From the NCBI RefSeq assembly GCF_018128245.1, contig NZ_CP072378.1, positions 186,001 to 250,000 on the forward strand: 64,000 bases of DNA, in the 5' to 3' direction. Positions 1 to 64,000 of this stretch are shown in pieces (within the stretch, counting starts at the first letter, position 1; every line of letters begins with the position of its first letter). Under the pieces are notes generated by a model. The model was given only the letters and a program-made list of their open reading frames with translations. It was not told the origin of the DNA and made no database searches. A program made the translations under genes and the position numbers. The stretch is from Leptotrichia sp. oral taxon 221. Its GTDB lineage: Bacteria; Fusobacteriota; Fusobacteriia; Fusobacteriales; Leptotrichiaceae.

Positions 1-2
1 GA

Positions 3-1649
3 GGAGTAACTATTAAAACTCCACCAAAAGCAACACCAGTATCAATAACTATTGATAAAACAGGTGAAATTATGTCAGTAGTAAATGTAGATACAGATGT
101 GGCTAGTCCAACTCCATCGAAAGTAACAATTACAGATTTATCAAAAGGAACTGTAAATGTGTTAGATGCTACAAGCTACAATTATTCTAGCGTACCATCA
201 TCAACAGAAGCAACATCTATTGGAATGTATGTAGATACATCAGGAATAAATTATACAAATCCTATTCAAGGACTTAATAATTTAAGCGGACTTACCGATG
301 TTGAGTTGATTTTTGGAACTGAAGCTACGAAATATACTAATTCAAAAGCTATAGAAGTTGGAGATAATATATTAACACCGTATAATAATGCATTGGCAAG
401 CGTAATTAGTCCTGGAGGAACAACATTAAATGCTTATTCTGGAAGTTTAACTTGGCTAGCACAACCAGTAAAATCTGTAGCAACAGGATTGCTTGATACA
501 CTTTACTTAGTAAAAGTTCCGTATACAGGATTTGCTAGAAAAGGAGATAAAGATACATATAACTTCTTAGATGGATTAGAACAAAGATACGGAGTGGAAG
601 CACTTGGTTCAAGAGAAAGAGCAGTATTTACTAAGTTAAATGATCTTGGAAATGCAGAAACTCATATTTTCACTCAAGCAGTGGATGAGATGAAAGGTCA
701 TCAATATGCAAATACTCAACGTAGAATTTTTGAAACAGGAAATACTTTAGATAAAGAATTTAAATATTTACACGACGAATGGAGAAATCCTTCTAAACAA
801 AATAACAAAGTTAAAATCTTTGGTATGAGAAATGAGTATAAGACAGATACAGCTGGAATTGTTGATTATACAAGTGATGCGTATGGGATAGCTTATGTAC
901 ATGAAGATGAAACTGTTAAATTAGGAAATAGTTCAGGATGGTATGCAGGAGCTGTAAACAATAGATTTAAATTTAAAGATTTAGGTAAATCTAGAGAAAA
1001 TCAAACTATGTTAAAAGCAGGTGTATTTAAAACAATGTCGCCTTACAATGATCATAACGGTGCATTGAGATGGACAGTTGCTGGAGATGCATTTGTCGGT
1101 CTAAATGAAATGAAACGTAGATTCTTTGTAGTAGATGACGTATTCAATGCTAAAGGAGACTACACTTCATATGGTGCTGCATTCAAAACAGATTTAGGAT
1201 ACGATATTAGAATGTCTGAAAGAACGCACTTAAAACCTTATGGAGCCTTGAAAATGGAATATGGTAGATTCAGTAAGATAAAAGAGGATTCTGGAGAAAT
1301 CAGATTAGAAGTAGACGGAAATGACTATTTCTCAGTTAAACCAGAAGTTGGGTTACAATTTAAATACGTTCAACCAATGGCAGTTAGAACTCAATTATCA
1401 GTAGGATTAACAGCCGCTTACGAAAAAGAACTTGGAAGATTAGATGACGTAAACAACAAAGCTAGAGTAAGATACACAACAGCTGACTGGTACAGTCTTG
1501 GAGGAGAAAAAGAAAACAGAAAAGGAAATGGTAAATTCGATCTTAATATCGGAATTGATAACACAAGATTTGGAGTAACAGTAAATGCTGGATACGACAC
1601 TAAAGGTGAAAACATTAGAGGTGGAATTGGATTTAGAGCGATTTACTAA
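3..1649 (+). CDS. Autotransporter, C-terminal part (5' end outside window)
   Basis: The reading frame is open from the first complete codon of the window, so this is the 3' end of a longer gene. An internal ATG at 72 is not a likely start, because the residues before it align with the complete paralogue at 2652-9611. The visible part holds the end of a passenger domain (to about residue 150), a linker, and a C-terminal autotransporter beta-barrel ending in the aromatic-terminated tail GIGFRAIY, the usual outer-membrane insertion signal. The barrel translocates or anchors the passenger at the cell surface. The last 48 codons differ from the downstream paralogue at only three positions, all synonymous. 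The passenger ligand or role is unknown. Confidence 0.9.
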   Translation, partial: GVTIKTPPKATPVSITIDKTGEIMSVVNVDTDVASPTPSKVTITDLSKGTVNVLDATSYNYSSVPSSTEATSIGMYVDTSGINYTNPIQGLNNLSGLTDVELIFGTEATKYTNSKAIEVGDNILTPYNNALASVISPGGTTLNAYSGSLTWLAQPVKSVATGLLDTLYLVKVPYTGFARKGDKDTYNFLDGLEQRYGVEALGSRERAVFTKLNDLGNAETHIFTQAVDEMKGHQYANTQRRIFETGNTLDKEFKYLHDEWRNPSKQNNKVKIFGMRNEYKTDTAGIVDYTSDAYGIAYVHEDETVKLGNSSGWYAGAVNNRFKFKDLGKSRENQTMLKAGVFKTMSPYNDHNGALRWTVAGDAFVGLNEMKRRFFVVDDVFNAKGDYTSYGAAFKTDLGYDIRMSERTHLKPYGALKMEYGRFSKIKEDSGEIRLEVDGNDYFSVKPEVGLQFKYVQPMAVRTQLSVGLTAAYEKELGRLDDVNNKARVRYTTADWYSLGGEKENRKGNGKFDLNIGIDNTRFGVTVNAGYDTKGENIRGGIGFRAIY

Positions 1650-1690
1650 TTCTAAAATTGTTAAAAAAATAGAAATGAAAAAAGAGCAGT
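1506..1690 (+). repeat. Direct repeat, copy 1 (autotransporter 3' end)
   Basis: The last 144 coding bases and part of the 3' untranslated region match 9468-9650. Only three mismatches occur in the coding part, all silent; small indels follow after the stop. Further upstream the two barrels are clearly more diverged. Confidence 0.9.
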
Positions 1691-1710
1691 AATTTCACTG
1701 TTCTTTTTTT
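1678..1710 (+). terminator. Rho-independent terminator of first autotransporter gene
   Basis: An A-rich arm plus GAGCAGT pairs with ACTGTTC followed by seven T, with a 6-nt loop, about 30 bp after the stop codon. The A-tract and T-tract also make it usable from the other strand, where the toxin gene ends a few bases away. Confidence 0.85.
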
Positions 1711-1713
1711 GTA

Positions 1714-1977
1714 TTATTTGTCTCTATAATGGGAACCACATTGCCATATTTCCAAAGTATCATTTACAATTTTAAAAACAATACGATTAGCTTTATCTAT
1801 TCGAACACTCCAATAACCTGCAAGATTTCCAGATAATTGTTCGGGTTTACCAATACAGTTATACCCATTTCTATCAATATTTTTAATTAGATTATTGATT
1901 CTTTTGATAATTTTTTTATCTTGAGTTTGCCAATAAAGATATTCTTCCCATGCTTCATCAGACCACACTTTTTTCAC
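1714..1977 (-). CDS. yoeB: YoeB-family mRNA interferase toxin
   Basis: This 87-residue protein matches the Txe/YoeB family over its whole length. It cleaves mRNA on the ribosome at the A site. The catalytic residues known from E. coli YoeB fall at the same numbers: Glu46, Arg65 and His83, with the end reading SHYRDK. The start is GTG at 1977, and its G is shared with the TAG stop of the antitoxin gene upstream, so the two are translationally coupled. GAGGTG within the antitoxin gene end serves as ribosome binding site. The partner is a RelB/DinJ-type antitoxin rather than the usual YefM. No truncation is seen. Confidence 0.9.
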   Translation of the reverse strand: MKKVWSDEAWEEYLYWQTQDKKIIKRINNLIKNIDRNGYNCIGKPEQLSGNLAGYWSVRIDKANRIVFKIVNDTLEIWQCGSHYRDK

Positions 1978-2234
1978 TATTTCACCTCAATTAGTTCATG
2001 TTCTTTCAGTGTTGTTTTTCCCTTTTTAACATTTTCAATAGATTGATTTAGACGTTCCATATTTTGATTACTATAAAATGGGTCTGCTGTCACTTCAAAA
2101 GGTATTCGTCTCTCAGAACCTAATTTTTTTAAATAGATTGTTATTGCTGCAGACAGAGAAAGTCCCATATCAGAACAGGCTTGTTCAGCCTTTTTTTTGA
2201 TAACATCATCAATTCGTAAATTAATTTGTGCCAT
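1977..2234 (-). CDS. RelB/DinJ-family antitoxin
   Basis: This 85-residue protein has an N-terminal ribbon-helix-helix DNA-binding segment (INLRIDDVIKKKAEQACSDM, then GLSLSAAITIYL) typical of RelB/DinJ, followed by a charged C-terminal tail that would wrap the toxin. It should neutralise the overlapping YoeB-like toxin and autorepress the operon. AGGAGAG stands upstream of the ATG. The family assignment rests on the N-terminal RHH pattern. The combination with a YoeB toxin is less common than YefM-YoeB. Confidence 0.85.
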   Translation of the reverse strand: MAQINLRIDDVIKKKAEQACSDMGLSLSAAITIYLKKLGSERRIPFEVTADPFYSNQNMERLNQSIENVKKGKTTLKEHELIEVK

Positions 2235-2276
2235 AAAAATCTCTCCTTTTTATATTATTCTATAATTTCTGAATAC

Positions 2277-2305
2277 AATATACTATATTTTATACTAATT
2301 GTAAA
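2277..2305 (-). promoter_or_regulatory. Promoter of the toxin-antitoxin pair
   Basis: On the minus strand TTTACA and TATATT are separated by 17 bp, upstream of the antitoxin start. The surrounding AT-rich sequence (about 2270-2340) has several short imperfect dyads around TATAC/GTATA that could be RHH antitoxin operators. Confidence 0.5.
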
Positions 2306-2483
2306 GTATTATTATATACAATATATAGTAAAATAATTAAATTATATCTAAAATTAATTTTTGTATCTAGAAGTTATCTTTAGAATATGGATATTAAGAA
2401 ATGATTGTTGCATCTTCTTTGGTATAACATTTACTTATGTTCCTTATCAAAAAATAAAAATTTCATTAAAGCTAAATTTCTTT

Positions 2484-2511
2484 TTGAAAAATCTTTTTTT
2501 TATGTTATAAT
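2484..2511 (+). promoter_or_regulatory. Promoter of autotransporter gene
   Basis: TTGAAA and TATAAT are separated by 16 bp, with a TGn extended -10. This implies a 5' leader of about 130 nt before the gene. The rest of the 2235-2651 gap shows no gene. Confidence 0.7.
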
Positions 2512-2651
2512 AATGAACAAGACGAAATAAAATCATTTCAAATTTGAAGTCATAAATTGGTTTAAATGTAGTAAACATAGGGGTTTTATGAAGAAAAAAA
2601 TTTGATGTGTATTGTTTTAGATTAAAAGAAAATTAAAAGGAGAGAATGAAA

Positions 2652-5600
2652 ATGACAAATAATTTAAGGGTTTTAAAGAAAGAATTGAAATCTTTTGCAA
2701 AAAAAGTAAAAGATTTTAAATATACAGATTCTGCACTTATTACTTTTTTATTGACTGGGACAGTAGAGCTAGGTGTTACATTGAATGCTCATGCAGCTCA
2801 AGATGAAATCGAAACGCAGAAAAAAGTAATTAATACATCGATATCAGATATGCATCAGCAATTTAAAAGGGTGAAATCTGAAAATGATAAATTAATGAAA
2901 GATTATAACTTAGAGTTAATACAATTAATGGAGCAAGGAGACCACGTAGTAAAATCACCTTGGAGCTCTTGGCAATATGGAATAAATGGAATTTACAACG
3001 ATTGGCAAGGAAAATACAAAGGTCGTGGAGACAAAACTCCTGATGTGAAATACGAAAGAGACAAAACATTATCAAAATACAAATACAACACAAATCCAAA
3101 CAAAGCATACGGTTACGGAAATACAACAGAACTTGGATTGAAACAGGAACCAAACGCAGTAATTCCAGTATCAGCATCACTTCAACCATTGATTCCAAGA
3201 ATAAAAACAGCAAATGTTTCAATGGCAGTTGATATTAGTGACTTACCTTCGTTTACACCAAGAACAGTTACACCACCATCAGCACCAGTTGTTAGTACAT
3301 CAGTAACTTTTACACCACCGACTTTTGGTTTGGTTGGGGAATCTTTCGGAAATGGAAATGATGATTATTTTGAAAAAACAGTTCCTGGTGATGGGTTAAT
3401 TGAAGGTGTTTCATTATTAGGTGGAAATTTTGCGACAGAACTTACTTCTCTTGGTAATACTAATTTTGCTGGATTTTTAGGGAATAAATGGCGACATGCT
3501 GAAAACTGGACTTATGGATATAAAGATTATGATCCATATAATGTATCTGATGCAGTATCTAATACAAATTATTCAGGAGTTAGTTCTCTTGCAGCAAATG
3601 GAGGAAGATTATCTACTCCTATTTCGAGAATGCTTGCGACAGCTTCAGGGAAAACAGGATTTTTAAAAATGGCTTCATACAATAGAAAAAGTTCTACAAT
3701 GATTAATAATGCAGATATTATGTATACAAGAAAAGGAGCTTCTCTTACAGGATATAGCACTACTAAGAACTATGAAGGAGTAGTAAAAGAATTAGTTCAT
3801 TTAGATACACATGGTGCTCAACCAATAACAGGTGCAAATAGTGAAGATACAAGAGTATCAAATATTATAAATAAATTACCAAGTGATAAACAAGCAAAAG
3901 TTACAAGTGCATGGTCGGATTTTAAAAATATTGCTTCTGCAAAAGGGATGGAACGTTCACAAACTTTTATAAATAGAGGAACTACTGTTGTCGAAGGTTC
4001 AAATGTAACTTTTTCAAACAGTTATGATCATACAGATGGTTTTACTATTGGAAATGGAAAAACAATGGCAGCAGTTATAAATGCAGGAAATATAATTGTA
4101 CATCCGCTAAATGAAGGTGGAAATAAATTAGGTTCTGATTCATCAGTATTTTTAGTATCTGCAGAAGTATATGCAAAAAATGGACAGACTGGTGGAGTTA
4201 ACGGAATTCCACAGCTTTTGTATAACTCTGGAGAAATAAAAATGTATAATAAAAAATCTGCAGTATTTTTTATAAATCCTGATCCATATGAAAGAACAGG
4301 GAATACTACAGCAAGAAGAGATATTAGTATAATTAATAGAGATGGACAGATAAAAGAATATGGTGAAAATTCTGTTGGGGTTTATATTAAAACACCGAAT
4401 TATGTTAAACAATTGAATTTAGATTTTTCTGATACACAAACAAGTGCAGGAAATTTTTCTCCAATGACTTTATATGGAGATAATAGTATTGGGTTATATA
4501 TTGAAAAAGTAATTAACGATACATCTGATAAAAATTTTGCAGGGACACCAGATTTTAGTGACAGAAATACATTTGATGCAAGCGAAGTTGGTAAAAATAC
4601 TTCAATCAAAAGAGCGAGCAATGCTAACGGAGATTCAGTAGTTTACGGAAACTTTGCAGTTAATATAGGAGATTCAAGTGATACTGGAAATCAACAATAT
4701 ACTTCAAAAAATACAATTTCAATAAGTAATCCAGGTACTATCGATGAACATTCAACAGAAGGAACACCAGATACATTTGATTTAAATGGAAGTAGCACTA
4801 ACCCTAAAATTGAAAAAAGTTTTGGTATATTCTCAAACTACAATATAGACTTCAGTAAAGACTCTGTTAGTACAACAACAGGAATAAATAAATTCGGACA
4901 CCAAATTAATATTTTTGGAAATACAGACCAAAATATCGGAGTTCTTACTGGAAATGAGGCTATATATAAACTTGGTAAAGGAAGTATCAATTTATCAGGT
5001 AAAAATAGTACGGGTAATATAGGAGTTTTAGTTGGTGGAAGTAGAGATTCATCATCAGGAAATCCTACTCACCAGACAGATGGTAAAGTAATTGGAGACG
5101 TTGTAACAATAACTGGAGCTTCTGATAATTCAGATAGAGGAAATAGAGCAATTGTAGCAGTTGGAAAAAATAGTACAAATACTGTTTCAAATTCGGTTGA
5201 AGTAAATGAAGTTAAGTCAATAGGTGCTACAAACTCAATAGCAATTGTAGCAGATGATCATTCGACTGTAAAAGTTAATAGTTCAGCAACTAATTCATCT
5301 TCAACAACTACAGGAGTAAATATTTCTGGATCAAGATACGAAGCTACTCCTAGTCGTCCAGATGATAATGTTGGGGCTGCATATGCGAATAATGGAGCGA
5401 CTATAACAATAGACAGAACAGTAATACCAACAGCAGCTAATATTTCAATAGAAGGTGGAATGAATGGTACTAAACATATGGGATTTGGATTGTTTGCAAA
5501 TAATAATGGGAATATTAGTGCAAAATATAATTCAATAAATGTAACGAATGCTTCTACAGCAATAGCTGCGTTAAATGGAGGGAAAGTAGATTTAGATCAC

Positions 5601-8600
5601 TCACAAGTTGAATATAGTGGAGAAGGATATGCATTATATGCAGGTACTGACTCAAGTACATCTATTGCAACGCCACCTGTTGCGGGAGAAATTAAATTAA
5701 CAAATGGTAAGTTAGTACTGGGAGGAAAAGCTGTTGGATATGTAAAAGACCAAGGATTAGCAACACCTTCTGTAGTTCTTACAGGAACTAACATAGATGT
5801 AAAATCAGATGATGTAATAATTGCTGATTTACGGAATTCTGCTACAGGTATAGTAACAGTTGATGTTGATAGTTCAGGAACGCCTTTGAAAACGCAATTG
5901 TTAGGTGCAGGAGTAGGAACAATTACACCAGTAGCGGGATCAGGAGCAACTGGAAAACATAAATATGCAGTGGTAGACAATGCTGAAATTAATATTAAAT
6001 CAGTTGTTGATAAAGCAGATAGTACAACAGATTCAGACAGTGAAGTATTCTCGAAAAGATTCTTGTACCAAAATTCAAGAGTAAACGTTGAATCAGGTGC
6101 TTCGGTGAAAGCAGAATTGAACACAGCACAGTCACAAGCGACTGGAACTAGCCTTCCTGTAGGTCTTGCAGTAACTGGAAGTGCAAACTCTACTAATAAT
6201 TCGACAACAAAAATTGGAAATAAAGGTGATATTGTTGTTGATAGAACAGATAGTGGACAAGGTGGAATTGGACTTTATGTAGATTATGGTCAAATTAATA
6301 ACTATAATGGTGGAACAATAAATGTTGAAAAAGGTACAGTAAACGGACCTAATGACAAAGCAATTGGAATATATGGAACAAATAATACGAATATTGTAAA
6401 TGATGGAGCAGTAAATGTTGGTGGTAATAAATCAATAGGAATTTTGGGACTTTCATATAGAATAGATCATGCTACAGGTTTAGCTGTAGATCCAACTACT
6501 GAACCTTATTATGCAAGTGCTACAAATAAAGCTGATTTTGGTAAAATTAATATTGAAAATTCAGTGACAGGTGCAATTACAATGGATAATGACGGTGCAG
6601 TTGGAATGTTTGTAAAAAATAATAGTAAGGACTCTAGTGTAACAGCTACATACAATAGAGCTAAATCTGATCTTGTTGCTGTAAATAGAGGTACTATTAC
6701 AATGAATGGAAACAATAGTGCAGTAGGAATGGGAGCAGATAACGGTACAGTTACAAATGATACAACTGGTAAAATTTATGTAAATGGAACAAAATCAGTT
6801 GGTATGTATGGAACAAAAGATTCTGATTTAACAAATAATGGAGAAATCAATGTTGTAGCAACTTCTGCTGGAAATGAATCAATTGGAATGTACATTGACG
6901 ATCAAGATTCAACTATTACGAATACAGGAAAAATCAATGTTGGACAATCTTCTTACGGTATTTATGGTAAAAAAGTAAACATGAATGGTGGAGAAATTAA
7001 CGTTGCAGACGATGGAGTTGGAGTTTATTCAACAGGGCCTACTGTAAATCTTAATTCAGGAAAAGTTACAGTTGCAAATAACAATGCAGTTGGAGTTTAC
7101 ATTGCAGACGATAGTAAAAATCCACAACCAACAACAGTAACATCAGCTGTTGATATGAAAGTAGGAGATACAGATTCGTTTGGATATTTGATAACAGCTA
7201 CAAATGCTAAGACAGACTTGACAATAAATCCAACACCAAATGATGTACATGTTGGAGAAAAATCAGTTTACGTTTATTCAGCAGCACCACAAAGTTTAGG
7301 TGGAAAAATTATCAATCATTCAAATATTGTAATGGATAAGAATAATGGATACGGTATTTATTCTTCGCAAGATTCAGAAAACTATGGAGATATTAACTTA
7401 ACTTCAGGAGTTGGAAATATAGGAGTTTACTCAACACAAGGAATGGGTAGAAACCATGGAACAATTACAGTTGGTCCAAGTAATGTAACTAACAAAGAAT
7501 ACGGAATTGGTATGGCAACTGGATATTATGACGAAGCTACAAAAGCTGAATTAAATATTGGAACAATTGAAAATGTTGGAACTATCAATGTTTCAGACGA
7601 TAACAGTGTGGGAATGTATGCTGTTGGAACTGGCTCAAAAGCGATTAACAGAGGAACTATTAACTTGAGTGGTAATAATACAACTGGAATGTATATTGAT
7701 AGACATGCGGTTGGAGAAAATTACGGAACTATTCAAACAACGCCGACTGCGAATGGAAAAGGAATCAAAGGGGTAGTTGTAACAAATGGTGGAGTAATTA
7801 AAAACTATGGAACAATTAATATTCAAGGTGCTAAAAATATTGGAGTGTATGCGTTTAGAGGAGATGAAACAAGTTCAAAATATGTACCTTATGAAGAAAA
7901 TGGAACTGGAAATATTTCAACAAGACCATACGTAGAAGGAACTGCTACAGATAGAAAAACAGTTGGAAAAGCATCAGTAAAAGTTCCGCCTGCATCATTG
8001 CCAAGTGCAGTTTCAATTTCAATAGACGGTGTGGATGTAGCACCTACAAAAGTTGATACAAATATTGCTTCACCACAAGCACCAGAAGTATTGATTACAG
8101 ATTTATCAGGAGTAACAAAATTAAATCTAGCAGTAGAACAAATGGATCACGATCACACTGATTCAAATGCAGAAATTTCAAGCATTGGAATGTATGTAGA
8201 TACTTCAGGAATAAATTATACACAACCAATCCAAGGATTAAGCAATTTATCAGGATTGACAGATGTAGATTTAATCATGGGTACAGAAGTTACTAAATAC
8301 TTAAATGCAAAAGCAATCCAAATTGGAGATAATATTTTAAAACCATATAATGACGCATTGTCAAGTGTAGTATCGACAGGAGTTGACTTGAATGTAAATT
8401 CAGCAAGTTTAACTTGGTTAGCACAACCAGTAGAATCAGGAAATGTAGCAGCACCAATAAAAACAGTATACATGGTTAAAATTCCGTATACAGACTTTGC
8501 AAGTAAAAATGATGTTGACACAGAACATTTCTTGGATGGATTGGAACAAAGATACGGAGTTGAAGGAATTCACTCAAGAGAAAAACAAATTTTCAATAAG

Positions 8601-9611
8601 TTGAACAGTTTAGGAAAAGGAGAATCACATATTTTCGCTCAAGCTGTAAACGAAATGAAAGGTTACGAATATTCAAACACTCAACAAAGAATATATGAAA
8701 CAGGAAACGCTTTGGATAAAGAGTTTAAATATCTACACGATGAATGGAGAAATCCTTCTAAACAAAATAACAAGATAAAAGTATTCGGTCAAAAAGACGA
8801 GTATAACACTGATACAGCAGGAGTAATTGATTACGATAGCAATGCTTACGGAGTAGCTTACGTACATGAAGATGAAACTGTTAAATTGGGAAATAGTTCA
8901 GGTTGGTACGCAGGAGCTGTTACAAATAGATTCAAATTTAAAGATTTAGGAAAATCTACAGAACAAGATACTATGATAAAAGCAGGAATCTTCAAAACAA
9001 TGTCACCTTACAACGATCATAACGGTTCATTAAGATGGACAGTTGCAGGAGATGTGTTTGGAGGAATCAACAATATGCGTCGTAAATTCTGGGTAGTAGA
9101 CGATACATTTGAATCAAAAGGTGATTATTACACTTATGGAGCAGCGTTCAAAACTGACTTAGGTTACGATATTAGATTAAGCGAAAGAACACATTTGAGA
9201 CCTTATGGAGCCTTAAAAATGGAATATGGAAGATTTACAGATGTAAATGAAGACAGAGGAGAAATGAACTTGGAAGTAAAAGGAAACGACTACTTCTCAG
9301 TAAAACCAGAAATTGGAGCAGAATTCAAATATGTTCAACCATTGGCAGTAAGAACTCAATTATCAGTAGGACTTTCAGCAGCATATGAAAACGAACTTGG
9401 AAAATTAAACAGATTAAATCAAGCAAGAGTAAGATATACAACGGCTGATTGGTACAACTTAAGAAACGAAAAAGAAAACAGAAAAGGAAACGGTAAATTC
9501 GATCTTAACATCGGAATTGATAACACAAGATTTGGAGTAACAGTAAATGCTGGATACGACACTAAAGGTGAAAACATTAGAGGTGGAATCGGATTTAGAG
9601 CGATTTACTAA
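2652..9611 (+). CDS. Giant autotransporter adhesin-like protein
   Basis: This is a type V secreted surface protein of about 2,320 residues. The N-terminus (MTNNLRVLKKELKSFAKKV) with an extended signal region ending near AHA-A resembles the autotransporter-associated N-terminal domain found in fusobacteria. A coiled-coil-like stretch of about 60 residues follows, then a very long passenger built of degenerate repeats such as N-G-I-N-V..NS-I-G-M-Y, as in beta-helix adhesins. The last 260 or so residues form the beta-barrel ending in GIGFRAIY. The ATG at 2646 is in frame too, but GGAGA lies only 2 nt before it and 8 nt before 2652, so 2652 is preferred. Ligand unknown. Confidence 0.9.
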   Translation: MTNNLRVLKKELKSFAKKVKDFKYTDSALITFLLTGTVELGVTLNAHAAQDEIETQKKVINTSISDMHQQFKRVKSENDKLMKDYNLELIQLMEQGDHVVKSPWSSWQYGINGIYNDWQGKYKGRGDKTPDVKYERDKTLSKYKYNTNPNKAYGYGNTTELGLKQEPNAVIPVSASLQPLIPRIKTANVSMAVDISDLPSFTPRTVTPPSAPVVSTSVTFTPPTFGLVGESFGNGNDDYFEKTVPGDGLIEGVSLLGGNFATELTSLGNTNFAGFLGNKWRHAENWTYGYKDYDPYNVSDAVSNTNYSGVSSLAANGGRLSTPISRMLATASGKTGFLKMASYNRKSSTMINNADIMYTRKGASLTGYSTTKNYEGVVKELVHLDTHGAQPITGANSEDTRVSNIINKLPSDKQAKVTSAWSDFKNIASAKGMERSQTFINRGTTVVEGSNVTFSNSYDHTDGFTIGNGKTMAAVINAGNIIVHPLNEGGNKLGSDSSVFLVSAEVYAKNGQTGGVNGIPQLLYNSGEIKMYNKKSAVFFINPDPYERTGNTTARRDISIINRDGQIKEYGENSVGVYIKTPNYVKQLNLDFSDTQTSAGNFSPMTLYGDNSIGLYIEKVINDTSDKNFAGTPDFSDRNTFDASEVGKNTSIKRASNANGDSVVYGNFAVNIGDSSDTGNQQYTSKNTISISNPGTIDEHSTEGTPDTFDLNGSSTNPKIEKSFGIFSNYNIDFSKDSVSTTTGINKFGHQINIFGNTDQNIGVLTGNEAIYKLGKGSINLSGKNSTGNIGVLVGGSRDSSSGNPTHQTDGKVIGDVVTITGASDNSDRGNRAIVAVGKNSTNTVSNSVEVNEVKSIGATNSIAIVADDHSTVKVNSSATNSSSTTTGVNISGSRYEATPSRPDDNVGAAYANNGATITIDRTVIPTAANISIEGGMNGTKHMGFGLFANNNGNISAKYNSINVTNASTAIAALNGGKVDLDHSQVEYSGEGYALYAGTDSSTSIATPPVAGEIKLTNGKLVLGGKAVGYVKDQGLATPSVVLTGTNIDVKSDDVIIADLRNSATGIVTVDVDSSGTPLKTQLLGAGVGTITPVAGSGATGKHKYAVVDNAEINIKSVVDKADSTTDSDSEVFSKRFLYQNSRVNVESGASVKAELNTAQSQATGTSLPVGLAVTGSANSTNNSTTKIGNKGDIVVDRTDSGQGGIGLYVDYGQINNYNGGTINVEKGTVNGPNDKAIGIYGTNNTNIVNDGAVNVGGNKSIGILGLSYRIDHATGLAVDPTTEPYYASATNKADFGKINIENSVTGAITMDNDGAVGMFVKNNSKDSSVTATYNRAKSDLVAVNRGTITMNGNNSAVGMGADNGTVTNDTTGKIYVNGTKSVGMYGTKDSDLTNNGEINVVATSAGNESIGMYIDDQDSTITNTGKINVGQSSYGIYGKKVNMNGGEINVADDGVGVYSTGPTVNLNSGKVTVANNNAVGVYIADDSKNPQPTTVTSAVDMKVGDTDSFGYLITATNAKTDLTINPTPNDVHVGEKSVYVYSAAPQSLGGKIINHSNIVMDKNNGYGIYSSQDSENYGDINLTSGVGNIGVYSTQGMGRNHGTITVGPSNVTNKEYGIGMATGYYDEATKAELNIGTIENVGTINVSDDNSVGMYAVGTGSKAINRGTINLSGNNTTGMYIDRHAVGENYGTIQTTPTANGKGIKGVVVTNGGVIKNYGTINIQGAKNIGVYAFRGDETSSKYVPYEENGTGNISTRPYVEGTATDRKTVGKASVKVPPASLPSAVSISIDGVDVAPTKVDTNIASPQAPEVLITDLSGVTKLNLAVEQMDHDHTDSNAEISSIGMYVDTSGINYTQPIQGLSNLSGLTDVDLIMGTEVTKYLNAKAIQIGDNILKPYNDALSSVVSTGVDLNVNSASLTWLAQPVESGNVAAPIKTVYMVKIPYTDFASKNDVDTEHFLDGLEQRYGVEGIHSREKQIFNKLNSLGKGESHIFAQAVNEMKGYEYSNTQQRIYETGNALDKEFKYLHDEWRNPSKQNNKIKVFGQKDEYNTDTAGVIDYDSNAYGVAYVHEDETVKLGNSSGWYAGAVTNRFKFKDLGKSTEQDTMIKAGIFKTMSPYNDHNGSLRWTVAGDVFGGINNMRRKFWVVDDTFESKGDYYTYGAAFKTDLGYDIRLSERTHLRPYGALKMEYGRFTDVNEDRGEMNLEVKGNDYFSVKPEIGAEFKYVQPLAVRTQLSVGLSAAYENELGKLNRLNQARVRYTTADWYNLRNEKENRKGNGKFDLNIGIDNTRFGVTVNAGYDTKGENIRGGIGFRAIY

Positions 9612-9650
9612 TTCTGAAATTGTTAAAAAATAGAAATAAAAAAGAGCAGT
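9468..9650 (+). repeat. Direct repeat, copy 2 (autotransporter 3' end)
   Basis: This is the second copy of the near-identical autotransporter gene end described at 1506-1690, at a constant offset of 7,962 bp in the coding part. Confidence 0.9.
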
Positions 9651-9675
9651 AACAGTGAGTTGCTGTTCTTTTTTT
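9638..9675 (+). terminator. Terminator of autotransporter gene
   Basis: A6-GAGCAGTAAC pairs with GTTGCTGTTC-T7 around a 5-nt loop. It shares its left arm with the terminator at 1678-1710. The remaining 9676-9901 holds no gene or clear signal. Confidence 0.85.
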
Positions 9676-9901
9676 GTTTATAGGGAAATTAAATTCATAT
9701 TTTTTTAAACTATTTACTGATATATTTGATAATTTTAAAAGAGGTGTTTTTATTTTTGAAAATCAAATAATTATTGTAATAATATAAATTTGTTTTTTAA
9801 TTGTTAACACTAAAAAATATAAAGAGTTAAATTTTTTCAATATTCTATGATACCCATAAAACCGTAATAAAAAAATAAAACAAAATTTTTCACAAAAAGT
9901 A

Positions 9902-9929
9902 TTGACTTTTTAAAAAAGTGGGGTATAAA
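9902..9929 (+). promoter_or_regulatory. Promoter of ula operon
   Basis: TTGACT and TATAAA are separated by 16 bp, about 65 bp upstream of ulaG. No clear operator dyad was recognised next to it. Confidence 0.7.
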
Positions 9930-9995
9930 TTATTGTTAGCAAATAGTAAACAAAAAATATATAATACTTAAAGCAATTTTTAGGAGGAATCGATT

Positions 9996-11087
9996 ATGAG
10001 TAAAGTGAGTGAAATTACTAGAGAAAGTTGGATTTTATCAACATTCCCAGAATGGGGGACTTGGTTAAATGAAGAAATTGAAAATGAAGTTGTACCTGAA
10101 GGAAACTTTGCGATGTGGTGGTTAGGATGCGTTGGTGTTTGGATTAAAACTCCTGGTGGAGCAAACATTTGTATGGACTTGTGGTGTGGAAGAGGGAAAA
10201 ACACTAAAAAAGTTAAAGATATGGTAAGAGGACACCAAATGGCTAATATGGCTGGAGTTAGAAAATTACAACCAAATTTGAGAGCACAACCTATGGTATT
10301 AGATCCATTTGCAATCAATGAGTTAGATTATGTGTTAGTATCACATTATCACAGTGACCACATTGATCCAAATGTAGCAGCAGCAGTAGTTAATAATCCT
10401 AAATTAAATCATGTTAAATTTGTAGGACCTTGGCATTGTGCTAGACTTTGGAAAGAATGGGGAGTACCTGAAGATAGAATTATCACTGTTAAACCAGGAG
10501 ATACAATCGAATTGAAAGACGTTAAAATTCACGCATTAGATTCATTTGATAGAACTTGTTTAGTAACATTGCCTGTAGAAGGTGCTGAAGAACAAGGTGG
10601 AGAATTACACGGATTATGTCCTTCAGATGAAGAAATGGGAAGAAAAGCAGTAAACTATGTATTTGAAACTCCAGGAGGAACAATTTATCACGGAGCAGAT
10701 TCTCATTATTCAATTAACTTTGCAAAACATGGAAAACAATTTGATATCGATGTTGCATTAAACAACTATGGAGAAAATCCAGTAGGAATAGCTGATAAAA
10801 TGACTTCTGTCGATTTACTAAGAATGGCTGAATGCTTAAGAACAAATGTTATTATTCCAGTTCACCACGATATTTGGACAAACTTCATGGCAAGTACAGA
10901 TGAAATCTTAGCATTGTGGAGAATGAGAAAAGACAGATTACAATATAAATTCCATCCATTCATTTGGGAAGTTGGTGGAAAATATGTTTATCCGCAAGAT
11001 AAAAACTTAATTGAATATCATCACCCAAGAGGATTCGATGATTGTTTCGAACATGAACCAAATGTTCAATTCAAATCAATATTATAA
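9996..11087 (+). CDS. ulaG: L-ascorbate-6-phosphate lactonase UlaG
   Basis: A 363-residue cytoplasmic metallo-beta-lactamase-fold enzyme that opens the lactone of L-ascorbate 6-phosphate to 3-keto-L-gulonate 6-phosphate, the first step after PTS uptake. The metal motif HYHSDHID lies near residue 116, and further His/Asp ligands lie in YHGADSHY and PVHHD. AGGAGG precedes the ATG. It is the first gene of a collinear ulaGABCDEF cluster; in E. coli ulaG is instead divergent. The length agrees with the family. Confidence 0.95.
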
Positions 11088-11110
11088 TTAAAAAGAGTTA
11101 AGTAAAATAA

Positions 11111-11166
11111 ATCCTTATGGTTAGTCTATTAACTGATAAATTTAGCGAAACTCTAATCATAGGGAT
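11111..11166 (+). promoter_or_regulatory. Hairpin in ulaG-ulaA spacer
   Basis: ATCCTTATGGTTAG (11111-11124) pairs with CTAATCATAGGGAT (11153-11166) over 14 positions including G-U pairs, with a 28-nt loop. No T-run follows, so it is more likely an mRNA processing or stability element than a terminator. Confidence 0.5.
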
Positions 11167-11222
11167 GTTTTATAATTAGAAGGTTTTATATAAAACAGAT
11201 ATAAAGCGAGAGGGAGAAAGAC

Positions 11223-12755
11223 ATGAATATACTTTATACTATAGGAACATTTTTTGCCAATAATATTTTGACAAAACCACAGTTCTTTGTTGGGTTATTG
11301 GTATTTGTAGGATATTTATTTTTAGGGAAAAAAATATATGAAGCTGTCGGTGGATTTATAAAAGGGACAGTTGGATACATGATATTAAACGTTGGTGCAG
11401 CAGGGTTAGTTGTTACATTTAGACCTATCTTGGCAGCATTAAAAACAAAATTCAATTTAGATGCAGCGGTAATCGATCCATATTTCGGATTACAAGCGGT
11501 AACAGAAGGATTGAAAAAACACAATTTAGTTGATAATACAATGATGGTATTATTGATTGGATTTATCGTAAACATTATTTTAGTTTTATTAAGAAAATAT
11601 ACAAAATTGAGAACATTATTTATAACAGGACACATTATGCAACAACAAGCATCAACAGCTTTATGGATTGCAGTAATAAGCTATGTATTAACAAATAAAG
11701 CTAATCCTGGATTAGCAGTTTTATTAGCAGGAGTTTTTGCGGGAGTTTACTGGTCAGTAGCAACAAACTTAACAGTTGAACCTACTCAAAGATTGACAGG
11801 AAATGCAGGATTTGCAATAGGTCACCAACAAATGTTTGCAATTTGGTTTGTAGATAAAGTAGCTCCAAAAATTGGGAATCCTAAGAAAAAATTAGACGAT
11901 ATTAAATTACCAAAATGGTTATCAATATTACATGACGATATTATTTCAACAGGATTGATTATGATTGTATTCTTCGGTGCGATTATGTTATTGTTAGGAC
12001 CTGATTTCTTCACAGCAAAATTAGGAAAATGTGTAGTTGAAGCTGGAAAACAAATTTGTCCTATTAAAAATCCTAACGGAGTTTCTCCTAACCCTATGGT
12101 TAGTGCATTTGATGGTAAAAAAGAATGGTTTGGAACTTACGTAATTTCAACAACATTATCATTTGCAGTTTACTTAACAATATTGAAAACAGGGGTTAGA
12201 ATGTTCGTATCTGAATTGACTACATCATTCCAAGGAATCTCAAACAAAATCTTGCCTGGTTCATTCCCAGCAGTTGACTGTGCGGCTTCTTATGGATTTG
12301 GATCTCCAAGTGCAGTATTATTTGGGTTCTTAGCAGGATTAATCGCTCAATTTATAGCAATCTTTGGATTATTGGTATTCAAATCACCAGTATTCATTAT
12401 AACAGGATTCGTTCCAGTATTCTTCGATAATGCGACAATTGCAGTTTATGCTGAAAAACGTGGTGGAGCTAGAGCAGCATTGATTTTATCAGCATTGTCA
12501 GGATTCTTGCAAGTAGTGTTAGGTGCTGTAGCCGTTTCAATCTTCCAAATGAAAGGTTTAGGTGGATGGCACGGAAATATTGACCAAAGTACAATTTGGT
12601 TAGTACAAGGTGGATTCATGAAATATTTAGGATATATAGGTTATGCAATCGTAATTATTACAATGTTAATTATCCCACAATTACAATTTAGAAGAGCAAA
12701 AGATGCAGATACATATTTTGAAGGATTAGTTGAATTGGAAGATGAAGAATATTAA
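11223..12755 (+). CDS. ulaA: PTS ascorbate transporter subunit IIC (UlaA)
   Basis: A 510-residue polytopic membrane protein of the UlaA/SgaT family, the permease of the ascorbate phosphotransferase system. About 11 hydrophobic segments are visible. Conserved stretches include TGHIMQQQ and LPGSFPAVDCAASYGFGSPSAV. AGAGGGAGA precedes the ATG. It works with the separate IIB and IIA proteins encoded next. A hydrophilic insert near residues 265-300 lies between membrane segments. Confidence 0.95.
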   Translation: MNILYTIGTFFANNILTKPQFFVGLLVFVGYLFLGKKIYEAVGGFIKGTVGYMILNVGAAGLVVTFRPILAALKTKFNLDAAVIDPYFGLQAVTEGLKKHNLVDNTMMVLLIGFIVNIILVLLRKYTKLRTLFITGHIMQQQASTALWIAVISYVLTNKANPGLAVLLAGVFAGVYWSVATNLTVEPTQRLTGNAGFAIGHQQMFAIWFVDKVAPKIGNPKKKLDDIKLPKWLSILHDDIISTGLIMIVFFGAIMLLLGPDFFTAKLGKCVVEAGKQICPIKNPNGVSPNPMVSAFDGKKEWFGTYVISTTLSFAVYLTILKTGVRMFVSELTTSFQGISNKILPGSFPAVDCAASYGFGSPSAVLFGFLAGLIAQFIAIFGLLVFKSPVFIITGFVPVFFDNATIAVYAEKRGGARAALILSALSGFLQVVLGAVAVSIFQMKGLGGWHGNIDQSTIWLVQGGFMKYLGYIGYAIVIITMLIIPQLQFRRAKDADTYFEGLVELEDEEY

Positions 12756-12869
12756 AAATTCAAATAATGTAAGAAAAAGTTAAAAATAATAAAAAATTAT
12801 AAGATAAGAGAATAAAATAAGGTGTATTTCGTAAAGAAATAAAAACTTTAAGAAAGAGAAGTGAGTTAA

Positions 12870-13151
12870 ATGAAAGTATTAGCAGTGTGTGGAAGTGGAA
12901 TGGGAACAAGTATGATTATGAAATTAAAAGTTAGTCAATTGTTACAAAAATTAGGAATACAAGCAGATGTAAATTCATGTAGTTTAGGAGAAGCAAAATC
13001 AGGACTTTCTAATTATGATTTGGTATTAGCGTCAACTCATATTGTACCTGAATTAAAAGCAGGACCAAACACAAAAATAATTGGACTTCAAAATTTACTT
13101 GATAGCAAAGAATTAGAAGCTAAATTAAGAGAAAAAGGAATTGTAAAATAA
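12870..13151 (+). CDS. ulaB: PTS ascorbate transporter subunit IIB (UlaB)
   Basis: A 93-residue IIB protein. The phosphorylated cysteine is Cys7 in the loop CGSGMGTSM. It transfers phosphate from IIA to the sugar during transport through UlaA. It lies between ulaA and ulaC, as in other ula loci. The 114-bp spacer upstream is AT-rich without a clear promoter. Confidence 0.95.
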   Translation: MKVLAVCGSGMGTSMIMKLKVSQLLQKLGIQADVNSCSLGEAKSGLSNYDLVLASTHIVPELKAGPNTKIIGLQNLLDSKELEAKLREKGIVK

Positions 13152-13161
13152 GATTTGAAGA

Positions 13162-13189
13162 AGCTGTCTTAAATAAATTTGAGGCAGCT
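13162..13189 (+). promoter_or_regulatory. Hairpin in ulaB-ulaC spacer
   Basis: AGCTGTCT pairs with AGGCAGCT across a 12-nt loop. No T-run follows, so it is probably an intra-operon processing or stability element. Confidence 0.4.
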
Positions 13190-13225
13190 CTCTAATTATT
13201 AAAAAGATTGATGGAGGAAACGATT

Positions 13226-13681
13226 ATGACTTTGAAACAAGCATTACTTGAAAATGATTCAGTATCATTAAGACAAAGTGCAAAAACATGGCAAGAAGCT
13301 ATTGAGATTTGTATGAAACCATTGGTTAAAAGTGGAGCAGTTAAAAGAGAATATGTAGATGCAATTATCGAAAGAACGAAAGAATTAGGACCTTTCTACG
13401 TATTGGCACCAGGACTTGCTATGCCACACGAAAGACCTGAAAAAGGTGTAAATAGAAATGCATTTAGCTTTATAACTTTAGAAGAACCAGTAGTTTTCGA
13501 TGACGGACAAGAAGTGGACATTTTAATAGGATTAGCAGCAGAAAACGCAGATGTTCACAATGGAGAAGCAATTCCACAAATTGTTATGTTATTTGACGAT
13601 GAAGATGTATTCGATAAAATAAGAGCAGCAGAAAAACCAGAAGATATTTATAAAATTATTAATGACGCTGTAAATGCTTAA
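13226..13681 (+). CDS. ulaC: PTS ascorbate transporter subunit IIA (UlaC)
   Basis: A 151-residue mannitol/fructose-type IIA domain. The phospho-accepting histidine is His68 in GLAMPHERPEKG. It passes phosphate from HPr to UlaB. The ATG at 13226 is preferred over in-frame ATG/TTG codons upstream, because GGAGGA lies 7 nt before it and overlaps those alternatives. Confidence 0.93.
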   Translation: MTLKQALLENDSVSLRQSAKTWQEAIEICMKPLVKSGAVKREYVDAIIERTKELGPFYVLAPGLAMPHERPEKGVNRNAFSFITLEEPVVFDDGQEVDILIGLAAENADVHNGEAIPQIVMLFDDEDVFDKIRAAEKPEDIYKIINDAVNA

Positions 13682-13760
13682 ATTTTTAATTAAATTTATA
13701 AAAAAATAATAGATGAATAATAAGTTTATAGAAAAACAAATGTTTTAGGAGGAAATTATC

Positions 13761-14420
13761 ATGGCAAGACCATTATTACAAGTAGCATTAGACCATTCAG
13801 ATTTAAAAGGAGCAATAAAAGCGGCAGTTTCAGTAGGAGATGTAGTAGATGTTATTGAAGCTGGAACAGTTTGTTTATTACAAGTAGGAAGTGAATTAGT
13901 AGAAGTATTGAGAAACTTATTTCCAGAAAAAACAATAGTTGCTGATACAAAATGTGCCGATGCAGGTGGAACAGTTGCTAAAAATAACGCTGAAAGAGGA
14001 GCTGACTGGATGACTTGTATTTGTTGTGCAACAATTCCTACAATGAAAGCAGCTTTAAAAGCAATAAAAGAAGTAAGAGGAGACAAAGGTGAAATTCAAG
14101 TTGAATTATACGGAGATTGGACTTATGAACAAGCACAACAATGGTTAGATGCAGGAATTAGTCAAGCAATTTATCACCAAAGTAGAGATGCATTATTGGC
14201 AGGAGAAACTTGGGGAGAAAAAGATTTGAACAAAGTTAAAAAATTAATCGAAATGGGATTCAGAGTTTCTGTAACAGGGGGATTAAATACTGACACATTG
14301 AAATTATTCAAAGGTGTAGATGTATTCACTTTCATCGCAGGAAGAGGAATTACAGAAGCAGAAAATCCAGCAGCAGCAGCTCAAGCATTTAAAGACGAAA
14401 TTGCAAGAATTTGGGGATAA
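13761..14420 (+). CDS. ulaD: 3-keto-L-gulonate-6-phosphate decarboxylase (UlaD)
   Basis: A 219-residue TIM-barrel enzyme of the orotidine monophosphate decarboxylase suprafamily that forms L-xylulose 5-phosphate and CO2. The residues known from E. coli UlaD fall at the same numbers: Asp11, Glu33, Asp62, Lys64 and Asp67 (DTKCAD). AGGAGG precedes the ATG. The stop overlaps an ATG of the next frame. Confidence 0.95.
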   Translation: MARPLLQVALDHSDLKGAIKAAVSVGDVVDVIEAGTVCLLQVGSELVEVLRNLFPEKTIVADTKCADAGGTVAKNNAERGADWMTCICCATIPTMKAALKAIKEVRGDKGEIQVELYGDWTYEQAQQWLDAGISQAIYHQSRDALLAGETWGEKDLNKVKKLIEMGFRVSVTGGLNTDTLKLFKGVDVFTFIAGRGITEAENPAAAAQAFKDEIARIWG

Positions 14421-14446
14421 TGATAAAAAAAAGAATGAGGGATGTT

Positions 14447-15334
14447 ATGAAAAATTTAGATAAATTGAATTTAGGAATTTATGAAAAAGCACTCCCAAAA
14501 GATATTGACTGGGTCGAAAGAATAAAATTAGTAAAAGAGTGCGGATACGATTTCGTTGAAATTTCTATCGATGAAACTGATGAAAGATTAGCAAGATTAG
14601 ATTGGTCTGACGATGAAATTAACAGAATACATAAAGCGTTAATCGATACAGGCGTTAGAATACCATCAATGTGTTTTAGTGGACACAGAAGATTCCCAAT
14701 GGGAAGTATTAATCCAGAAACTCGTAAAAAGGCGATGGAATTAATGGAAAAAGCAATAATTTTTGCAGATAAAATGGGAATAAGAACAATTCAAATGGCA
14801 GGATACGATGTTTATTACGAGCCAGACGGACAAACAGGAAGTGCTGAAACAAAAAAATATTTTGTGGAAAATTTGAGAAAGGCTACTGAATGGGCGGCTT
14901 CTTATAATGTAACTTTGTCGATTGAAATAATGGATCACCCATTTATTAATTCAATTACAAAATATATGGAATTTGATAAAAGAATTAATTCACCTTGGTT
15001 GAAAGTGTATCCAGATGTTGGAAACTTAACAGCATGGCCAGAAAATAACACTTTACACGAATTGGAATTAGGAATGAAAGAAGCAGTTATTACAGGTATT
15101 CATTTGAAGGATACGTTAGCTGTGACAGATACTTTTCCTGGAAAATTCAAGGAAGTTCCATTTGGTGAAGGATGTGTTGATTTTCCAAAAGTGTTTGCGA
15201 AATTAAAAGAATTAAATTACAAAGGTCCATTTTTAATTGAAATGTGGACTGAAAAATCAGATGATCCAATTGCAGAAGTGAAAAAGGCGAAAGAATGGAT
15301 GCTTGAAAGAATGAAAGAGGGAGGATTTATTTAA
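14447..15334 (+). CDS. ulaE: L-xylulose-5-phosphate 3-epimerase (UlaE)
   Basis: A 295-residue TIM-barrel epimerase that converts L-xylulose 5-phosphate to L-ribulose 5-phosphate. The start LGIYEKALP and the stretches SVDETDERL-like ([14 protein letters not shown]), [21 protein letters not shown] and LIEMW match the family, with metal ligands Glu, Asp, His and Glu among them. Several in-frame starts exist upstream; ATG 14447 has GAGG at 6 nt and gives the usual N-terminus. Confidence 0.93.
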
Positions 15335-15335
15335 G

Positions 15336-16037
15336 ATGTTGGAAAAATTAAAAGAAGAAGTGTTTAAAGCAAATTTAGAGTTGCCAAAACATGGATTAGT
15401 GTTATTTACTTGGGGAAATGTTAGTGCTATTGACAGGGAAAAAGGGCTAGTAGTAATTAAACCAAGTGGTGTTGATTATGAAACAATGAAAGCAGAAGAT
15501 ATGGTTGTAGTAGATTTGGATGGAAATGTAGTAGAAGGAGACTTAAATCCATCATCAGATACTCCAACTCACTTGGAATTTTATAAAGCATTTCCAAATA
15601 TCGGTGGAGTTGTTCACACACATTCTACAAACGCAGTAATTTGGGCTCAAGCAGGTAGAGATATTCCAGCTTACGGAACTACTCACGGAGACTATTTCTA
15701 CGGACCAATCCCTTGTACAAGAAAAATGACGCCAGAAGAAATTGCAGGAGAATACGAAAAAGAAACAGGAACAGTTGTAATCGAAACATTTAAAGAAAGA
15801 AACATTGATCCTGATATGATTCCAGCAGTTTTGGTGCAAAGTCATGGACCATTTACTTGGGGGAAAGACGCTCACGAAGCAGTTCATAACTCAGTAGTAC
15901 TTGAAGAATTATCAAAAATGGCACTATTTACTGAACAAGTAAACAAAGACGTTAATTCTATGCAACAAGAATTATTAGATAAACATTTCTTGAGAAAACA
16001 CGGAGCGAATGCTTATTATGGACAAAAGAAAAAATGA
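15336..16037 (+). CDS. ulaF: L-ribulose-5-phosphate 4-epimerase (UlaF/AraD type)
   Basis: A 233-residue class II aldolase/epimerase that makes D-xylulose 5-phosphate and so feeds ascorbate carbon into the pentose phosphate pathway. The zinc histidines lie in [10 protein letters not shown] and in the later SHGPFTWG region. It starts 1 bp after the ulaE stop. It ends the operon; no clear terminator was found in the 30 bp that follow. Confidence 0.93.
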
Positions 16038-16061
16038 TTAAGAAATTTATTTTTATAAAGT

Positions 16062-16090
16062 TTTAAATTTCTCGAGAAATATGCTATAAT
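16062..16090 (+). promoter_or_regulatory. Promoter with palindromic operator, XRE gene
   Basis: An extended -10 (TGCTATAAT) lies at 16082-16090 with a weak -35 near 16062. A perfect 14-bp palindrome ATTTCTCGAGAAAT (16067-16080) fills the space between them, which is the typical position for a repressor site. Autorepression by the XRE protein is an inference. Confidence 0.55.
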
Positions 16091-16141
16091 AAAATGTCTT
16101 ATATAATTAGGATAATTTAAGTTTATATAGTAAGGGGTAAA

Positions 16142-16549
16142 ATGCAAGATAGTCAAGATATTAAAACAAATCCAAATCTAGTTGAAGCTCTTGGATATTA
16201 CATAAAAAATAAAAGGTTACAAAAAAAAATCGGATTAAGAGAAATGGCAGAACGATTAAATATAAGTCCAGCTTATTTGTCTAATTTAGAAGCGGGTAAA
16301 CATTCTATGACTAATCCACTTCTGTTGAAAAAAATCTCAAAAATATTGGAAGTTGATCATCTTAAATTATTTAAAATAATAGGCTATACTGATAAAGATA
16401 TGGCTGAATTAAAAGAGGAATTATTTTATGAAATATTAGACGGGATTCCTGTTAAAGATATTGAGGAAACAATTAAAGATTTAATGAAATTGAGTCCAGA
16501 AAAGATATCTTTAGTTAAACAGTATATCGAGATTTTATTGAAAACTTAA
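16142..16549 (+). CDS. XRE-family HTH transcriptional regulator
   Basis: A 135-residue protein with a lambda-repressor-like helix-turn-helix at about residues 14-70 (IGLREMAERLNISPAYLSNLEAGK), followed by a short helical C-terminal part without a known sensor domain. AAGGGG precedes the ATG. It has its own promoter after the ula operon and before the ECF locus. No UlaR-type (DeoR) regulator is present, so it could regulate either neighbour or only itself; the sequence does not decide. Confidence 0.85.
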   Translation: MQDSQDIKTNPNLVEALGYYIKNKRLQKKIGLREMAERLNISPAYLSNLEAGKHSMTNPLLLKKISKILEVDHLKLFKIIGYTDKDMAELKEELFYEILDGIPVKDIEETIKDLMKLSPEKISLVKQYIEILLKT

Positions 16550-16575
16550 AATTTGAAAAATAAAAATATTTTACG

Positions 16576-16615
16576 AAAACTACTTTTGATGAAAATTGAG
16601 AGTAGTTTTTTTTTT
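16576..16615 (+). terminator. Terminator after XRE regulator
   Basis: AAAACTACT pairs with AGTAGTTTT and is followed by a run of T. Confidence 0.85.
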
Positions 16616-16636
16616 GAAATTTTTTCACTCATTTTT

Positions 16637-16665
16637 TAGAAAAAAAGTAAATAATGTGATATAAT
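16637..16665 (+). promoter_or_regulatory. Promoter of ECF transporter operon
   Basis: An extended -10 (TGATATAAT, ending 16665) has a weak -35 (TTAGAA) 17 bp upstream. The leader holds a hairpin GGTTAAA (16687-16693) / TTTAACC (16711-16717) just before AGGAGG. Confidence 0.55.
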
Positions 16666-16736
16666 GAATTTAAATAAAATTATTAAGGTTAAAACTTATA
16701 AAAAATTAGGTTTAACCAAATTTAGGAGGAATAGTT

Positions 16737-17321
16737 ATGAAAAGTTTAAAAGAAGATTTTTCGTTGATGTCAACATTGTTAATACCTGTGGCGGTAGCTA
16801 TTAATTTTACAGGTTCTTTTATTGCAAGTTCTCTAAAATTACCATTATTTTTAGATGCTATTGGGACAGTATTTATAAGTCTTATTGCAGGACCATGGGT
16901 AGGATCGGTAACTGCAGTAATTACGAGTATTGCAACAGGTGGATTTAATCCAGTGAATTTAGCATTTTTACCAGTTGGAATACTTATTGCTGTTGTTATT
17001 GGAAATCTTACAAAATTAAAAATAAAAAATATTGTTGTAAAAATTATATTGTTAATATTGGCACTAACTATAACAACTGTTATTGCAAATACAGTAATTA
17101 CACTTTTGGTTTATAAAGGAATTACACCAGATGGAACTGGAGTTGTTGCATCAACTTTAATAAAATTAGGATTTGGGGAAGTTTTTTCTGTAATAGCGGC
17201 AACTTTTGTGTCAGAAATTATGGACAAGTCATTGACAATAATTATTGCTGTTTTAATTGCAAAAAGTATGTCAGATAGATATTTGATAAAATTCAAATAT
17301 GGAGAAAATTATATAAAATAA
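16737..17321 (+). CDS. ECF transporter substrate-binding (S) component
   Basis: A 194-residue integral membrane protein with about six hydrophobic segments and the S-component-like stretch LDAIGTVFISLIAGPWVGSV. It would bind a vitamin or other micronutrient and dock on the EcfT/EcfA module encoded downstream. AGGAGG precedes the ATG. The substrate cannot be told: no recognised riboswitch precedes it, and neighbours give no metabolic hint. Confidence 0.8.
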   Translation: MKSLKEDFSLMSTLLIPVAVAINFTGSFIASSLKLPLFLDAIGTVFISLIAGPWVGSVTAVITSIATGGFNPVNLAFLPVGILIAVVIGNLTKLKIKNIVVKIILLILALTITTVIANTVITLLVYKGITPDGTGVVASTLIKLGFGEVFSVIAATFVSEIMDKSLTIIIAVLIAKSMSDRYLIKFKYGENYIK

Positions 17322-17385
17322 AAATTGTATTTTGAAATAGAGAATTTATCTCTTTAAAAAATTTAATGGGAAAAATGGAGAAAAT

Positions 17386-18135
17386 ATGAATAATTTTTTA
17401 AAAAATTTATATCCGCTGACAAAGTTTTACTTAGTTCTGACACTAATAATATCAGGATTTATCATTCCTTACACTATTTATGGATATTTACTTTTTGTAA
17501 TTTGTGGAATATTTGCCTTTTTATATGGAAAATTGGGAATTTATGTTAAAAGAGCATTTTTAAGTTTATTTTTATTGACTTTAGTAATATTTTTAGCTCA
17601 AAGTTTATTATTTGTATCAGATGAAGTATTTGCAAAAATATGGATTTTTGTAATTTACAAAAAAGGTCTATTGAAAGCAATTGCTGTAACATCAAAATTA
17701 TGGGCTATTATAACACCAATTACATTACTTATTTTAATAACGCCAGCAAAAGATTTTATAACTGCACTGGAAAAAAAAGGAATTAATCCTAAAATAGCGT
17801 TCATTTTACTTTTGACTTTACAAATGATACCAGAAATGGGAAAACAAGCAAGTGTAATCTTAGATTCACAGCGTTCAAGAGGTGTGGAAACTGAAGGAAA
17901 TGTTTTCGTTAGATTTAAAGCGCTTTTACCTGTATTTATTCCGCTTGTGCTAGGTTCGATTGTAAATACAGAGGAAAGAGCGATTACACTAGAAGCAAGA
18001 GGTTTTTCAATAGGAGAAAAAAGAACGATATTGAATGAATTAAAAGAGACAAAAAATGACAAAATTGTAAAAATAATACTTGTGATTTTTTTAATTTTAT
18101 GTATTGCTTGGAGGATTTTATGGGTATTGAAATAA
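17386..18135 (+). CDS. ecfT: ECF transporter transmembrane protein EcfT (CbiQ family)
   Basis: A 249-residue membrane protein of the CbiQ/EcfT family. It has several N-terminal membrane segments and the two Ala-Arg-Gly-type coupling motifs, SRGVE (in DSQRSRGVE) and ARGFS (in LEARGFSIG), which contact the two ATPases. It overlaps the start of the following ATPase gene by 16 bp, so translation is coupled. Confidence 0.9.
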   Translation: MNNFLKNLYPLTKFYLVLTLIISGFIIPYTIYGYLLFVICGIFAFLYGKLGIYVKRAFLSLFLLTLVIFLAQSLLFVSDEVFAKIWIFVIYKKGLLKAIAVTSKLWAIITPITLLILITPAKDFITALEKKGINPKIAFILLLTLQMIPEMGKQASVILDSQRSRGVETEGNVFVRFKALLPVFIPLVLGSIVNTEERAITLEARGFSIGEKRTILNELKETKNDKIVKIILVIFLILCIAWRILWVLK

Positions 18136-18956
18136 AAAATTTTAGTTATAAATATCCGCTGGAAGATAAGAATGTTTTGGAAAATTTGAATTTGAAGATT
18201 GAAAAAGGTGAGTTTTGGGCAGTTATTGGGAAAAATGGAAGTGGAAAAACGACACTTTGTAATGCTCTGAGAAGATTTGTGCCAGATTTTTACAAGGGAG
18301 AAGTGACTGGAGAAATTGTAGTTGATGGGAAAAATTTGAAAAATTTTAGTCCAAAAGAACTTGTGACAAAAATTGGTTTTGTGTTTCAAAATCCATTTAC
18401 ACAAATTAGCGGAGTAAAAGATACAGTTTTTGAAGAAATTGCTTATGGTTTGGAAAATCTTGCGGTTGAAAAGGAAAAAATAATAAAAAGAGTAAATGAA
18501 ACATTGAAATTACTTGAAATAGAGCATTTGAAGGATAAAAATCCGCAAGAGATGTCTGGAGGTCAAAAGCAGCGTGTTGCATTAGCTTCAATCATTGTAA
18601 TGGATCCTGAAATATTAGTAATTGATGAACCAACTTCACAGCTTGATCCAAAAGGAACACAGGATATTTTCAAAATAATAAATATTATGGCTAAAAAAGG
18701 GAAAACGATAATTTTAGTGGAGCATAAATTGGAATTGATTGCAGAATATGCCGAAAAAATTGTAGTTTTGGATGAAGGAAAAATAATTTTGAGCGGAAAA
18801 GCTAGTGAAGTTTTAAATAATAAAAGTTTATTAGAAAAGGGAATTGGAATGACACAGTATTCGATGCTTGCTTATAAACTTGAAAAGGCAGGAAAAGCAA
18901 AGTTTGAAGAAATTCCGATAACCAAGGAAAAGACAGTGGAATTATTGAAAAAATGA
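18120..18956 (+). CDS. ecfA: ECF transporter ATP-binding protein (first)
   Basis: A 278-residue ABC ATPase with Walker A GKNGSGKTT, intact signature MSGGQKQR, Walker B ILVIDEPT and H-loop VEHK. The start ATG at 18120 has TTGGAGG close upstream, inside ecfT; an earlier in-frame ATG at 18099 lacks this. It should pair with the second ATPase at 20433-21230 to form the heterodimeric motor. Confidence 0.9.
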   Translation: MGIEIKNFSYKYPLEDKNVLENLNLKIEKGEFWAVIGKNGSGKTTLCNALRRFVPDFYKGEVTGEIVVDGKNLKNFSPKELVTKIGFVFQNPFTQISGVKDTVFEEIAYGLENLAVEKEKIIKRVNETLKLLEIEHLKDKNPQEMSGGQKQRVALASIIVMDPEILVIDEPTSQLDPKGTQDIFKIINIMAKKGKTIILVEHKLELIAEYAEKIVVLDEGKIILSGKASEVLNNKSLLEKGIGMTQYSMLAYKLEKAGKAKFEEIPITKEKTVELLKK

Positions 18957-19001
18957 AAATTTTAAAATTTATCAAAAATTACTGGAAGAGAAAGGAATTT
19001 T

Positions 19002-19814
19002 ATGAAAGAAGGGAAACTGAAAAAAATTATAAAAATAGACTGGACAATATTTTATTCCAAACCGAGAATACGAATTTTAGGAATTTTAATATTTTTGGAT
19101 ATAATGTTGCTTTTCACAGTAAAAAAAGAAATAGAAAAAGGATTTAGCGTATCTTCTGTTTCAACTTCAATAGTCTTATTTATATTATTTATGTTGTTAA
19201 ATGGATTATTTATTTTTTACTATAAAAATAAATTTCCTAATATAGAATTTTATGATGATTATTTTATTTTCAAAAAAGAGAAAGTGTATTATGAAAATTT
19301 AAAATATTTTTTCTTTAAGGATAATAGAGTATTTCAAATGAAGAAGTTTTCTAAAATTTTGTATAAACCTGATGGTGGTAATTGGAAAAAGATAGATGGA
19401 AGCGGGTATGATTATGACTTATTTTCAGTATTTCAAAAATGTTTTTTAGAAAAGAATTTTTCAAAAGCAGTAGAAAATATTGAAAATGGTGGAGTTGAGA
19501 TTTTTCCATTTCAAAATCAAGGTTTTGTGAAAAACAAATTCTTATTTTCAAGCGAAGAAGGATTGCAGAAATTGACTCAGATTTTTGAAAATTCACCCAA
19601 AATACAAGTATCAAATAAGTCTGTAACATTTGATAATGAGATTTATGATTGGGAAAATTATAATATTGAATTTGAAATCGGCACAATTACAGTAAGTGAT
19701 TTGAAAAAGAATACGATTCTTGAAATTGAAGCTAAAAATACAGTAATTTGTCAGGAAATTTTATTAAAAAACTTAATAGAAAATTTTGATAAAAAATATC
19801 CTAAATTTTATTAG
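19002..19814 (+). CDS. Hypothetical membrane protein
   Basis: A 270-residue protein of no recognised family. Two hydrophobic segments lie at about residues 22-40 and 52-72, followed by a charged, probably cytoplasmic domain of about 190 residues rich in Phe, Lys and Glu. The layout resembles small two-TM proteins with a PH-like soluble part, but this is only a resemblance. AAAGGA precedes the ATG. It lies between the two ATPase genes of the ECF locus on the same strand. Confidence 0.7.
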   Translation: MKEGKLKKIIKIDWTIFYSKPRIRILGILIFLDIMLLFTVKKEIEKGFSVSSVSTSIVLFILFMLLNGLFIFYYKNKFPNIEFYDDYFIFKKEKVYYENLKYFFFKDNRVFQMKKFSKILYKPDGGNWKKIDGSGYDYDLFSVFQKCFLEKNFSKAVENIENGGVEIFPFQNQGFVKNKFLFSSEEGLQKLTQIFENSPKIQVSNKSVTFDNEIYDWENYNIEFEIGTITVSDLKKNTILEIEAKNTVICQEILLKNLIENFDKKYPKFY

Positions 19815-19853
19815 AAAATAAGAAAATTTGGAAAGTGAGAAAGGGAAATTTTG

Positions 19854-20381
19854 ATGAAAAGATGCTTGTCAGGCTTATTAGGAATTATTTTGTTATTTTT
19901 TGTGATGACAATTGTTTATTGCCTATATTGCCTTTTTAAAATATTTGTTAATAAATACATACCTTTTTTTGAAGCACTGATTTTTTTAGGAATATGTAGT
20001 GGCTGGACATATGGATTAAACAGATATGATAAAAAAAATTTTGAAAATGAAAAGGATAAGAATAGAAGCAGATTTGCACCAAAAGAAAAGAAAGAGCCGT
20101 CAAATAAAGAATTGCTGTCAGCTCTTTTTCTCGCATATATTCCAGCAATTATAACAATTTATATTGGAAATGTGATTGAACTGGCATATTTTATAAGTTC
20201 AACTGAGAAAACAAAATTTACAGCAGAGTTTTTTTATTCATTAAATGAAGTTTTTAATCAACTGTTTTTTTATAAAAATTTATTAATAGTATCAGTAACT
20301 TTTATAATATTTGGAGTTTTTTTCAGTTTTAGAACAGTTACAGAATACATGAAGAGGAAAAAAGAAGAGCTGGAACAATAA
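19854..20381 (+). CDS. Hypothetical membrane protein
   Basis: A 176-residue protein of no recognised family, with about four hydrophobic segments (roughly residues 5-28, 34-52, 88-110 and 142-160) and a Lys-rich loop at about 58-82. The ATG at 19854 directly follows an in-frame TTG; AAAGGGA lies upstream. Like its neighbour, it stands inside the ECF locus and may be cotranscribed with it; a role in transport is not shown. Confidence 0.65.
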   Translation: MKRCLSGLLGIILLFFVMTIVYCLYCLFKIFVNKYIPFFEALIFLGICSGWTYGLNRYDKKNFENEKDKNRSRFAPKEKKEPSNKELLSALFLAYIPAIITIYIGNVIELAYFISSTEKTKFTAEFFYSLNEVFNQLFFYKNLLIVSVTFIIFGVFFSFRTVTEYMKRKKEELEQ

Positions 20382-20432
20382 AATAATTATTGAAGATAAT
20401 TGTTTAATAAAATTTTTAAAGGAGACAAAACT

Positions 20433-21230
20433 ATGAGTTTTATTACTGTAAAAAATTTGAATTTTAAATATCCTAATGGAACTGAAAATGTACTTAATGA
20501 TATTTCTTTTAAAGTTGAAAAAGGAGAAAAAGTAGCAATTATTGGACAAAATGGAGCTGGGAAAACGACATTAGTAAAAATGTTAAATGGACTTTTGAAA
20601 CCGACTAGTGGTGATGTAATTGTCGATGAGTGGAACACACAAAAATATTCCGTAGCAAAAATGAGTAAAAAGGTTGGGTATGTTTTTCAAAATCCGATGG
20701 ATCAAATTTTTCATAACAATGTTTATGATGAAATTGCTTTTGGTGCGAAAAAATTGAAGTTTTCTGAGGAAAAAATAAAAAAATTAGTGGAAGATGCAAT
20801 GAAATTGACAAAATTGGAAAAATTTTCAAAGGAAAATCCGTATAATTTGCCATATTCGATGAGAAAATTTGTTACGATTGCGGCTGTGATAGCGATGGAT
20901 GTTGAGGTGATTGTGATGGATGAACCGACTGCAGGGCAAGATTTTAAAGGAATGAAAATTTTGCATGATTTGATTGATGAATTGCAAAAGAGAGGGAAAA
21001 CGATTGTTACAATTACGCATGATATGGAATTTGTTGTGAATAATTTTGAGCGTGTGATAGTTATGACAAATGGTAAAATTATAGCAGATGGCGACAAAAG
21101 AGATATTTTCTGGGAATTGGAAACGCTTGAAAAAAGTATGGTAAAACAGCCATATATTAGTGATTTGGCGCGAGAATTGGGAATGAATGAAAAAGTTTTA
21201 TCAATAGAGGATTTTGTAGAAAATTTTTAA
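20433..21230 (+). CDS. ECF transporter ATP-binding protein (second, degenerate signature)
   Basis: A 265-residue ABC ATPase with Walker A GQNGAGKTT, Walker B VIVMDEPT (catalytic Glu present) and H-loop THD. Where LSGGQ is expected it has LPYSMRKF, so the signature motif is degenerate and the ATP site it contributes to is probably altered. ATG 20433 has AAAGGAG upstream. It is separated from the rest of the ECF genes by two unknown membrane protein genes. Confidence 0.85.
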   Translation: MSFITVKNLNFKYPNGTENVLNDISFKVEKGEKVAIIGQNGAGKTTLVKMLNGLLKPTSGDVIVDEWNTQKYSVAKMSKKVGYVFQNPMDQIFHNNVYDEIAFGAKKLKFSEEKIKKLVEDAMKLTKLEKFSKENPYNLPYSMRKFVTIAAVIAMDVEVIVMDEPTAGQDFKGMKILHDLIDELQKRGKTIVTITHDMEFVVNNFERVIVMTNGKIIADGDKRDIFWELETLEKSMVKQPYISDLARELGMNEKVLSIEDFVENF

Positions 21231-21291
21231 ATAAAAGCTGATTTTGAAAATGGCAACTGAATCCTCTTAGAAAGGAGAAAATAACAGTAGA

Positions 21292-22431
21292 ATGAAGACA
21301 GTATATTTAGATCATGCAGCGACTACGAAAATGTTGCCAGAAGTTATTGAAGCGATGATGAAATCTTATGAAAATGATTTTGGAAATCCATCTTCAACTC
21401 ACAGAATTGGGCAAAAATCTAGAGCTATTATTGAAAAAGCAAGAAAAATTGTTGCAGAAATTTTGAATGTTGATACGCAAGAGATAATTTTTACTTCTGG
21501 TGGTGCTGAAGGGAATAATCTTTTGATAAGAGGGATTTTGAATGCAAACAAAGATAAAGGAAATCATATTATTACGACAAAAATTGAGCATTCATCAGTT
21601 TTGAAAACATTTCAGCAATTGGAAAATGAAGGATACGAAGTCATATATCTTGATGTGGATAAAAATGGGACGGTTAATGTTGAGCAGTTGAAAAATTCAT
21701 TGAGAGAAAATACTGCTTTGGTGTCTGTGATGTACGTGAATAACGAAACAGGTGTAAAACAGCCGATTAAGGAAATTGGAGAGATTTTGGAAGAAAAAGG
21801 GATATTTTTCCATACAGATGCGGTTCAGGCGATTGGAAAAGAAATTATAAATCCAAAAGAATTAAAAATTGGTGCATTAACAGCGGCTTCTCATAAATTT
21901 CATGGTCCAAAAGGATCAGGATTTGTATTTTTAGATAAAAAAATTCAGATAGAGAAGGAAATTTGGGGAGGGGCACAAGAAAGAAACCGAAGAGCAGGTA
22001 CTGAAAATGTTCAAGGAATTTTAGGGACAGGAATAGTGTTGGAAAAAATTTATAAAAATATTGATGAAATTCAGAAAAATGAAAAGGAAGTTCATGAATA
22101 TTTGGAAAAACGACTGAAAGATGAAATTTCAGATATTAAAATAAATGGTGAAAATGCTAAAAGAGTAGAAACAATTACAAATATAACTGCAAAAGGCTGT
22201 GATATTCAAACATTGCTAATTGGACTGGATATGAGAGGGATTTTTATTAGTGGTGGTTCAGCTTGTATGTCGGGAGCTCAAGAGCCGTCTCACGTATTAA
22301 AAGCAATGGGATTGTCAGTAGACGAGTTAAATTCATCATTCAGAGTGAGTATTTGCAAAGATACGACGAAAGATGAAATTGATTATTTTGTGGAAAATTT
22401 GAAGGAAATTGTTGAAATTGAACGTAAATAA
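21292..22431 (+). CDS. Cysteine desulfurase (NifS/IscS family)
   Basis: A 379-residue PLP enzyme that takes sulfur from cysteine for Fe-S clusters or thiolation. The PLP lysine is in SHKFHGPKG (about residue 201), and the catalytic cysteine is Cys325 in the loop SACMSG, which resembles the loop of NifS-type members. No IscU or thiolase gene follows. AAAGGAG lies about 14 nt before the ATG, a long spacing. Confidence 0.9.
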   Translation: MKTVYLDHAATTKMLPEVIEAMMKSYENDFGNPSSTHRIGQKSRAIIEKARKIVAEILNVDTQEIIFTSGGAEGNNLLIRGILNANKDKGNHIITTKIEHSSVLKTFQQLENEGYEVIYLDVDKNGTVNVEQLKNSLRENTALVSVMYVNNETGVKQPIKEIGEILEEKGIFFHTDAVQAIGKEIINPKELKIGALTAASHKFHGPKGSGFVFLDKKIQIEKEIWGGAQERNRRAGTENVQGILGTGIVLEKIYKNIDEIQKNEKEVHEYLEKRLKDEISDIKINGENAKRVETITNITAKGCDIQTLLIGLDMRGIFISGGSACMSGAQEPSHVLKAMGLSVDELNSSFRVSICKDTTKDEIDYFVENLKEIVEIERK

Positions 22432-22503
22432 AAATTTGAAATAAAGTCTTTTTTTGGTTATTTTTGTGATGATAAAATAAATCAAGATGAATAAGGAGAA
22501 GTT

Positions 22504-23199
22504 ATGAGTATCAAGGCAATATTCATGGATATGGATGGAACGGTTCTTACGAGCGAACACAAAGTTTCTGACAAACTGAAAAATAAATTAAATGAATTAG
22601 AAGAAAAAGGAATAAAAATTTTTGTTGCAACAGGAAGAAGTTATTCTGGTACTAAACGTTATTTGGAATTAATTGGGATAAAAAATCCTGTAATTACTTA
22701 CAATGGTGGAAGAATTGTAAATCCATTGACAGATGAAGTTGTTTATGAGAATGCAATTAAGCCAGAAATCGTTGAAAAGATAATAAAGTTGGCAAGAGAA
22801 AAGGACATTCACTTGAATTTGTACAATGAGGATAAATTGTATTTTGAAAGAAATGGTGGCGAAGGAGAAAAATATGCTGCGAAAACAGGAATGCCTTTTG
22901 AAGTGGTAAATTTTGATGATTTTATTGGAAAAAATTCGACGAAAGGATTGTTACTGGCTCCAAATGATAAGTTGTTGGAATTGAAGGAAGAGTTGGAAAA
23001 ATCATTTGAAGGAGTGTACTTTGTATTTTCACAACCGACTTATTTGGAAATTTTGAATGAGGGTGTGAATAAAGGCGGTGCTGTTAGAGAATTGTTGAAA
23101 CAGTATGGGATTTCAGCTGATGAGGCGATGGCGTTTGGAGATCAGTGGAATGACCTTGAGATGTTAAAAACCGTAAAATATGGATATTTGATGGGATAG
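22504..23199 (+). pseudogene. Cof-type HAD phosphatase, 5' part (split by mobile element)
   Basis: The first 231 codons of a Cof/HAD-IIB phosphatase: motif I DMDGT, a cap region, and motif IV GDQWNDLEM. The frame runs into the mobile element at 23196 and meets TAG at once. The missing C-terminus is found at 25728-25826, and the joined protein would have 262 residues, normal for the family. AAGGAGAAG precedes the ATG. The gene may not be dead: the element has group I intron features in sense orientation, so splicing could restore the mRNA. Without splicing, the last 31 residues are lost, after all catalytic motifs. Confidence 0.9.
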
Positions 23200-23811
23200 A
23201 TAACTGTTATTAAAAATATATAAAAAACAAAAATATATATTAATAATTGTATAGAAAACCCCTATTTCAGTAGCAATGCTGAGATAGCTTGAATTTAAAA
23301 CTAGGAAACCCTAAAGAATTAGATAACTACAACATAACTGGAAACGGTAAGTGTGAATGTTGCGAAAGCAGAAAAAATATCTAAATATGAACTATGGTGA
23401 AATAAAAGCTATATATTTAATTAGTTATTGAGATGTGACATCTGATTATTTATATAGTCCTAAGGTTACGTTAAATATAAAAAATCAATAACATAGTATT
23501 TAACTATTACAATGGGTGTTTAGTTACCAATCATCTAAGGCTAGTTAAGTTATGATGAAGGTTCAACGACTAGGTGGTTGAGCCACCCTTTTAAAAAAAG
23601 ATAACTAGAAAAAAAACTAGGAAAGTAAAACTGTAAGCAGATATATTGACACGGCTTTATATCAATGACAGAAGAAAAATATTCACAGCCTTAATTTTTT
23701 AAGGTTGAACAAATAGTCTACGCTAATATGAAAATATTAGAAGTCTACCAGCAATGGAAAGACTGCTTTGATAGTTGCGTATCAAGGTGAATGCATAAAA
23801 AGTCTATAATA
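23196..23811 (+). ncRNA. Group I intron ribozyme core of the IStron
   Basis: No protein gene fits this stretch. GTTCAACGACTAG (23561-23573) matches the conserved R segment of group IA introns, and AAATAGTC (23711-23718) matches S; GACTA/TAGTC forms P7. P7.1 is GGTGG/CCACC (23573-23577/23583-23587). P8 is CCTTAA/TTAAGG (23689-23694/23699-23704). P3 may be TGTGAAT/ATTCACA (23352-23358/23681-23687). P9 is CTAATAT/ATATTAG with a GAAA tetraloop (23723-23740). A further hairpin CTTTGATA/TATCAAGG lies at about 23766-23787. The P4-P6 region was not fully resolved. Confidence 0.82.
23795..23809 (+). repeat. Inverted repeat arm 1 inside IStron
   Basis: ATAAAAAGTCTATAA, a perfect 15-nt reverse complement of 25710-25724. 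It lies just after the last hairpin of the ribozyme core. Confidence 0.85.
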
Positions 23812-23835
23812 AAATATAAAATAAACAAGAAAATG

Positions 23836-23864
23836 TTGATTTTTGTATATTGTTATGCTATGCT
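23836..23864 (+). promoter_or_regulatory. Internal promoter before tnpA
   Basis: TTGATT and TATGCT are separated by 17 bp, with TGn before the -10, about 20 bp upstream of the tnpA start. Confidence 0.45.
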
Positions 23865-23885
23865 AATATCAAGGAGTGATAAAAG

Positions 23886-24497
23886 ATGTTAAGTATAGGA
23901 AAATTTGCAAAATCTTTAGGAGTAAGTATTCAAACTCTAAGAAACTGGGATAAGGAAGGAAAATTAAAACCTACTTATGTTACAGAAAATGGATATAGAT
24001 ACTATTCTGAAGATTTACTAAATAAATTTAGAAATATCAAAAATGTTAATAAAATAAAGAAAAAAAATATATTATATGCAAGAGTGTCTACTAAGAATCA
24101 AAAAGATGATTTAAATAGACAAATTGATAATCTAAAGCAATATGCTTATAGCAAAGGATATTCTTTTGAAATAATAACTGATATTGGAAGTGGAATAAAT
24201 TATAAAAAAGAAGGTCTTTTAAAAATGATAAATTTAGTTGAATGTGGAGAAGTTGACAGAATAATTGTCTTATATAAAGACAGACTTATAAGATTTGGCT
24301 ATGATTTAATTGAATACATTTGCAAACTTAATGATACTAAAATAGAAATAGTAGATAATTCTACTATTTCTAAGGAACAGGAACTAACAGAAGATTTAAT
24401 ACAAATTATAACTATTTTTGCAAACAGACTGTATGGAGCAAGAAGCAAGAAAACAATTAATTTGATAAAGAGCGTAAAAGAAAATGCTGATAGGTAA
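23886..24497 (+). CDS. tnpA: IS607-type serine recombinase TnpA
   Basis: A 203-residue small serine recombinase with a MerR-like helix-turn-helix first (residues 1-50, IGKFAKSLGVSIQTLRNWDKEG), then the resolvase catalytic domain. The nucleophile serine is in YARVSTKNQ, and the catalytic arginines lie in KDRLIRFG. This reversed order is the IS607 hallmark. AAGGAG precedes the ATG. The gene looks intact and overlaps tnpB by 14 bp. Confidence 0.95.
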   Translation: MLSIGKFAKSLGVSIQTLRNWDKEGKLKPTYVTENGYRYYSEDLLNKFRNIKNVNKIKKKNILYARVSTKNQKDDLNRQIDNLKQYAYSKGYSFEIITDIGSGINYKKEGLLKMINLVECGEVDRIIVLYKDRLIRFGYDLIEYICKLNDTKIEIVDNSTISKEQELTEDLIQIITIFANRLYGARSKKTINLIKSVKENADR

Positions 24498-25551
24498 AAA
24501 AATCAGAATAAAAACAACTCCTGAACTAGAAATATTATTGAGAAAATGTGCAGGTGTTGCAAGATTTTCTTATAATCTAATGATTAGTTTAAATAATAGT
24601 TCCCAAAAGTTTATTAAAGAGAGTGATGTGCGAAAATATGTTACGGGGTTAAAAAAGCAAGAAAATTACAGCTGGTTAAAAGAAGTTAGTGCTAATATCC
24701 CTAAACAGGCAATAAAAAACTGCGGGAAAGCATACTCCGATTATTTCAAAAAGTTAAGAGGAAAACCTAAATTTAAAAAGAAATTCAAAAATGACCGTTT
24801 CTATGTGAATTATGAGAGCTTGAAAAAAACAAATTTAGGATTTAAAGCTGAAAAATTAGGAGAAATAAGAACTAGCGAACCATTACCTGAAGCCAAACAA
24901 TATTATAATCCATATATTGTATATGACAATAAATATTGGTATCTAACATTTTCTATTGAAACAGAGTGTATAAAAGAGCAATTAAATGATTTTACACTTG
25001 GAATTGATTTAGGAATAAAGCATTTTGCAGTAACATCACAAAATGAAATCATACCAAATATAAATAAGACTTTGACAATGAAAAAACTTTACAAGAAAAT
25101 AAAAAGATACCAAAGAAAACTTACAAAGTGTTTAAAAAATAGTTTTAATAGAATTAAAGTTTTAAAACAGCTTCACCGATTGTTTAGAAGACAAAAAAAT
25201 ATCAGAAATAATCATATACATCAAGCAACTTCACATTTGGTAAAAACCAAGCCAAGTAAAATAGTTGTTGAGTATTTGAGGGTTTCTAATATACTTAAAA
25301 ATAAAAGATTATCAAAAGCAATATCTGAAAGTGGATTTTATGAATTTAGAAGACAACTTGAATATAAATGTAAATTAAGAAATATTAAATTTATGTTAGC
25401 AGATACATTTTTTCCAAGTAGTAAAAAATGTTCTAACTGTGGAAATATAAAAAAAGATTTAACATTGAAAGATAGAATATATAAATGCGATTGCTGTGGT
25501 CTTGAAATAGATAGAGACTATAATGCAAGTCTTAATTTAAGCAAGTTATAA
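24484..25551 (+). CDS. tnpB: TnpB RNA-guided nuclease (IStron)
   Basis: A 355-residue TnpB, the ancestor type of Cas12. The RuvC residues look complete: Asp in GIDLGIKH, Glu in VVEYL and Asp in DRDYNASL. The zinc ribbon is CSNCGN...CDCCG. It would cut DNA next to a short motif, using a guide RNA made from the right end of the element, and so favour element retention. The gene lies within the intron, so splicing and guide RNA production would compete. Confidence 0.93.
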   Translation: MLIGKKIRIKTTPELEILLRKCAGVARFSYNLMISLNNSSQKFIKESDVRKYVTGLKKQENYSWLKEVSANIPKQAIKNCGKAYSDYFKKLRGKPKFKKKFKNDRFYVNYESLKKTNLGFKAEKLGEIRTSEPLPEAKQYYNPYIVYDNKYWYLTFSIETECIKEQLNDFTLGIDLGIKHFAVTSQNEIIPNINKTLTMKKLYKKIKRYQRKLTKCLKNSFNRIKVLKQLHRLFRRQKNIRNNHIHQATSHLVKTKPSKIVVEYLRVSNILKNKRLSKAISESGFYEFRRQLEYKCKLRNIKFMLADTFFPSSKKCSNCGNIKKDLTLKDRIYKCDCCGLEIDRDYNASLNLSKL

Positions 25552-25729
25552 TACAATATAAAAAATTAACATACCGTTCGATATACGGAAATTTAAGTCT
25601 GTGGAGAGTTAGAAAAACTTGTCAATTTTATTCGGCAAGAACTTTATGAAACAGAAAGTTGAATTAGTGATAGTCAACATGTCAACATAATAAAAGTTTA
25701 TTTTGATTTTTATAGACTTTTTATATCGG
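25552..25729 (+). ncRNA. Putative omega (guide) RNA scaffold, right end of IStron
   Basis: Three hairpins lie in the non-coding right end: CCGT/ACGG (25574-25588), CTTGTC/GGCAAG (25618-25639) and AACTTT/AAAGTT (25640-25660). TnpB guide RNAs come from this position and read into the flank, so the guide would start at 25730 (AAATGCGACAGATGAA), in HAD gene sequence. The exact RNA ends are not visible. Confidence 0.6.
25710..25724 (+). repeat. Inverted repeat arm 2 inside IStron
   Basis: TTATAGACTTTTTAT, a perfect 15-nt reverse complement of 23795-23809. It lies 3 nt before the terminal CGG... junction at 25727-25729. Confidence 0.85.
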
Positions 25730-25826
25730 AAATGCGACAGATGAATTGAAAAAGGAATTTCCTAAGGATAGAATTACGTTGACAAATGATGAAGACGGAA
25801 TTTACGAGGTTATAAAAGAATTATAA
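25728..25826 (+). pseudogene. Cof-type HAD phosphatase, 3' part
   Basis: Read in frame, GGA is followed by NATDELKKEFPKDRITLTND and a further short tail to TAA at 25824-25826. This is the normal C-terminus of the Cof family, and it follows directly on ...YGYLMG of the 5' part when the element is taken out. It has no start of its own. Confidence 0.9.
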
Positions 25827-25857
25827 TATAGAGAATTAGAGAAAAATAGGTGGCACA

Positions 25858-28800
25858 ATGGGAAATAAAATAGCACATTTGAAATTGCATACAGAATATT
25901 CGCTTCTTGAAGGTGTTGGGAAAATCGAGGAATACATTGAAAAGGCGAAGGCACTGGAAATTGATACGCTTGCGATAACAGATGTTTCTATGTTTGGAGC
26001 GATAGAGTTCTATAAAAAGTGTAAAAAATCTGGGATAAAGCCAATTATTGGATTGGAAGTGTTTATCGAGGGATTTACCTTGATAGATGATTATTCACTT
26101 GTTTTACTTGCCAAAAATAAAAATGGATACAGAAATTTATCAAAATTGTCATCAAAATCGTATAGTCATTTTCAGCGTGGAAGAAATAAGATAAAATACG
26201 GAGATTTGTTAGAATATTCGGAAGATTTGTATATTTTGTCAGGTGGAATAAATAGTGAAATAATTGCTCAAATAATTCAAAAAAACTATTCTGAAGCAGA
26301 AACGTTGATAAAGAAATTTTCAGAAGATTTTGGAGAAAATTTTGTTGTTGACTTTTCTGGCGTGAAAAAAATTTTGAAATGTAATTTTAAATTGCTTGAA
26401 ATTGTTGAGAAATTTAACTTAAAATATGTGATTTCAAATGATATTTATTATCCAAATTCAGAAGATGCGATTTTAAGAAAAATAGTGAATTCTATAAAAG
26501 AAGGTAAAAAAATATCTGATGAAAACAGTAAAAATACCAATGAGAATGAATATTCTGATTTATATTTAAAATCTTACGAAGAGCTAGAAAAAGATTTTAA
26601 AGATTTTCCTGAAGATTTTTTTGCAAAAGGAGTTCAATTTACAAATGAAATTGCTGAAGAATGTAATGTTGATTTTGAATTTAATGAGTTTAAATTTCCA
26701 AAATATAATTTACCAAGTGGAGTTAGTGAACGAGATTATATTCGAAAAATTGTTTTTAAAGGATTAGCAAAAAAGTATTTGAAGCAGGAAATAGAAGGAC
26801 TTGAGGCGATTCAAGAAGATGATATAAAAGAGAAATTGAAAGAAAATGGCTTTGAAAATGTTGTTGAAAGAATAGAATATGAGTTAGACATTATCGATAA
26901 AATGGGGTATAACGGATATTTTATCATTGTTTGGGATTTTATTAAATATTCTAAAGAAAATGGGATTTATGTTGGACCAGGAAGAGGTTCGGCGGCAGGA
27001 AGTTTAGTTGCGTATGCACTTGATATCACAGAAATTGATCCTTTGCAGTATAATTTAATTTTTGAGAGATTTTTGAATCCTGAGAGAATTTCGATGCCTG
27101 ATATTGACGTGGATTTTGATCAAGAGCAAAGAGAGCAAGTTATTGAATATGTCTTGAAAAAATATGGAGAGGATTATGTTGCGCATATTATTACGTTTGG
27201 GACATTAAAAGCTAGAGCGGCGATACGTGATGTTGGTAGAGTTTTAGGAATTCAAGCGAAAAAAGTTGATAAAATTGCGAAATTAATACCTTTTAATGCA
27301 GAATTGCAGGAGGCTTTGAAATCTGTACGAGAATTGAGAGAGTCTTATGCAAAAGACGAAGAAGTGAAAATGTTGATTGATTATTCGATAAAATTAGAAG
27401 GTAGAGCAAGACATGCGTCTGTTCATGCGGCTGGAGTTGTTATCTCTAAAGACGTTTTAAATGAGGAAATTCCAACATATTCTGATGGGAAAACTTCGAT
27501 TGTTTCAACTCAATACCAAATGAAAGAACTGGAAGATTTAGGAATTTTAAAAATGGATTTTCTAGGTTTGAAAAACTTGACAATTTTGCGAAAAACAGTT
27601 GAAAATATTGAAAAAACACGAAATTTAAAATTGAAGTTATCTGAAATTCCGTTGGATAATCAAAAAGCGTATGAATTAATGACAAAGGCAGATACAATGG
27701 GAGTTTTTCAATGTGAATCGGCTGGAATACGGAATTTGATGCGTAAAATGAAAATTGAAAAATTTGAAGATATTATTGCATTATTGGCTTTGTATCGTCC
27801 AGGACCTTTGCGAAGTGGAATGGTTGATGATTTTATTGCAGCGAAAAATCATACTAGCGAGATAAAATATCCGCACGAATCTTTGAAGGGAATATTGGAA
27901 GAAACATACGGAGTTATTTTGTATCAAGAACAAATTATGAAAATTGTGAGTGAAATGGCTGATTATACACTAGGTGAGGCAGATGAGTTGCGACGTGCGA
28001 TTGGGAAAAAAATTCCTGAAATTATGCAGCAAAATCGAGAAAAATTTGTGAAAAAATCGATGGAAAAAGGTGTTTCTGAGAAAAAGGCAAATGAAATTTA
28101 TGATTTGGTGGAAAAATTCGGTGGATACGGTTTTAATAAATCACATTCAGCAGCTTATGCATTAATTGTTTATTGGACAGCATATTTTAAAGCAAATTAT
28201 GAATTAGAATTTTTTGCAGCGATAATGACGACAGAATCGTATAATTTAGACAGATTTTCAGAATTTTTCTATGAAGCAAGGGAAAAAGGAATAAAAGTTT
28301 TGCAACCGTCAATAAATTATTCAAAGCCTGATTTTTCTGTGGAAAATAATGCGATTAGATATGGATTGTTGGCGATAAAAGGGCTTGGAGATGGAACTGT
28401 AGAAGAAATTGTGAGACTTAGAGAGAAGGAAGGCAAGAATTTTACAGAATATCAAGTTTTTATATACAAATTACGAAAATTAATTGAAGCGAGAAAAGAA
28501 ATGGAAATCGTTACATTAAAAGATGCTTTAAAAATGACAAAAAAATCAATTATTAACAAAAAACAAATGGAAATATTAATTAATTCAGGTGCATTAGATG
28601 ATTTGAAAGGTAGTAGAGAGCAAAAACTGGAGTCTCTTGGAAAGGCGATAGAATGGAGCGAGAAGGAATACCGTAGAAAAGATGATATTGAGGGAATGTT
28701 GTTTGGAAACAAGATACAAGATGAAGAGAGGGAATTTGTTTTTTTGGAAACGACGGGAAAAAAGAATAGCGATCAAAAAAAATATCGGCTAGAAAAAGAA

Positions 28801-29406
28801 TGCTTGGGAGTATATTTGACAGGGCATCCACTCGATAAGAAAAAAGATATAATTTCGATAATTAAGCATAACGAAAATTCTGAATTGGCAAATACGATTG
28901 TAGGAAAGAAAATGCAATTAATTGGAAGTATTCAAGAAATAGAAAGATTTCGAATAAAAAATAATGAAGAAATGTTAAGGTTTGTTTTAGAGGATTTTAG
29001 TGGTATAATAAATGTAGTGAGTTATCCACGTGAGACTGAAAATTTTAAAATTGATATTGTGGAAGATAAAATTGTGATAGTTCAAGGAGTTGTCGCTGAA
29101 AGTTATGGAACTAAAAATTTGGTTTTGAGAAATATTGTTGATATTAATCATTTGGGTGAAAATAGAAATTTTAAATTGTATATTTTAATTGAAGAAAATC
29201 AATCGCAAGAAAAAAGTGACAATTTAAAAAAATGGATAAAAAATAATGAGAATTCTAGAGGGAAAATAGGGCATGAGCTATATTTTGTAAAAATAGAAAA
29301 TGGAAAAAAAGAAAGAATTAAGTATAGAAAAAATATTAATTTGGAAGAAATTGAGTTAAAAAAATTAATAAAATTGATAGGAATAGACAAAATAAGAATT
29401 ACTTAA
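25858..29406 (+). CDS. dnaE: DNA polymerase III alpha subunit
   Basis: A 1,182-residue replicative polymerase. An N-terminal PHP domain (HLKLHTEYSLLEG) is followed by the catalytic palm, with GPGRGSAAGS near residue 372 and the metal-binding PDIDVDFD near 414. The helix-hairpin-helix and OB-fold regions are C-terminal. The PHP domain has lost expected metal residues: LKLH where HxH is usual, and TDV where TDH is usual. It is therefore probably not a proofreading exonuclease. AGGTGG precedes the ATG. It starts 32 bp after the split HAD gene. Confidence 0.95.
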   Translation: MGNKIAHLKLHTEYSLLEGVGKIEEYIEKAKALEIDTLAITDVSMFGAIEFYKKCKKSGIKPIIGLEVFIEGFTLIDDYSLVLLAKNKNGYRNLSKLSSKSYSHFQRGRNKIKYGDLLEYSEDLYILSGGINSEIIAQIIQKNYSEAETLIKKFSEDFGENFVVDFSGVKKILKCNFKLLEIVEKFNLKYVISNDIYYPNSEDAILRKIVNSIKEGKKISDENSKNTNENEYSDLYLKSYEELEKDFKDFPEDFFAKGVQFTNEIAEECNVDFEFNEFKFPKYNLPSGVSERDYIRKIVFKGLAKKYLKQEIEGLEAIQEDDIKEKLKENGFENVVERIEYELDIIDKMGYNGYFIIVWDFIKYSKENGIYVGPGRGSAAGSLVAYALDITEIDPLQYNLIFERFLNPERISMPDIDVDFDQEQREQVIEYVLKKYGEDYVAHIITFGTLKARAAIRDVGRVLGIQAKKVDKIAKLIPFNAELQEALKSVRELRESYAKDEEVKMLIDYSIKLEGRARHASVHAAGVVISKDVLNEEIPTYSDGKTSIVSTQYQMKELEDLGILKMDFLGLKNLTILRKTVENIEKTRNLKLKLSEIPLDNQKAYELMTKADTMGVFQCESAGIRNLMRKMKIEKFEDIIALLALYRPGPLRSGMVDDFIAAKNHTSEIKYPHESLKGILEETYGVILYQEQIMKIVSEMADYTLGEADELRRAIGKKIPEIMQQNREKFVKKSMEKGVSEKKANEIYDLVEKFGGYGFNKSHSAAYALIVYWTAYFKANYELEFFAAIMTTESYNLDRFSEFFYEAREKGIKVLQPSINYSKPDFSVENNAIRYGLLAIKGLGDGTVEEIVRLREKEGKNFTEYQVFIYKLRKLIEARKEMEIVTLKDALKMTKKSIINKKQMEILINSGALDDLKGSREQKLESLGKAIEWSEKEYRRKDDIEGMLFGNKIQDEEREFVFLETTGKKNSDQKKYRLEKECLGVYLTGHPLDKKKDIISIIKHNENSELANTIVGKKMQLIGSIQEIERFRIKNNEEMLRFVLEDFSGIINVVSYPRETENFKIDIVEDKIVIVQGVVAESYGTKNLVLRNIVDINHLGENRNFKLYILIEENQSQEKSDNLKKWIKNNENSRGKIGHELYFVKIENGKKERIKYRKNINLEEIELKKLIKLIGIDKIRIT

Positions 29407-29475
29407 GATTGAAAAAATTTTCTCGATGTGATAAAATTGAGAAAACGGATTTTTGTAACTCATAGGAGGAGGAAA

Positions 29476-29874
29476 ATGGAACTTAAAGATATTCAAGAGT
29501 TAATGAAGGTTTTGAAAAAAGAAGAGTTGACTGAATTGAAAGTAAGATACGGAAAAGTAAAACTGACATTAACAAATTTAGAAGAAAATAAACAAGTGCC
29601 AGTAAAACAGGTAGAACAGAGTAAAGTTGAGAAAAAAGTTGAAGAAGTTAAACCTAAAGAAGAAATAATAAAATCACAAAATGTGGGTAGAATAAAATTA
29701 GGAAGAATTGAAAAAGGGACAACTGTTGAAAAAGGAACTGTTTTAGCGAAAATAAGTACAATTGGAATAGATACAGATGTAAAATCTACAGTTAAAGGTG
29801 TAATTAAAGAAATTTTAGTTTCTGACCAAGCAGCAGTTGATTTTGCAAAACCATTGTTTGTAATTGAAATATAA
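29476..29874 (+). CDS. accB: AccB-like biotin carboxyl carrier domain protein lacking the biotin lysine
   Basis: A 132-residue protein with an AccB-like N-terminus (MELKDIQELMKVLKKEELTE), a charged linker and a C-terminal biotinyl/lipoyl fold (VKGVIKEILVSDQAAVDFA). Position directly before accC is that of accB. However, the turn that normally reads AMKM is replaced by STIG, so the lysine that carries biotin is missing. Either it is a non-biotinylated relative or partner, or carrier function lies elsewhere. ATG 29476 has AGGAGGAGG upstream. Confidence 0.8.
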   Translation: MELKDIQELMKVLKKEELTELKVRYGKVKLTLTNLEENKQVPVKQVEQSKVEKKVEEVKPKEEIIKSQNVGRIKLGRIEKGTTVEKGTVLAKISTIGIDTDVKSTVKGVIKEILVSDQAAVDFAKPLFVIEI

Positions 29875-29907
29875 TTTTATTTTTTGAAGTAAAAATTAGG
29901 AGGGCTG

Positions 29908-31260
29908 ATGTTTAAAAAAATATTAATAGCAAATAGAGGAGAAATTGCGGTTAGAATAATAAGAGCAGCTAGAGAATTGGGAATTTCGACAGTTGCGGTT
30001 TATTCAGAAGCAGATGCAGATTCGTTACATGTGGCTTTGGCTGATGAAGCAATTTGTATTGGACCAGCAAGTAGTTCAGAATCGTATTTAAAAATACCAA
30101 ATATTATTTCGGCAGCACAAATTACAGGAGCTGAAGCGATTCACCCAGGATACGGATTTTTGTCAGAAAATGCATCTTTTGCAAAAATTTGTACGCAAAA
30201 TAATATCGTGTTTATAGGACCAAAACCAGAATTAATCAATATGATGGGAGATAAAGCAACAGCTAGGGAAACAGCAATTAAGCATAAAGTACCGATAACA
30301 AAAGGTTCTGATGGAATTGTGCCAAACGTTGAAGAAGCAAAAAAAGTTGCAAAATGGATAACTTATCCAGTAATGATAAAAGCCACTGCCGGTGGTGGTG
30401 GAAAAGGAATGAGAATTGCTCATGACGAAAAAGAATTAGCTGAAAATTATGTTGTTGCACAAAATGAAGCAAAAGCAAATTTTGGGAATCCTGACGTATA
30501 TATTGAAAAATATGTTGAAGAGCCAAGACACGTTGAAATTCAAGTGATTGGAGATAAATTTGGAAATGTTGCACATCTTGGAGAAAGAGATTGCTCAATC
30601 CAAAGAAGAAACCAAAAATTAGTTGAAGAAACTCCATCGCCAGGAATTGACGCAAAAACTCGTGAAAAAATGGGTAAATTTGCTGCAAAATTAGCAAAAG
30701 GAATTGGATATGACAGTGTTGGAACATTGGAATTTTTAGTTGATAAAAGCATGAACTTCTACTTTATGGAAATGAACACTCGTATTCAAGTAGAACATAC
30801 AATAAGTGAAGAAATCACAGGAGTTGACTTGGTTAAAGAACAAATTAGAGTTGCAGCAGGAGAAAAATTAAGTTTTACTCAAAAGGATATCGAAATAAGA
30901 GGGCATGTAATCGAATGTAGAATAAATGCTGAAGATTCAGAAAATGGATTCTTACCATCTTCTGGAGTTTTAGAAAAATATATTCCATCAGGTGGAATTG
31001 GAGTTAGAGTGGACTCTCATTCATACCAAAATTACGAAATACCACCTTATTACGATTCAATGATTGCAAAATTAATTGTAAAAGGTAAAAATAGAGAAGA
31101 AGCCATTGCAAGAATGAAAAGAGCATTGAAAGAATTTAAGATAGAAGGAGTGGACACAACAATCCCATTCCACTTGAAAGTTCTTGAAAACGAAGCATTC
31201 AAAGAAGGTAAATTCTATACGAATTTCATAGAAACTTATTTTAAAGAAGTTTTGAAATAG
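29908..31260 (+). CDS. accC: Biotin carboxylase, acetyl-CoA carboxylase subunit
   Basis: A 450-residue ATP-grasp enzyme that carboxylates biotin on the carrier protein for malonyl-CoA synthesis. It shows the N-terminal [10 protein letters not shown], the glycine-rich ATP loop [11 protein letters not shown] near residue 157, and [10 protein letters not shown] in the active site. AGGAGG lies 3-8 nt before the ATG. It forms an operon with the accB-like gene; accA and accD are not in the window. Confidence 0.95.
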
Positions 31261-31392
31261 GATTTATTGAATAGTTTTTTAATTTATTATTTATAAATTG
31301 TTATTTATATTTATAAAAATTTAGTGAAAGTCTTTTTTGCTTCTTTTTGTGTCAACAAAAAGAAGATATTAAATATTAGGAGGAATAGAAAA

Positions 31393-31779
31393 ATGAATGA
31401 ATTAGGAAATGTAAGTATATCACAAGAAGTAGTAGCAACAATTGCAGAATCAGTAATCTCAGAAATCGATGGAGTAGCTAGTTTAGTAGGAGGAAACGCT
31501 AAAAACGAAATAGTTAAATTTTTCCAAAATGTATCTTCAGGTGGAAAAGGAATTGAAGTGGAAGTTGGAGAAACTGAATGTACAATCGATTTGTATATTG
31601 TAGCTAAATTAGGACACCAATTACCAGCATTAGCAGGAGAAATCCAAAATAAAGTAGTAAAAGCAATTACTGAAATTACAGGATTGAAAGTTCAAGAAGT
31701 AAACGTATTTATTCAAAAAGTTGTAAAAGAAGAAAAACCAGTTGAAGAAACACCAGCAATAACTGAAACAGCAGAATAA
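31393..31779 (+). CDS. Asp23/Gls24 family envelope stress protein
   Basis: A 128-residue cytoplasmic protein with the Asp23 domain over most of its length (GNVSISQEVVATIAESV ... VQEVNVFIQKV) and an acidic C-terminal tail. ATG 31393 has AGGAGG upstream; longer in-frame starts lack one. The following gene encodes the matching membrane anchor AmaP. The order accB-accC-asp23-nusB is also found in Firmicutes (accB-accC-yqhY-nusB of Bacillus), where the Asp23 protein is linked to acetyl-CoA carboxylase control. Confidence 0.9.
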   Translation: MNELGNVSISQEVVATIAESVISEIDGVASLVGGNAKNEIVKFFQNVSSGGKGIEVEVGETECTIDLYIVAKLGHQLPALAGEIQNKVVKAITEITGLKVQEVNVFIQKVVKEEKPVEETPAITETAE

Positions 31780-31794
31780 TAAAGAGGAGGAGCA

Positions 31795-32397
31795 ATGATA
31801 GCATTATTAGGCTTTTTAGCTAGATTGTCTGTAGTAGTAGGTTTCATTGGATTAGTTTTTTCAAGTGTATCGGATTTATTGTTTAAAACGGATTATTTGG
31901 CAACGATGGATAATGCCATTGATATGAATAATACGAATGTTAAAGTTTTAGTAGGATTAGTTGCGTTAATTTATTTGATAATATTTTTGTTATCTTATAT
32001 TAATAAATTAACAAAATATTCGCAAAATAGAAAAGTTAAAAATAAAAGCGGAGAAATAGAAGTAACTATTAAAACAATTAATGAAGTTACAAAAGAATTT
32101 TTGTCTAGTCAAGAAATAATAAAAAATTCTAAGGTGAAATCGTTTCCTAAAGGGAAAGCAGTTGTTATTGAAGCGGTTGTGGATACATATAATGTGGATA
32201 ATTTAAATGACAAATTATCAGCAATTCAAGATAAATTAACTGAGCATGTAATGAATGCAACAGGAATTACAGTTAAGAAAAGTAAAGTGAAATTGAAAAA
32301 AGTTTTGTCTGAAACAATTGTTGAGAAAAAAATAGTTGAAACTGCTCCACAAGAAACAGCTGTTACTGATGTTGAACAAAAGACAGATGAAGCTTAA
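31795..32397 (+). CDS. amaP: Alkaline shock response membrane anchor protein AmaP
   Basis: A 200-residue protein with two N-terminal membrane segments (residues about 4-24 and 52-70) and a soluble domain that resembles Asp23 (IEVTIKTINEVTKEFL). It would tether the Asp23 protein to the membrane. GAGGAGG stands before the ATG, 15 bp after the asp23 stop. Confidence 0.85.
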   Translation: MIALLGFLARLSVVVGFIGLVFSSVSDLLFKTDYLATMDNAIDMNNTNVKVLVGLVALIYLIIFLLSYINKLTKYSQNRKVKNKSGEIEVTIKTINEVTKEFLSSQEIIKNSKVKSFPKGKAVVIEAVVDTYNVDNLNDKLSAIQDKLTEHVMNATGITVKKSKVKLKKVLSETIVEKKIVETAPQETAVTDVEQKTDEA

Positions 32398-32463
32398 TCC
32401 ATTATTTTAGTAGTATGGTGCTAGGAGTAGTTGAAAGTTCATGTTGGTTAGAAAGGGATTTTA

Positions 32464-32880
32464 ATGACGAGAAGACAAATTAGAGAAGAAATATTTAAAC
32501 TTCTTTTTGAAAGAGAATTAATAGATAATGACATACAAAAAAGAATAAAAGAAGTCATTGAAGAAGAAAAAATCAAAAAAGAAGACCAAATTGAGTTTTT
32601 TGAAGAATATATAAATGGAATCATTGAAAATGAGGATATTTTAATTCAAAGAATAAAAGATACTTTGGATGGATGGACTTATGAAAGACTTGGAACGCTA
32701 GAAAAAGTATTATTAAAATTTTCTTTTTATGAAATCATTATTAAAAAAGTAGGATATGAAATAGCGATTAATGAAGCAATAGAAATTGCAAAAAAATATT
32801 CTTATAATGATACGAAAGAATTCTTAAATGGAATTTTAGCAAAATTAGTAAGAGATCAAAAAGCACTTGAAACTGTTTAA
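32464..32880 (+). CDS. nusB: Transcription antitermination factor NusB
   Basis: A 138-residue all-helical NusB protein (TRRQIREEIFKLLFE; final VRDQKAL region) acting with NusE/S10 at rRNA boxA sites. It closes the acc-asp23 operon and is followed by a terminator. Length fits the family. Confidence 0.93.
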   Translation: MTRRQIREEIFKLLFERELIDNDIQKRIKEVIEEEKIKKEDQIEFFEEYINGIIENEDILIQRIKDTLDGWTYERLGTLEKVLLKFSFYEIIIKKVGYEIAINEAIEIAKKYSYNDTKEFLNGILAKLVRDQKALETV

Positions 32881-32926
32881 TAAAATAAAAGTGTGTTACG
32901 ATTTGAATAAATAATTTTGTAAAACG

Positions 32927-32968
32927 AGGTTGTAAAAATTGTTTTTCTATTTTTTGCAACCTTTTTTT
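32927..32968 (+). terminator. Terminator after nusB
   Basis: AGGTTGTAAAAA pairs with TTTTTTGCAACCT and is followed by a T-run. Confidence 0.85.
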
Positions 32969-33028
32969 ATGATAATATGAGTTTTTTGTTAAATAACAGA
33001 ATAAAATAAAAAAATTGAGAGGAGAAAA

Positions 33029-34186
33029 ATGAAAAAATTTAATTTTAATTATGTGATATTAATTTTTTTAGTAGCATTTAATTTAAGACTTGGAATATCA
33101 AGTGTTCCACCAATTCAGACGATAATTCAGGAATCTTTGAGATTATCAAATTTTCAAGTGAGTCTTTTGGTTGGAATTCCTGTAGTTTGTATGGGAATAT
33201 TTGCTTTTTTAGTAAGCAAAGTACAAGCAAAATTTGGTAGACAAAAAAGTATTTTATGGTTATTAATATTGTTAGGAATTAGTACGATTGGAAGATTATT
33301 TGTGACAGGATATGTATTTTTGCTAGTTACAACATTTTGTATAGGATTTGCAATTGCGATAATTGGACCGTTGTTGTCAGGATTTATAAAAGAGGAATTT
33401 TCAGAGTATTCGAGCATTTTAGTTGGAGTTTATTCATTTGCGATGGGAGTTGGTTCTTTAATCGTTTCGAGTTTTACAAAAGCTATAACGATTTCGGTTA
33501 ATTGGAAATTTGGATTGGGAATTTGGGGGATTTTGACGATAATTGCTGCTGTGATTTGGCAAATATTTTCTCCAAAAGAAGAACACTCAATTATCGAAGA
33601 GGAAAATCAGGAAAAAATTGTTTTAAATGATTTTAATATTTGGAAAATGATAATTTTCTTTTCTGTTCAATCGGGTATTTTTTATGGAATATCGACTTGG
33701 TTAGTTCCGTTCTTAGAGAATAAAAATGTTGATAAAAGTCAGGTAATTATGTTATTGACTGTATTTGTTGCAGCTCAAATGCTTTTTGGATTTGTGATAC
33801 CTTTGGTTATGCATAAAATTGGAAGTATTAGAAAATGGACGATTACAAGTTCACTTTGTTTAGTGATTGGGTGTATCATTCCACTTGTAATGCCTGTAAA
33901 TATTTTGTCAACAATTGTTTTCATAATGTTAATGTCGATTGGATTGGGAGGATCTTTCCCAATTGCGATGATTTTACCACTAAAATATGCAAAAACTGCA
34001 AACGAAGCGAGTGTAGTAACCAGTGTTGTCCAAGCTTTTGGATATATAATCGGTGGAATTATACCAGTGTTTTTTGGATATATTGTAGATAGCACAAAAA
34101 ATTTCAACAATTTATTTGTTCAAATGGCAGTTGGAAGCGTAATTTTGTTAATGATTGGAATGAGTAAATTTACTCACAAAAAATAA
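33029..34186 (+). CDS. MFS transporter (CynX/NimT-like)
   Basis: A 385-residue major facilitator with about 12 membrane segments, starting FNLRLGISSVPPIQTIIQ, which resembles the CynX/NimT cyanate or nitroimidazole exporter group. The substrate is unknown. GAGAGGAG precedes the ATG. It is monocistronic between the nusB terminator and a promoter at 34239. Confidence 0.82.
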   Translation: MKKFNFNYVILIFLVAFNLRLGISSVPPIQTIIQESLRLSNFQVSLLVGIPVVCMGIFAFLVSKVQAKFGRQKSILWLLILLGISTIGRLFVTGYVFLLVTTFCIGFAIAIIGPLLSGFIKEEFSEYSSILVGVYSFAMGVGSLIVSSFTKAITISVNWKFGLGIWGILTIIAAVIWQIFSPKEEHSIIEEENQEKIVLNDFNIWKMIIFFSVQSGIFYGISTWLVPFLENKNVDKSQVIMLLTVFVAAQMLFGFVIPLVMHKIGSIRKWTITSSLCLVIGCIIPLVMPVNILSTIVFIMLMSIGLGGSFPIAMILPLKYAKTANEASVVTSVVQAFGYIIGGIIPVFFGYIVDSTKNFNNLFVQMAVGSVILLMIGMSKFTHKK

Positions 34187-34238
34187 AAGTAAATTCATTT
34201 TAGGAAAGATTGATAATTAATTAATACGATAAATATAA

Positions 34239-34267
34239 TTGAAAACTAGAAAAAAGTAATGTATACT
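34239..34267 (+). promoter_or_regulatory. Promoter before lipoprotein gene
   Basis: TTGAAA and TATACT are separated by 17 bp. Confidence 0.6.
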
Positions 34268-34322
34268 AGAAATTAAATAATTTTGTTTAAATTTGAAAAC
34301 CGAAATGAATGGAAGTGAAGAA

Positions 34323-34802
34323 ATGATAAAAAAAATAATGATAATAGGTGTTTTAGCTTTGGCTATAATGGGGTGTAGTGAAAAGGAGAAAACAGTTTAT
34401 AAACAAATTGAGCTAGATACGAAAGATGCTTTGGAAGAATATGCGAGTCTTAATGAAAAAATAACAGATAATCAGCCTGTAGATGCTGCAAAATTAGAGG
34501 GATTGATTGCTCAGGTTAAGGCGAAATATACAGATGAAAAAATAAGAGAACTTTCGCAAAATACAGGAAAAGGTGAACAAGAAGATCCAAATACTTACAA
34601 GGGTCATTGTGTGGCTTTATTAGGATATTTGCCGAAATACAGTGAAATTTTGATAAAAGATATAAAAAGTTATGATCACAGTGAGCTTCATTTGAATGAA
34701 AGTAAAAAAAGATGGGCAAATTTTTATCAATCTAGAATGGAACAATATGCAGTAGAATGTGATGCGGCAGATGATTTGATTAAAGAAAGTAAAGGGAAAT
34801 AG
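34323..34802 (+). CDS. Hypothetical lipoprotein
   Basis: A 159-residue protein with a lipoprotein signal peptide: MIKKIMIIGVLALAIMGCSE, where the cysteine after LAIMG would be lipidated. The mature part is mostly helical and charged, with no recognised domain. ATG 34323 is preferred over upstream in-frame ATGs because it gives a clean signal peptide. It precedes hemL by 50 bp and may be cotranscribed. Confidence 0.75.
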   Translation: MIKKIMIIGVLALAIMGCSEKEKTVYKQIELDTKDALEEYASLNEKITDNQPVDAAKLEGLIAQVKAKYTDEKIRELSQNTGKGEQEDPNTYKGHCVALLGYLPKYSEILIKDIKSYDHSELHLNESKKRWANFYQSRMEQYAVECDAADDLIKESKGK

Positions 34803-34851
34803 CAGATTTTAACAAAAAAATTAAATTATTAAAATAGGAAGGAGAAAGGTA

Positions 34852-36144
34852 ATGAATACAAATAATTCTAAAATTTTATTTGAAGAAGCAAAAAAATCGA
34901 TTCCAGGAGGAGTAAACAGTCCTGTAAGAGCCTTTCAATCAGTAAAAAAGGATTATCCAATATTTATAAAAAGTGCGAATGGAAGCAAATTATATGATGA
35001 AGATGGTAACGAATATTTGGATATGATTGGTTCTTGGGGACCAATGATTTTGGGACATAATTATCCTGAAGTTTTGGAAATTGTTAAAGAAGAAATTGAA
35101 AATGGGACTTCGTTTGGATTACCAACTAAAAAGGAAGTTATTTTGGCAGAACTTGTGAAGGAATGTTTTCCATCTATAAAAAAATTGAGATTGACAACAT
35201 CTGGGACAGAAGCGGCAATGGCAGCTGTTAGGGTGGCTAGAGCTTATACTGGAAAAAATAAAATTATAAAATTTGAAGGTTGTTATCACGGTCATTCGGA
35301 TTCATTGTTGGTAAAAGCAGGGTCTGGATTGTTAACTTTTGAGCATCAAGACAGTAATGGAATTACGAAAAGTGTGACACAAGATACGATAACAGCGCCT
35401 TTTGGAGATATTGAAAAAATAAAAGAAATTTTGGGAAATGAAAAAGATGTGGCGTGTGTAATCGTTGAGCCAATTCCAGCGAATATGGGATTAATCGAGA
35501 CTGAAAAAGAATTTTTACAACAATTGCGAGAATTGACAGCTAAAGAAAATGTGGTTTTAATTTTTGATGAGGTAATAACAGGGTTTAGAGTTACACTTGG
35601 TGGAGCTCAAAAACTTTATGGAATTACGCCAGATTTGACGATCTTAGGGAAAATAATTGGTGGAGGATATCCTGTTGGAGGTTTCGGTGGAAAAGAAGAA
35701 ATTATGAATTTGATTTCACCAGTTGGGAATGTTTATCATGCAGGAACGCTTTCTGGAAATCCAGTTTCTGTAGCAGCAGGAATAAAAACAATTTCTATTT
35801 TGAAAGAAAATCCAAAAATTTATGAAGCACTGGAAAAAAGAACGAAGGAAATTGTGGAAAAAGTTGAGAAATTAATTGAAAAATATGATGTTCCAGCGTC
35901 TATAAATTATGCAAATAGTTTATTTACGATTTTTTTCTCGAAAGAAAAAGTGGAAAATTTAGAAGATGCCATAAAAACTAGTGATGATTTTTACAGCATT
36001 TATTTTGATGTAATGTTGGAAAATGGAATAATTGTTCCGCCTTCAAAATACGAAGCACATTTTATTTCTTACATTCATTCAGATGAAGATTATAACAAAT
36101 ATTTTTCTGCATTAGAAAAAGTTTTTCAAAAAATTAAAAAATAA
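34852..36144 (+). CDS. hemL: Glutamate-1-semialdehyde 2,1-aminomutase
   Basis: A 430-residue PLP enzyme that makes 5-aminolevulinate from glutamate 1-semialdehyde, the C5 route to tetrapyrroles. The PLP lysine is Lys267 in LGKIIGGGYPVGGFGG. The start SIPGGVNSPVRAF is typical. AGGAGAAAGG precedes the ATG. It heads a cluster with cobT, cobC and cobK; hemA and the later hem genes are at 57-61 kb. Confidence 0.95.
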   Translation: MNTNNSKILFEEAKKSIPGGVNSPVRAFQSVKKDYPIFIKSANGSKLYDEDGNEYLDMIGSWGPMILGHNYPEVLEIVKEEIENGTSFGLPTKKEVILAELVKECFPSIKKLRLTTSGTEAAMAAVRVARAYTGKNKIIKFEGCYHGHSDSLLVKAGSGLLTFEHQDSNGITKSVTQDTITAPFGDIEKIKEILGNEKDVACVIVEPIPANMGLIETEKEFLQQLRELTAKENVVLIFDEVITGFRVTLGGAQKLYGITPDLTILGKIIGGGYPVGGFGGKEEIMNLISPVGNVYHAGTLSGNPVSVAAGIKTISILKENPKIYEALEKRTKEIVEKVEKLIEKYDVPASINYANSLFTIFFSKEKVENLEDAIKTSDDFYSIYFDVMLENGIIVPPSKYEAHFISYIHSDEDYNKYFSALEKVFQKIKK

Positions 36145-36165
36145 AAATAGAAGGGTCGAATTTTT

Positions 36166-37221
36166 ATGAGAATTTTGAAAGAAGTAATTGATAAAATAGT
36201 TCCAGCGAGTGAAGAAAGAATGCAAAAAAAGGCAAAGGAATTAAATTCGATATTGAAAACGCCTGATGGACTAGGAAAAATGGAAGAATTGGCAATAAGA
36301 TTGGAAGGAATGCGAGAAAATTATTTTCCTATGAAAAAATTAGTGCTAGTGATAGCGGCGGATAACGGTGTTGAGCGAGAAGGTGTTAGTAAATCGAAAA
36401 GAGTAATAACTCAATATGTAGTTGAAGCGATGTTGAATAAAAAATCTTCGATAAATGCGTTATCAAAAGTATTTGATAGTGATGTAAAAGTTGTAGATTT
36501 GGGAATCGATGAAACAACAGACACAAAAAATGAGATTGATTTATTTGGAATTATTGACAAAAAATTGATGGAAAATGGAACTGAAAATATTGTGAACGGT
36601 CCAGCAATGACTTATGAAACAGCAGTAAAGGCAATTGAAGTTGGAATAGAAATGGTAGATAAATTTGTCAAAGAAGGCTATAATTTGTTTGCAACTGGAG
36701 AAATGGGAATTGGAAATACGACAACAAGTAGTGCGATTTTAAAGGTATTTACTGATTTTTCGTTAGATAATATCGTTGGGTACGGAAGTGGAATTGATGA
36801 TAAAACTTTGGAGCATAAAAAAAACGTAATTAGAAAAGCGATTCAAAATAATGATATCAATGAAAAAGATGCGATTGATGTTTTAGCAAAAGTTGGAGGA
36901 TTAGATATAGCTGGAATAGTTGGAATATTTTTAGGATGTGCAAAAAATCAAGTTCCTGTCGTAATAGACGGTTTCATTTCAGCAGTGGCAGCCTTAATTG
37001 CCTTCAAAATTTGTAAAAATTCCAGAGATTATATGATTGCTTCACATTTAAGCGAAGAACCTGGAATGAAATATATAATGAGAGAGCTAGATTTAGAGCC
37101 ATCACTATTCATGAAAATGAAATTAGGTGAAGGGACAGGAGCAGTAACGATGTTTCCAATTATTGAGGCTTCTTGCCAAATTACAAAAAACGTAAGAAAA
37201 TATCCAGAATTAAATATCTAA
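36166..37221 (+). CDS. cobT: Nicotinate-nucleotide:dimethylbenzimidazole phosphoribosyltransferase
   Basis: A 351-residue CobT that activates the lower base of cobalamin to alpha-ribazole phosphate. Family landmarks are TPDGLGKMEELA, the glycine-rich GEMGIGNTTTSSA and the final LGEGTGAVTMFPIIEA, which holds the catalytic Glu region. It sits next to cobC, whose product acts on the following step. Confidence 0.95.
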   Translation: MRILKEVIDKIVPASEERMQKKAKELNSILKTPDGLGKMEELAIRLEGMRENYFPMKKLVLVIAADNGVEREGVSKSKRVITQYVVEAMLNKKSSINALSKVFDSDVKVVDLGIDETTDTKNEIDLFGIIDKKLMENGTENIVNGPAMTYETAVKAIEVGIEMVDKFVKEGYNLFATGEMGIGNTTTSSAILKVFTDFSLDNIVGYGSGIDDKTLEHKKNVIRKAIQNNDINEKDAIDVLAKVGGLDIAGIVGIFLGCAKNQVPVVIDGFISAVAALIAFKICKNSRDYMIASHLSEEPGMKYIMRELDLEPSLFMKMKLGEGTGAVTMFPIIEASCQITKNVRKYPELNI

Positions 37222-37244
37222 AATTAAAGAAAGAAGGTAATAAG

Positions 37245-37859
37245 TTGAAGTTATACATTGTAAGACATGGACAAACAGAGTGGAATGTTTTAGAAAAATT
37301 CCAAGGACAATTGAATTCTCCTTTAACAGAGGCGGGAATAGAGAAAGTTAGAAAAACAGCTGAAGAATTGAAAAATATAGTTTTCAGCAAGGTTTACACA
37401 AGTCAAGTTGGGAGAACAATTGGTACGGCGGAAATCATTTTGGAGCATAATAAGAACCAAATTGAAAGAGAAGATAAATTAGAATTGAATAAATTATACG
37501 AATTAAATGAAATTTATTTTGGTGAGTGGCAAGGACAAACTTTTGCTGAAATTGAAAAAAAATATCCAGAGCAATATCATAATTATTTTTATGATGTAAA
37601 AAAATATGATGCTAAAACTATTGGTGGAGAAGAATTAAAAGATGGATTGGATAGATTTTTGAAGGGATTAAATCAAATTGTTTCAGAAAATAAAGAAGGA
37701 AATATTTTGGTTGTAACTCATGGAACAGTATTGGAATTATTTTTTAATTACATTCAAAATGTTGAGGCACATGATTTAGACGAGAGAAAATTAATTGGAA
37801 ATGGAGAATATAAAATCTTTGGATATGAAGATGGGAAATATTTTGAAATTGAGAAATAG
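37245..37859 (+). CDS. cobC: Histidine phosphatase, probable alpha-ribazole phosphatase
   Basis: A 204-residue histidine phosphatase with the RHG motif in YIVRHGQTEWN and a second His in VVTHGTV. The name cobC is inferred from its place directly after cobT; the family also contains sugar phosphatases and phosphoglycerate mutases. The start is taken as TTG 37245, which has GAAGGT upstream. A longer frame from ATG 37173 would overlap cobT and add an atypical basic tail. Confidence 0.8.
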   Translation: MKLYIVRHGQTEWNVLEKFQGQLNSPLTEAGIEKVRKTAEELKNIVFSKVYTSQVGRTIGTAEIILEHNKNQIEREDKLELNKLYELNEIYFGEWQGQTFAEIEKKYPEQYHNYFYDVKKYDAKTIGGEELKDGLDRFLKGLNQIVSENKEGNILVVTHGTVLELFFNYIQNVEAHDLDERKLIGNGEYKIFGYEDGKYFEIEK

Positions 37860-37937
37860 TTGAAGGATAATTGAAAAACAGGAAAAATTGAGAAAATTAG
37901 AAAATATATAATGGAAAGAGAATAACAAGGAGTGAAG

Positions 37938-38720
37938 ATGATTTGGATTGTTGGAGGAACAAAAGATTCTAGAGATATTTTGCAAAAATTAGTGGAAGAG
38001 AAGAGAGAAGATAACATAATTGTGAGTACGGCAACTGCCTATGGTGGAGAATTATTGAAAAAATATACTTCAGATGAAACAAAAAATATTCAGGCGATTT
38101 CGGAAAAATTGAATGAAGAACAGATGAAAGAGCTGATAAAGGATAAAAATATTTCGTTGATTATTGATGCGAGTCATCCGTATGCTATAAATGTGAGTAA
38201 CTCTGTTATAAAGGTGACAGAAGAATTGGGTATAAAATATGTTAGATTTGAGCGAAAAATGTTGGATTATGGTACAGAAAATGTTGTAAAATTCGATACG
38301 CTTGAAGAAATTAATGATTATGTGCGACAATTTGAAGGGAAAAATATCTTAAGTACAATGGGTTCTAACAATTTAGGCGAAATAAAAGAAATGTCAGAGA
38401 AAAATAATCTTTATGTTAGAATTTTACCAACGACTGCTTCGATTCAAAAGGCAGAAGAATTAGGATATTTACCATCGAAAATAATCGCAATTCAAGGACC
38501 AGTTGACAAAATAATGAATGTTGCTACACTGAAAAGCTACAAAATCGATTATTTAATTACGAAGGAAAGTGGAGCAACAGGCGGTGAAGCAGAAAAAGTG
38601 GAAGCATGTAAGGAATGTGGTGTGATGGTTCTTGTGTTAAAGAGACCTTTTGTACCTTATAAAAATATTTTTAATGATGTTGATGAGTTAGTTGAAAATT
38701 ATGATAAGGAAATGGTGTAA
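37938..38720 (+). CDS. cobK: Precorrin-6A/cobalt-precorrin-6A reductase
   Basis: A 260-residue CobK/CbiJ-family reductase with the N-terminal nucleotide-binding IWIVGGTKDSRDI and family stretches DASHPYA and YLITKESGATGG. It reduces the corrin ring in cobalamin synthesis. AAGGAG lies 6 nt before ATG 37938. It is the last gene of the hemL-cobT-cobC-cobK cluster. Confidence 0.92.
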   Translation: MIWIVGGTKDSRDILQKLVEEKREDNIIVSTATAYGGELLKKYTSDETKNIQAISEKLNEEQMKELIKDKNISLIIDASHPYAINVSNSVIKVTEELGIKYVRFERKMLDYGTENVVKFDTLEEINDYVRQFEGKNILSTMGSNNLGEIKEMSEKNNLYVRILPTTASIQKAEELGYLPSKIIAIQGPVDKIMNVATLKSYKIDYLITKESGATGGEAEKVEACKECGVMVLVLKRPFVPYKNIFNDVDELVENYDKEMV

Positions 38721-38742
38721 TAAAAAGTTTGTAAAAATAAAA

Positions 38743-38782
38743 AAGAGAGAAATTAAACTTTCTCTCTGTCAATTTCTCTCTT
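38743..38782 (+). terminator. Stem-loops after cobK with alternative pairing
   Basis: AAGAGAGAAATT (38743-38754) pairs perfectly with AATTTCTCTCTT (38771-38782). The same left arm can pair instead with TTTCTCTCT (38759-38767). The hairpin sits between convergent cobK and the minus-strand metal-binding gene. T-runs are weak, so termination is likely but not certain. Confidence 0.55.
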
Positions 38783-38893
38783 ATTAGGCGTGATTATTAT
38801 GTTAACTATTTTTGTTCTTGTAATTTCTTACAAGTTGAGTATAACATAAATGTGTAGTAAAATCAATATCAAAATTTATTCACGTAAAATCAA

Positions 38894-39121
38894 TTAAGCC
38901 TCGTCAATTTCTTTAATATCAGTTACATTAAAGTGACCAGAAGCATTAATTAAATTAGTTAAAACTTTGTTATCAACATCGTTACTCAAATAAACTTTAG
39001 CACTTTTGTCATTTAAGTCAACATCTACTCCTTCAGTTTCTATTAAACCGTATAAAGCATTTTCAACTTTAGCAGCACAATTATCACATTTCATTCCTTC
39101 AATTTTAATAAGTTTTTTCAT
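38894..39121 (-). CDS. Heavy-metal-associated (HMA/CopZ-like) protein
   Basis: A 75-residue ferredoxin-fold metallochaperone with the metal motif GMKCDNCAAKVENAL. It probably carries copper(I) or another soft metal. The start is the ATG at 39121, with GGGAGG upstream on the minus strand; a longer frame lacks this. No P-type ATPase lies beside it. Confidence 0.85.
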   Translation of the reverse strand: MKKLIKIEGMKCDNCAAKVENALYGLIETEGVDVDLNDKSAKVYLSNDVDNKVLTNLINASGHFNVTDIKEIDEA

Positions 39122-39244
39122 TTTAGAACCTCCCAAATTTTTTCTTATGTTCATTATATAACAAAAAAAATAATATTTCAACAAATATTTGTATATACAG
39201 ATAGATATTTTTTTAATTTTATACTTGTTTTTTTTAGAAAAAAG

Positions 39245-39273
39245 TTGAAAAGAGTATTGTTTTGTGATAAAGT
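39245..39273 (+). promoter_or_regulatory. Promoter before methyltransferase gene
   Basis: TTGAAA and TAAAGT are separated by 17 bp, with TGn before the -10. Confidence 0.5.
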
Positions 39274-39342
39274 TTCATTAAGAAAATAAGAATAAAAATT
39301 TTTATAAAAAATAAATTTTTAAAGAAGGAAGGAGATGAAAAA

Positions 39343-39969
39343 ATGAATCATTATTTTTCAGAAAATCCTGAGATAAAATCACAAAAAAAATTGATAAAAT
39401 ATACGATTGAAGGGGAAAGATTTGAGTTGACGACAGACAACGGTGTTTTTTCTAAAGCAAAAGTGGATTTTGGAACAGATTTGATGTTAAAAACATTTAT
39501 AAAATTGAATAAAAATTCAAAATTTGAAGGAAAATCTGAATTTAAAGTGTTGGATATTGGCTGTGGATATGGAGTGGTTTCTGTTGTGATGAAGGCATTT
39601 TACAAAGGAATAACACTTGTGTCATCAGATGTTAACGAGAGAGCTTTAGAGTTGACGAAAGAAAATTTGGAAAAATATCATGCGAAAAATTTTGAAGTTG
39701 TGAAGTCATTTGCGTTTGATGAAATTAAAGAAAATTTTGATGTGGTACTTTCAAATCCACCGATTAGAGCTGGGAAAGAAACAATTTTTAAAATATATGC
39801 ACAGGCTTATGAGCATTTGAATGAAAATGGAGAATTTTACTGTGTGATCCAAACAAAACATGGTGCTAAAAGTACGCAAAAAAAATTAGAAGAAATTTTT
39901 GGAAATTGTGAAACAGTAACAATTGACGGTGGATATAGAATTTATAGATCAAAAAAAGAGAAAATATAA
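39343..39969 (+). CDS. Class I SAM-dependent methyltransferase (RsmC-like)
   Basis: A 208-residue protein with motif I VLDIGCGYGVVSV and motif IV SNPPIRAGKE. The NPPI sequence marks N6-adenine or N2-guanine methyltransferases, and the layout is that of the single-domain RsmC/YbxB family that modifies 16S rRNA. The exact target base is not shown. AAGGAAGGAG lies before the ATG. Confidence 0.85.
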   Translation: MNHYFSENPEIKSQKKLIKYTIEGERFELTTDNGVFSKAKVDFGTDLMLKTFIKLNKNSKFEGKSEFKVLDIGCGYGVVSVVMKAFYKGITLVSSDVNERALELTKENLEKYHAKNFEVVKSFAFDEIKENFDVVLSNPPIRAGKETIFKIYAQAYEHLNENGEFYCVIQTKHGAKSTQKKLEEIFGNCETVTIDGGYRIYRSKKEKI

Positions 39970-39991
39970 TAAAAAAAATGAATGAAAAAAT

Positions 39992-40020
39992 TTGACAATC
40001 AAAGTAAAATATGGTATATT
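39992..40020 (+). promoter_or_regulatory. Promoter of flavodoxin gene
   Basis: TTGACA and TATATT are separated by 17 bp, with TGn before the -10: one of the strongest promoters in the window. Confidence 0.75.
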
Positions 40021-40080
40021 TAGTCATAATTAATTAAAGATTGTAAAACTTCTTAAATAAATAACTGGAGGATTGATAAT

Positions 40081-40575
40081 ATGTCAAAAGTAGGAATTTT
40101 TTATGGAACAACAACAGGGGTAACAGAAGATATCGCTCATAGAATAGCAGATAAAATTGATGGAGCAGATATATTTAATATCGATGGAAACGAAGATAAA
40201 TTAAATGATTACGATGTGTTACTTTTAGGAGCATCAACTTGGGGATTTGGAGATTTGCAAGATGACTGGCAAACAGTTTTAGACGAATTATCAAACCTTG
40301 ACTTAAAAGGGAAAAAAGTAGGATACTTTGGAACAGGAGACCAAGGAACATTCGCTGATACCTTTATCGATGCATTAGGAATTATAAATGATGAAATCAA
40401 AAAAACAGGAGCTACAATAATCGGACAAACAAGTACAGAAGGATATGAATTTTCTGAATCAAGAGCCGTTGTAGATGGTAAATTTTTAGGATTAGTTGTA
40501 GATGAAATTAATCAACCTGATTTAACTGATGAAAGAATTGACGCTTGGGTAGAAGAAATTCAAAAAGAGTTATAA
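40081..40575 (+). CDS. fldA: Flavodoxin
   Basis: A 164-residue long-chain flavodoxin. The FMN phosphate loop is FYGTTTGVTE, and the flavin-stacking regions ASTWGFGDLQDDW and GTGDQGTFADTF follow. It is a one-electron carrier that can replace ferredoxin. Aromatic Trp and Tyr positions are conserved. It is monocistronic, with its own promoter and tandem terminators. Confidence 0.93.
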   Translation: MSKVGIFYGTTTGVTEDIAHRIADKIDGADIFNIDGNEDKLNDYDVLLLGASTWGFGDLQDDWQTVLDELSNLDLKGKKVGYFGTGDQGTFADTFIDALGIINDEIKKTGATIIGQTSTEGYEFSESRAVVDGKFLGLVVDEINQPDLTDERIDAWVEEIQKEL

Positions 40576-40644
40576 TTAAAACGAGTCTATTTAAAAGACG
40601 ATTTATAAATATGATTTTAGATATATTATATATATAACTAAAAT

Positions 40645-40669
40645 AATCAATTTTCACAAATTGATTTTT
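40645..40669 (+). terminator. Terminator of flavodoxin gene
   Basis: AATCAATTT pairs with AAATTGATT around TCAC, followed by T. Confidence 0.75.
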
Positions 40670-40675
40670 CTCTCC

Positions 40676-40707
40676 AAAAAAGGCATTTTAAAAAGGATGC
40701 CTTTTTT
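40676..40707 (+). terminator. Second terminator after flavodoxin gene
   Basis: AAAAAAGGCAT pairs with ATGCCTTTTTT. It lies just 7 bp behind the first terminator. Confidence 0.85.
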
Positions 40708-40728
40708 AATTTTTAGAAAATAAAATAA

Positions 40729-40757
40729 TTGAAAAAAATTCTTAAAAATGGTACTAT
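40729..40757 (+). promoter_or_regulatory. Promoter of ComM-like gene
   Basis: TTGAAA and TACTAT are separated by 17 bp, with TGn before the -10. It overlaps the longest reading frame of the next gene, which supports the later start at 40786. Confidence 0.65.
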
Positions 40758-40785
40758 TAAAAAAACATTAAAAATAGGAGGGGTT

Positions 40786-42321
40786 ATGGCTATAAGTGTT
40801 TTTAGTTATAGTTATTTAGGCGTTGAATCGTATATTGTTGAAGTTGAGGTTGATTTATCTAATGGATTGCCAGTGTTTAATATTGTAGGAATGGGAGATT
40901 TGGCAATTTCAGAAAGTAAGGAGCGGATTAGAAGCTGTTTTAAAAATATTGGAGTTGATTTTCCGATAAAAAGAGTGTTAGTAAATTTGTCACCAGCGAA
41001 TATTAAGAAAAAAGGGAGTCATTTTGATTTAAGCATTTGTGTGGGAATAGTTGCAAATTTGGGGATAATTGGTAATATCGAGAATTTGAAGAAATATTTG
41101 ATAATTGGGGAGATTTCTTTGAACGGTGAGGTAAAATCAGTTAAAGGTGTCATTAATGCGACAATTTTGGCGAAAGAAAATAATTTTAAGGGAGTAATTG
41201 TTCCGTTTGAGAATTATAATGAGGCGAGGTTAATTGAAGGAATTGATGTAATTCCAGTAAAATCAGTGGTTGAGACGTTGAAAATCTTGAATGAAGAGAT
41301 TGAAATTGAAGATTATGTGGAAAAAATGAAATGTGGGATTAGTGCGGTTCAAAAAAATGAAGAGATTGAGAGAAATGAGAACTTTGAGGAGAAATTAGAT
41401 TTTTCTGATGTGAAAGGACAGTTTTTAGCTAAAAGAGCGATGGAAATTGCTGCGGCTGGGGGACATAATATATTTTTGATTGGGGATCCTGGCTCTGGGA
41501 AGTCAATGTTAGCTAAAAGATTAGTAACAATTTTGCCAGATATGTCGAATGAGGAAATTATCGAAACAACAAAAATTTACAGTGTTTCAGGACTATTGAA
41601 TGAGGAAAATCCGATCATTTCTAAAAGACCGTTTAGGAATCCACATCATTCTTCTACACAAGTTTCTTTGGTTGGAGGTTTGTCGAGGGTTGGTGAGATT
41701 ACTTTGGCATTGAATGGAGTTTTTTTCATGGACGAATTGGCAGAATTTGCGAGTAAAACTTTGGAATCATTGCGCCAACCTTTGGAGGATGGGAAAGTAA
41801 CGATTTCTCGAGCGGCAGTATCCGTTGTTTATCCTGTAAAAAATATAACTGTTGCAGCTTCAAATCCTACTCCAAGCGGATACTTTAGTGATGATCCACT
41901 TTGTATTGATAGTTTGCGAGAAATAAAAAGTTATGAGAAGAAATTTTCAGGACCGTTTTTAGATAGAATGGATTTGTATGTGGAGATGAGGAGATTAAAA
42001 AAAGAAGAGATTTTTTCAAAGGAAGAGTCGGAAAGTTCTGAGGAAATAAAGAAAAGAGTGGAAAAGGCTCGGAAAATTCAGAAAAAACGATTTAAAACAG
42101 AATTGTTAAATGCGAACATGAGTAAAAGACAAATTGTGAAATATTGTAAAATTGATAAGGATACTCAACAAATTTTTGAAAATGCGAGTGAAAAGATGAA
42201 GTTATCGGCGAGAATGCACGATAAGATTTTAAAGGTTTCACGAACAATTGCTGATTTGGAAAATTCAGAAAATATTGAGATGGAACATTTGCTGGAGGCA
42301 TTAAATTACAGAAAAAAATAG
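40786..42321 (+). CDS. comM: YifB/ComM family Mg chelatase-like ATPase
   Basis: A 511-residue AAA+ protein with an N-terminal Lon-protease-like (ChlI) domain, then an ATPase domain with Walker A GDPGSGKSML and Walker B FMDELAEF, then a C-terminal helical domain. ComM is a branch-migration helicase used in natural transformation in Vibrio and Haemophilus; many non-competent bacteria also have it. ATG 40786 has AGGAGG upstream. Confidence 0.9.
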   Translation: MAISVFSYSYLGVESYIVEVEVDLSNGLPVFNIVGMGDLAISESKERIRSCFKNIGVDFPIKRVLVNLSPANIKKKGSHFDLSICVGIVANLGIIGNIENLKKYLIIGEISLNGEVKSVKGVINATILAKENNFKGVIVPFENYNEARLIEGIDVIPVKSVVETLKILNEEIEIEDYVEKMKCGISAVQKNEEIERNENFEEKLDFSDVKGQFLAKRAMEIAAAGGHNIFLIGDPGSGKSMLAKRLVTILPDMSNEEIIETTKIYSVSGLLNEENPIISKRPFRNPHHSSTQVSLVGGLSRVGEITLALNGVFFMDELAEFASKTLESLRQPLEDGKVTISRAAVSVVYPVKNITVAASNPTPSGYFSDDPLCIDSLREIKSYEKKFSGPFLDRMDLYVEMRRLKKEEIFSKEESESSEEIKKRVEKARKIQKKRFKTELLNANMSKRQIVKYCKIDKDTQQIFENASEKMKLSARMHDKILKVSRTIADLENSENIEMEHLLEALNYRKK

Positions 42322-42338
42322 GATATGAACTTTAAAAG

Positions 42339-42347
42339 TGCTATAAT
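42339..42347 (+). promoter_or_regulatory. Extended -10 promoter of ogg gene
   Basis: TGCTATAAT about 34 bp upstream of the start; the -35 is poor. Confidence 0.45.
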
Positions 42348-42380
42348 ATACTTAAAGATTATGGGATTGGAGAATTTTTG

Positions 42381-43085
42381 ATGGGAGATAAAAATTTAAA
42401 AAATAAAAACTTGGAAAATCAAGAATTTGAGAGCAAAATAAATAAAGAATTGAATGAGGAAATTTTAGGGATTTATGGAAAGATAAAAAAGGATATTTCA
42501 AAGGCAATTTCAGGATATAAAAAGGCGTGGAGAGGTACAGAAAAAGAGGTTTTTGCAGAAATGGCATTTTGTATTTTAACACCACAGTCAAAGGCGAAAA
42601 ATGCTTGGCAGGCGATAACGACTTTAGTGGAAAATAATTTGCTTTATGAAGGTTCAGCAGAAGAAATTGTGGAATATTTGAATATTGTGAGATTTAAGAA
42701 TAATAAATCGCGATATTTGGTGGAATTTAGGGATTTGATGACGGAAGATGAGAAATTACAGCCGAAAAAAATCTTGGAAAGTAAAGGTAATACTTTTGAA
42801 AAGAGAAAGTGGATTTTGAAAAATGTTAAAGGTATGGGACTAAAAGAGGCAAATCATGTTTTGAGAAATTTAGGATTTGGTGAGGAAATTGCGATTTTGG
42901 ATAGGCATATTTTACGAAATTTGCAAAGATTGAATGTTATTGAGGAAATTCCAAAAACATTGACAGAAAAGAAATATTATGAAATTGAAAAGGCAATGAA
43001 AAAGTACTCGGAATATTCTAGGATAAAAATGGATGAGCTTGATTTGGTGTTGTGGTACAAGGAAGCTGGAGAAGTTTTTAAATAA
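42381..43085 (+). CDS. ogg: Ogg-type 8-oxoguanine DNA glycosylase/lyase
   Basis: A 234-residue HhH-GPD base-excision enzyme resembling the Ogg2 family of Thermotoga and archaea. The hairpin reads VKGMGLKEANHVLRNLG, where the lysine would form the Schiff base, and the catalytic Asp is in AILDRHI. It lacks the C-terminal iron-sulfur cluster of endonuclease III. The ATG at 42381 has GGAGA at 7 nt. Confidence 0.85.
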   Translation: MGDKNLKNKNLENQEFESKINKELNEEILGIYGKIKKDISKAISGYKKAWRGTEKEVFAEMAFCILTPQSKAKNAWQAITTLVENNLLYEGSAEEIVEYLNIVRFKNNKSRYLVEFRDLMTEDEKLQPKKILESKGNTFEKRKWILKNVKGMGLKEANHVLRNLGFGEEIAILDRHILRNLQRLNVIEEIPKTLTEKKYYEIEKAMKKYSEYSRIKMDELDLVLWYKEAGEVFK

Positions 43086-43091
43086 AAATGA

Positions 43092-43120
43092 TTGAAGAAA
43101 CATTTTAAACTTGCTATAAT
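43092..43120 (+). promoter_or_regulatory. Promoter of trxA-galE
   Basis: TTGAAG and TATAAT are separated by 17 bp, with TGC before the -10. Confidence 0.7.
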
Positions 43121-43152
43121 GAATTGTAAATTAAAATATAGAGGTGGAAAAA

Positions 43153-43494
43153 ATGAGTAAAGTGCTTAATTTTACACGGAAAGATTTTGAAAGGGAGCAA
43201 AATTTAGGTAAAGGATTAATTTTAGTCGACTTTTCAGCAAATTGGTGCGGACCTTGTAAAATGCTAGAAAAAGTATTGAATAATTTATCTGGACGTGTAG
43301 ATTATAGAATAGCCAGAATAAATGTTGATGAAGAAAGTGAGTTAGCTTCAGAGCTTAAAATTAAAAGTTTACCATCTATGATGATTTTGAAAGATGGGGA
43401 AATCATTGAAAGACTTACTGGTTTTATGGAAGATGATGAAATTGAAAAAATAGTAAAGAAAGTTAGAAAGAGGGAGAGTATTACGAATGAGTAA
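43153..43494 (+). CDS. trxA: Thioredoxin
   Basis: A 113-residue thioredoxin with active site WCGPCK and the cis-proline region LPSMMI. It is a cytoplasmic disulfide reductant. The start ATG 43153 follows GAGGTGG; an upstream GTG is less likely. The stop overlaps galE by 8 bp. Confidence 0.92.
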   Translation: MSKVLNFTRKDFEREQNLGKGLILVDFSANWCGPCKMLEKVLNNLSGRVDYRIARINVDEESELASELKIKSLPSMMILKDGEIIERLTGFMEDDEIEKIVKKVRKRESITNE

Positions 43495-44515
43495 AACAAT
43501 TTTAGTACCTGGTGGAGCAGGGTATATAGGTTCACACACAGTTTTAGATTTATTAAAAAAAGGATTTACACCAATAATTGTGGATAATTTTAGTAATTCT
43601 ACAAAAAAAGTAATTGGTATTTTGGAAGAATTGTCAGGAGAAAAAATAAAATATTATGAATTAGACGTTAGAAATAAAGAAGGGTTAAGAAAAATATTTC
43701 AAGAAAATAAAATTGATGCAGTAATTAATTTTGCTGGATCAAAAGCAGTTGGAGAATCAGTTGAAAAACCACTAATGTATTATGATAACAATTTATTTGG
43801 AATGGTTACTTTACTTGAAGTAATGAAAGAATTCAATGTAAAAAATATCGTATTTAGTTCATCAGCTACTGTTTACGGTGTTTCTGAAAAAGTTCCTTTT
43901 GTGGAAACTGATCCGATGGGAGAAGTTACAAATCCTTATGGACGTACAAAAGTAATAATCGAACATATTTTAATGGATTTGGCAAAATCTGACAATACTT
44001 GGAATATAATTGCTCTTAGATATTTCAATCCATTAGGTGCTCATGAAAGCGGAAGAATTGGAGAAGATCCAAACGGAATTCCAAACAACCTTTCACCTTA
44101 CATAACTCAAGTTGCAGTTGGAAAATTGGAAAAATTACATATTTTTGGAAATGATTATGATACTCCAGATGGAACTTGTATAAGAGATTTTATTCATGTA
44201 AATGATTTGGCGGCAGGACATTCAGCAGCATTAAATTATTTATTTAATAATGAAAATCTTGGTTTTGATGCGATAAATTTAGGAAGTGAAAAAGGTTACA
44301 GCGTTCTTGAAATTTTAAGTAATTTTGAAAAAGCTGTTGGAAAAGAAATTCCTTATGTAATTGACGGAAGAAGAGCTGGAGATATTGCAGTCTGTTATGC
44401 AGATGCTTCAAAAGCTAAAAAATTATTAAATTGGGAAGCAAAATATACAATTGAAGATATGTGCCGTGATTCTTGGAATTGGCAAAAGAAAAATCCAAAT
44501 GGATTTAAAGATTAA
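43487..44515 (+). CDS. galE: UDP-glucose 4-epimerase
   Basis: A 342-residue extended short-chain dehydrogenase that interconverts UDP-glucose and UDP-galactose. It shows the NAD loop GGAGYIGSHT, FSSSATVYG and the catalytic YGRTK. It is coupled to trxA by an 8-bp overlap, an unusual partner. A TnpB element begins soon after its stop. Confidence 0.95.
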   Translation: MSKTILVPGGAGYIGSHTVLDLLKKGFTPIIVDNFSNSTKKVIGILEELSGEKIKYYELDVRNKEGLRKIFQENKIDAVINFAGSKAVGESVEKPLMYYDNNLFGMVTLLEVMKEFNVKNIVFSSSATVYGVSEKVPFVETDPMGEVTNPYGRTKVIIEHILMDLAKSDNTWNIIALRYFNPLGAHESGRIGEDPNGIPNNLSPYITQVAVGKLEKLHIFGNDYDTPDGTCIRDFIHVNDLAAGHSAALNYLFNNENLGFDAINLGSEKGYSVLEILSNFEKAVGKEIPYVIDGRRAGDIAVCYADASKAKKLLNWEAKYTIEDMCRDSWNWQKKNPNGFKD

Positions 44516-44536
44516 TTTATTTAACAAAAAGATAGC

Positions 44537-44565
44537 AAGAAGTTTCCGACTTCTATAAGTGGGAG
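44537..44565 (+). repeat. Left-end hairpin repeat of TnpB element
   Basis: AGAAGT/ACTTCT encloses TTCCG, followed by ATAAGTGGGAG. It is nearly identical to the right-end repeat 45864-45891. Confidence 0.8.
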
Positions 44566-44687
44566 ATGAATTGCTTTTTTTGCAAAAAAAATTGAAAAAA
44601 GGATACATCCATGATAAAATTTTTGTATAAAATATTGAGGAGAAATCATTAAAAATAATATTCAAAATCAAAAGGAGGTGTAATTTT

Positions 44688-45785
44688 ATGAAATATAATT
44701 TAGCATTCAAATACAGGATTTATCCAAATAAGGAACAAGAATTGTTAATAAAAAAGACTTTTGGATGTGTTCGTTTTATTTACAATACGATTTTGTATGC
44801 TGCAAATAAATTTTATGAAGAAACTGGGAAAAATAAAATAATTACACCTGCTAGTTTGAAAAGTGAAAATCAATTTTTAAAGGAAGTAGATAGTCTGGCA
44901 CTTTCAAATGCTCAATTGAATGTAAAACGATCGTTTACGAATTTCTTTCAGAAGAGGGCAAAATTTCCAAGGTTCAAATCTAAAAAGAATAATGTTAAAA
45001 GTTATACGACAAATTGTGTGAATAATTCAATACGAATTGAGGAAAATGAATATTTGATTTTGCCAAAATTGAAAAGAATAAAATTAAAATATCATAGAGA
45101 AATACCAAAGGATTACAGAATAAAGTCAGTAACATTGACAAATAGTAATGGAAATTACTATGTTTCTGTCTTGACAGAATTTGAAAAAGAAATTCAAAAA
45201 ATGTCAAGTAATGATAAAGTAATCGGACTTGATTTTTCAATGTCTGAATTATTTGTCAGTTCTGAAAACCAAAGAGCTGATTATCCAAAATATTTTAGGA
45301 TGTTGGAGAAAAAATTAAAAAAATTACAAAAATCATTATCAAGAAAAGTGAGATTTTCTAAAAATTGGTATAAACAAAAAGTGAAAATATCAAAATTGCA
45401 TGAATATATCAAAAATTGTCGAAGAGATTTTCTACATAAATTATCGAAAAATTTGTCCAAAGAACATAATGCTGTGATTGTCGAGGATTTGAATATGAAA
45501 GGGATGAGCCAGGCATTAAATTTTGGGAAAAGTGTAGGAGATAATGGATGGGGAATGTTTTTGAGAATGCTTGAGTATAAACTGATGTTTTTAGGGAAAC
45601 AATTTTTGAAAATAGATAAGTGGTTTCCGTCATCGAAAACTTGCAGTAAATGTGGAAATGTTAAAGAGGAACTGAAGTTATCAGAAAGAAGCTATAAATG
45701 TGAGTGCTGTGGAATTGAGATTGATAGAGATTACAATGCGGCACTGAATATAAAAAAAATTGGGAAATTGATGTTGGAATATTAG
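44688..45785 (+). CDS. tnpB: TnpB RNA-guided nuclease (IS200/IS605 type)
   Basis: A 365-residue TnpB with complete RuvC residues: Asp in GLDFSMSEL, Glu in IVEDLNMKG and Asp in DRDYNAAL. The zinc ribbon is CSKCGN...CECCG. AGGAGG precedes the ATG. It differs clearly from the IStron TnpB. Without a transposase it depends on one supplied elsewhere; it may still cut with a guide made at its right end. Confidence 0.93.
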   Translation: MKYNLAFKYRIYPNKEQELLIKKTFGCVRFIYNTILYAANKFYEETGKNKIITPASLKSENQFLKEVDSLALSNAQLNVKRSFTNFFQKRAKFPRFKSKKNNVKSYTTNCVNNSIRIEENEYLILPKLKRIKLKYHREIPKDYRIKSVTLTNSNGNYYVSVLTEFEKEIQKMSSNDKVIGLDFSMSELFVSSENQRADYPKYFRMLEKKLKKLQKSLSRKVRFSKNWYKQKVKISKLHEYIKNCRRDFLHKLSKNLSKEHNAVIVEDLNMKGMSQALNFGKSVGDNGWGMFLRMLEYKLMFLGKQFLKIDKWFPSSKTCSKCGNVKEELKLSERSYKCECCGIEIDRDYNAALNIKKIGKLMLEY

Positions 45786-45899
45786 AAAAATAAAAAAAGA
45801 CAGGGTAGGAACTACCCGAAGAGCTTGGTAAATATATTTGGCTAACAAAAGTAGATACTTCCCAAGAAGCTCCCGCTTCTAAAAGTGGGAGTAGTTCAC
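45786..45899 (+). ncRNA. Putative omega RNA scaffold, right end of TnpB element
   Basis: Two hairpins, GGGTAG...CTACCC-like (about 45803-45820) and CTCCCGCTT/AAGTGGGAG (45870-45891), end in TAGTTCAC. The guide would begin at 45900 (AAAATATCGAAAGGAACT), which is the ribosome-binding-site region of pepS. Confidence 0.6.
45864..45891 (+). repeat. Right-end hairpin repeat of TnpB element
   Basis: AGAAGC/GCTTCT encloses TCCC, or alternatively CTCCCGCTT pairs with AAGTGGGAG over 9 bp. It matches the left-end repeat 44537-44565. Confidence 0.85.
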
Positions 45900-45922
45900 A
45901 AAATATCGAAAGGAACTAGAAA

Positions 45923-47158
45923 ATGAACAACTTTGAAGAAAAATTAAATAAATATGCAGAAGTAATCGTAAAAATTGGAGCAAATGTTCAAAAAGGACAG
46001 AAAGTTTGGGTAAACTGTACGACTGATGCGTTGCCATTGGTTTATAAAGTTACGGAATTAGCTTATAAAGAGGGAGCGAGTGATGTTCATGTTAAATTGA
46101 CAGATGATAAATTGTCGAGACTTCATGCTGAATACCAGTCAAAAGAAGATTATTCTCACATTCCTCAATGGGCGATTGACGAGAGAAATGATTATCTTGA
46201 TAATAATGTAGTGTTTATCCACATTTTAAGTAGTTCTCCAAATTTATTTGCAGGAATTGATCCAGAAAAATTAGGAGCATTGGCAAAAAATGCGGGAGAA
46301 GCCTACAAACATTACAGAACATGTATTATGACAGATGTAAATTCATGGACGATTGCAAGTTATCCTTCAGCAGATTGGGCAAAAGTTGTATTCCCAGACG
46401 AAACAGATACCGATGTTGCACAAGAAAAATTGCTTGATGCAATATTGAAAACTGTAAGAGTTGACAAAGATGATCCAGTTAAGGCTTGGGAAGAACATAG
46501 AAAGAATTTGAATGAAAAAGCTGAATTTTTGAATAGCAAAAATTTCGTGGCACTTCACTATACTTCTAAAGGAACTGATTTGACAGTTGGGCTTCCTAAA
46601 AATCATATTTGGGTGGCAGCTGGAAGTGTTAATGCGAAAGGAGCTGATTTCTTGCCTAATATGCCAACAGAGGAAGTGTTTACAGCTGGAGACCGAGATC
46701 GTGTAGATGGTTATGTTTCTAATAAAAAACCACTTTCGTATCAAGGAAACATTATTGACAAATTCAAATTGACTTTTAAAGATGGAAAAGTTGTAGATTT
46801 TGAAGCAGAAGAAGGTTATGACATTTTGAAACAGTTGCTTGACACTGATGAAGGTTCGAAAAGAATAGGAGAAGTTGCTCTTGTGCCAAATGATTCGCCT
46901 ATTTCAAATTCAGGACTTCTTTATTATCAAACATTATTTGACGAAAATGCCTCAAACCACTTAGCATTAGGTGCTGCATACCCGACTAATGTAAAAAATG
47001 GAACAAAAATGACAGAAGAAGAATTAATAAAAGCTCATATTAATCAATCAATTTCACATGTTGATTTTATGATTGGTGATGCTGAAATGGATATTGACGG
47101 AATTTTGGAAGATGGAACGAAAATTCCTGTATTTAGAAAAGGAAATTGGGCCTTTTAA
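45923..47158 (+). CDS. pepS: M29-family aminopeptidase
   Basis: A 411-residue metallopeptidase of the M29 (AmpS/PepS/AmpT) family. It has an N-terminal domain that begins NNFEEKLNKYAEVIVKIGANVQKGQ. The C-terminal metal-binding part includes EEVFTAGDRDRVDGYV, HLALGAAYP and SHVDFMIGDAEMDIDG. It releases N-terminal amino acids from peptides. GAAAGGA precedes the ATG; the TnpB element ends only 23 bp upstream, so its old promoter may have been displaced. Confidence 0.9.
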   Translation: MNNFEEKLNKYAEVIVKIGANVQKGQKVWVNCTTDALPLVYKVTELAYKEGASDVHVKLTDDKLSRLHAEYQSKEDYSHIPQWAIDERNDYLDNNVVFIHILSSSPNLFAGIDPEKLGALAKNAGEAYKHYRTCIMTDVNSWTIASYPSADWAKVVFPDETDTDVAQEKLLDAILKTVRVDKDDPVKAWEEHRKNLNEKAEFLNSKNFVALHYTSKGTDLTVGLPKNHIWVAAGSVNAKGADFLPNMPTEEVFTAGDRDRVDGYVSNKKPLSYQGNIIDKFKLTFKDGKVVDFEAEEGYDILKQLLDTDEGSKRIGEVALVPNDSPISNSGLLYYQTLFDENASNHLALGAAYPTNVKNGTKMTEEELIKAHINQSISHVDFMIGDAEMDIDGILEDGTKIPVFRKGNWAF

Positions 47159-47255
47159 GAAAAAAGCACAACTCATTCATGATTAAATTCACGGGTGTCT
47201 TGTGCTTTAAAAAATTTCACTTCTTCATTTTAAAGGCTATTTTAAAAAAATCTTC

Positions 47256-47284
47256 TTGAAAAACATACTAAAATATGATATGAT
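47256..47284 (+). promoter_or_regulatory. Promoter of rpmE2
   Basis: TTGAAA and TATGAT are separated by 17 bp, with TGA before the -10. Confidence 0.65.
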
Positions 47285-47347
47285 TAGTATAAATGTTAGA
47301 AATTAAATAATATAATTTAATAATTATAGCAAGGAAAGGAGCCAATA

Positions 47348-47587
47348 ATGAAAAAAGATTTACATCCAAAATACGATTTTGTTGTATTCGAAGATACAAG
47401 TAACGGAGAAAAATTCTTAGGTAAATCAACAAAAGGTTCAAAAGAAACTACTACTTTTGAAGGAAAAGAATATCCTGTAATTAAAGTTGCAACAAGTTCA
47501 ACTTCACACCCATTCTATACTGGAAAATCTAAATTTGTTGATGAAACAGGAAGAGTTGATAAATTTAAGAAAAAATATAATTTATAA
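47348..47587 (+). CDS. rpmE2: 50S ribosomal protein L31 type B
   Basis: A 79-residue L31 of the type B form. It has no cysteines, so it is the zinc-independent version, often used when zinc is scarce. Typical stretches are [15 protein letters not shown] and [21 protein letters not shown] precedes the ATG. It has its own promoter and terminator. Confidence 0.95.
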
Positions 47588-47649
47588 TTCGATAAATTAT
47601 CAAAATAAAACTAAAATTGCATAATTGTAATGTTAGTAAAATTAATATT

Positions 47650-47687
47650 AACAGAGTTTCTATTTAAATAGTTTGCTCTGTTTTTTT
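47650..47687 (+). terminator. Terminator of rpmE2
   Basis: AACAGAG pairs with CTCTGTT around an inner CTATTTAAATAG dyad, followed by T7. Confidence 0.85.
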
Positions 47688-47872
47688 GTTTATAAATAAC
47701 TAAATAATTATATTTAGAAATAGAAAATAAAAAAATGTAAAATTTTATCAAAAAATGAGGTATACTAGAAGTAATGGAAACTTATAAATTTATTGATTAA
47801 CAAAGAAGATCTTTATGTTTTAGTTGTCATAGATTTTGATATATAAAAAATAAAATATAGGAGTGATAAAAA

Positions 47873-48496
47873 ATGGCGGTTTACGAATTAAAACATCCTT
47901 TAATTGAACATAAATTAACTAATTTAAGGGATAAAAATACAGATACAAAACATTTTAGAGAGATTTTGAATGAAGTAGCAGGATTGATGGTATATGAAGC
48001 TACAAAAGGCTTAAAATTAAAAGAAATTGAAATAGAAACTCCAATTCAAGCAACGAAAGCCAAAATCCTAGAAGATCCAATTACATTAGTTCCAATATTG
48101 AGAGCAGGACTTGGAATGGTTGATGGAATTATGCAATTACTTCCAAATGCAAAAATAGGACATTTAGGAGTTTACAGAAATGAGGAAACCTTAAAACCAA
48201 CTTATTATTATGCAAAAATGCCTTCAAATATAACTGAAAGTCAAGTATTTGTTTTAGATCCAATGCTTGCAACAGGAGGTTCGATGATTTATACAATTGA
48301 TTATTTAAAAAAAATTGGAGTAAAAAATATAACAATGTTATGTATAATTGGAGCACCAGAAGGAATAGAAAATGTAGCTAAAAAACATCCTGATGTTGAT
48401 TTATATATTACTTCTATTGATAAAGGATTGACGGAAAAGGCGTATATTTATCCAGGTTTAGGAGATGCAGGGGATAGAATTTTTGGAACAAAATAA
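47873..48496 (+). CDS. upp: Uracil phosphoribosyltransferase
   Basis: A 207-residue enzyme that salvages uracil to UMP using PRPP. It shows [18 protein letters not shown] at the start, the PRPP loop [11 protein letters not shown] and [15 protein letters not shown] at the end. AGGAGTG precedes the ATG. A possible -10 TATACT is at 47761, with a poor -35. Confidence 0.95.
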
Positions 48497-48599
48497 TTTT
48501 CAAAAAAATAATTTCAAAAAATCAAATAATTAAAACATTGATAAAATAAGTCTTTGAAGTTATTTTTAGAAAAAAAACTAAAAAAATGAAAAAAAGTAG

Positions 48600-48628
48600 T
48601 TGACAATTTTTTGAAAGTATGGTATTAT
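48600..48628 (+). promoter_or_regulatory. Promoter of tRNA cluster
   Basis: TTGACA and TATTAT are separated by 17 bp, with TGG before the -10, about 34 bp upstream of the first tRNA. Confidence 0.8.
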
Positions 48629-48661
48629 ATTTCTTGTCCAGTGAGGATAAAAAATATAATA

Positions 48662-48738
48662 CGGTGTATAGCGCAGCTCGGTAGCGCACCTGCCTTGGGA
48701 GCAGGGGGTCGCAGGTTCAAATCCTGCTACACCGACCA
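48662..48738 (+). tRNA. tRNA-Pro (TGG)
   Basis: A 77-nt cloverleaf. The acceptor CGGTGTA pairs with TACACCG, the anticodon loop is CTTGGGA, the T-loop is GGTTCAAATCC, and CCA is encoded. Confidence 0.97.
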
Positions 48739-48749
48739 TCTATAAAAAT

Positions 48750-48825
48750 GCGGGAGTAGCTCAGTTGGTAGAGCGTCAGCCTTCCAAGCTGAATGTCGCG
48801 AGTTCGACCCTCGTCTCCCGCTCCA
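48750..48825 (+). tRNA. tRNA-Gly (TCC)
   Basis: A 76-nt cloverleaf. The acceptor GCGGGAG pairs with CTCCCGC, the anticodon loop is CTTCCAA, and CCA is encoded. Confidence 0.97.
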
Positions 48826-48868
48826 TTTTTATTTTGGGTATTTAAAATTAAATAAATTGCATATTTAT

Positions 48869-48945
48869 GGTGATCGTAGTTCAGTTGGTAGAGCGCCAGT
48901 TTGTGGCACTGGTTGTCGCGGGTTCAAGTCCCGTCGATCACCCCA
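48869..48945 (+). tRNA. tRNA-His (GTG)
   Basis: A 77-nt cloverleaf including the extra G-1 that faces C73, the tRNA-His identity element. The anticodon loop is TTGTGGC, and CCA is encoded. Confidence 0.97.
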
Positions 48946-48951
48946 TAATAT

Positions 48952-49027
48952 GAGCCATTAGCTCAGTCGGTAGAGCACTTGACTTTTAATCAAGGTGTCA
49001 CTGGTTCGATCCCAGTATGGCTCACCA
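48952..49027 (+). tRNA. tRNA-Lys (TTT)
   Basis: A 76-nt cloverleaf. The acceptor GAGCCAT pairs with ATGGCTC, the anticodon loop is CTTTTAA, and CCA is encoded. Confidence 0.97.
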
Positions 49028-49046
49028 TTTTAGTAATTAGGTGAAT

Positions 49047-49131
49047 GCGAGAGTGGCGAAATTGGTATACGCACTAGACTTAGGATCTAGCGTCTTTGTA
49101 CATGTGGGTTCGAGTCCCACCTTTCGCACCA
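49047..49131 (+). tRNA. tRNA-Leu (TAG)
   Basis: An 85-nt tRNA with a long variable arm. The acceptor GCGAGAG pairs with CTTTCGC, the anticodon loop is CTTAGGA, and CCA is encoded. Confidence 0.96.
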
Positions 49132-49283
49132 TTTGAATATTTTGTTAAGAAAAGGGCATAAGAGGCTCTATTTTTTTTTAATTTAATATTTTTATTATAT
49201 GAGAAAAAAGATTATGACTTAGATTGAATATAGTTTAAAATATAATAAAAAATAATTTTGTGAATATATATAAACATAAATGA

Positions 49284-49314
49284 AAAAAAGACTTTGAAAA
49301 TCAAAGTCTTTTTT
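49284..49314 (+). terminator. Strong terminator downstream of tRNA cluster
   Basis: AAAAAAGACTTTGA pairs with TCAAAGTCTTTTTT around AAA. It lies 150 bp after the last tRNA. The rest of 49132-49578 shows no gene or clear signal. Confidence 0.85.
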
Positions 49315-49578
49315 AGGAAGTTATGAAGAAAAAGTTAAATTATTTATTCACCATTAGTATATCACATTATTTGTTAATAAATCAATAAAAATTTTTAAAG
49401 TTTATTAATAAAATAAAATTTTTATTTCGTTTTTTTAAGAAATGATGCAGAGGAATGATGAATTTATTTTATTTTTTTAGAGTTGTAAAAATTAAAATAA
49501 TAAAAATAAAGAATAAAAGTTAGAAAAAAATATATAATTATGATTATTCAAAGAATGGAGTGGAATTGAGGTGAAAAT

Positions 49579-50322
49579 TTGAAAAAGAGAAATGTGAAAA
49601 TGATTTATCAGTATGATGGAAGCAAATTTTTTGGATTTCAGAGACAGGTAAATGAAAAAACGGTACAAGGAGAAATAGAGAAGGTTTTGAAAACGGTTTT
49701 TTCGCAAGAAGTAAATATGATTTCATCAGGACGGACAGATAAAGGCGTTCATGCACTTGGACAGGTTTCTAATTTTTTTATTGATGAGAATATTCCGTTG
49801 GAGGCGGTTGAAAGACAGATAAATAAAGCTTTGTATGGGGAAGTGAAAGTTTTGGCGATTGAAGAGGTGGATGAGAATTTTAATTCGAGATATGATGCGA
49901 AGAGTAGAAAATATGTTTATGTGATGAAGTCTGAGAGAGTGATAACACCATTTGAGACGCATTGTGTGACAAAGATTAAAGATGATGTGAAAACGGATAA
50001 ATTACAGGAAATTATGGAAATTTTTGTGGGGAAACATGATTTTAGTAGTTTTATGAAAAAAGATAAAGTGAAGAAAAATCCTGTGAGAGAAATATTTTCT
50101 GTGAAATGTTTTAAGGAAGAAGGAGATAGGATAATTATTGAAATTTGTGGAAGTTCTTTTTTGAAAACGATGGTTAGAATAATGATTGGATCGAGTTTGG
50201 CGGTTTATTTTGGAAAAAAAGATAGGAATTATATTGAAGAAAAATTGAAGAATCCTGATGTTGATGGACAAAAGATTTTGGCACCGTCAGAGGGATTGTA
50301 TTTAGCAGAAGTTTATTATTAG
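49579..50322 (+). CDS. truA: tRNA pseudouridine(38-40) synthase TruA
   Basis: A 247-residue pseudouridine synthase acting on the tRNA anticodon arm. The catalytic Asp is Asp54 in GRTDKGVHALGQV. The start is TTG 49579, which has GAGGTG 5 nt upstream and gives the usual N-terminus (KRNVKMIYQYDGSKFFGFQ); the first in-frame ATG would remove part of it. Confidence 0.93.
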   Translation: MKKRNVKMIYQYDGSKFFGFQRQVNEKTVQGEIEKVLKTVFSQEVNMISSGRTDKGVHALGQVSNFFIDENIPLEAVERQINKALYGEVKVLAIEEVDENFNSRYDAKSRKYVYVMKSERVITPFETHCVTKIKDDVKTDKLQEIMEIFVGKHDFSSFMKKDKVKKNPVREIFSVKCFKEEGDRIIIEICGSSFLKTMVRIMIGSSLAVYFGKKDRNYIEEKLKNPDVDGQKILAPSEGLYLAEVYY

Positions 50323-50358
50323 GAAAGGTTTTATAGGAAAATTATTAGGAGTGGTGAA

Positions 50359-50838
50359 ATGGAAGAAAAAGTTATTATGCGAGAATTACATGCTAAAAAG
50401 GATGAGAAAATCTTATTTGATATAGTTGAACATGAAAATAAAGTGTTTGGAGATGCGTCTATTGGGAATTGGAATGTTAAGCCGTTTGCAAAGTATGGGA
50501 AGATATATGCGACATTGATTCAAGATGAAAATCAGAATGAAAAAATTGTTTCTGTGGTGGAAGTTTTGAGTAGTTTTAATCGTGATAAAGCCTATATTTA
50601 TGGAGTTTTTACTGTTCCAGAGTTTCAAGGGAAAAAATATGCTACAAAATTGTTAAAATTTGTGTTGGAGAATTTGGAAAAATTGGGAATTAAAAATATC
50701 GAATTAACGGTGGAAGTAGACAATGAAAGGGCTCAAAGATTATATAGAAAATTGCGATTTGAAGTTGTTGAGGAGCTTGAAAATGAGTACAGGGATAATT
50801 CTCGAAGATATTTAATGGGAATTTATTTGGAAAAGTAA
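50359..50838 (+). CDS. GNAT-family N-acetyltransferase
   Basis: A 159-residue GNAT enzyme with the acetyl-CoA loop VPEFQGKKYATKLLKF and the following helix-strand ENLEKLGIKNIELTVEVDNERAQRLYRKLRF. The substrate is unknown. GGAGTGG precedes the ATG. The 260 bp that follow hold no gene. Confidence 0.85.
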   Translation: MEEKVIMRELHAKKDEKILFDIVEHENKVFGDASIGNWNVKPFAKYGKIYATLIQDENQNEKIVSVVEVLSSFNRDKAYIYGVFTVPEFQGKKYATKLLKFVLENLEKLGIKNIELTVEVDNERAQRLYRKLRFEVVEELENEYRDNSRRYLMGIYLEK

Positions 50839-51043
50839 ATTTGTAAATTGTTGAAATTGAAATTATATATTTTTTATGATTAATGAAAAACATTTGAGTA
50901 TTAAAAAAAATAATGTTATGATTAATATTGGTTTTATTATCAAAATATATTTGATTTAGATAATTATTAATAAAAAAAGTTTATTTTTTATAGATAAAGA
51001 TTAATAAAATATATTGATTTAGATTATGAAAAATTTGGAAATA

Positions 51044-51072
51044 TTACAATTTTGGGGAAATTTTGCTATAAT
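51044..51072 (+). promoter_or_regulatory. Promoter of SDR gene
   Basis: TTACAA and TATAAT are separated by 17 bp, with TGC before the -10. Confidence 0.6.
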
Positions 51073-51098
51073 AATAAAGTTAGATTGAGGTGAAATTT

Positions 51099-51887
51099 AT
51101 GAAAACAGTGCTGATAACGGGGGCAAGTAGTGGAATAGGTCGAGAATTGGCAAAAGTATATGCGAGAAACGGTTTTAATTTGGTGTTAGTTGGAAGAAGA
51201 GAGAATCGATTGGATGAATTAAAAAAAGAAATTCTTGAGGATATAAATTCTGGAATTTTGATTAATGGGTTGGTCTTGGATTTGGCTAGGAGTGAAAGTA
51301 TTCAAAGATTGGTTGATTTTTTGGAGGAAAAGGGTATTCAGGTTGATGTTCTTGTTAACAATGCTGGAGTGGGTATTTTTGGGAAGTTTTCGGATTTATC
51401 GAATGAGGAATTTGAGAAGAATTTGAAATTGATAGATGTAAATGTGAAAGCACTTGTTGAGCTTACGTGGATTTTTTTACGAAAAATGAAGGAAAGGAAT
51501 GAGGGAGGGATTTTGAATGTGGCATCAGTTGCATCGTTTCAGCCTGGTGGACCGTTGATGGCGACGTATTATGCTAGTAAATCGTTTGTTTTGACTTTTA
51601 CTGAAGGAATTCGTGAAGAAATGAGAGGTTCAAATGTGAGAATTTCGACATTGTGTCCTGGTCCGACAATGACTGAATTTGAAAAAATGGAAGAGATAAG
51701 TGGCATATTTAATAAAATGAAGACAATGAGTGCGAAAAAAGTTGCAGAAATAGCTTATAGAGATTTTTCTCGTGGGAAAAGTATAATTATTCCTGGCAAA
51801 TTGAATAAAATTGCGGTTTTCTTTGGAAAATTTATTCCGAGAAACTTAGCTTTGAAAATTGTAAAAAAAATACAAGAAAAAAAGTAG
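51099..51887 (+). CDS. Short-chain dehydrogenase/reductase
   Basis: A 262-residue classical SDR with cofactor loop TGASSGIG, NNAG motif, the serine in NVASVASF and catalytic YYASK. An Arg-rich stretch after the second strand (VGRRENR) suggests NADP(H). The substrate is unknown; the DltE/YqjQ-like group is likely. GAGGTG precedes the ATG; a GTG 9 bp upstream lies within this site. Confidence 0.88.
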   Translation: MKTVLITGASSGIGRELAKVYARNGFNLVLVGRRENRLDELKKEILEDINSGILINGLVLDLARSESIQRLVDFLEEKGIQVDVLVNNAGVGIFGKFSDLSNEEFEKNLKLIDVNVKALVELTWIFLRKMKERNEGGILNVASVASFQPGGPLMATYYASKSFVLTFTEGIREEMRGSNVRISTLCPGPTMTEFEKMEEISGIFNKMKTMSAKKVAEIAYRDFSRGKSIIIPGKLNKIAVFFGKFIPRNLALKIVKKIQEKK

Positions 51888-51940
51888 AGAAATGTGATAT
51901 AATGTATTTAAGAAATAAGCAATTTAGGGAAGGGAATGAA

Positions 51941-52831
51941 ATGGAAAAAAAGTATTTTGAGAGTTTCGATGGTTTACAAATACCGTATTTACTTTTTGAA
52001 TCAAAAAGAGTTGATGCGAAAAATAATGTGATTATATTTCATGGAATGACAGAACCAGTTACGAGATACGAGGAATTTGGAGAGTTTTTGGCGGCGAATG
52101 GGTATAATGTTTATGTTATGGAGATTCGAGGTCATGGAGATTTGAAAGATAGTGAAATCGGTGATTTTGGGAAAAAAGGAATAAAAAATGTTTATAGTGA
52201 TGTGGATATGTTTTTGGAACATTTGTCGCAATATGGAGTTAGTTCAGAAAATACTGTAATTTTTGGGCATAGTATGGGTTCGTTGATGGCTACAAAAATT
52301 GGAATTGAGAAAGATTTTAAATATTTTATTCTTTCAGGATGGCCAGTTAAGCCGAAAATACCTGTATGGAGTGCAAGTGTTGTTTCATTTTTTGAAAAAT
52401 TGTTGTTTTTTAGGAAAAAGTCGACTTTTAATAAAATATTTATTGGGTATAATAAAAGTTTTGCACCAAATAAAAGTAAAGTGGATTGGTTGACACGAGA
52501 TGAAATGGAAGCTAAAAAATATGAGCAAGATGAGTTTTGTGGATATGCAGTTTCGCCAAAATTCTTTTCTGGAATTTTTCAAATGATGAGAATAATTAAC
52601 CGAAAGTATAAACAGATAAATAAAGATTCTAAAATTTTAGTAGTTTATGGGACAGAGGATAGAGCATTAAATTATGGGTATATAAATAAATTATTGAAAA
52701 ATTTGAGAAAGAATAAAATAAAAATAGGAGTGTTGGAAAATAAAGATGGGAGACACGAATCTTTGAATGAGATTAATAAACATAAAATTTATGATGAAAT
52801 TTTAGAATGGTTGAATTCAAAGGATAAATAA
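51941..52831 (+). CDS. Alpha/beta hydrolase (monoglyceride lipase-like)
   Basis: A 296-residue serine hydrolase with the nucleophile elbow GHSMGS, the oxyanion region FHGMTEPVTRY, and a late Asp (GTEDRAL) and His (GRHESLNE) completing the triad. It resembles lysophospholipases or monoacylglycerol lipases. GGGAAGGGA precedes ATG 51941. It follows the SDR gene by 53 bp, likely the same transcript. Confidence 0.85.
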   Translation: MEKKYFESFDGLQIPYLLFESKRVDAKNNVIIFHGMTEPVTRYEEFGEFLAANGYNVYVMEIRGHGDLKDSEIGDFGKKGIKNVYSDVDMFLEHLSQYGVSSENTVIFGHSMGSLMATKIGIEKDFKYFILSGWPVKPKIPVWSASVVSFFEKLLFFRKKSTFNKIFIGYNKSFAPNKSKVDWLTRDEMEAKKYEQDEFCGYAVSPKFFSGIFQMMRIINRKYKQINKDSKILVVYGTEDRALNYGYINKLLKNLRKNKIKIGVLENKDGRHESLNEINKHKIYDEILEWLNSKDK

Positions 52832-52888
52832 TTTAGGATATAAAATATCATTTATATATAGAAGAATAAAGAAGGAGGAATATTTTTA

Positions 52889-54307
52889 ATGAAATATCAA
52901 AACTTAGTAAACGGTGAATGGGTACATTCAGCAAAAGAAATTACTATTTATTCACCAATTAACAATGAAGAATTAGGAACAGTACCTGCAATGTCTCAAG
53001 AAGAAGTTGATATTGCTATGGAAACTGCTAAAAAAGCGTTAGAAGGATGGAGAAATCTTTCAGCTGTAGAAAGAGCAAAATATTTGTATAAAGCAGCTGA
53101 TATTTTAGAAAGAGATAAAGATAAAATTGGAGAAATTTTGGCAAAAGAAGTTGCTAAAGGTCATAAAGCGGCAATTGGAGAAGTTGTTAGAACTGCTGAT
53201 TTGATTAGATATGCGGCTGATGAAGGATTGAGAACTTTTGGAGAAATCGTAGAAGGTGGAAGTTTTGAAGCAGGAAGCAACAGAAAATTAGCTATGGTAA
53301 GAAGAGAACCAATGGGATTAGTTTTAGCAATTGCACCATTTAACTATCCAGTAAACTTATCAGCTTCAAAAATAGCACCAGCTTTAATTGGTGGAAACGT
53401 TGTATTGTTTAAACCACCTACACAAGGGTCTATAAGTGGATTATTGTTAATTAAAGCATTCCAAGAAGCAGGAATTCCAGCAGGAGTATTAAACTCTGTA
53501 ACAGGAAAAGGTTCTGAAATTGGAGATTATTTAATCGCACATAAAGCTGTTGATTTTATAAACTTTACAGGAAGTACACCAGTTGGTAGAAAAATTGGAG
53601 AATTAGCAGGAATGAGACCTATTTTATTGGAATTAGGTGGAAAAGATGCTGCGATTGTAGCTGCAGATGCTGATTTAGAAAAAGCTGCAAAAGATATTAT
53701 TGGTGGAGCTTTCAGTTATTCTGGACAAAGATGTACTGCAATTAAAAGAGTTGTAGTTGTGGAAGAAGTAGCTGATAAATTAGCTAACTTGATTCAAGAA
53801 AAAGTAAGTAAATTAACAGTAGGAGATCCATTTGATAATGCGGATATTACTCCATTAATAGATACAAAATCAGCTGATTTTGTTGAAGGATTAATTAATG
53901 ATGCAGTTGAAAAAGGTGCCAAAGCATTAACACCAATTAAAAGAGAAGGAAACTTATTATGGCCAGTTGTGTTTGATAATGTAAGTTTAGATATGCAAAT
54001 TGCTTGGGAAGAACCATTTGGACCAGTGTTGCCTATAATTAGAGTTAAAGATTTAGATGAAGCAGTTAAAATTTGTAACGAATCAGAATATGGATTACAA
54101 TCTTCTGTATTCACAAATGATTTCAAAAAAGCATTTGACATCGCTACAAGATTGGAAGTAGGAACTGTTCATATAAACAACAAAACTCAAAGAGGACCAG
54201 ACAACTTCCCATTCTTAGGAATTAAAGGTTCAGGAGCAGGAGTACAAGGAATTAAATATAGTATCGAAAGTATGACAAGAGTTAAATCAATTGTATTCGA
54301 TTATTAA
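52889..54307 (+). CDS. gapN: NADP-dependent glyceraldehyde-3-phosphate dehydrogenase (non-phosphorylating)
   Basis: A 472-residue aldehyde dehydrogenase-fold enzyme that oxidises glyceraldehyde 3-phosphate to 3-phosphoglycerate with NADP, giving NADPH and bypassing one ATP step. The catalytic cysteine is in SGQRCTAIKRV, the Glu in LELGGKD, and the cofactor region is FTGSTPVGRKI. GapN hallmarks include REPMGLVLAIAPFNYPVNL. AAGGAGG precedes the ATG. Confidence 0.92.
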   Translation: MKYQNLVNGEWVHSAKEITIYSPINNEELGTVPAMSQEEVDIAMETAKKALEGWRNLSAVERAKYLYKAADILERDKDKIGEILAKEVAKGHKAAIGEVVRTADLIRYAADEGLRTFGEIVEGGSFEAGSNRKLAMVRREPMGLVLAIAPFNYPVNLSASKIAPALIGGNVVLFKPPTQGSISGLLLIKAFQEAGIPAGVLNSVTGKGSEIGDYLIAHKAVDFINFTGSTPVGRKIGELAGMRPILLELGGKDAAIVAADADLEKAAKDIIGGAFSYSGQRCTAIKRVVVVEEVADKLANLIQEKVSKLTVGDPFDNADITPLIDTKSADFVEGLINDAVEKGAKALTPIKREGNLLWPVVFDNVSLDMQIAWEEPFGPVLPIIRVKDLDEAVKICNESEYGLQSSVFTNDFKKAFDIATRLEVGTVHINNKTQRGPDNFPFLGIKGSGAGVQGIKYSIESMTRVKSIVFDY

Positions 54308-54369
54308 TATTTTAAATGAACTTTTTAGATAATTTTATTTAAGAAAATATTTAAGAAATAATGAAATGA

Positions 54370-54405
54370 AGAAGTGCTAAAATTTCTGGTTTTGGCACTT
54401 CTTTT
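54370..54405 (+). terminator. Terminator of gapN
   Basis: GAAGTGCTAAAA pairs with TTTTGGCACTTC, then TTTT. Confidence 0.85.
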
Positions 54406-54430
54406 ATTAAAAATTAATATATTCTATAAC

Positions 54431-54458
54431 TTGACATTCATCAAATAAAAGTTATACT
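54431..54458 (+). promoter_or_regulatory. Promoter of acid phosphatase gene
   Basis: TTGACA and TATACT are separated by 16 bp. Confidence 0.75.
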
Positions 54459-54522
54459 TTTACTGAAAATAAATATTATATAGAAGGAATATGATTTTGA
54501 AGTATTCAGTGAGGAGAGAGTT

Positions 54523-55749
54523 ATGCTAAAAGGTAAAAGTAGATGGATTATGGCATTTTTTATGTTTGTTGTATGTGGTTTATTAGCATTTTCGAGTGAA
54601 AATATGGAATTGGAAAAAGTTCTGATTTTTAGTAGACATGGATTACGTTCGCCATTAACGGCATCTGGAAGTAAATTGTCTAAAGTTACCCCATATGAAT
54701 GGGCAAAATGGGATGTTCCAGCTAGTCATTTGACAAAAAAGGGAGCTATTTTAGAAACTTATTTTGGACAATATATAAATGACTGGTTGACTGAAAATAA
54801 TGTGATGAAAACAGGAGAATGCTTGAATCCTGAAAATGTTCATATTTATACAAATAGTTTACAAAGAACGATTGCAACTGGTCAGGCACTTACTACTGGG
54901 ATTTTTCCAGGGTGTGATATAAAAGCGGAACATAAAATGGAAATTGGCAAGATGGATCCAGTGTTTAATCCAGTGATTACGACTGACGATGCTAAATTTA
55001 AAGAAGAAGCATTGAAAGGAATGAAATTAGATAAAGGAAATGAAAAATTAAAGGGTGCGTACCAAACAATAAGCGATGTAATTTCTTATACTAAGTCAGA
55101 AGAATGTGTGAAAGATGGTAAATGTGTTTTATATAATGAACAAGGGACATTGAAGATTGAAAAGGGGAAAGAGCCAGGAGTAGATGGACCAATAAAATTG
55201 GGAACTCAAATTTCAGATGCATTGTTGTTGGAATATTATGAAGGATATCCTTTGAATGAGATAGCAGGTAACAACGTTAATTCGATGGAAAAATGGCAAC
55301 AAATAGCAGATATTAAAAATGGATATGAAGATTTGTTATTTGCGACAGATAAAGTAGCTAAAAATGTAGCGGCACCATTAATAAAATATATTTACAATGA
55401 TATTGATTCTTCAAATCATAAAGTTACAGTATTAGTTGGGCATGATTCAAATATTGTTGCGATGTTGAAAGCATTGAATTTTAAAGATTATAAATTAAAA
55501 GATCAAGTAGAAAGTACACCAATTGGTGGAAAAGTATTTTTTGAAGTTTGGAAAGATAAAAAAACTGGAGAGAAAAAAGTGAAAGTGGAATATGTTTATC
55601 AGTCAATGGATCAAATAAGAAATACAGAAAAATTGACAAAAGCAAATCCTCCGAAACATGCAGTTCTAGAAATGAAAAATTGTAAAGTAGATAAAGATGG
55701 ATATTGTCCTTATTCTAAATTTATGAATGAATTGAAAAAATTTAATTAG
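54523..55749 (+). CDS. Periplasmic histidine acid phosphatase (Agp/AppA-like)
   Basis: A 408-residue enzyme with a signal peptide (SRWIMAFFMFVVCGLLAFSS). The phosphohistidine motif RHGLRSP lies near residue 38 and the proton-donor pair His307-Asp308 in VGHDSNIVAM. This is the branch-2 histidine phosphatase fold of glucose-1-phosphatase and phytases; the substrate cannot be told. Four or more cysteines suggest disulfides, fitting a periplasmic location. Confidence 0.9.
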   Translation: MLKGKSRWIMAFFMFVVCGLLAFSSENMELEKVLIFSRHGLRSPLTASGSKLSKVTPYEWAKWDVPASHLTKKGAILETYFGQYINDWLTENNVMKTGECLNPENVHIYTNSLQRTIATGQALTTGIFPGCDIKAEHKMEIGKMDPVFNPVITTDDAKFKEEALKGMKLDKGNEKLKGAYQTISDVISYTKSEECVKDGKCVLYNEQGTLKIEKGKEPGVDGPIKLGTQISDALLLEYYEGYPLNEIAGNNVNSMEKWQQIADIKNGYEDLLFATDKVAKNVAAPLIKYIYNDIDSSNHKVTVLVGHDSNIVAMLKALNFKDYKLKDQVESTPIGGKVFFEVWKDKKTGEKKVKVEYVYQSMDQIRNTEKLTKANPPKHAVLEMKNCKVDKDGYCPYSKFMNELKKFN

Positions 55750-55760
55750 AAATTAGAAAT

Positions 55761-55819
55761 AAAAAATGTACCTTAAAACTTTTTAAATTTTATGTTAATT
55801 AGTTCTGGGTACATTTTTT
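55761..55819. terminator. Bidirectional terminator between convergent genes
   Basis: AAAAAATGTACC pairs with GGTACATTTTTT. A-tract and T-tract flank both sides, so it serves the acid phosphatase gene and the minus-strand NRAMP-like gene. Confidence 0.8.
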
Positions 55820-55843
55820 AATTATTTTATTTTTTTAAAATTT

Positions 55844-57112
55844 TTATACAAGTTTTCCAAAATAAGCAATTAAGAAGAAAATTGCAAATCCTGAAAGGTA
55901 AATTAATCCTACAACAGAAAGCCAGTATAATGCTCCTGAAACTTTATGTTTTCCTGTTTTAACAAGTTGTAAGTTCAACCATGCGAAAACTGGTGTTGAG
56001 ATAAATGAGGCAATCATTGCAAAACGCATCATTTTAGCAACGTTTCCTTCGAATAAAAGTACGATTAAAATACCTATTATTGAAGTTACTGTAAACCAGA
56101 TATTAAGAGCTTTTTGCGAAGATTTTTCTTTTCTTAAAAGAATACGTAATGCTTCTTCATTTGCACGAGAATATCCGTCAATAACTGTAATTGTTGTTCC
56201 GAAAAGACACATAAACGCAATGAATGCGATAAGCAATCTTGACCATGAACCGATTTCAGACATATACATTTTTATAAGTTGTGCGATATAAGCGGCACTT
56301 GCTGGTTTTACTTTTTCCGGTGAACCGTATTGGATTAATGCTCCAAGTGCTAAAAAGATAACTGCAAGAATAGCTGTCCCAATATACCCAACATTAAAAT
56401 CAAATAATCCATCTTCATATGAAACTTCTGATGTACGTTTCTTTTCTTCCAGCCACATTGAATTTATTGCTGAAATTTCTATTGGTGCAGGCATCCAACC
56501 CATTAATGATATAATAAATGGAAGTGCTGCAAGATTCCATGGTGAAGGTGCTACAAAATTTGCTGGAATATGACGACCACCTTTAATAGCAGCGATAATT
56601 ACTGCAATTGTTGTTGCTAGTGTCAAAGTAATCATAACAAATTTTGAAATTCCATCAAGAACACTATATCCTCCAAGAATTATCATTGCCCAAATTAAAA
56701 TTATTAATATTATTGTTATTTGTCCAACTGAAAGTCCCCAACTTTTTGGAATGATATTCATCATAATTGCTCCTGTAAGAATACCTACAGCTGCTGTATT
56801 TACCATTGCTGAAAATACATTTAGTATGAAAAATATCCAAAGATAAGCTTTTCCTCTGTTGCTATATCCTTCAACCAAGCTTTTTTCCGTATTCAGTGTA
56901 TATTGAACACCAAATCTAAAGAATGGATACTTAAACAAGTTTACTAAAATAACGACAAGAAGTAGTTGCCATCCATAAATTGCTCCCGCTTGTGCCGATG
57001 ATACAATGTGTGAACCTCCTACAGCTGCTGATGCCATAAGGATACCAGGCCCCATCGCTCTTAATTTTGTTTTCCAAGTTGAACGTGTTTCTTCTGTAAT
57101 CAAATCTTCCAT
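55844..57112 (-). CDS. NRAMP-family transporter lacking canonical metal motifs
   Basis: A 422-residue protein with about 11 membrane segments of the NRAMP (LeuT-fold) superfamily. In TM1 the Mn/Fe-binding DPGN is replaced by VGGSH (ASAAVGGSHIVSSAQAG). In TM6 the MPH motif reads MPAPIE. It therefore belongs to a divergent branch whose substrate may not be Mn(II) or Fe(II). AGGAGATG precedes the ATG. Confidence 0.85.
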   Translation of the reverse strand: MEDLITEETRSTWKTKLRAMGPGILMASAAVGGSHIVSSAQAGAIYGWQLLLVVILVNLFKYPFFRFGVQYTLNTEKSLVEGYSNRGKAYLWIFFILNVFSAMVNTAAVGILTGAIMMNIIPKSWGLSVGQITIILIILIWAMIILGGYSVLDGISKFVMITLTLATTIAVIIAAIKGGRHIPANFVAPSPWNLAALPFIISLMGWMPAPIEISAINSMWLEEKKRTSEVSYEDGLFDFNVGYIGTAILAVIFLALGALIQYGSPEKVKPASAAYIAQLIKMYMSEIGSWSRLLIAFIAFMCLFGTTITVIDGYSRANEEALRILLRKEKSSQKALNIWFTVTSIIGILIVLLFEGNVAKMMRFAMIASFISTPVFAWLNLQLVKTGKHKVSGALYWLSVVGLIYLSGFAIFFLIAYFGKLV

Positions 57113-57133
57113 AAATTCATCTCCTAACTTAGC

Positions 57134-57151
57134 ATTTAATTATAATTAAAT
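57134..57151. promoter_or_regulatory. 18-bp palindrome, putative operator of NRAMP-like gene
   Basis: ATTTAATTATAATTAAAT is a perfect dyad directly downstream of the -10, over the expected transcription start. This is a typical repressor position. It resembles AT-rich Fur/PerR-type boxes in composition only. Confidence 0.5.
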
Positions 57152-57180
57152 ACTATATACCAATTTTAATCAAATGTCAA
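57152..57180 (-). promoter_or_regulatory. Promoter of NRAMP-like gene
   Basis: On the minus strand TTGACA and TATAGT are separated by 17 bp. Confidence 0.65.
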
Positions 57181-57209
57181 ATTTTTATTTTAATAAATTT
57201 TTTTCCCAG

Positions 57210-57238
57210 TTCATAAATAATGAAAAATGTAGTATAAT
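57210..57238 (+). promoter_or_regulatory. Promoter of hemA operon
   Basis: TTCATA and TATAAT are separated by 17 bp, about 100 bp upstream of hemA. Confidence 0.5.
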
Positions 57239-57341
57239 TATATTATTAATTTTAAAAAAGTTTATTGTAAAATACTCTGAAATGAAAATAGTAAAATTTT
57301 GGTTAAGAGTATCAAAATTAATATAAGGAAATGGAGAAGAG

Positions 57342-58355
57342 ATGACCAGTGATATTACAACAAATTTCTATATTTTGAGTTTTAGTTATAAAAGTATGCC
57401 TTTGGAAGAGAGAGAAAATTTTGTGAGAAGCAAGTATAAAGAAATATTGGAAGAATATTTGCAAAAGGGATTGATTAAGGGATATATTACGACTGAGACT
57501 TGTTTGAGAGTGGAAATGTATTTAGAGATAACGGAAAAATTAGATATTGAGGAATTGCGAAGTAGATTTAATGCGAAGAGTACGCTGGAATGTCGAGGGA
57601 AAGAGGCGATTAAATATTTATTTGAGGTGATATGTGGCTTGGATTCGGTGATAAAAGGTGAAGATCAAGTGTTGGCTCAGATTAAAAAATCGTATTTGGC
57701 GCATTTGGAAAATAAAAAGACTTCGAGTTTTTTAAATATTATTTTTAATAGTGCAATTGAAGTTGGGAAAAAATTTAGAGCGGAAAGTAAAATTACGGAA
57801 AAAAATCTTTCGTTAGATTCAATTTCAGTAAAATTTATAAAAAATAAATTTGGAGAATTAGATGGAAAAAGAATATTCGTTATTGGAGTTGGAGATTTAA
57901 GTCAGTCGATTTTGGCAATACTTCATAAATATGATAATTGTAACTTGATTATGACGAATAGAAGTAATAGGAAGTCTATAGAATTGAAAAAAGTTTTTAA
58001 TAATGTGGAAACAGCTGAATTTAAGGAAAAATATGATGTTGTTGAAAAAAGTGATATTGTGATAAGTGCTACTTCGGCGCCACATTTGATTTTGGAAAAG
58101 GATAAGATGGGAAAAATTTTGAGTGATGGGAAGAAGAGATTTTTCTTGGATTTGGCGGTTCCAAGAGATATTGAGACAAGTATTGGTGAGGCTAGTAATA
58201 CTATGTTGTATCATTTAGATGACATTTGGGAAGAGTATAATAAGAATGTCAAGAAGAGAGATGAGGTTGTGGATGAGTTTTATTACATTATTGACAAGCA
58301 ATATAAGGAAACTATTGAAAAATTGTTGAAGAGAGAGAAGTATCTTAAAAAGTAA
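57342..58355 (+). CDS. hemA: Glutamyl-tRNA reductase
   Basis: A 337-residue enzyme that reduces glutamyl-tRNA to glutamate 1-semialdehyde, the substrate of HemL (34.9 kb). The catalytic Cys54 is in TTETCLRVEMY, and the NADP-binding part contains VIGVGDLSQSIL. It is shorter than usual (about 400 or more residues), the C-terminal dimerisation part being reduced. It starts the hemA-hemC/cobA/hemD operon. Confidence 0.92.
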   Translation: MTSDITTNFYILSFSYKSMPLEERENFVRSKYKEILEEYLQKGLIKGYITTETCLRVEMYLEITEKLDIEELRSRFNAKSTLECRGKEAIKYLFEVICGLDSVIKGEDQVLAQIKKSYLAHLENKKTSSFLNIIFNSAIEVGKKFRAESKITEKNLSLDSISVKFIKNKFGELDGKRIFVIGVGDLSQSILAILHKYDNCNLIMTNRSNRKSIELKKVFNNVETAEFKEKYDVVEKSDIVISATSAPHLILEKDKMGKILSDGKKRFFLDLAVPRDIETSIGEASNTMLYHLDDIWEEYNKNVKKRDEVVDEFYYIIDKQYKETIEKLLKREKYLKK

Positions 58356-58370
58356 GCATTAGGAGGGATT

Positions 58371-60827
58371 ATGAGTAATAAAATAGTAGTTGGGACTAGG
58401 GGAAGTATTTTAGCACTAGCTCAAGCGGAGAAAGTAAAGCAATTAATTGAAGATAAATATTTAGAATTGAAAAAAAGTGGAGATACGAGATTGTCGAAAA
58501 TTTTTGGTGGAGCTGAAAATTTAGATGTGGAATTGAAGATTATTGTGACAAAGGGAGATAAAGATTTGCGTGATTTTCAGAAGATTCAAGGGACTTCACA
58601 AAAAGATTTATTTGTGAAAGAGATTGAAAGGGAAATGCTGGAGAACAAGATTGATTTGGCTGTACATTCGTTGAAGGATATGCCACAGGTTACGCCAAAT
58701 GGACTTTTAAATGCTTCGTTTCCGCTAAGAGAAGATAATCGAGATGTATTGGTTTCTAGAAATGGGAAAAAATTAGAGGAGTTGCCTGAAAATGCGATTG
58801 TTGGGACAGGAAGTACAAGAAGAGAAAAGGAAATTTTGAATTTGAGAAGGGATGTTCAAATAAAGTCGATTAGAGGGAATATTCATACTCGATTGAAAAA
58901 ATTGGATGATGGAGAATATGATGCGATTGTTTTGGCAGCGGCTGGATTGAAAAGAGTTGGCTTGGAAGATAGAATAACTCAATATTTTAGGGAAAATGAA
59001 TTTATACCAGCACCAGGACAAGGGATTTTGTGTATTCAATGTCGTGAGAATGATGATAAAATTCGGACTTTGTTAGAGGAAATTAACGATGACGAGGTTA
59101 AATTAATGTGTCAAGCGGAAAGAGAATTTTCTAGAATTTTTGATGGAGGTTGCCATACGCCGATTGGGTGTTCTTCGAAGATAGATGGAGAAAATTTGAC
59201 TTTGAAAGGAATGTTTTATGAGGAAGATACTCGGATTTTAGAGGAAATTACGGGTAAAAAATATGATGCTGAAAAATTGGCACAGGAATTGGCTGAAAAA
59301 ATAAAGAGAGTGGTAAAAATGGAGAAAAATAAAGTTAAAGGAAAGGTGTATATTGCTGGTGCTGGTTGTGGAGATGAACAGTTGATTACCTTGAAATTGA
59401 AAAATATTTTAGAGAAGGCAGATTGTGTGATTTATGATAGACTTGTGAATCCAAATATTTTGCAGTATTCAAAACCTAGAGCGGAATTGATTTATATGGG
59501 GAAAGAAAATACCGAGGGTGGCGAGTTGCAATTGAAAATTAATCAGACAATTGTGGAAAAAGCGTTTGAAAATGCGATTGTACTACGTTTAAAGGGAGGA
59601 GATCCTTTTGTATTTGGTCGTGGTGGTGAGGAAATTGAGGCATTGTTGGCTGAAAATATTGAGTTTGAGGTAATTCCTGGGATTACTTCTTCGATAGCGG
59701 TTCCAGCTTATGCAGGAATACCAGTGACTCACCGAGGAATAAACACGTCGTTTCACGTATTTACAGGTCACACAAAAATTGACGGAAGTGAGCATGATTT
59801 TTCAACAATTGCGAAATTAGATGGAACGTTAATATTTTTAATGGGATTAGGAAATCTTGAAAAAATTGTGGAAAACCTTGTGGAAAACGGAAAAAAAGTG
59901 GATACGCCAGTTGCGATAATTAAAGATGGAACTACTTCAAAGCAAAAAACTTATACTGGAACTTTAGGAACAATTGTGGAAATTGTGAAGGAAAATAATG
60001 TAAAATCGCCAGTAATAATTATTATTGGGGAAGTTGTAAATTTACGGGAAAAAATGCAGTGGTTTGAGAAGAAAGTTCTGAGTGGAAAAAATATTTTGGT
60101 GACACGGAATAAAGAAAAACAGAAAAAGGTTGCGGATAAAATAAATGAGCTTGGTGGACAGGCTGTTTCGTTGCCGTTAATTAATATTGAATACAACGAG
60201 TTTGAGATGCCTGATTTGTCGCAGTATGGAGCGATTTTGTTTAATAGTGCAAATTCTGTAATTGGATTTATGAATAAAATCAAGGATATGCGTCAGTTGG
60301 CTAATGTAAAAATTGGAGTTGTCGGGACGAAAACTGCTGAAGAAATGGGAAATTACAAGATAATTCCTGATTTTTATCCGAAAGAATATACTGTGGAACG
60401 TCTGGCAGCAGAAAGTGTGAAATTTACAAATCCTAATGAGAGAGTGTTATTTGTAGTTTCAAATATTTCACCTGTGGATACTGAAAAATATGATAAATTA
60501 TATGGTAGAAAATATGAGAAAGTTGTTGTTTATAGTACGGAGCAGGTTAAGATTGAAGAAGAAAAAGTTGAGAGAGAAGTTAGAAAAAGTGAAATTTTAA
60601 TGTTTTTAAGTTCTTCAACTTTTGAGTCTTTTGTAAAAAATTTAGGAATTGATGATTTGAATAAAACTGAAAAATTGAAAAATATTTTAGATGGGAAAGT
60701 GATTGCGTCGATTGGGCCTGTTACTACAAAAACTATTGAAAAATATGGAATTAAAGTAAATATCGAAGCTGAGAAATATACAGAAGATGGATTGTTGGAT
60801 GTGATTGAAAAATATTACAAAGATTAA
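58371..60827 (+). CDS. hemC: Trifunctional HemC-CobA-HemD fusion
   Basis: An 818-residue fusion. Residues 1-315 are porphobilinogen deaminase (VGTRGSILALAQAE, HSLKDMPQV; cofactor-binding Cys261 in DGGCHTPIG). About 320-565 are uroporphyrinogen-III methyltransferase (VYIAGAGCGDEQL, LRLKGGDPFVFGRGGEE, PGITSS). About 570-818 are uroporphyrinogen-III synthase (ILVTRNKEKQ, SSSTFESF). Together they convert porphobilinogen to precorrin-2, for cobalamin or sirohaem. AGGAGGG lies before the ATG, 15 bp after hemA. Confidence 0.93.
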   Translation: MSNKIVVGTRGSILALAQAEKVKQLIEDKYLELKKSGDTRLSKIFGGAENLDVELKIIVTKGDKDLRDFQKIQGTSQKDLFVKEIEREMLENKIDLAVHSLKDMPQVTPNGLLNASFPLREDNRDVLVSRNGKKLEELPENAIVGTGSTRREKEILNLRRDVQIKSIRGNIHTRLKKLDDGEYDAIVLAAAGLKRVGLEDRITQYFRENEFIPAPGQGILCIQCRENDDKIRTLLEEINDDEVKLMCQAEREFSRIFDGGCHTPIGCSSKIDGENLTLKGMFYEEDTRILEEITGKKYDAEKLAQELAEKIKRVVKMEKNKVKGKVYIAGAGCGDEQLITLKLKNILEKADCVIYDRLVNPNILQYSKPRAELIYMGKENTEGGELQLKINQTIVEKAFENAIVLRLKGGDPFVFGRGGEEIEALLAENIEFEVIPGITSSIAVPAYAGIPVTHRGINTSFHVFTGHTKIDGSEHDFSTIAKLDGTLIFLMGLGNLEKIVENLVENGKKVDTPVAIIKDGTTSKQKTYTGTLGTIVEIVKENNVKSPVIIIIGEVVNLREKMQWFEKKVLSGKNILVTRNKEKQKKVADKINELGGQAVSLPLINIEYNEFEMPDLSQYGAILFNSANSVIGFMNKIKDMRQLANVKIGVVGTKTAEEMGNYKIIPDFYPKEYTVERLAAESVKFTNPNERVLFVVSNISPVDTEKYDKLYGRKYEKVVVYSTEQVKIEEEKVEREVRKSEILMFLSSSTFESFVKNLGIDDLNKTEKLKNILDGKVIASIGPVTTKTIEKYGIKVNIEAEKYTEDGLLDVIEKYYKD

Positions 60828-60900
60828 AAATATTATGAATTAGGAAAAATGTAGGTTGGGGCATTTTAGTCAAATTTTTTTGAAATTTGGAGGTGAAATG

Positions 60901-61278
60901 ATGGAAATTTATGGAATTGGGACAGATATTATAGAGATATCAAGAATAGAAACGTCGATTAATAGGACGAAAACTTTTAAAGAGAAAGTTTACACAAAAA
61001 ATGAGATTGAGCATATTGAAAAAAAGAGGAATCCATATGCGAGTTATGCTGGACGTTTTGCGGCAAAAGAAGCCGTTTCTAAGGCTTTAGGGACAGGAGT
61101 GAGAAATTTTTCTTTGAGGGATATTGAGATTTTGAATGATGAATTGGGAAAACCAAATATTATTTTGTATAATAATTTGAAGGATTTTACAAAGAATTTT
61201 GTTTTTCAAGTAAGTATTTCTCACAGTAAGGAATATGCGGTTTCGACAGTGATTATTTCTAAAAAAGATACGAAATAA
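60901..61278 (+). CDS. acpS: Holo-[acyl-carrier-protein] synthase
   Basis: A 125-residue phosphopantetheinyl transferase that activates acyl carrier protein. Conserved parts are GIGTDIIEISRI (Mg-binding Asp), FAAKEAVSKALGTG and VSISHSKEYA. ATG 60901 is chosen over the adjacent ATG 60898, as GGAGG lies 7 nt before it and the protein then begins like other AcpS. Confidence 0.92.
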   Translation: MEIYGIGTDIIEISRIETSINRTKTFKEKVYTKNEIEHIEKKRNPYASYAGRFAAKEAVSKALGTGVRNFSLRDIEILNDELGKPNIILYNNLKDFTKNFVFQVSISHSKEYAVSTVIISKKDTK

Positions 61279-61403
61279 TAAGAGTTGCGATGTGAAGTGG
61301 ACAGGATAAATTTATTGTGAGTATGTGAATCTCAAAAATTTTAGTTATAGGAGCTTTCTTCTAAGAAAAAAGATATAAGAAAAAGTGAAAGAAGGAAAAT
61401 AAA

Positions 61404-62744
61404 ATGTTTTTAAAAAATAAATTTTTTTCACCATATATGATAATATTGTTATCATTCATGGGAGTTACAATTTTAGGTGGATTTTTATTGTCTTTTCCAA
61501 TTTCAGTGAATTATGGAAAAAGTGTAAAACTGATTGATGGATTTTTTATAGCGACATCAGCTGTTTGTGTAACGGGACTCTCGAGCATAGATATAGCCAG
61601 TATTTATAATCCTTTTGGACAATTAATTATTTTAATTTTGATACAGCTTGGAGGACTTGGAGTGATAACATTTACTTCTGTTATCATTATTTTGATTTCT
61701 AAGAAAATCGGATATTACACAAAAAAAGTGGTTCAGGAAGATATAAATATTGATACAACTTTTAAAATTGAGGAATATGTCACGAAAGTTATCTTTGCAG
61801 TAATTCTAATTGAATTTATTGGAGCAATTATTTTATTTTTTGAATTTATAAAAAAGTTTAGTTTTTTGAAAGCAGTTTACTACTCGTTTTTTCATTCTAT
61901 TTCGGCATTTTGTAATGCGGGATTTGCATTATTTTCCGATAATTTGTATGGATTCAAAAATAGTTTTATAATAAATATTACAATTCCAGTTTTGATATTT
62001 TTAGGAGGAATTGGATTTTCAACAATATTAAATTGTTATAATGTATTTAGAAAAAAAGAAAAAAGATTGACAACGACAACAAAATTAAGTATTAAAATAT
62101 CGATATTCCTAGTTTTAATCGGAACGATAGCAATATTTATTTTAGAGTATTCTAATCCAAAAACAATAGGAAATTTGCCACTTTTTCAAAAATTAGGAGC
62201 AGCATTTTTTCAAAGTGTAACTACCAGAACAGCAGGATTTAATACGGTTTCAATTTCGGGATTAAAAATTTCTACATCATTTTTATTTATTATTTTTATG
62301 TTTATCGGAGCATCTCCTGGTTCAACTGGTGGAGGAATAAAAACAACAACGTTTGGACTGATTGTTTTAGGAACTTGGGCGACATTAAAAAATAGAAATA
62401 TAATCGAATATAATAAAAGAAGTGTAAGTTGGAGAATTTACAACAAAGCTATTGCAATATTGTTCATATCGCTTATTTATACGTCAATTTGTGTATTTTT
62501 ATTAACTTTGTTAGAAAGAAACAGAAATCTTTTAGATTTAGCATTTGAAGTATATTCAGCTTTTGGAACAGTTGGACTTTCGAGAGATTTGACGCCGAAT
62601 TTAACAAGTATTTCTAAATTCGTACTTATTGTTACAATGTTTGTCGGAAGAATTGGACCACTTACAATTGCTTTAGCATTATCAAAATCGAAAATGAAGA
62701 AAGAAAATATTAGTCGTCCACAAGAAAATATTTTAATTGGATAA
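61404..62744 (+). CDS. ktrB: Potassium transporter membrane subunit (TrkH/KtrB family)
   Basis: A 446-residue membrane protein with four pore-loop repeats. Filter-like glycines occur in SAVCVTGLSS, SAFCNAGFALFS, TTRTAGFNT and SAFGTVGLS. The length and the separate soluble partner gene next door suggest a Ktr-type, probably Na- or proton-linked, K+ uptake channel. GAAAGAAGGA precedes the ATG. Confidence 0.9.
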   Translation: MFLKNKFFSPYMIILLSFMGVTILGGFLLSFPISVNYGKSVKLIDGFFIATSAVCVTGLSSIDIASIYNPFGQLIILILIQLGGLGVITFTSVIIILISKKIGYYTKKVVQEDINIDTTFKIEEYVTKVIFAVILIEFIGAIILFFEFIKKFSFLKAVYYSFFHSISAFCNAGFALFSDNLYGFKNSFIINITIPVLIFLGGIGFSTILNCYNVFRKKEKRLTTTTKLSIKISIFLVLIGTIAIFILEYSNPKTIGNLPLFQKLGAAFFQSVTTRTAGFNTVSISGLKISTSFLFIIFMFIGASPGSTGGGIKTTTFGLIVLGTWATLKNRNIIEYNKRSVSWRIYNKAIAILFISLIYTSICVFLLTLLERNRNLLDLAFEVYSAFGTVGLSRDLTPNLTSISKFVLIVTMFVGRIGPLTIALALSKSKMKKENISRPQENILIG

Positions 62745-62759
62745 ATTTTAGGAGGAAAA

Positions 62760-63431
62760 ATGGCAGGATATTTAGTTATAGGAGCTGGAAAATTTGGAAG
62801 AACTATTGCAAAAACACTTTATAAATTTAATCAAACTGTACTTGTGATTGATAAAAATGAGGAACTTGTACAGCAGATAATAGATGATGAGATTGTTGGA
62901 GAGGCAGTTTCTTTTGATGTGACAGAAGAAAATGCATTAAAGAAAGTGGTTAATAGTGATGATTTTGAAGTGGCTTTCATTTGTATTGAAGGGAGTTTGC
63001 AAACGAGTGCATTAGTTACAGTTATGTTGAAGGAACTGGGAATAAAGAAGATTATTTGTAAGGCTATTACGAAAATTGAGGGAAAAGTTTTAAAAAAAAT
63101 AGGAGCAATGCAAGTTGTATTTCCTGATGAAAGTGTAGGAAAGGAATTAGCTCTTAAAATTTTAAGACCAAATTTGACTGAACATTTAAAATTTTCTGAA
63201 AAATATAGAATTTTTGAGTTTAAGGCATCCAAAAAAATTATAGGAAAAAACCTTAAAGAGTTAGATTTGAGAAAAAAATATGAAATGAATGTTATTGGAA
63301 TTCAAAGAGAGGGAGAAGAGCTAAGAATATCGCTTTCTCCAGATGAAAAAATTCTAAAAAATGATATGATACTAGCAATTGTGAATGTTGAAAAAATGGT
63401 AAAATTTGATAAGGAATATTTAGAAAAATAA
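62760..63431 (+). CDS. ktrA: Potassium transporter regulatory subunit (TrkA/KtrA family)
   Basis: A 223-residue cytoplasmic RCK protein: an N-terminal Rossmann RCK_N domain (YLVIGAGKFGRTIAKTLY) that binds nucleotide and a C-terminal RCK_C domain. It gates the KtrB pore encoded 15 bp upstream. AGGAGG precedes the ATG. Confidence 0.92.
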   Translation: MAGYLVIGAGKFGRTIAKTLYKFNQTVLVIDKNEELVQQIIDDEIVGEAVSFDVTEENALKKVVNSDDFEVAFICIEGSLQTSALVTVMLKELGIKKIICKAITKIEGKVLKKIGAMQVVFPDESVGKELALKILRPNLTEHLKFSEKYRIFEFKASKKIIGKNLKELDLRKKYEMNVIGIQREGEELRISLSPDEKILKNDMILAIVNVEKMVKFDKEYLEK

Positions 63432-63445
63432 ATTTTGATAAGGAT

Positions 63446-63477
63446 AAAAAATATGAGAGCTACAATTTAGCTCTCAT
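63446..63477 (-). terminator. Terminator of argS
   Basis: A perfect 10-bp stem ATGAGAGCTA/TAGCTCTCAT with a 5-nt loop. On the minus strand it is followed by a T-run, so it serves argS. Confidence 0.8.
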
Positions 63478-63488
63478 AAAATCCTTTA

Positions 63489-64000
63489 TTACATTCTATC
63501 AACAGTTTCAATTCCTAATAGATTCAATCCTTGTTTCAAGATAGATGCTGTTTTCTGAGCTAACAAAATACGAGCATCCATAACCTTTTTATCAGTTTCC
63601 TTCAAAATAGATTTAGAATTATAGAAATTGTTAAATAATTTTGCAGTATCGAATAAATAATCTGCAATAATATTTGGTCTGTAAGTTTCATAAGATTTTA
63701 CAACAGTTTGTGGGAATCTTAATAAAGCTACTGCCAATTCTCTTTCAATATCAAACATATCATCTAAAATAATATCATTATTTTTAACAGAAATATTTTC
63801 TTCTTTCAATTTTCTCAAAATTGATTGGATTCTTGCGTAAGTATATTGTAAATAAGGCCCTGTATTTCCTTCAAAACTCAATACTTTATCCCAAGTAAAC
63901 AAAATATCAGAAGTACGGTTTTGACTCAAGTCAAAATATTTGATAGCTCCAGTACCAACAATTTCAGCAATTTTTTCTTTTTCATCTTCAGGAATATTAG
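63489..64000 (-). CDS. argS: Arginyl-tRNA synthetase, C-terminal part (runs off window)
   Basis: The last 170 or so residues of ArgS: GTGAIKYFDLSQNRTSD, LSFEGNTGPYLQYTYARI, and the anticodon-binding DALR domain ending LLGIETVDRM. The frame stays open to the window edge, so the 5' end lies outside. The terminator at 63446-63477 follows. Confidence 0.93.
   Translation of the reverse strand, partial: NIPEDEKEKIAEIVGTGAIKYFDLSQNRTSDILFTWDKVLSFEGNTGPYLQYTYARIQSILRKLKEENISVKNNDIILDDMFDIERELAVALLRFPQTVVKSYETYRPNIIADYLFDTAKLFNNFYNSKSILKETDKKVMDARILLAQKTASILKQGLNLLGIETVDRM

Follow-up and report, generated by a model that had tools for sequence, protein, structure and literature searches.

The window analyzed here, a stretch of 64,000 nucleotides, carries a HAD phosphatase gene that is split by an insert of 2,534 bp, which raises the question of what the insert is and what becomes of the host message. 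The insert (23196-25729) consists of a group I intron fused to intact IS607 TnpA and TnpB genes (Table 1). In our reading, it is very probably a group B (IS607-type) IStron, namely, an element that is moved by TnpA, retained through guided TnpB, and spliced out by a group I ribozyme with restoration of the host mRNA. Its first letters are ATAGATAACTG and its last letters TATATCGG, and its own TAG at 23197-23199 closes the HAD reading frame.

Table 1. Coordinates of the element, its parts and the flanking host gene in the window
Feature	Position	Strand	Remarks
HAD phosphatase 5' exon	22504..23195	+	Ends ...ATGGG; Pfam PF08282, E 4.8e-61; relatives read on YGYLMGNA
Target site TGGG	23192..23195	+	Identical in copy 2
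Whole IStron	23196..25729	+	Starts ATAGATAAC, ends TATATCGG; no target duplication
P1	23193..23261	+	Exon GGG 23193-23195 pairs CCC 23259-23261, then AT-rich stem; unconstrained RNA fold
P2	23262-23287	+	Unconstrained RNA fold
P3	23290..23685	+	23290-23294 with 23681-23685
P4	23299..23525	+	23299-23303 with 23521-23525
P5 domain with inner hairpin	23319..23384	+	Best R1 match; two compensatory changes between copies
P6	23530..23556	+	23530-23534 with 23552-23556
P7	23568..23718	+	23568-23572 with 23714-23718
P7.1	23573-23587	+	Within P7
P7.2	23631-23671	+	Within P7
P8	23687..23706	+	Hand-placed helix
P9, GAAA loop	23723..23740	+	Hand-placed helix
P9.2, GTTGCG loop	23768..23785	+	Hand-placed helix
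Inverted repeat, 5' arm	23795..23826	+	Long, AT-rich, enclosing genes
tnpA, IS607 serine transposase	23886..24497	+	203 aa; MerR-type HTH and resolvase domain; Ser68
tnpB, RNA-guided endonuclease family	24484..25551	+	355 aa; D175/E263/D345; two CxxC
RAGATH-18-like putative guide RNA (omegaRNA/reRNA) scaffold	25598..25657	+	36.1 bits, E 2.1e-4; gathering score 44.9 (RF03064); guide would be the 3' flank
Inverted repeat, 3' arm	25696..25724	+	
HAD phosphatase 3' exon	25730..25826	+	Frame comparison with relatives

The genome (2.08 Mb, two contigs) contains a second full copy (copy 2; L010:800-3325, G000:C1:1432599-1435124) that has the same ends as the window element and is 98% identical to it, with 47 mismatches over 2,540 aligned bases. 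The host gene of copy 2 encodes a Gfo/Idh/MocA oxidoreductase; the insertion follows AAATGGG, and the 3' end of the copy is CGG. The two full copies thus have the same ends and the same target in two genes and two codon phases, and the boundaries 23196 and 25729 proposed in the first-pass annotation were exact to the base. A third copy in the same genome (L011:264-1989) is 5' truncated and internally deleted, with some of the intron and the beginning of tnpA missing; it retains an open 355-aa tnpB frame and the CGG end. When the small contig (38,144 bases) was compared with plasmids over its first 12,000 bases, four matches were obtained, all to Leptotrichia and each covering at most 5% of the query. 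Five tRNA genes are clustered on the + strand at 48662-49128 of the window.

Uninterrupted relatives, the empty sites that the first-pass annotation had suggested looking for in other genomes, were found for both host genes. The search for HAD relatives returned 21 proteins with open frames of 255-292 aa, compared with 234 aa here; the 13 of them that were fetched are all uninterrupted at GYLMGNA. Without the element, which lies in the sense orientation as first annotated, the window gene reads YGYLMG-NATDEL, as in these relatives, so that the claimed restoration of the HAD frame was borne out. For the oxidoreductase, seven of nine relatives show KWAVLGTG over the insertion site (one of these genes is itself broken), and no match to this junction pattern was obtained for the remaining two, which are more distant. 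Furthermore, three relatives (L083-L085) each differ from the joined flanks of copy 2 at one of 62 bases, and not at the junction. Because uninterrupted relatives match the joined flanks, we assigned the leading A to the element. Both host genes read in frame without the element despite the differing insertion phases, and the element probably removes its own copy from the messages of its host genes.

The first-pass annotation had proposed RF00028, the Rfam group I model, as a check and named the lack of a group I hit among the refuting outcomes. This outcome did occur, with no match in the element region at E values up to 10. The silence of RF00028 was not decisive, because the model also missed four of five related introns in the same genome, the fifth scoring 49.6 bits against 50; after this control, we set RF00028 aside as an arbiter of intron identity. 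When applied to four other IS607-type IStrons, it found those of Selenomonas ruminantium (L095) and Lysinibacillus sphaericus (L049) below 50 and missed those of Enterococcus cecorum (L045) and of a genome from another Fusobacteriota family (G030). Matches of the region to the PreQ1, SNORD28, and U6atac models of Rfam (E up to 10) were weak and were taken as chance.

Two other models did recognize the intron. A profile made from 27 introns of the group A type matched 23283-23572 with an E value of 1.4e-11; these introns came from the family and were picked by motif, one having been followed to both ends and several starting too far upstream. The covariance model R1, built from 12 introns without the window element (11 from phylum genomes, of which three are from the same genome, and L049), matched 23319-23384 (E 4e-11) and 23681-23740 (E 0.03), in this order. 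The R1 match thus falls into two pieces, with long stretches inserted close to P5 and within P7.2. Relative to the 27 profile introns, the start of L005 was trimmed for R1, seven introns were dropped, and three more that were correctly placed were also dropped. Under stricter filters, R1 matched 11 of the 98 phylum genomes, from which 11 of its 12 training introns stem. A stretch at L019:1310-1597 matches the same intron class by R1; its host gene is replicative-polymerase-like by eye, and the neighboring stretches are masked.

The DNA upstream of tnpA was said to hold no protein gene, and we found no open reading frame of at least 40 aa (ATG, GTG, or TTG start) in 23200-23885. It does contain the R-like motif GTTCAACGACTAG (23561-23573) and the S-like motif AAATAGTC (23711-23718), and the P7, P7.1, P8, and GAAA-capped P9 listed at first pass could all be located. 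A MAFFT alignment of whole introns set some helices out of register, as judged by eye, and the helices were therefore placed by hand. Since hand placement favors the model, we relied on a slid control and on the independent model R1. The ten helices from P3 to P9.2 form 57 of 57 pairs in the window and 18-25 of 57 when slid. Five other introns have these ten helices in unchanged order, with 56/57 paired positions in copy 2, 58/58 in E. cecorum, 59/59 in L. sphaericus, 51/51 in S. ruminantium, and 48/48 in G030, and sliding by 1-3 bases over all six introns left at most 31 of 58 pairs. In P3, P4, P5, and P8, both strands change between species. The inverted repeat scored 19.5, compared with a maximum of 16.5 in 2000 shuffles. 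The hexamer just before it, GAAUGC (23789-23794), is at the expected position but is none of the five published motifs. Short matches to the AT-rich ends were observed in L017, L027, and L028.

A comparison of the two full copies provided information on selection. Their intron parts differ by 12 substitutions and one deletion, and the pairs 23332-23354 and 23337-23348 have both changed from A-U to G-C, i.e., they are double compensatory changes. When the 12 substitutions were placed at random (200,000 trials, mutation clustering ignored), two or more such pairs arose at a frequency of 5.5e-5. Substitutions touched five base pairs; four were kept, and the fifth, in P9.2, is broken in copy 2. 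That two copies so nearly identical differ by compensatory changes provides evidence from nature that the ribozyme has been under selection.

The serine recombinase and TnpB, claimed to be intact, are indeed full length, match their families, and possess the expected catalytic motifs. TnpA scored 216.8 bits with the IS607 transposase model NF033518 (cut-off 110), and TnpB scored 253.1 bits with the guided TnpB family model NF040570 (cut-off 100). Ser68 of TnpA and D175/E263/D345 of TnpB, located by motif, are presumably the catalytic residues. Between the copies, there are 5 synonymous and 4 replacing codon changes in tnpA and 11 synonymous and 6 replacing ones in tnpB. The RAGATH-18 match of the window element, rightly placed behind tnpB, stayed below threshold; RAGATH-18 RNAs were found above threshold downstream of tnpB in four other IS607-type IStrons, namely, L045, L049, L095, and that of G030 (L101; 55.5 bits). 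According to PMC11061315, such RNAs adjoin IS607 TnpBs and guide them, and Fusobacteria are among the seven phyla concerned. A guide RNA within the intron would make this element a further system in which splicing conflicts with production of the TnpB guide.

The overall architecture corresponds to that of an IStron, as a group I intron lies upstream of, and is joined to, an insertion sequence, both forming a single mobile unit. The features of group B are an IS607 serine transposase with TnpB, a site ending in GG, a CGG end, the lack of a target duplication, and a long AU-rich inverted repeat enclosing the genes (of 15-34 bp in PMC4227781), all of which were observed here. We infer transposition, guide RNA activity, and splicing of the element. 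At the DNA stage, TnpA would insert the element after TGGG without target duplication, and TnpB, directed by a guide RNA of the RAGATH-18 type, would cleave the empty TGGG site, helping to keep a copy there. At the RNA stage, the 5' 600 nt would fold into a group I ribozyme, the guide CCC of which would pair with the exon end GGG, while the AT-rich inverted repeat would hold tnpA, tnpB, and the guide RNA in a loop. Restoration of the host mRNA would then follow from splicing behind GGG and behind the final CGG.

The splice site itself is unusual. In unconstrained folds, the first intron base of both full copies is an A that faces an A, and there is no splice-site U-G pair. In five of the six sequences folded, the end of the exon is paired with the internal guide, through GGG/CCC in the window and copy 2, GGGCU/AGCCC in E. 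cecorum, GGGUA/UACCC in S. ruminantium, and GGAG/CUCU in G030; the fold of L. sphaericus picked a different pairing. Among IS607-type IStrons, the first intron base and the base opposite were U-A, C-G, A-A, and C-A in the folds and U-G in L. sphaericus, the latter being a reading by eye. As reported in PMC4227781, BcISt1 splices after G by RT-PCR, and its first intron base is U. The group B trait of a U at this position is absent here, with A in both copies, and E. cecorum has C. We kept the group B assignment despite the A because target site, element ends, and IS family are what separates the groups in PMC4227781. A tentative proposal, which we rate just short of even, is that splicing occurs exactly at G-A without a U-G pair, the first base being mismatched to A and free to vary among IS607-type IStrons. 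Site choice would come from the short exon-guide helix and the neighboring internal loop, so that a single TGGG would act at once for the transposase, as the TnpB target motif, and for the ribozyme. With its U-G pair missing, the element allows a rule on group I splice sites to be tested directly.

We considered whether the locus can be accounted for without an active ribozyme. It could be an IS607 element of the ordinary kind, with a 690-nt leader of unrelated noncoding DNA that resembles a group I intron by chance. IS607-type TnpA was detected at 13 places in 8 of the 98 phylum genomes (E 1e-15), and a profile intron match accompanies only the two full copies here. The remaining 11 places would fit a chance leader, but one of them, L066, corresponds to the truncated third copy and contains a piece of the intron. 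Also in line with a chance leader, no intron match was obtained for 8 of 10 named genome TnpA loci or for 6 of 7 loci from plasmids, phages, and viruses. The plasmid and phage searches returned TnpA relatives of less than 60% identity, four of which were examined (L095-L098; one with an intron), and the three TnpA loci on viral contigs had no intron match. Against this, the covariance and profile matches come from models built without the window element, and the helices recur in order in five other introns. These matches and the shared helices contradict a chance resemblance, which we regard as extremely improbable.

A decayed intron deserves more weight, although we consider it unlikely. The ribozyme would then be dead or nearly so, and an IS607 transposon would simply break the HAD gene. 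The silence of RF00028, the match of R1 in only two pieces, and the first intron base without a U-G pair are all compatible with decay; however, all core helices form in both copies bar one pair, two compensatory changes separate the copies, and both insertions are sense oriented with open joined frames. The group B IStron with a splicing ribozyme is the reading we prefer.

Fusobacterial IStrons, including one of Leptotrichia buccalis, are listed in Table 1 of the 2014 survey, all of the IS200/IS605 kind (PMC4227781), and an IStron of Fusobacterium nucleatum was reported in 2007 (PMC1924603). The claim that a fusobacterial IStron extends the host range does not hold for IStrons as such but stands for the IS607 kind, which is new relative to the 2014 survey. 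Among the papers listed by our searches, we found no earlier report of an IS607-type IStron in Fusobacteria, although we do not claim its absence from print. The window element, the kind and coordinates of which had been given correctly, is a further group B IStron, with a deviating first base and from a phylum not listed for group B in 2014. It appears to be complete, with both genes intact, in a phylum with only the IS605 type in that survey. The same genome, the only member of its genus among the 98 genomes of the phylum examined, contains five group A-type introns (L100, L102, L103, L104, and L105), three with TnpB beside them and two for which no TnpB was found. One of them (L100:2169-4130) was traced to both ends (TTTAT and TCAG) as a group A IStron with an open joined frame. 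Both IStron groups live in one genome, with at least one full group A IStron and the window element, which runs against the statement of the 2014 survey that no species harbors both (PMC4227781). In G030, a tnpB-only IStron (L101:1364-3215) was found after GGAG, with the end GCAG, and it resembles CsISt1 (AG site, CAG end; PMC4227781). Its joined frame is open, and its host gene is ROK-like by eye.

Group B was compared using L049 and L095, which we take to be LsISt1 and SrISt1, respectively. BcISt1 and the Clostridium elements were compared by their description in PMC4227781. Like the group B IStrons of that survey, the window element has P7.1 and P7.2, IS607 TnpA and TnpB, insertion at TGGG, a CGG end, and a long AT-rich inverted repeat around the genes; the frame is also restored in L049. 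It differs from them in its Leptotrichiaceae host, in A rather than U as first base, in GAAUGC before the repeat, and in the insertions in P7.2 and near P5. Its TnpA is 53% identical to that of L049 and 56% to that of L095. The group A elements FnISt1, FnISt2, and LbISt1 share the ribozyme class and the phylum but differ in their IS200/IS605 machinery, their targets (TTGAT/ATTAT/TTTAT), and their end, TCAG (PMC4227781). The ISFba1 system (PMC11061315), in the main text of which "IStron" is absent and "intron" occurs once, has the same TnpB family and a downstream RAGATH-18 RNA; its motifs are AGGAG and GAGGG, whereas the flank of the window element is TGGG. The IStron of E. cecorum, which was identified in this analysis, shares the TGGG target and the CGG end, with TnpA 56% and TnpB 46% identical and an R1 match to its intron at an E value of 2.8e-33; unlike the window element, its first base is a C that pairs with G in the guide sequence.
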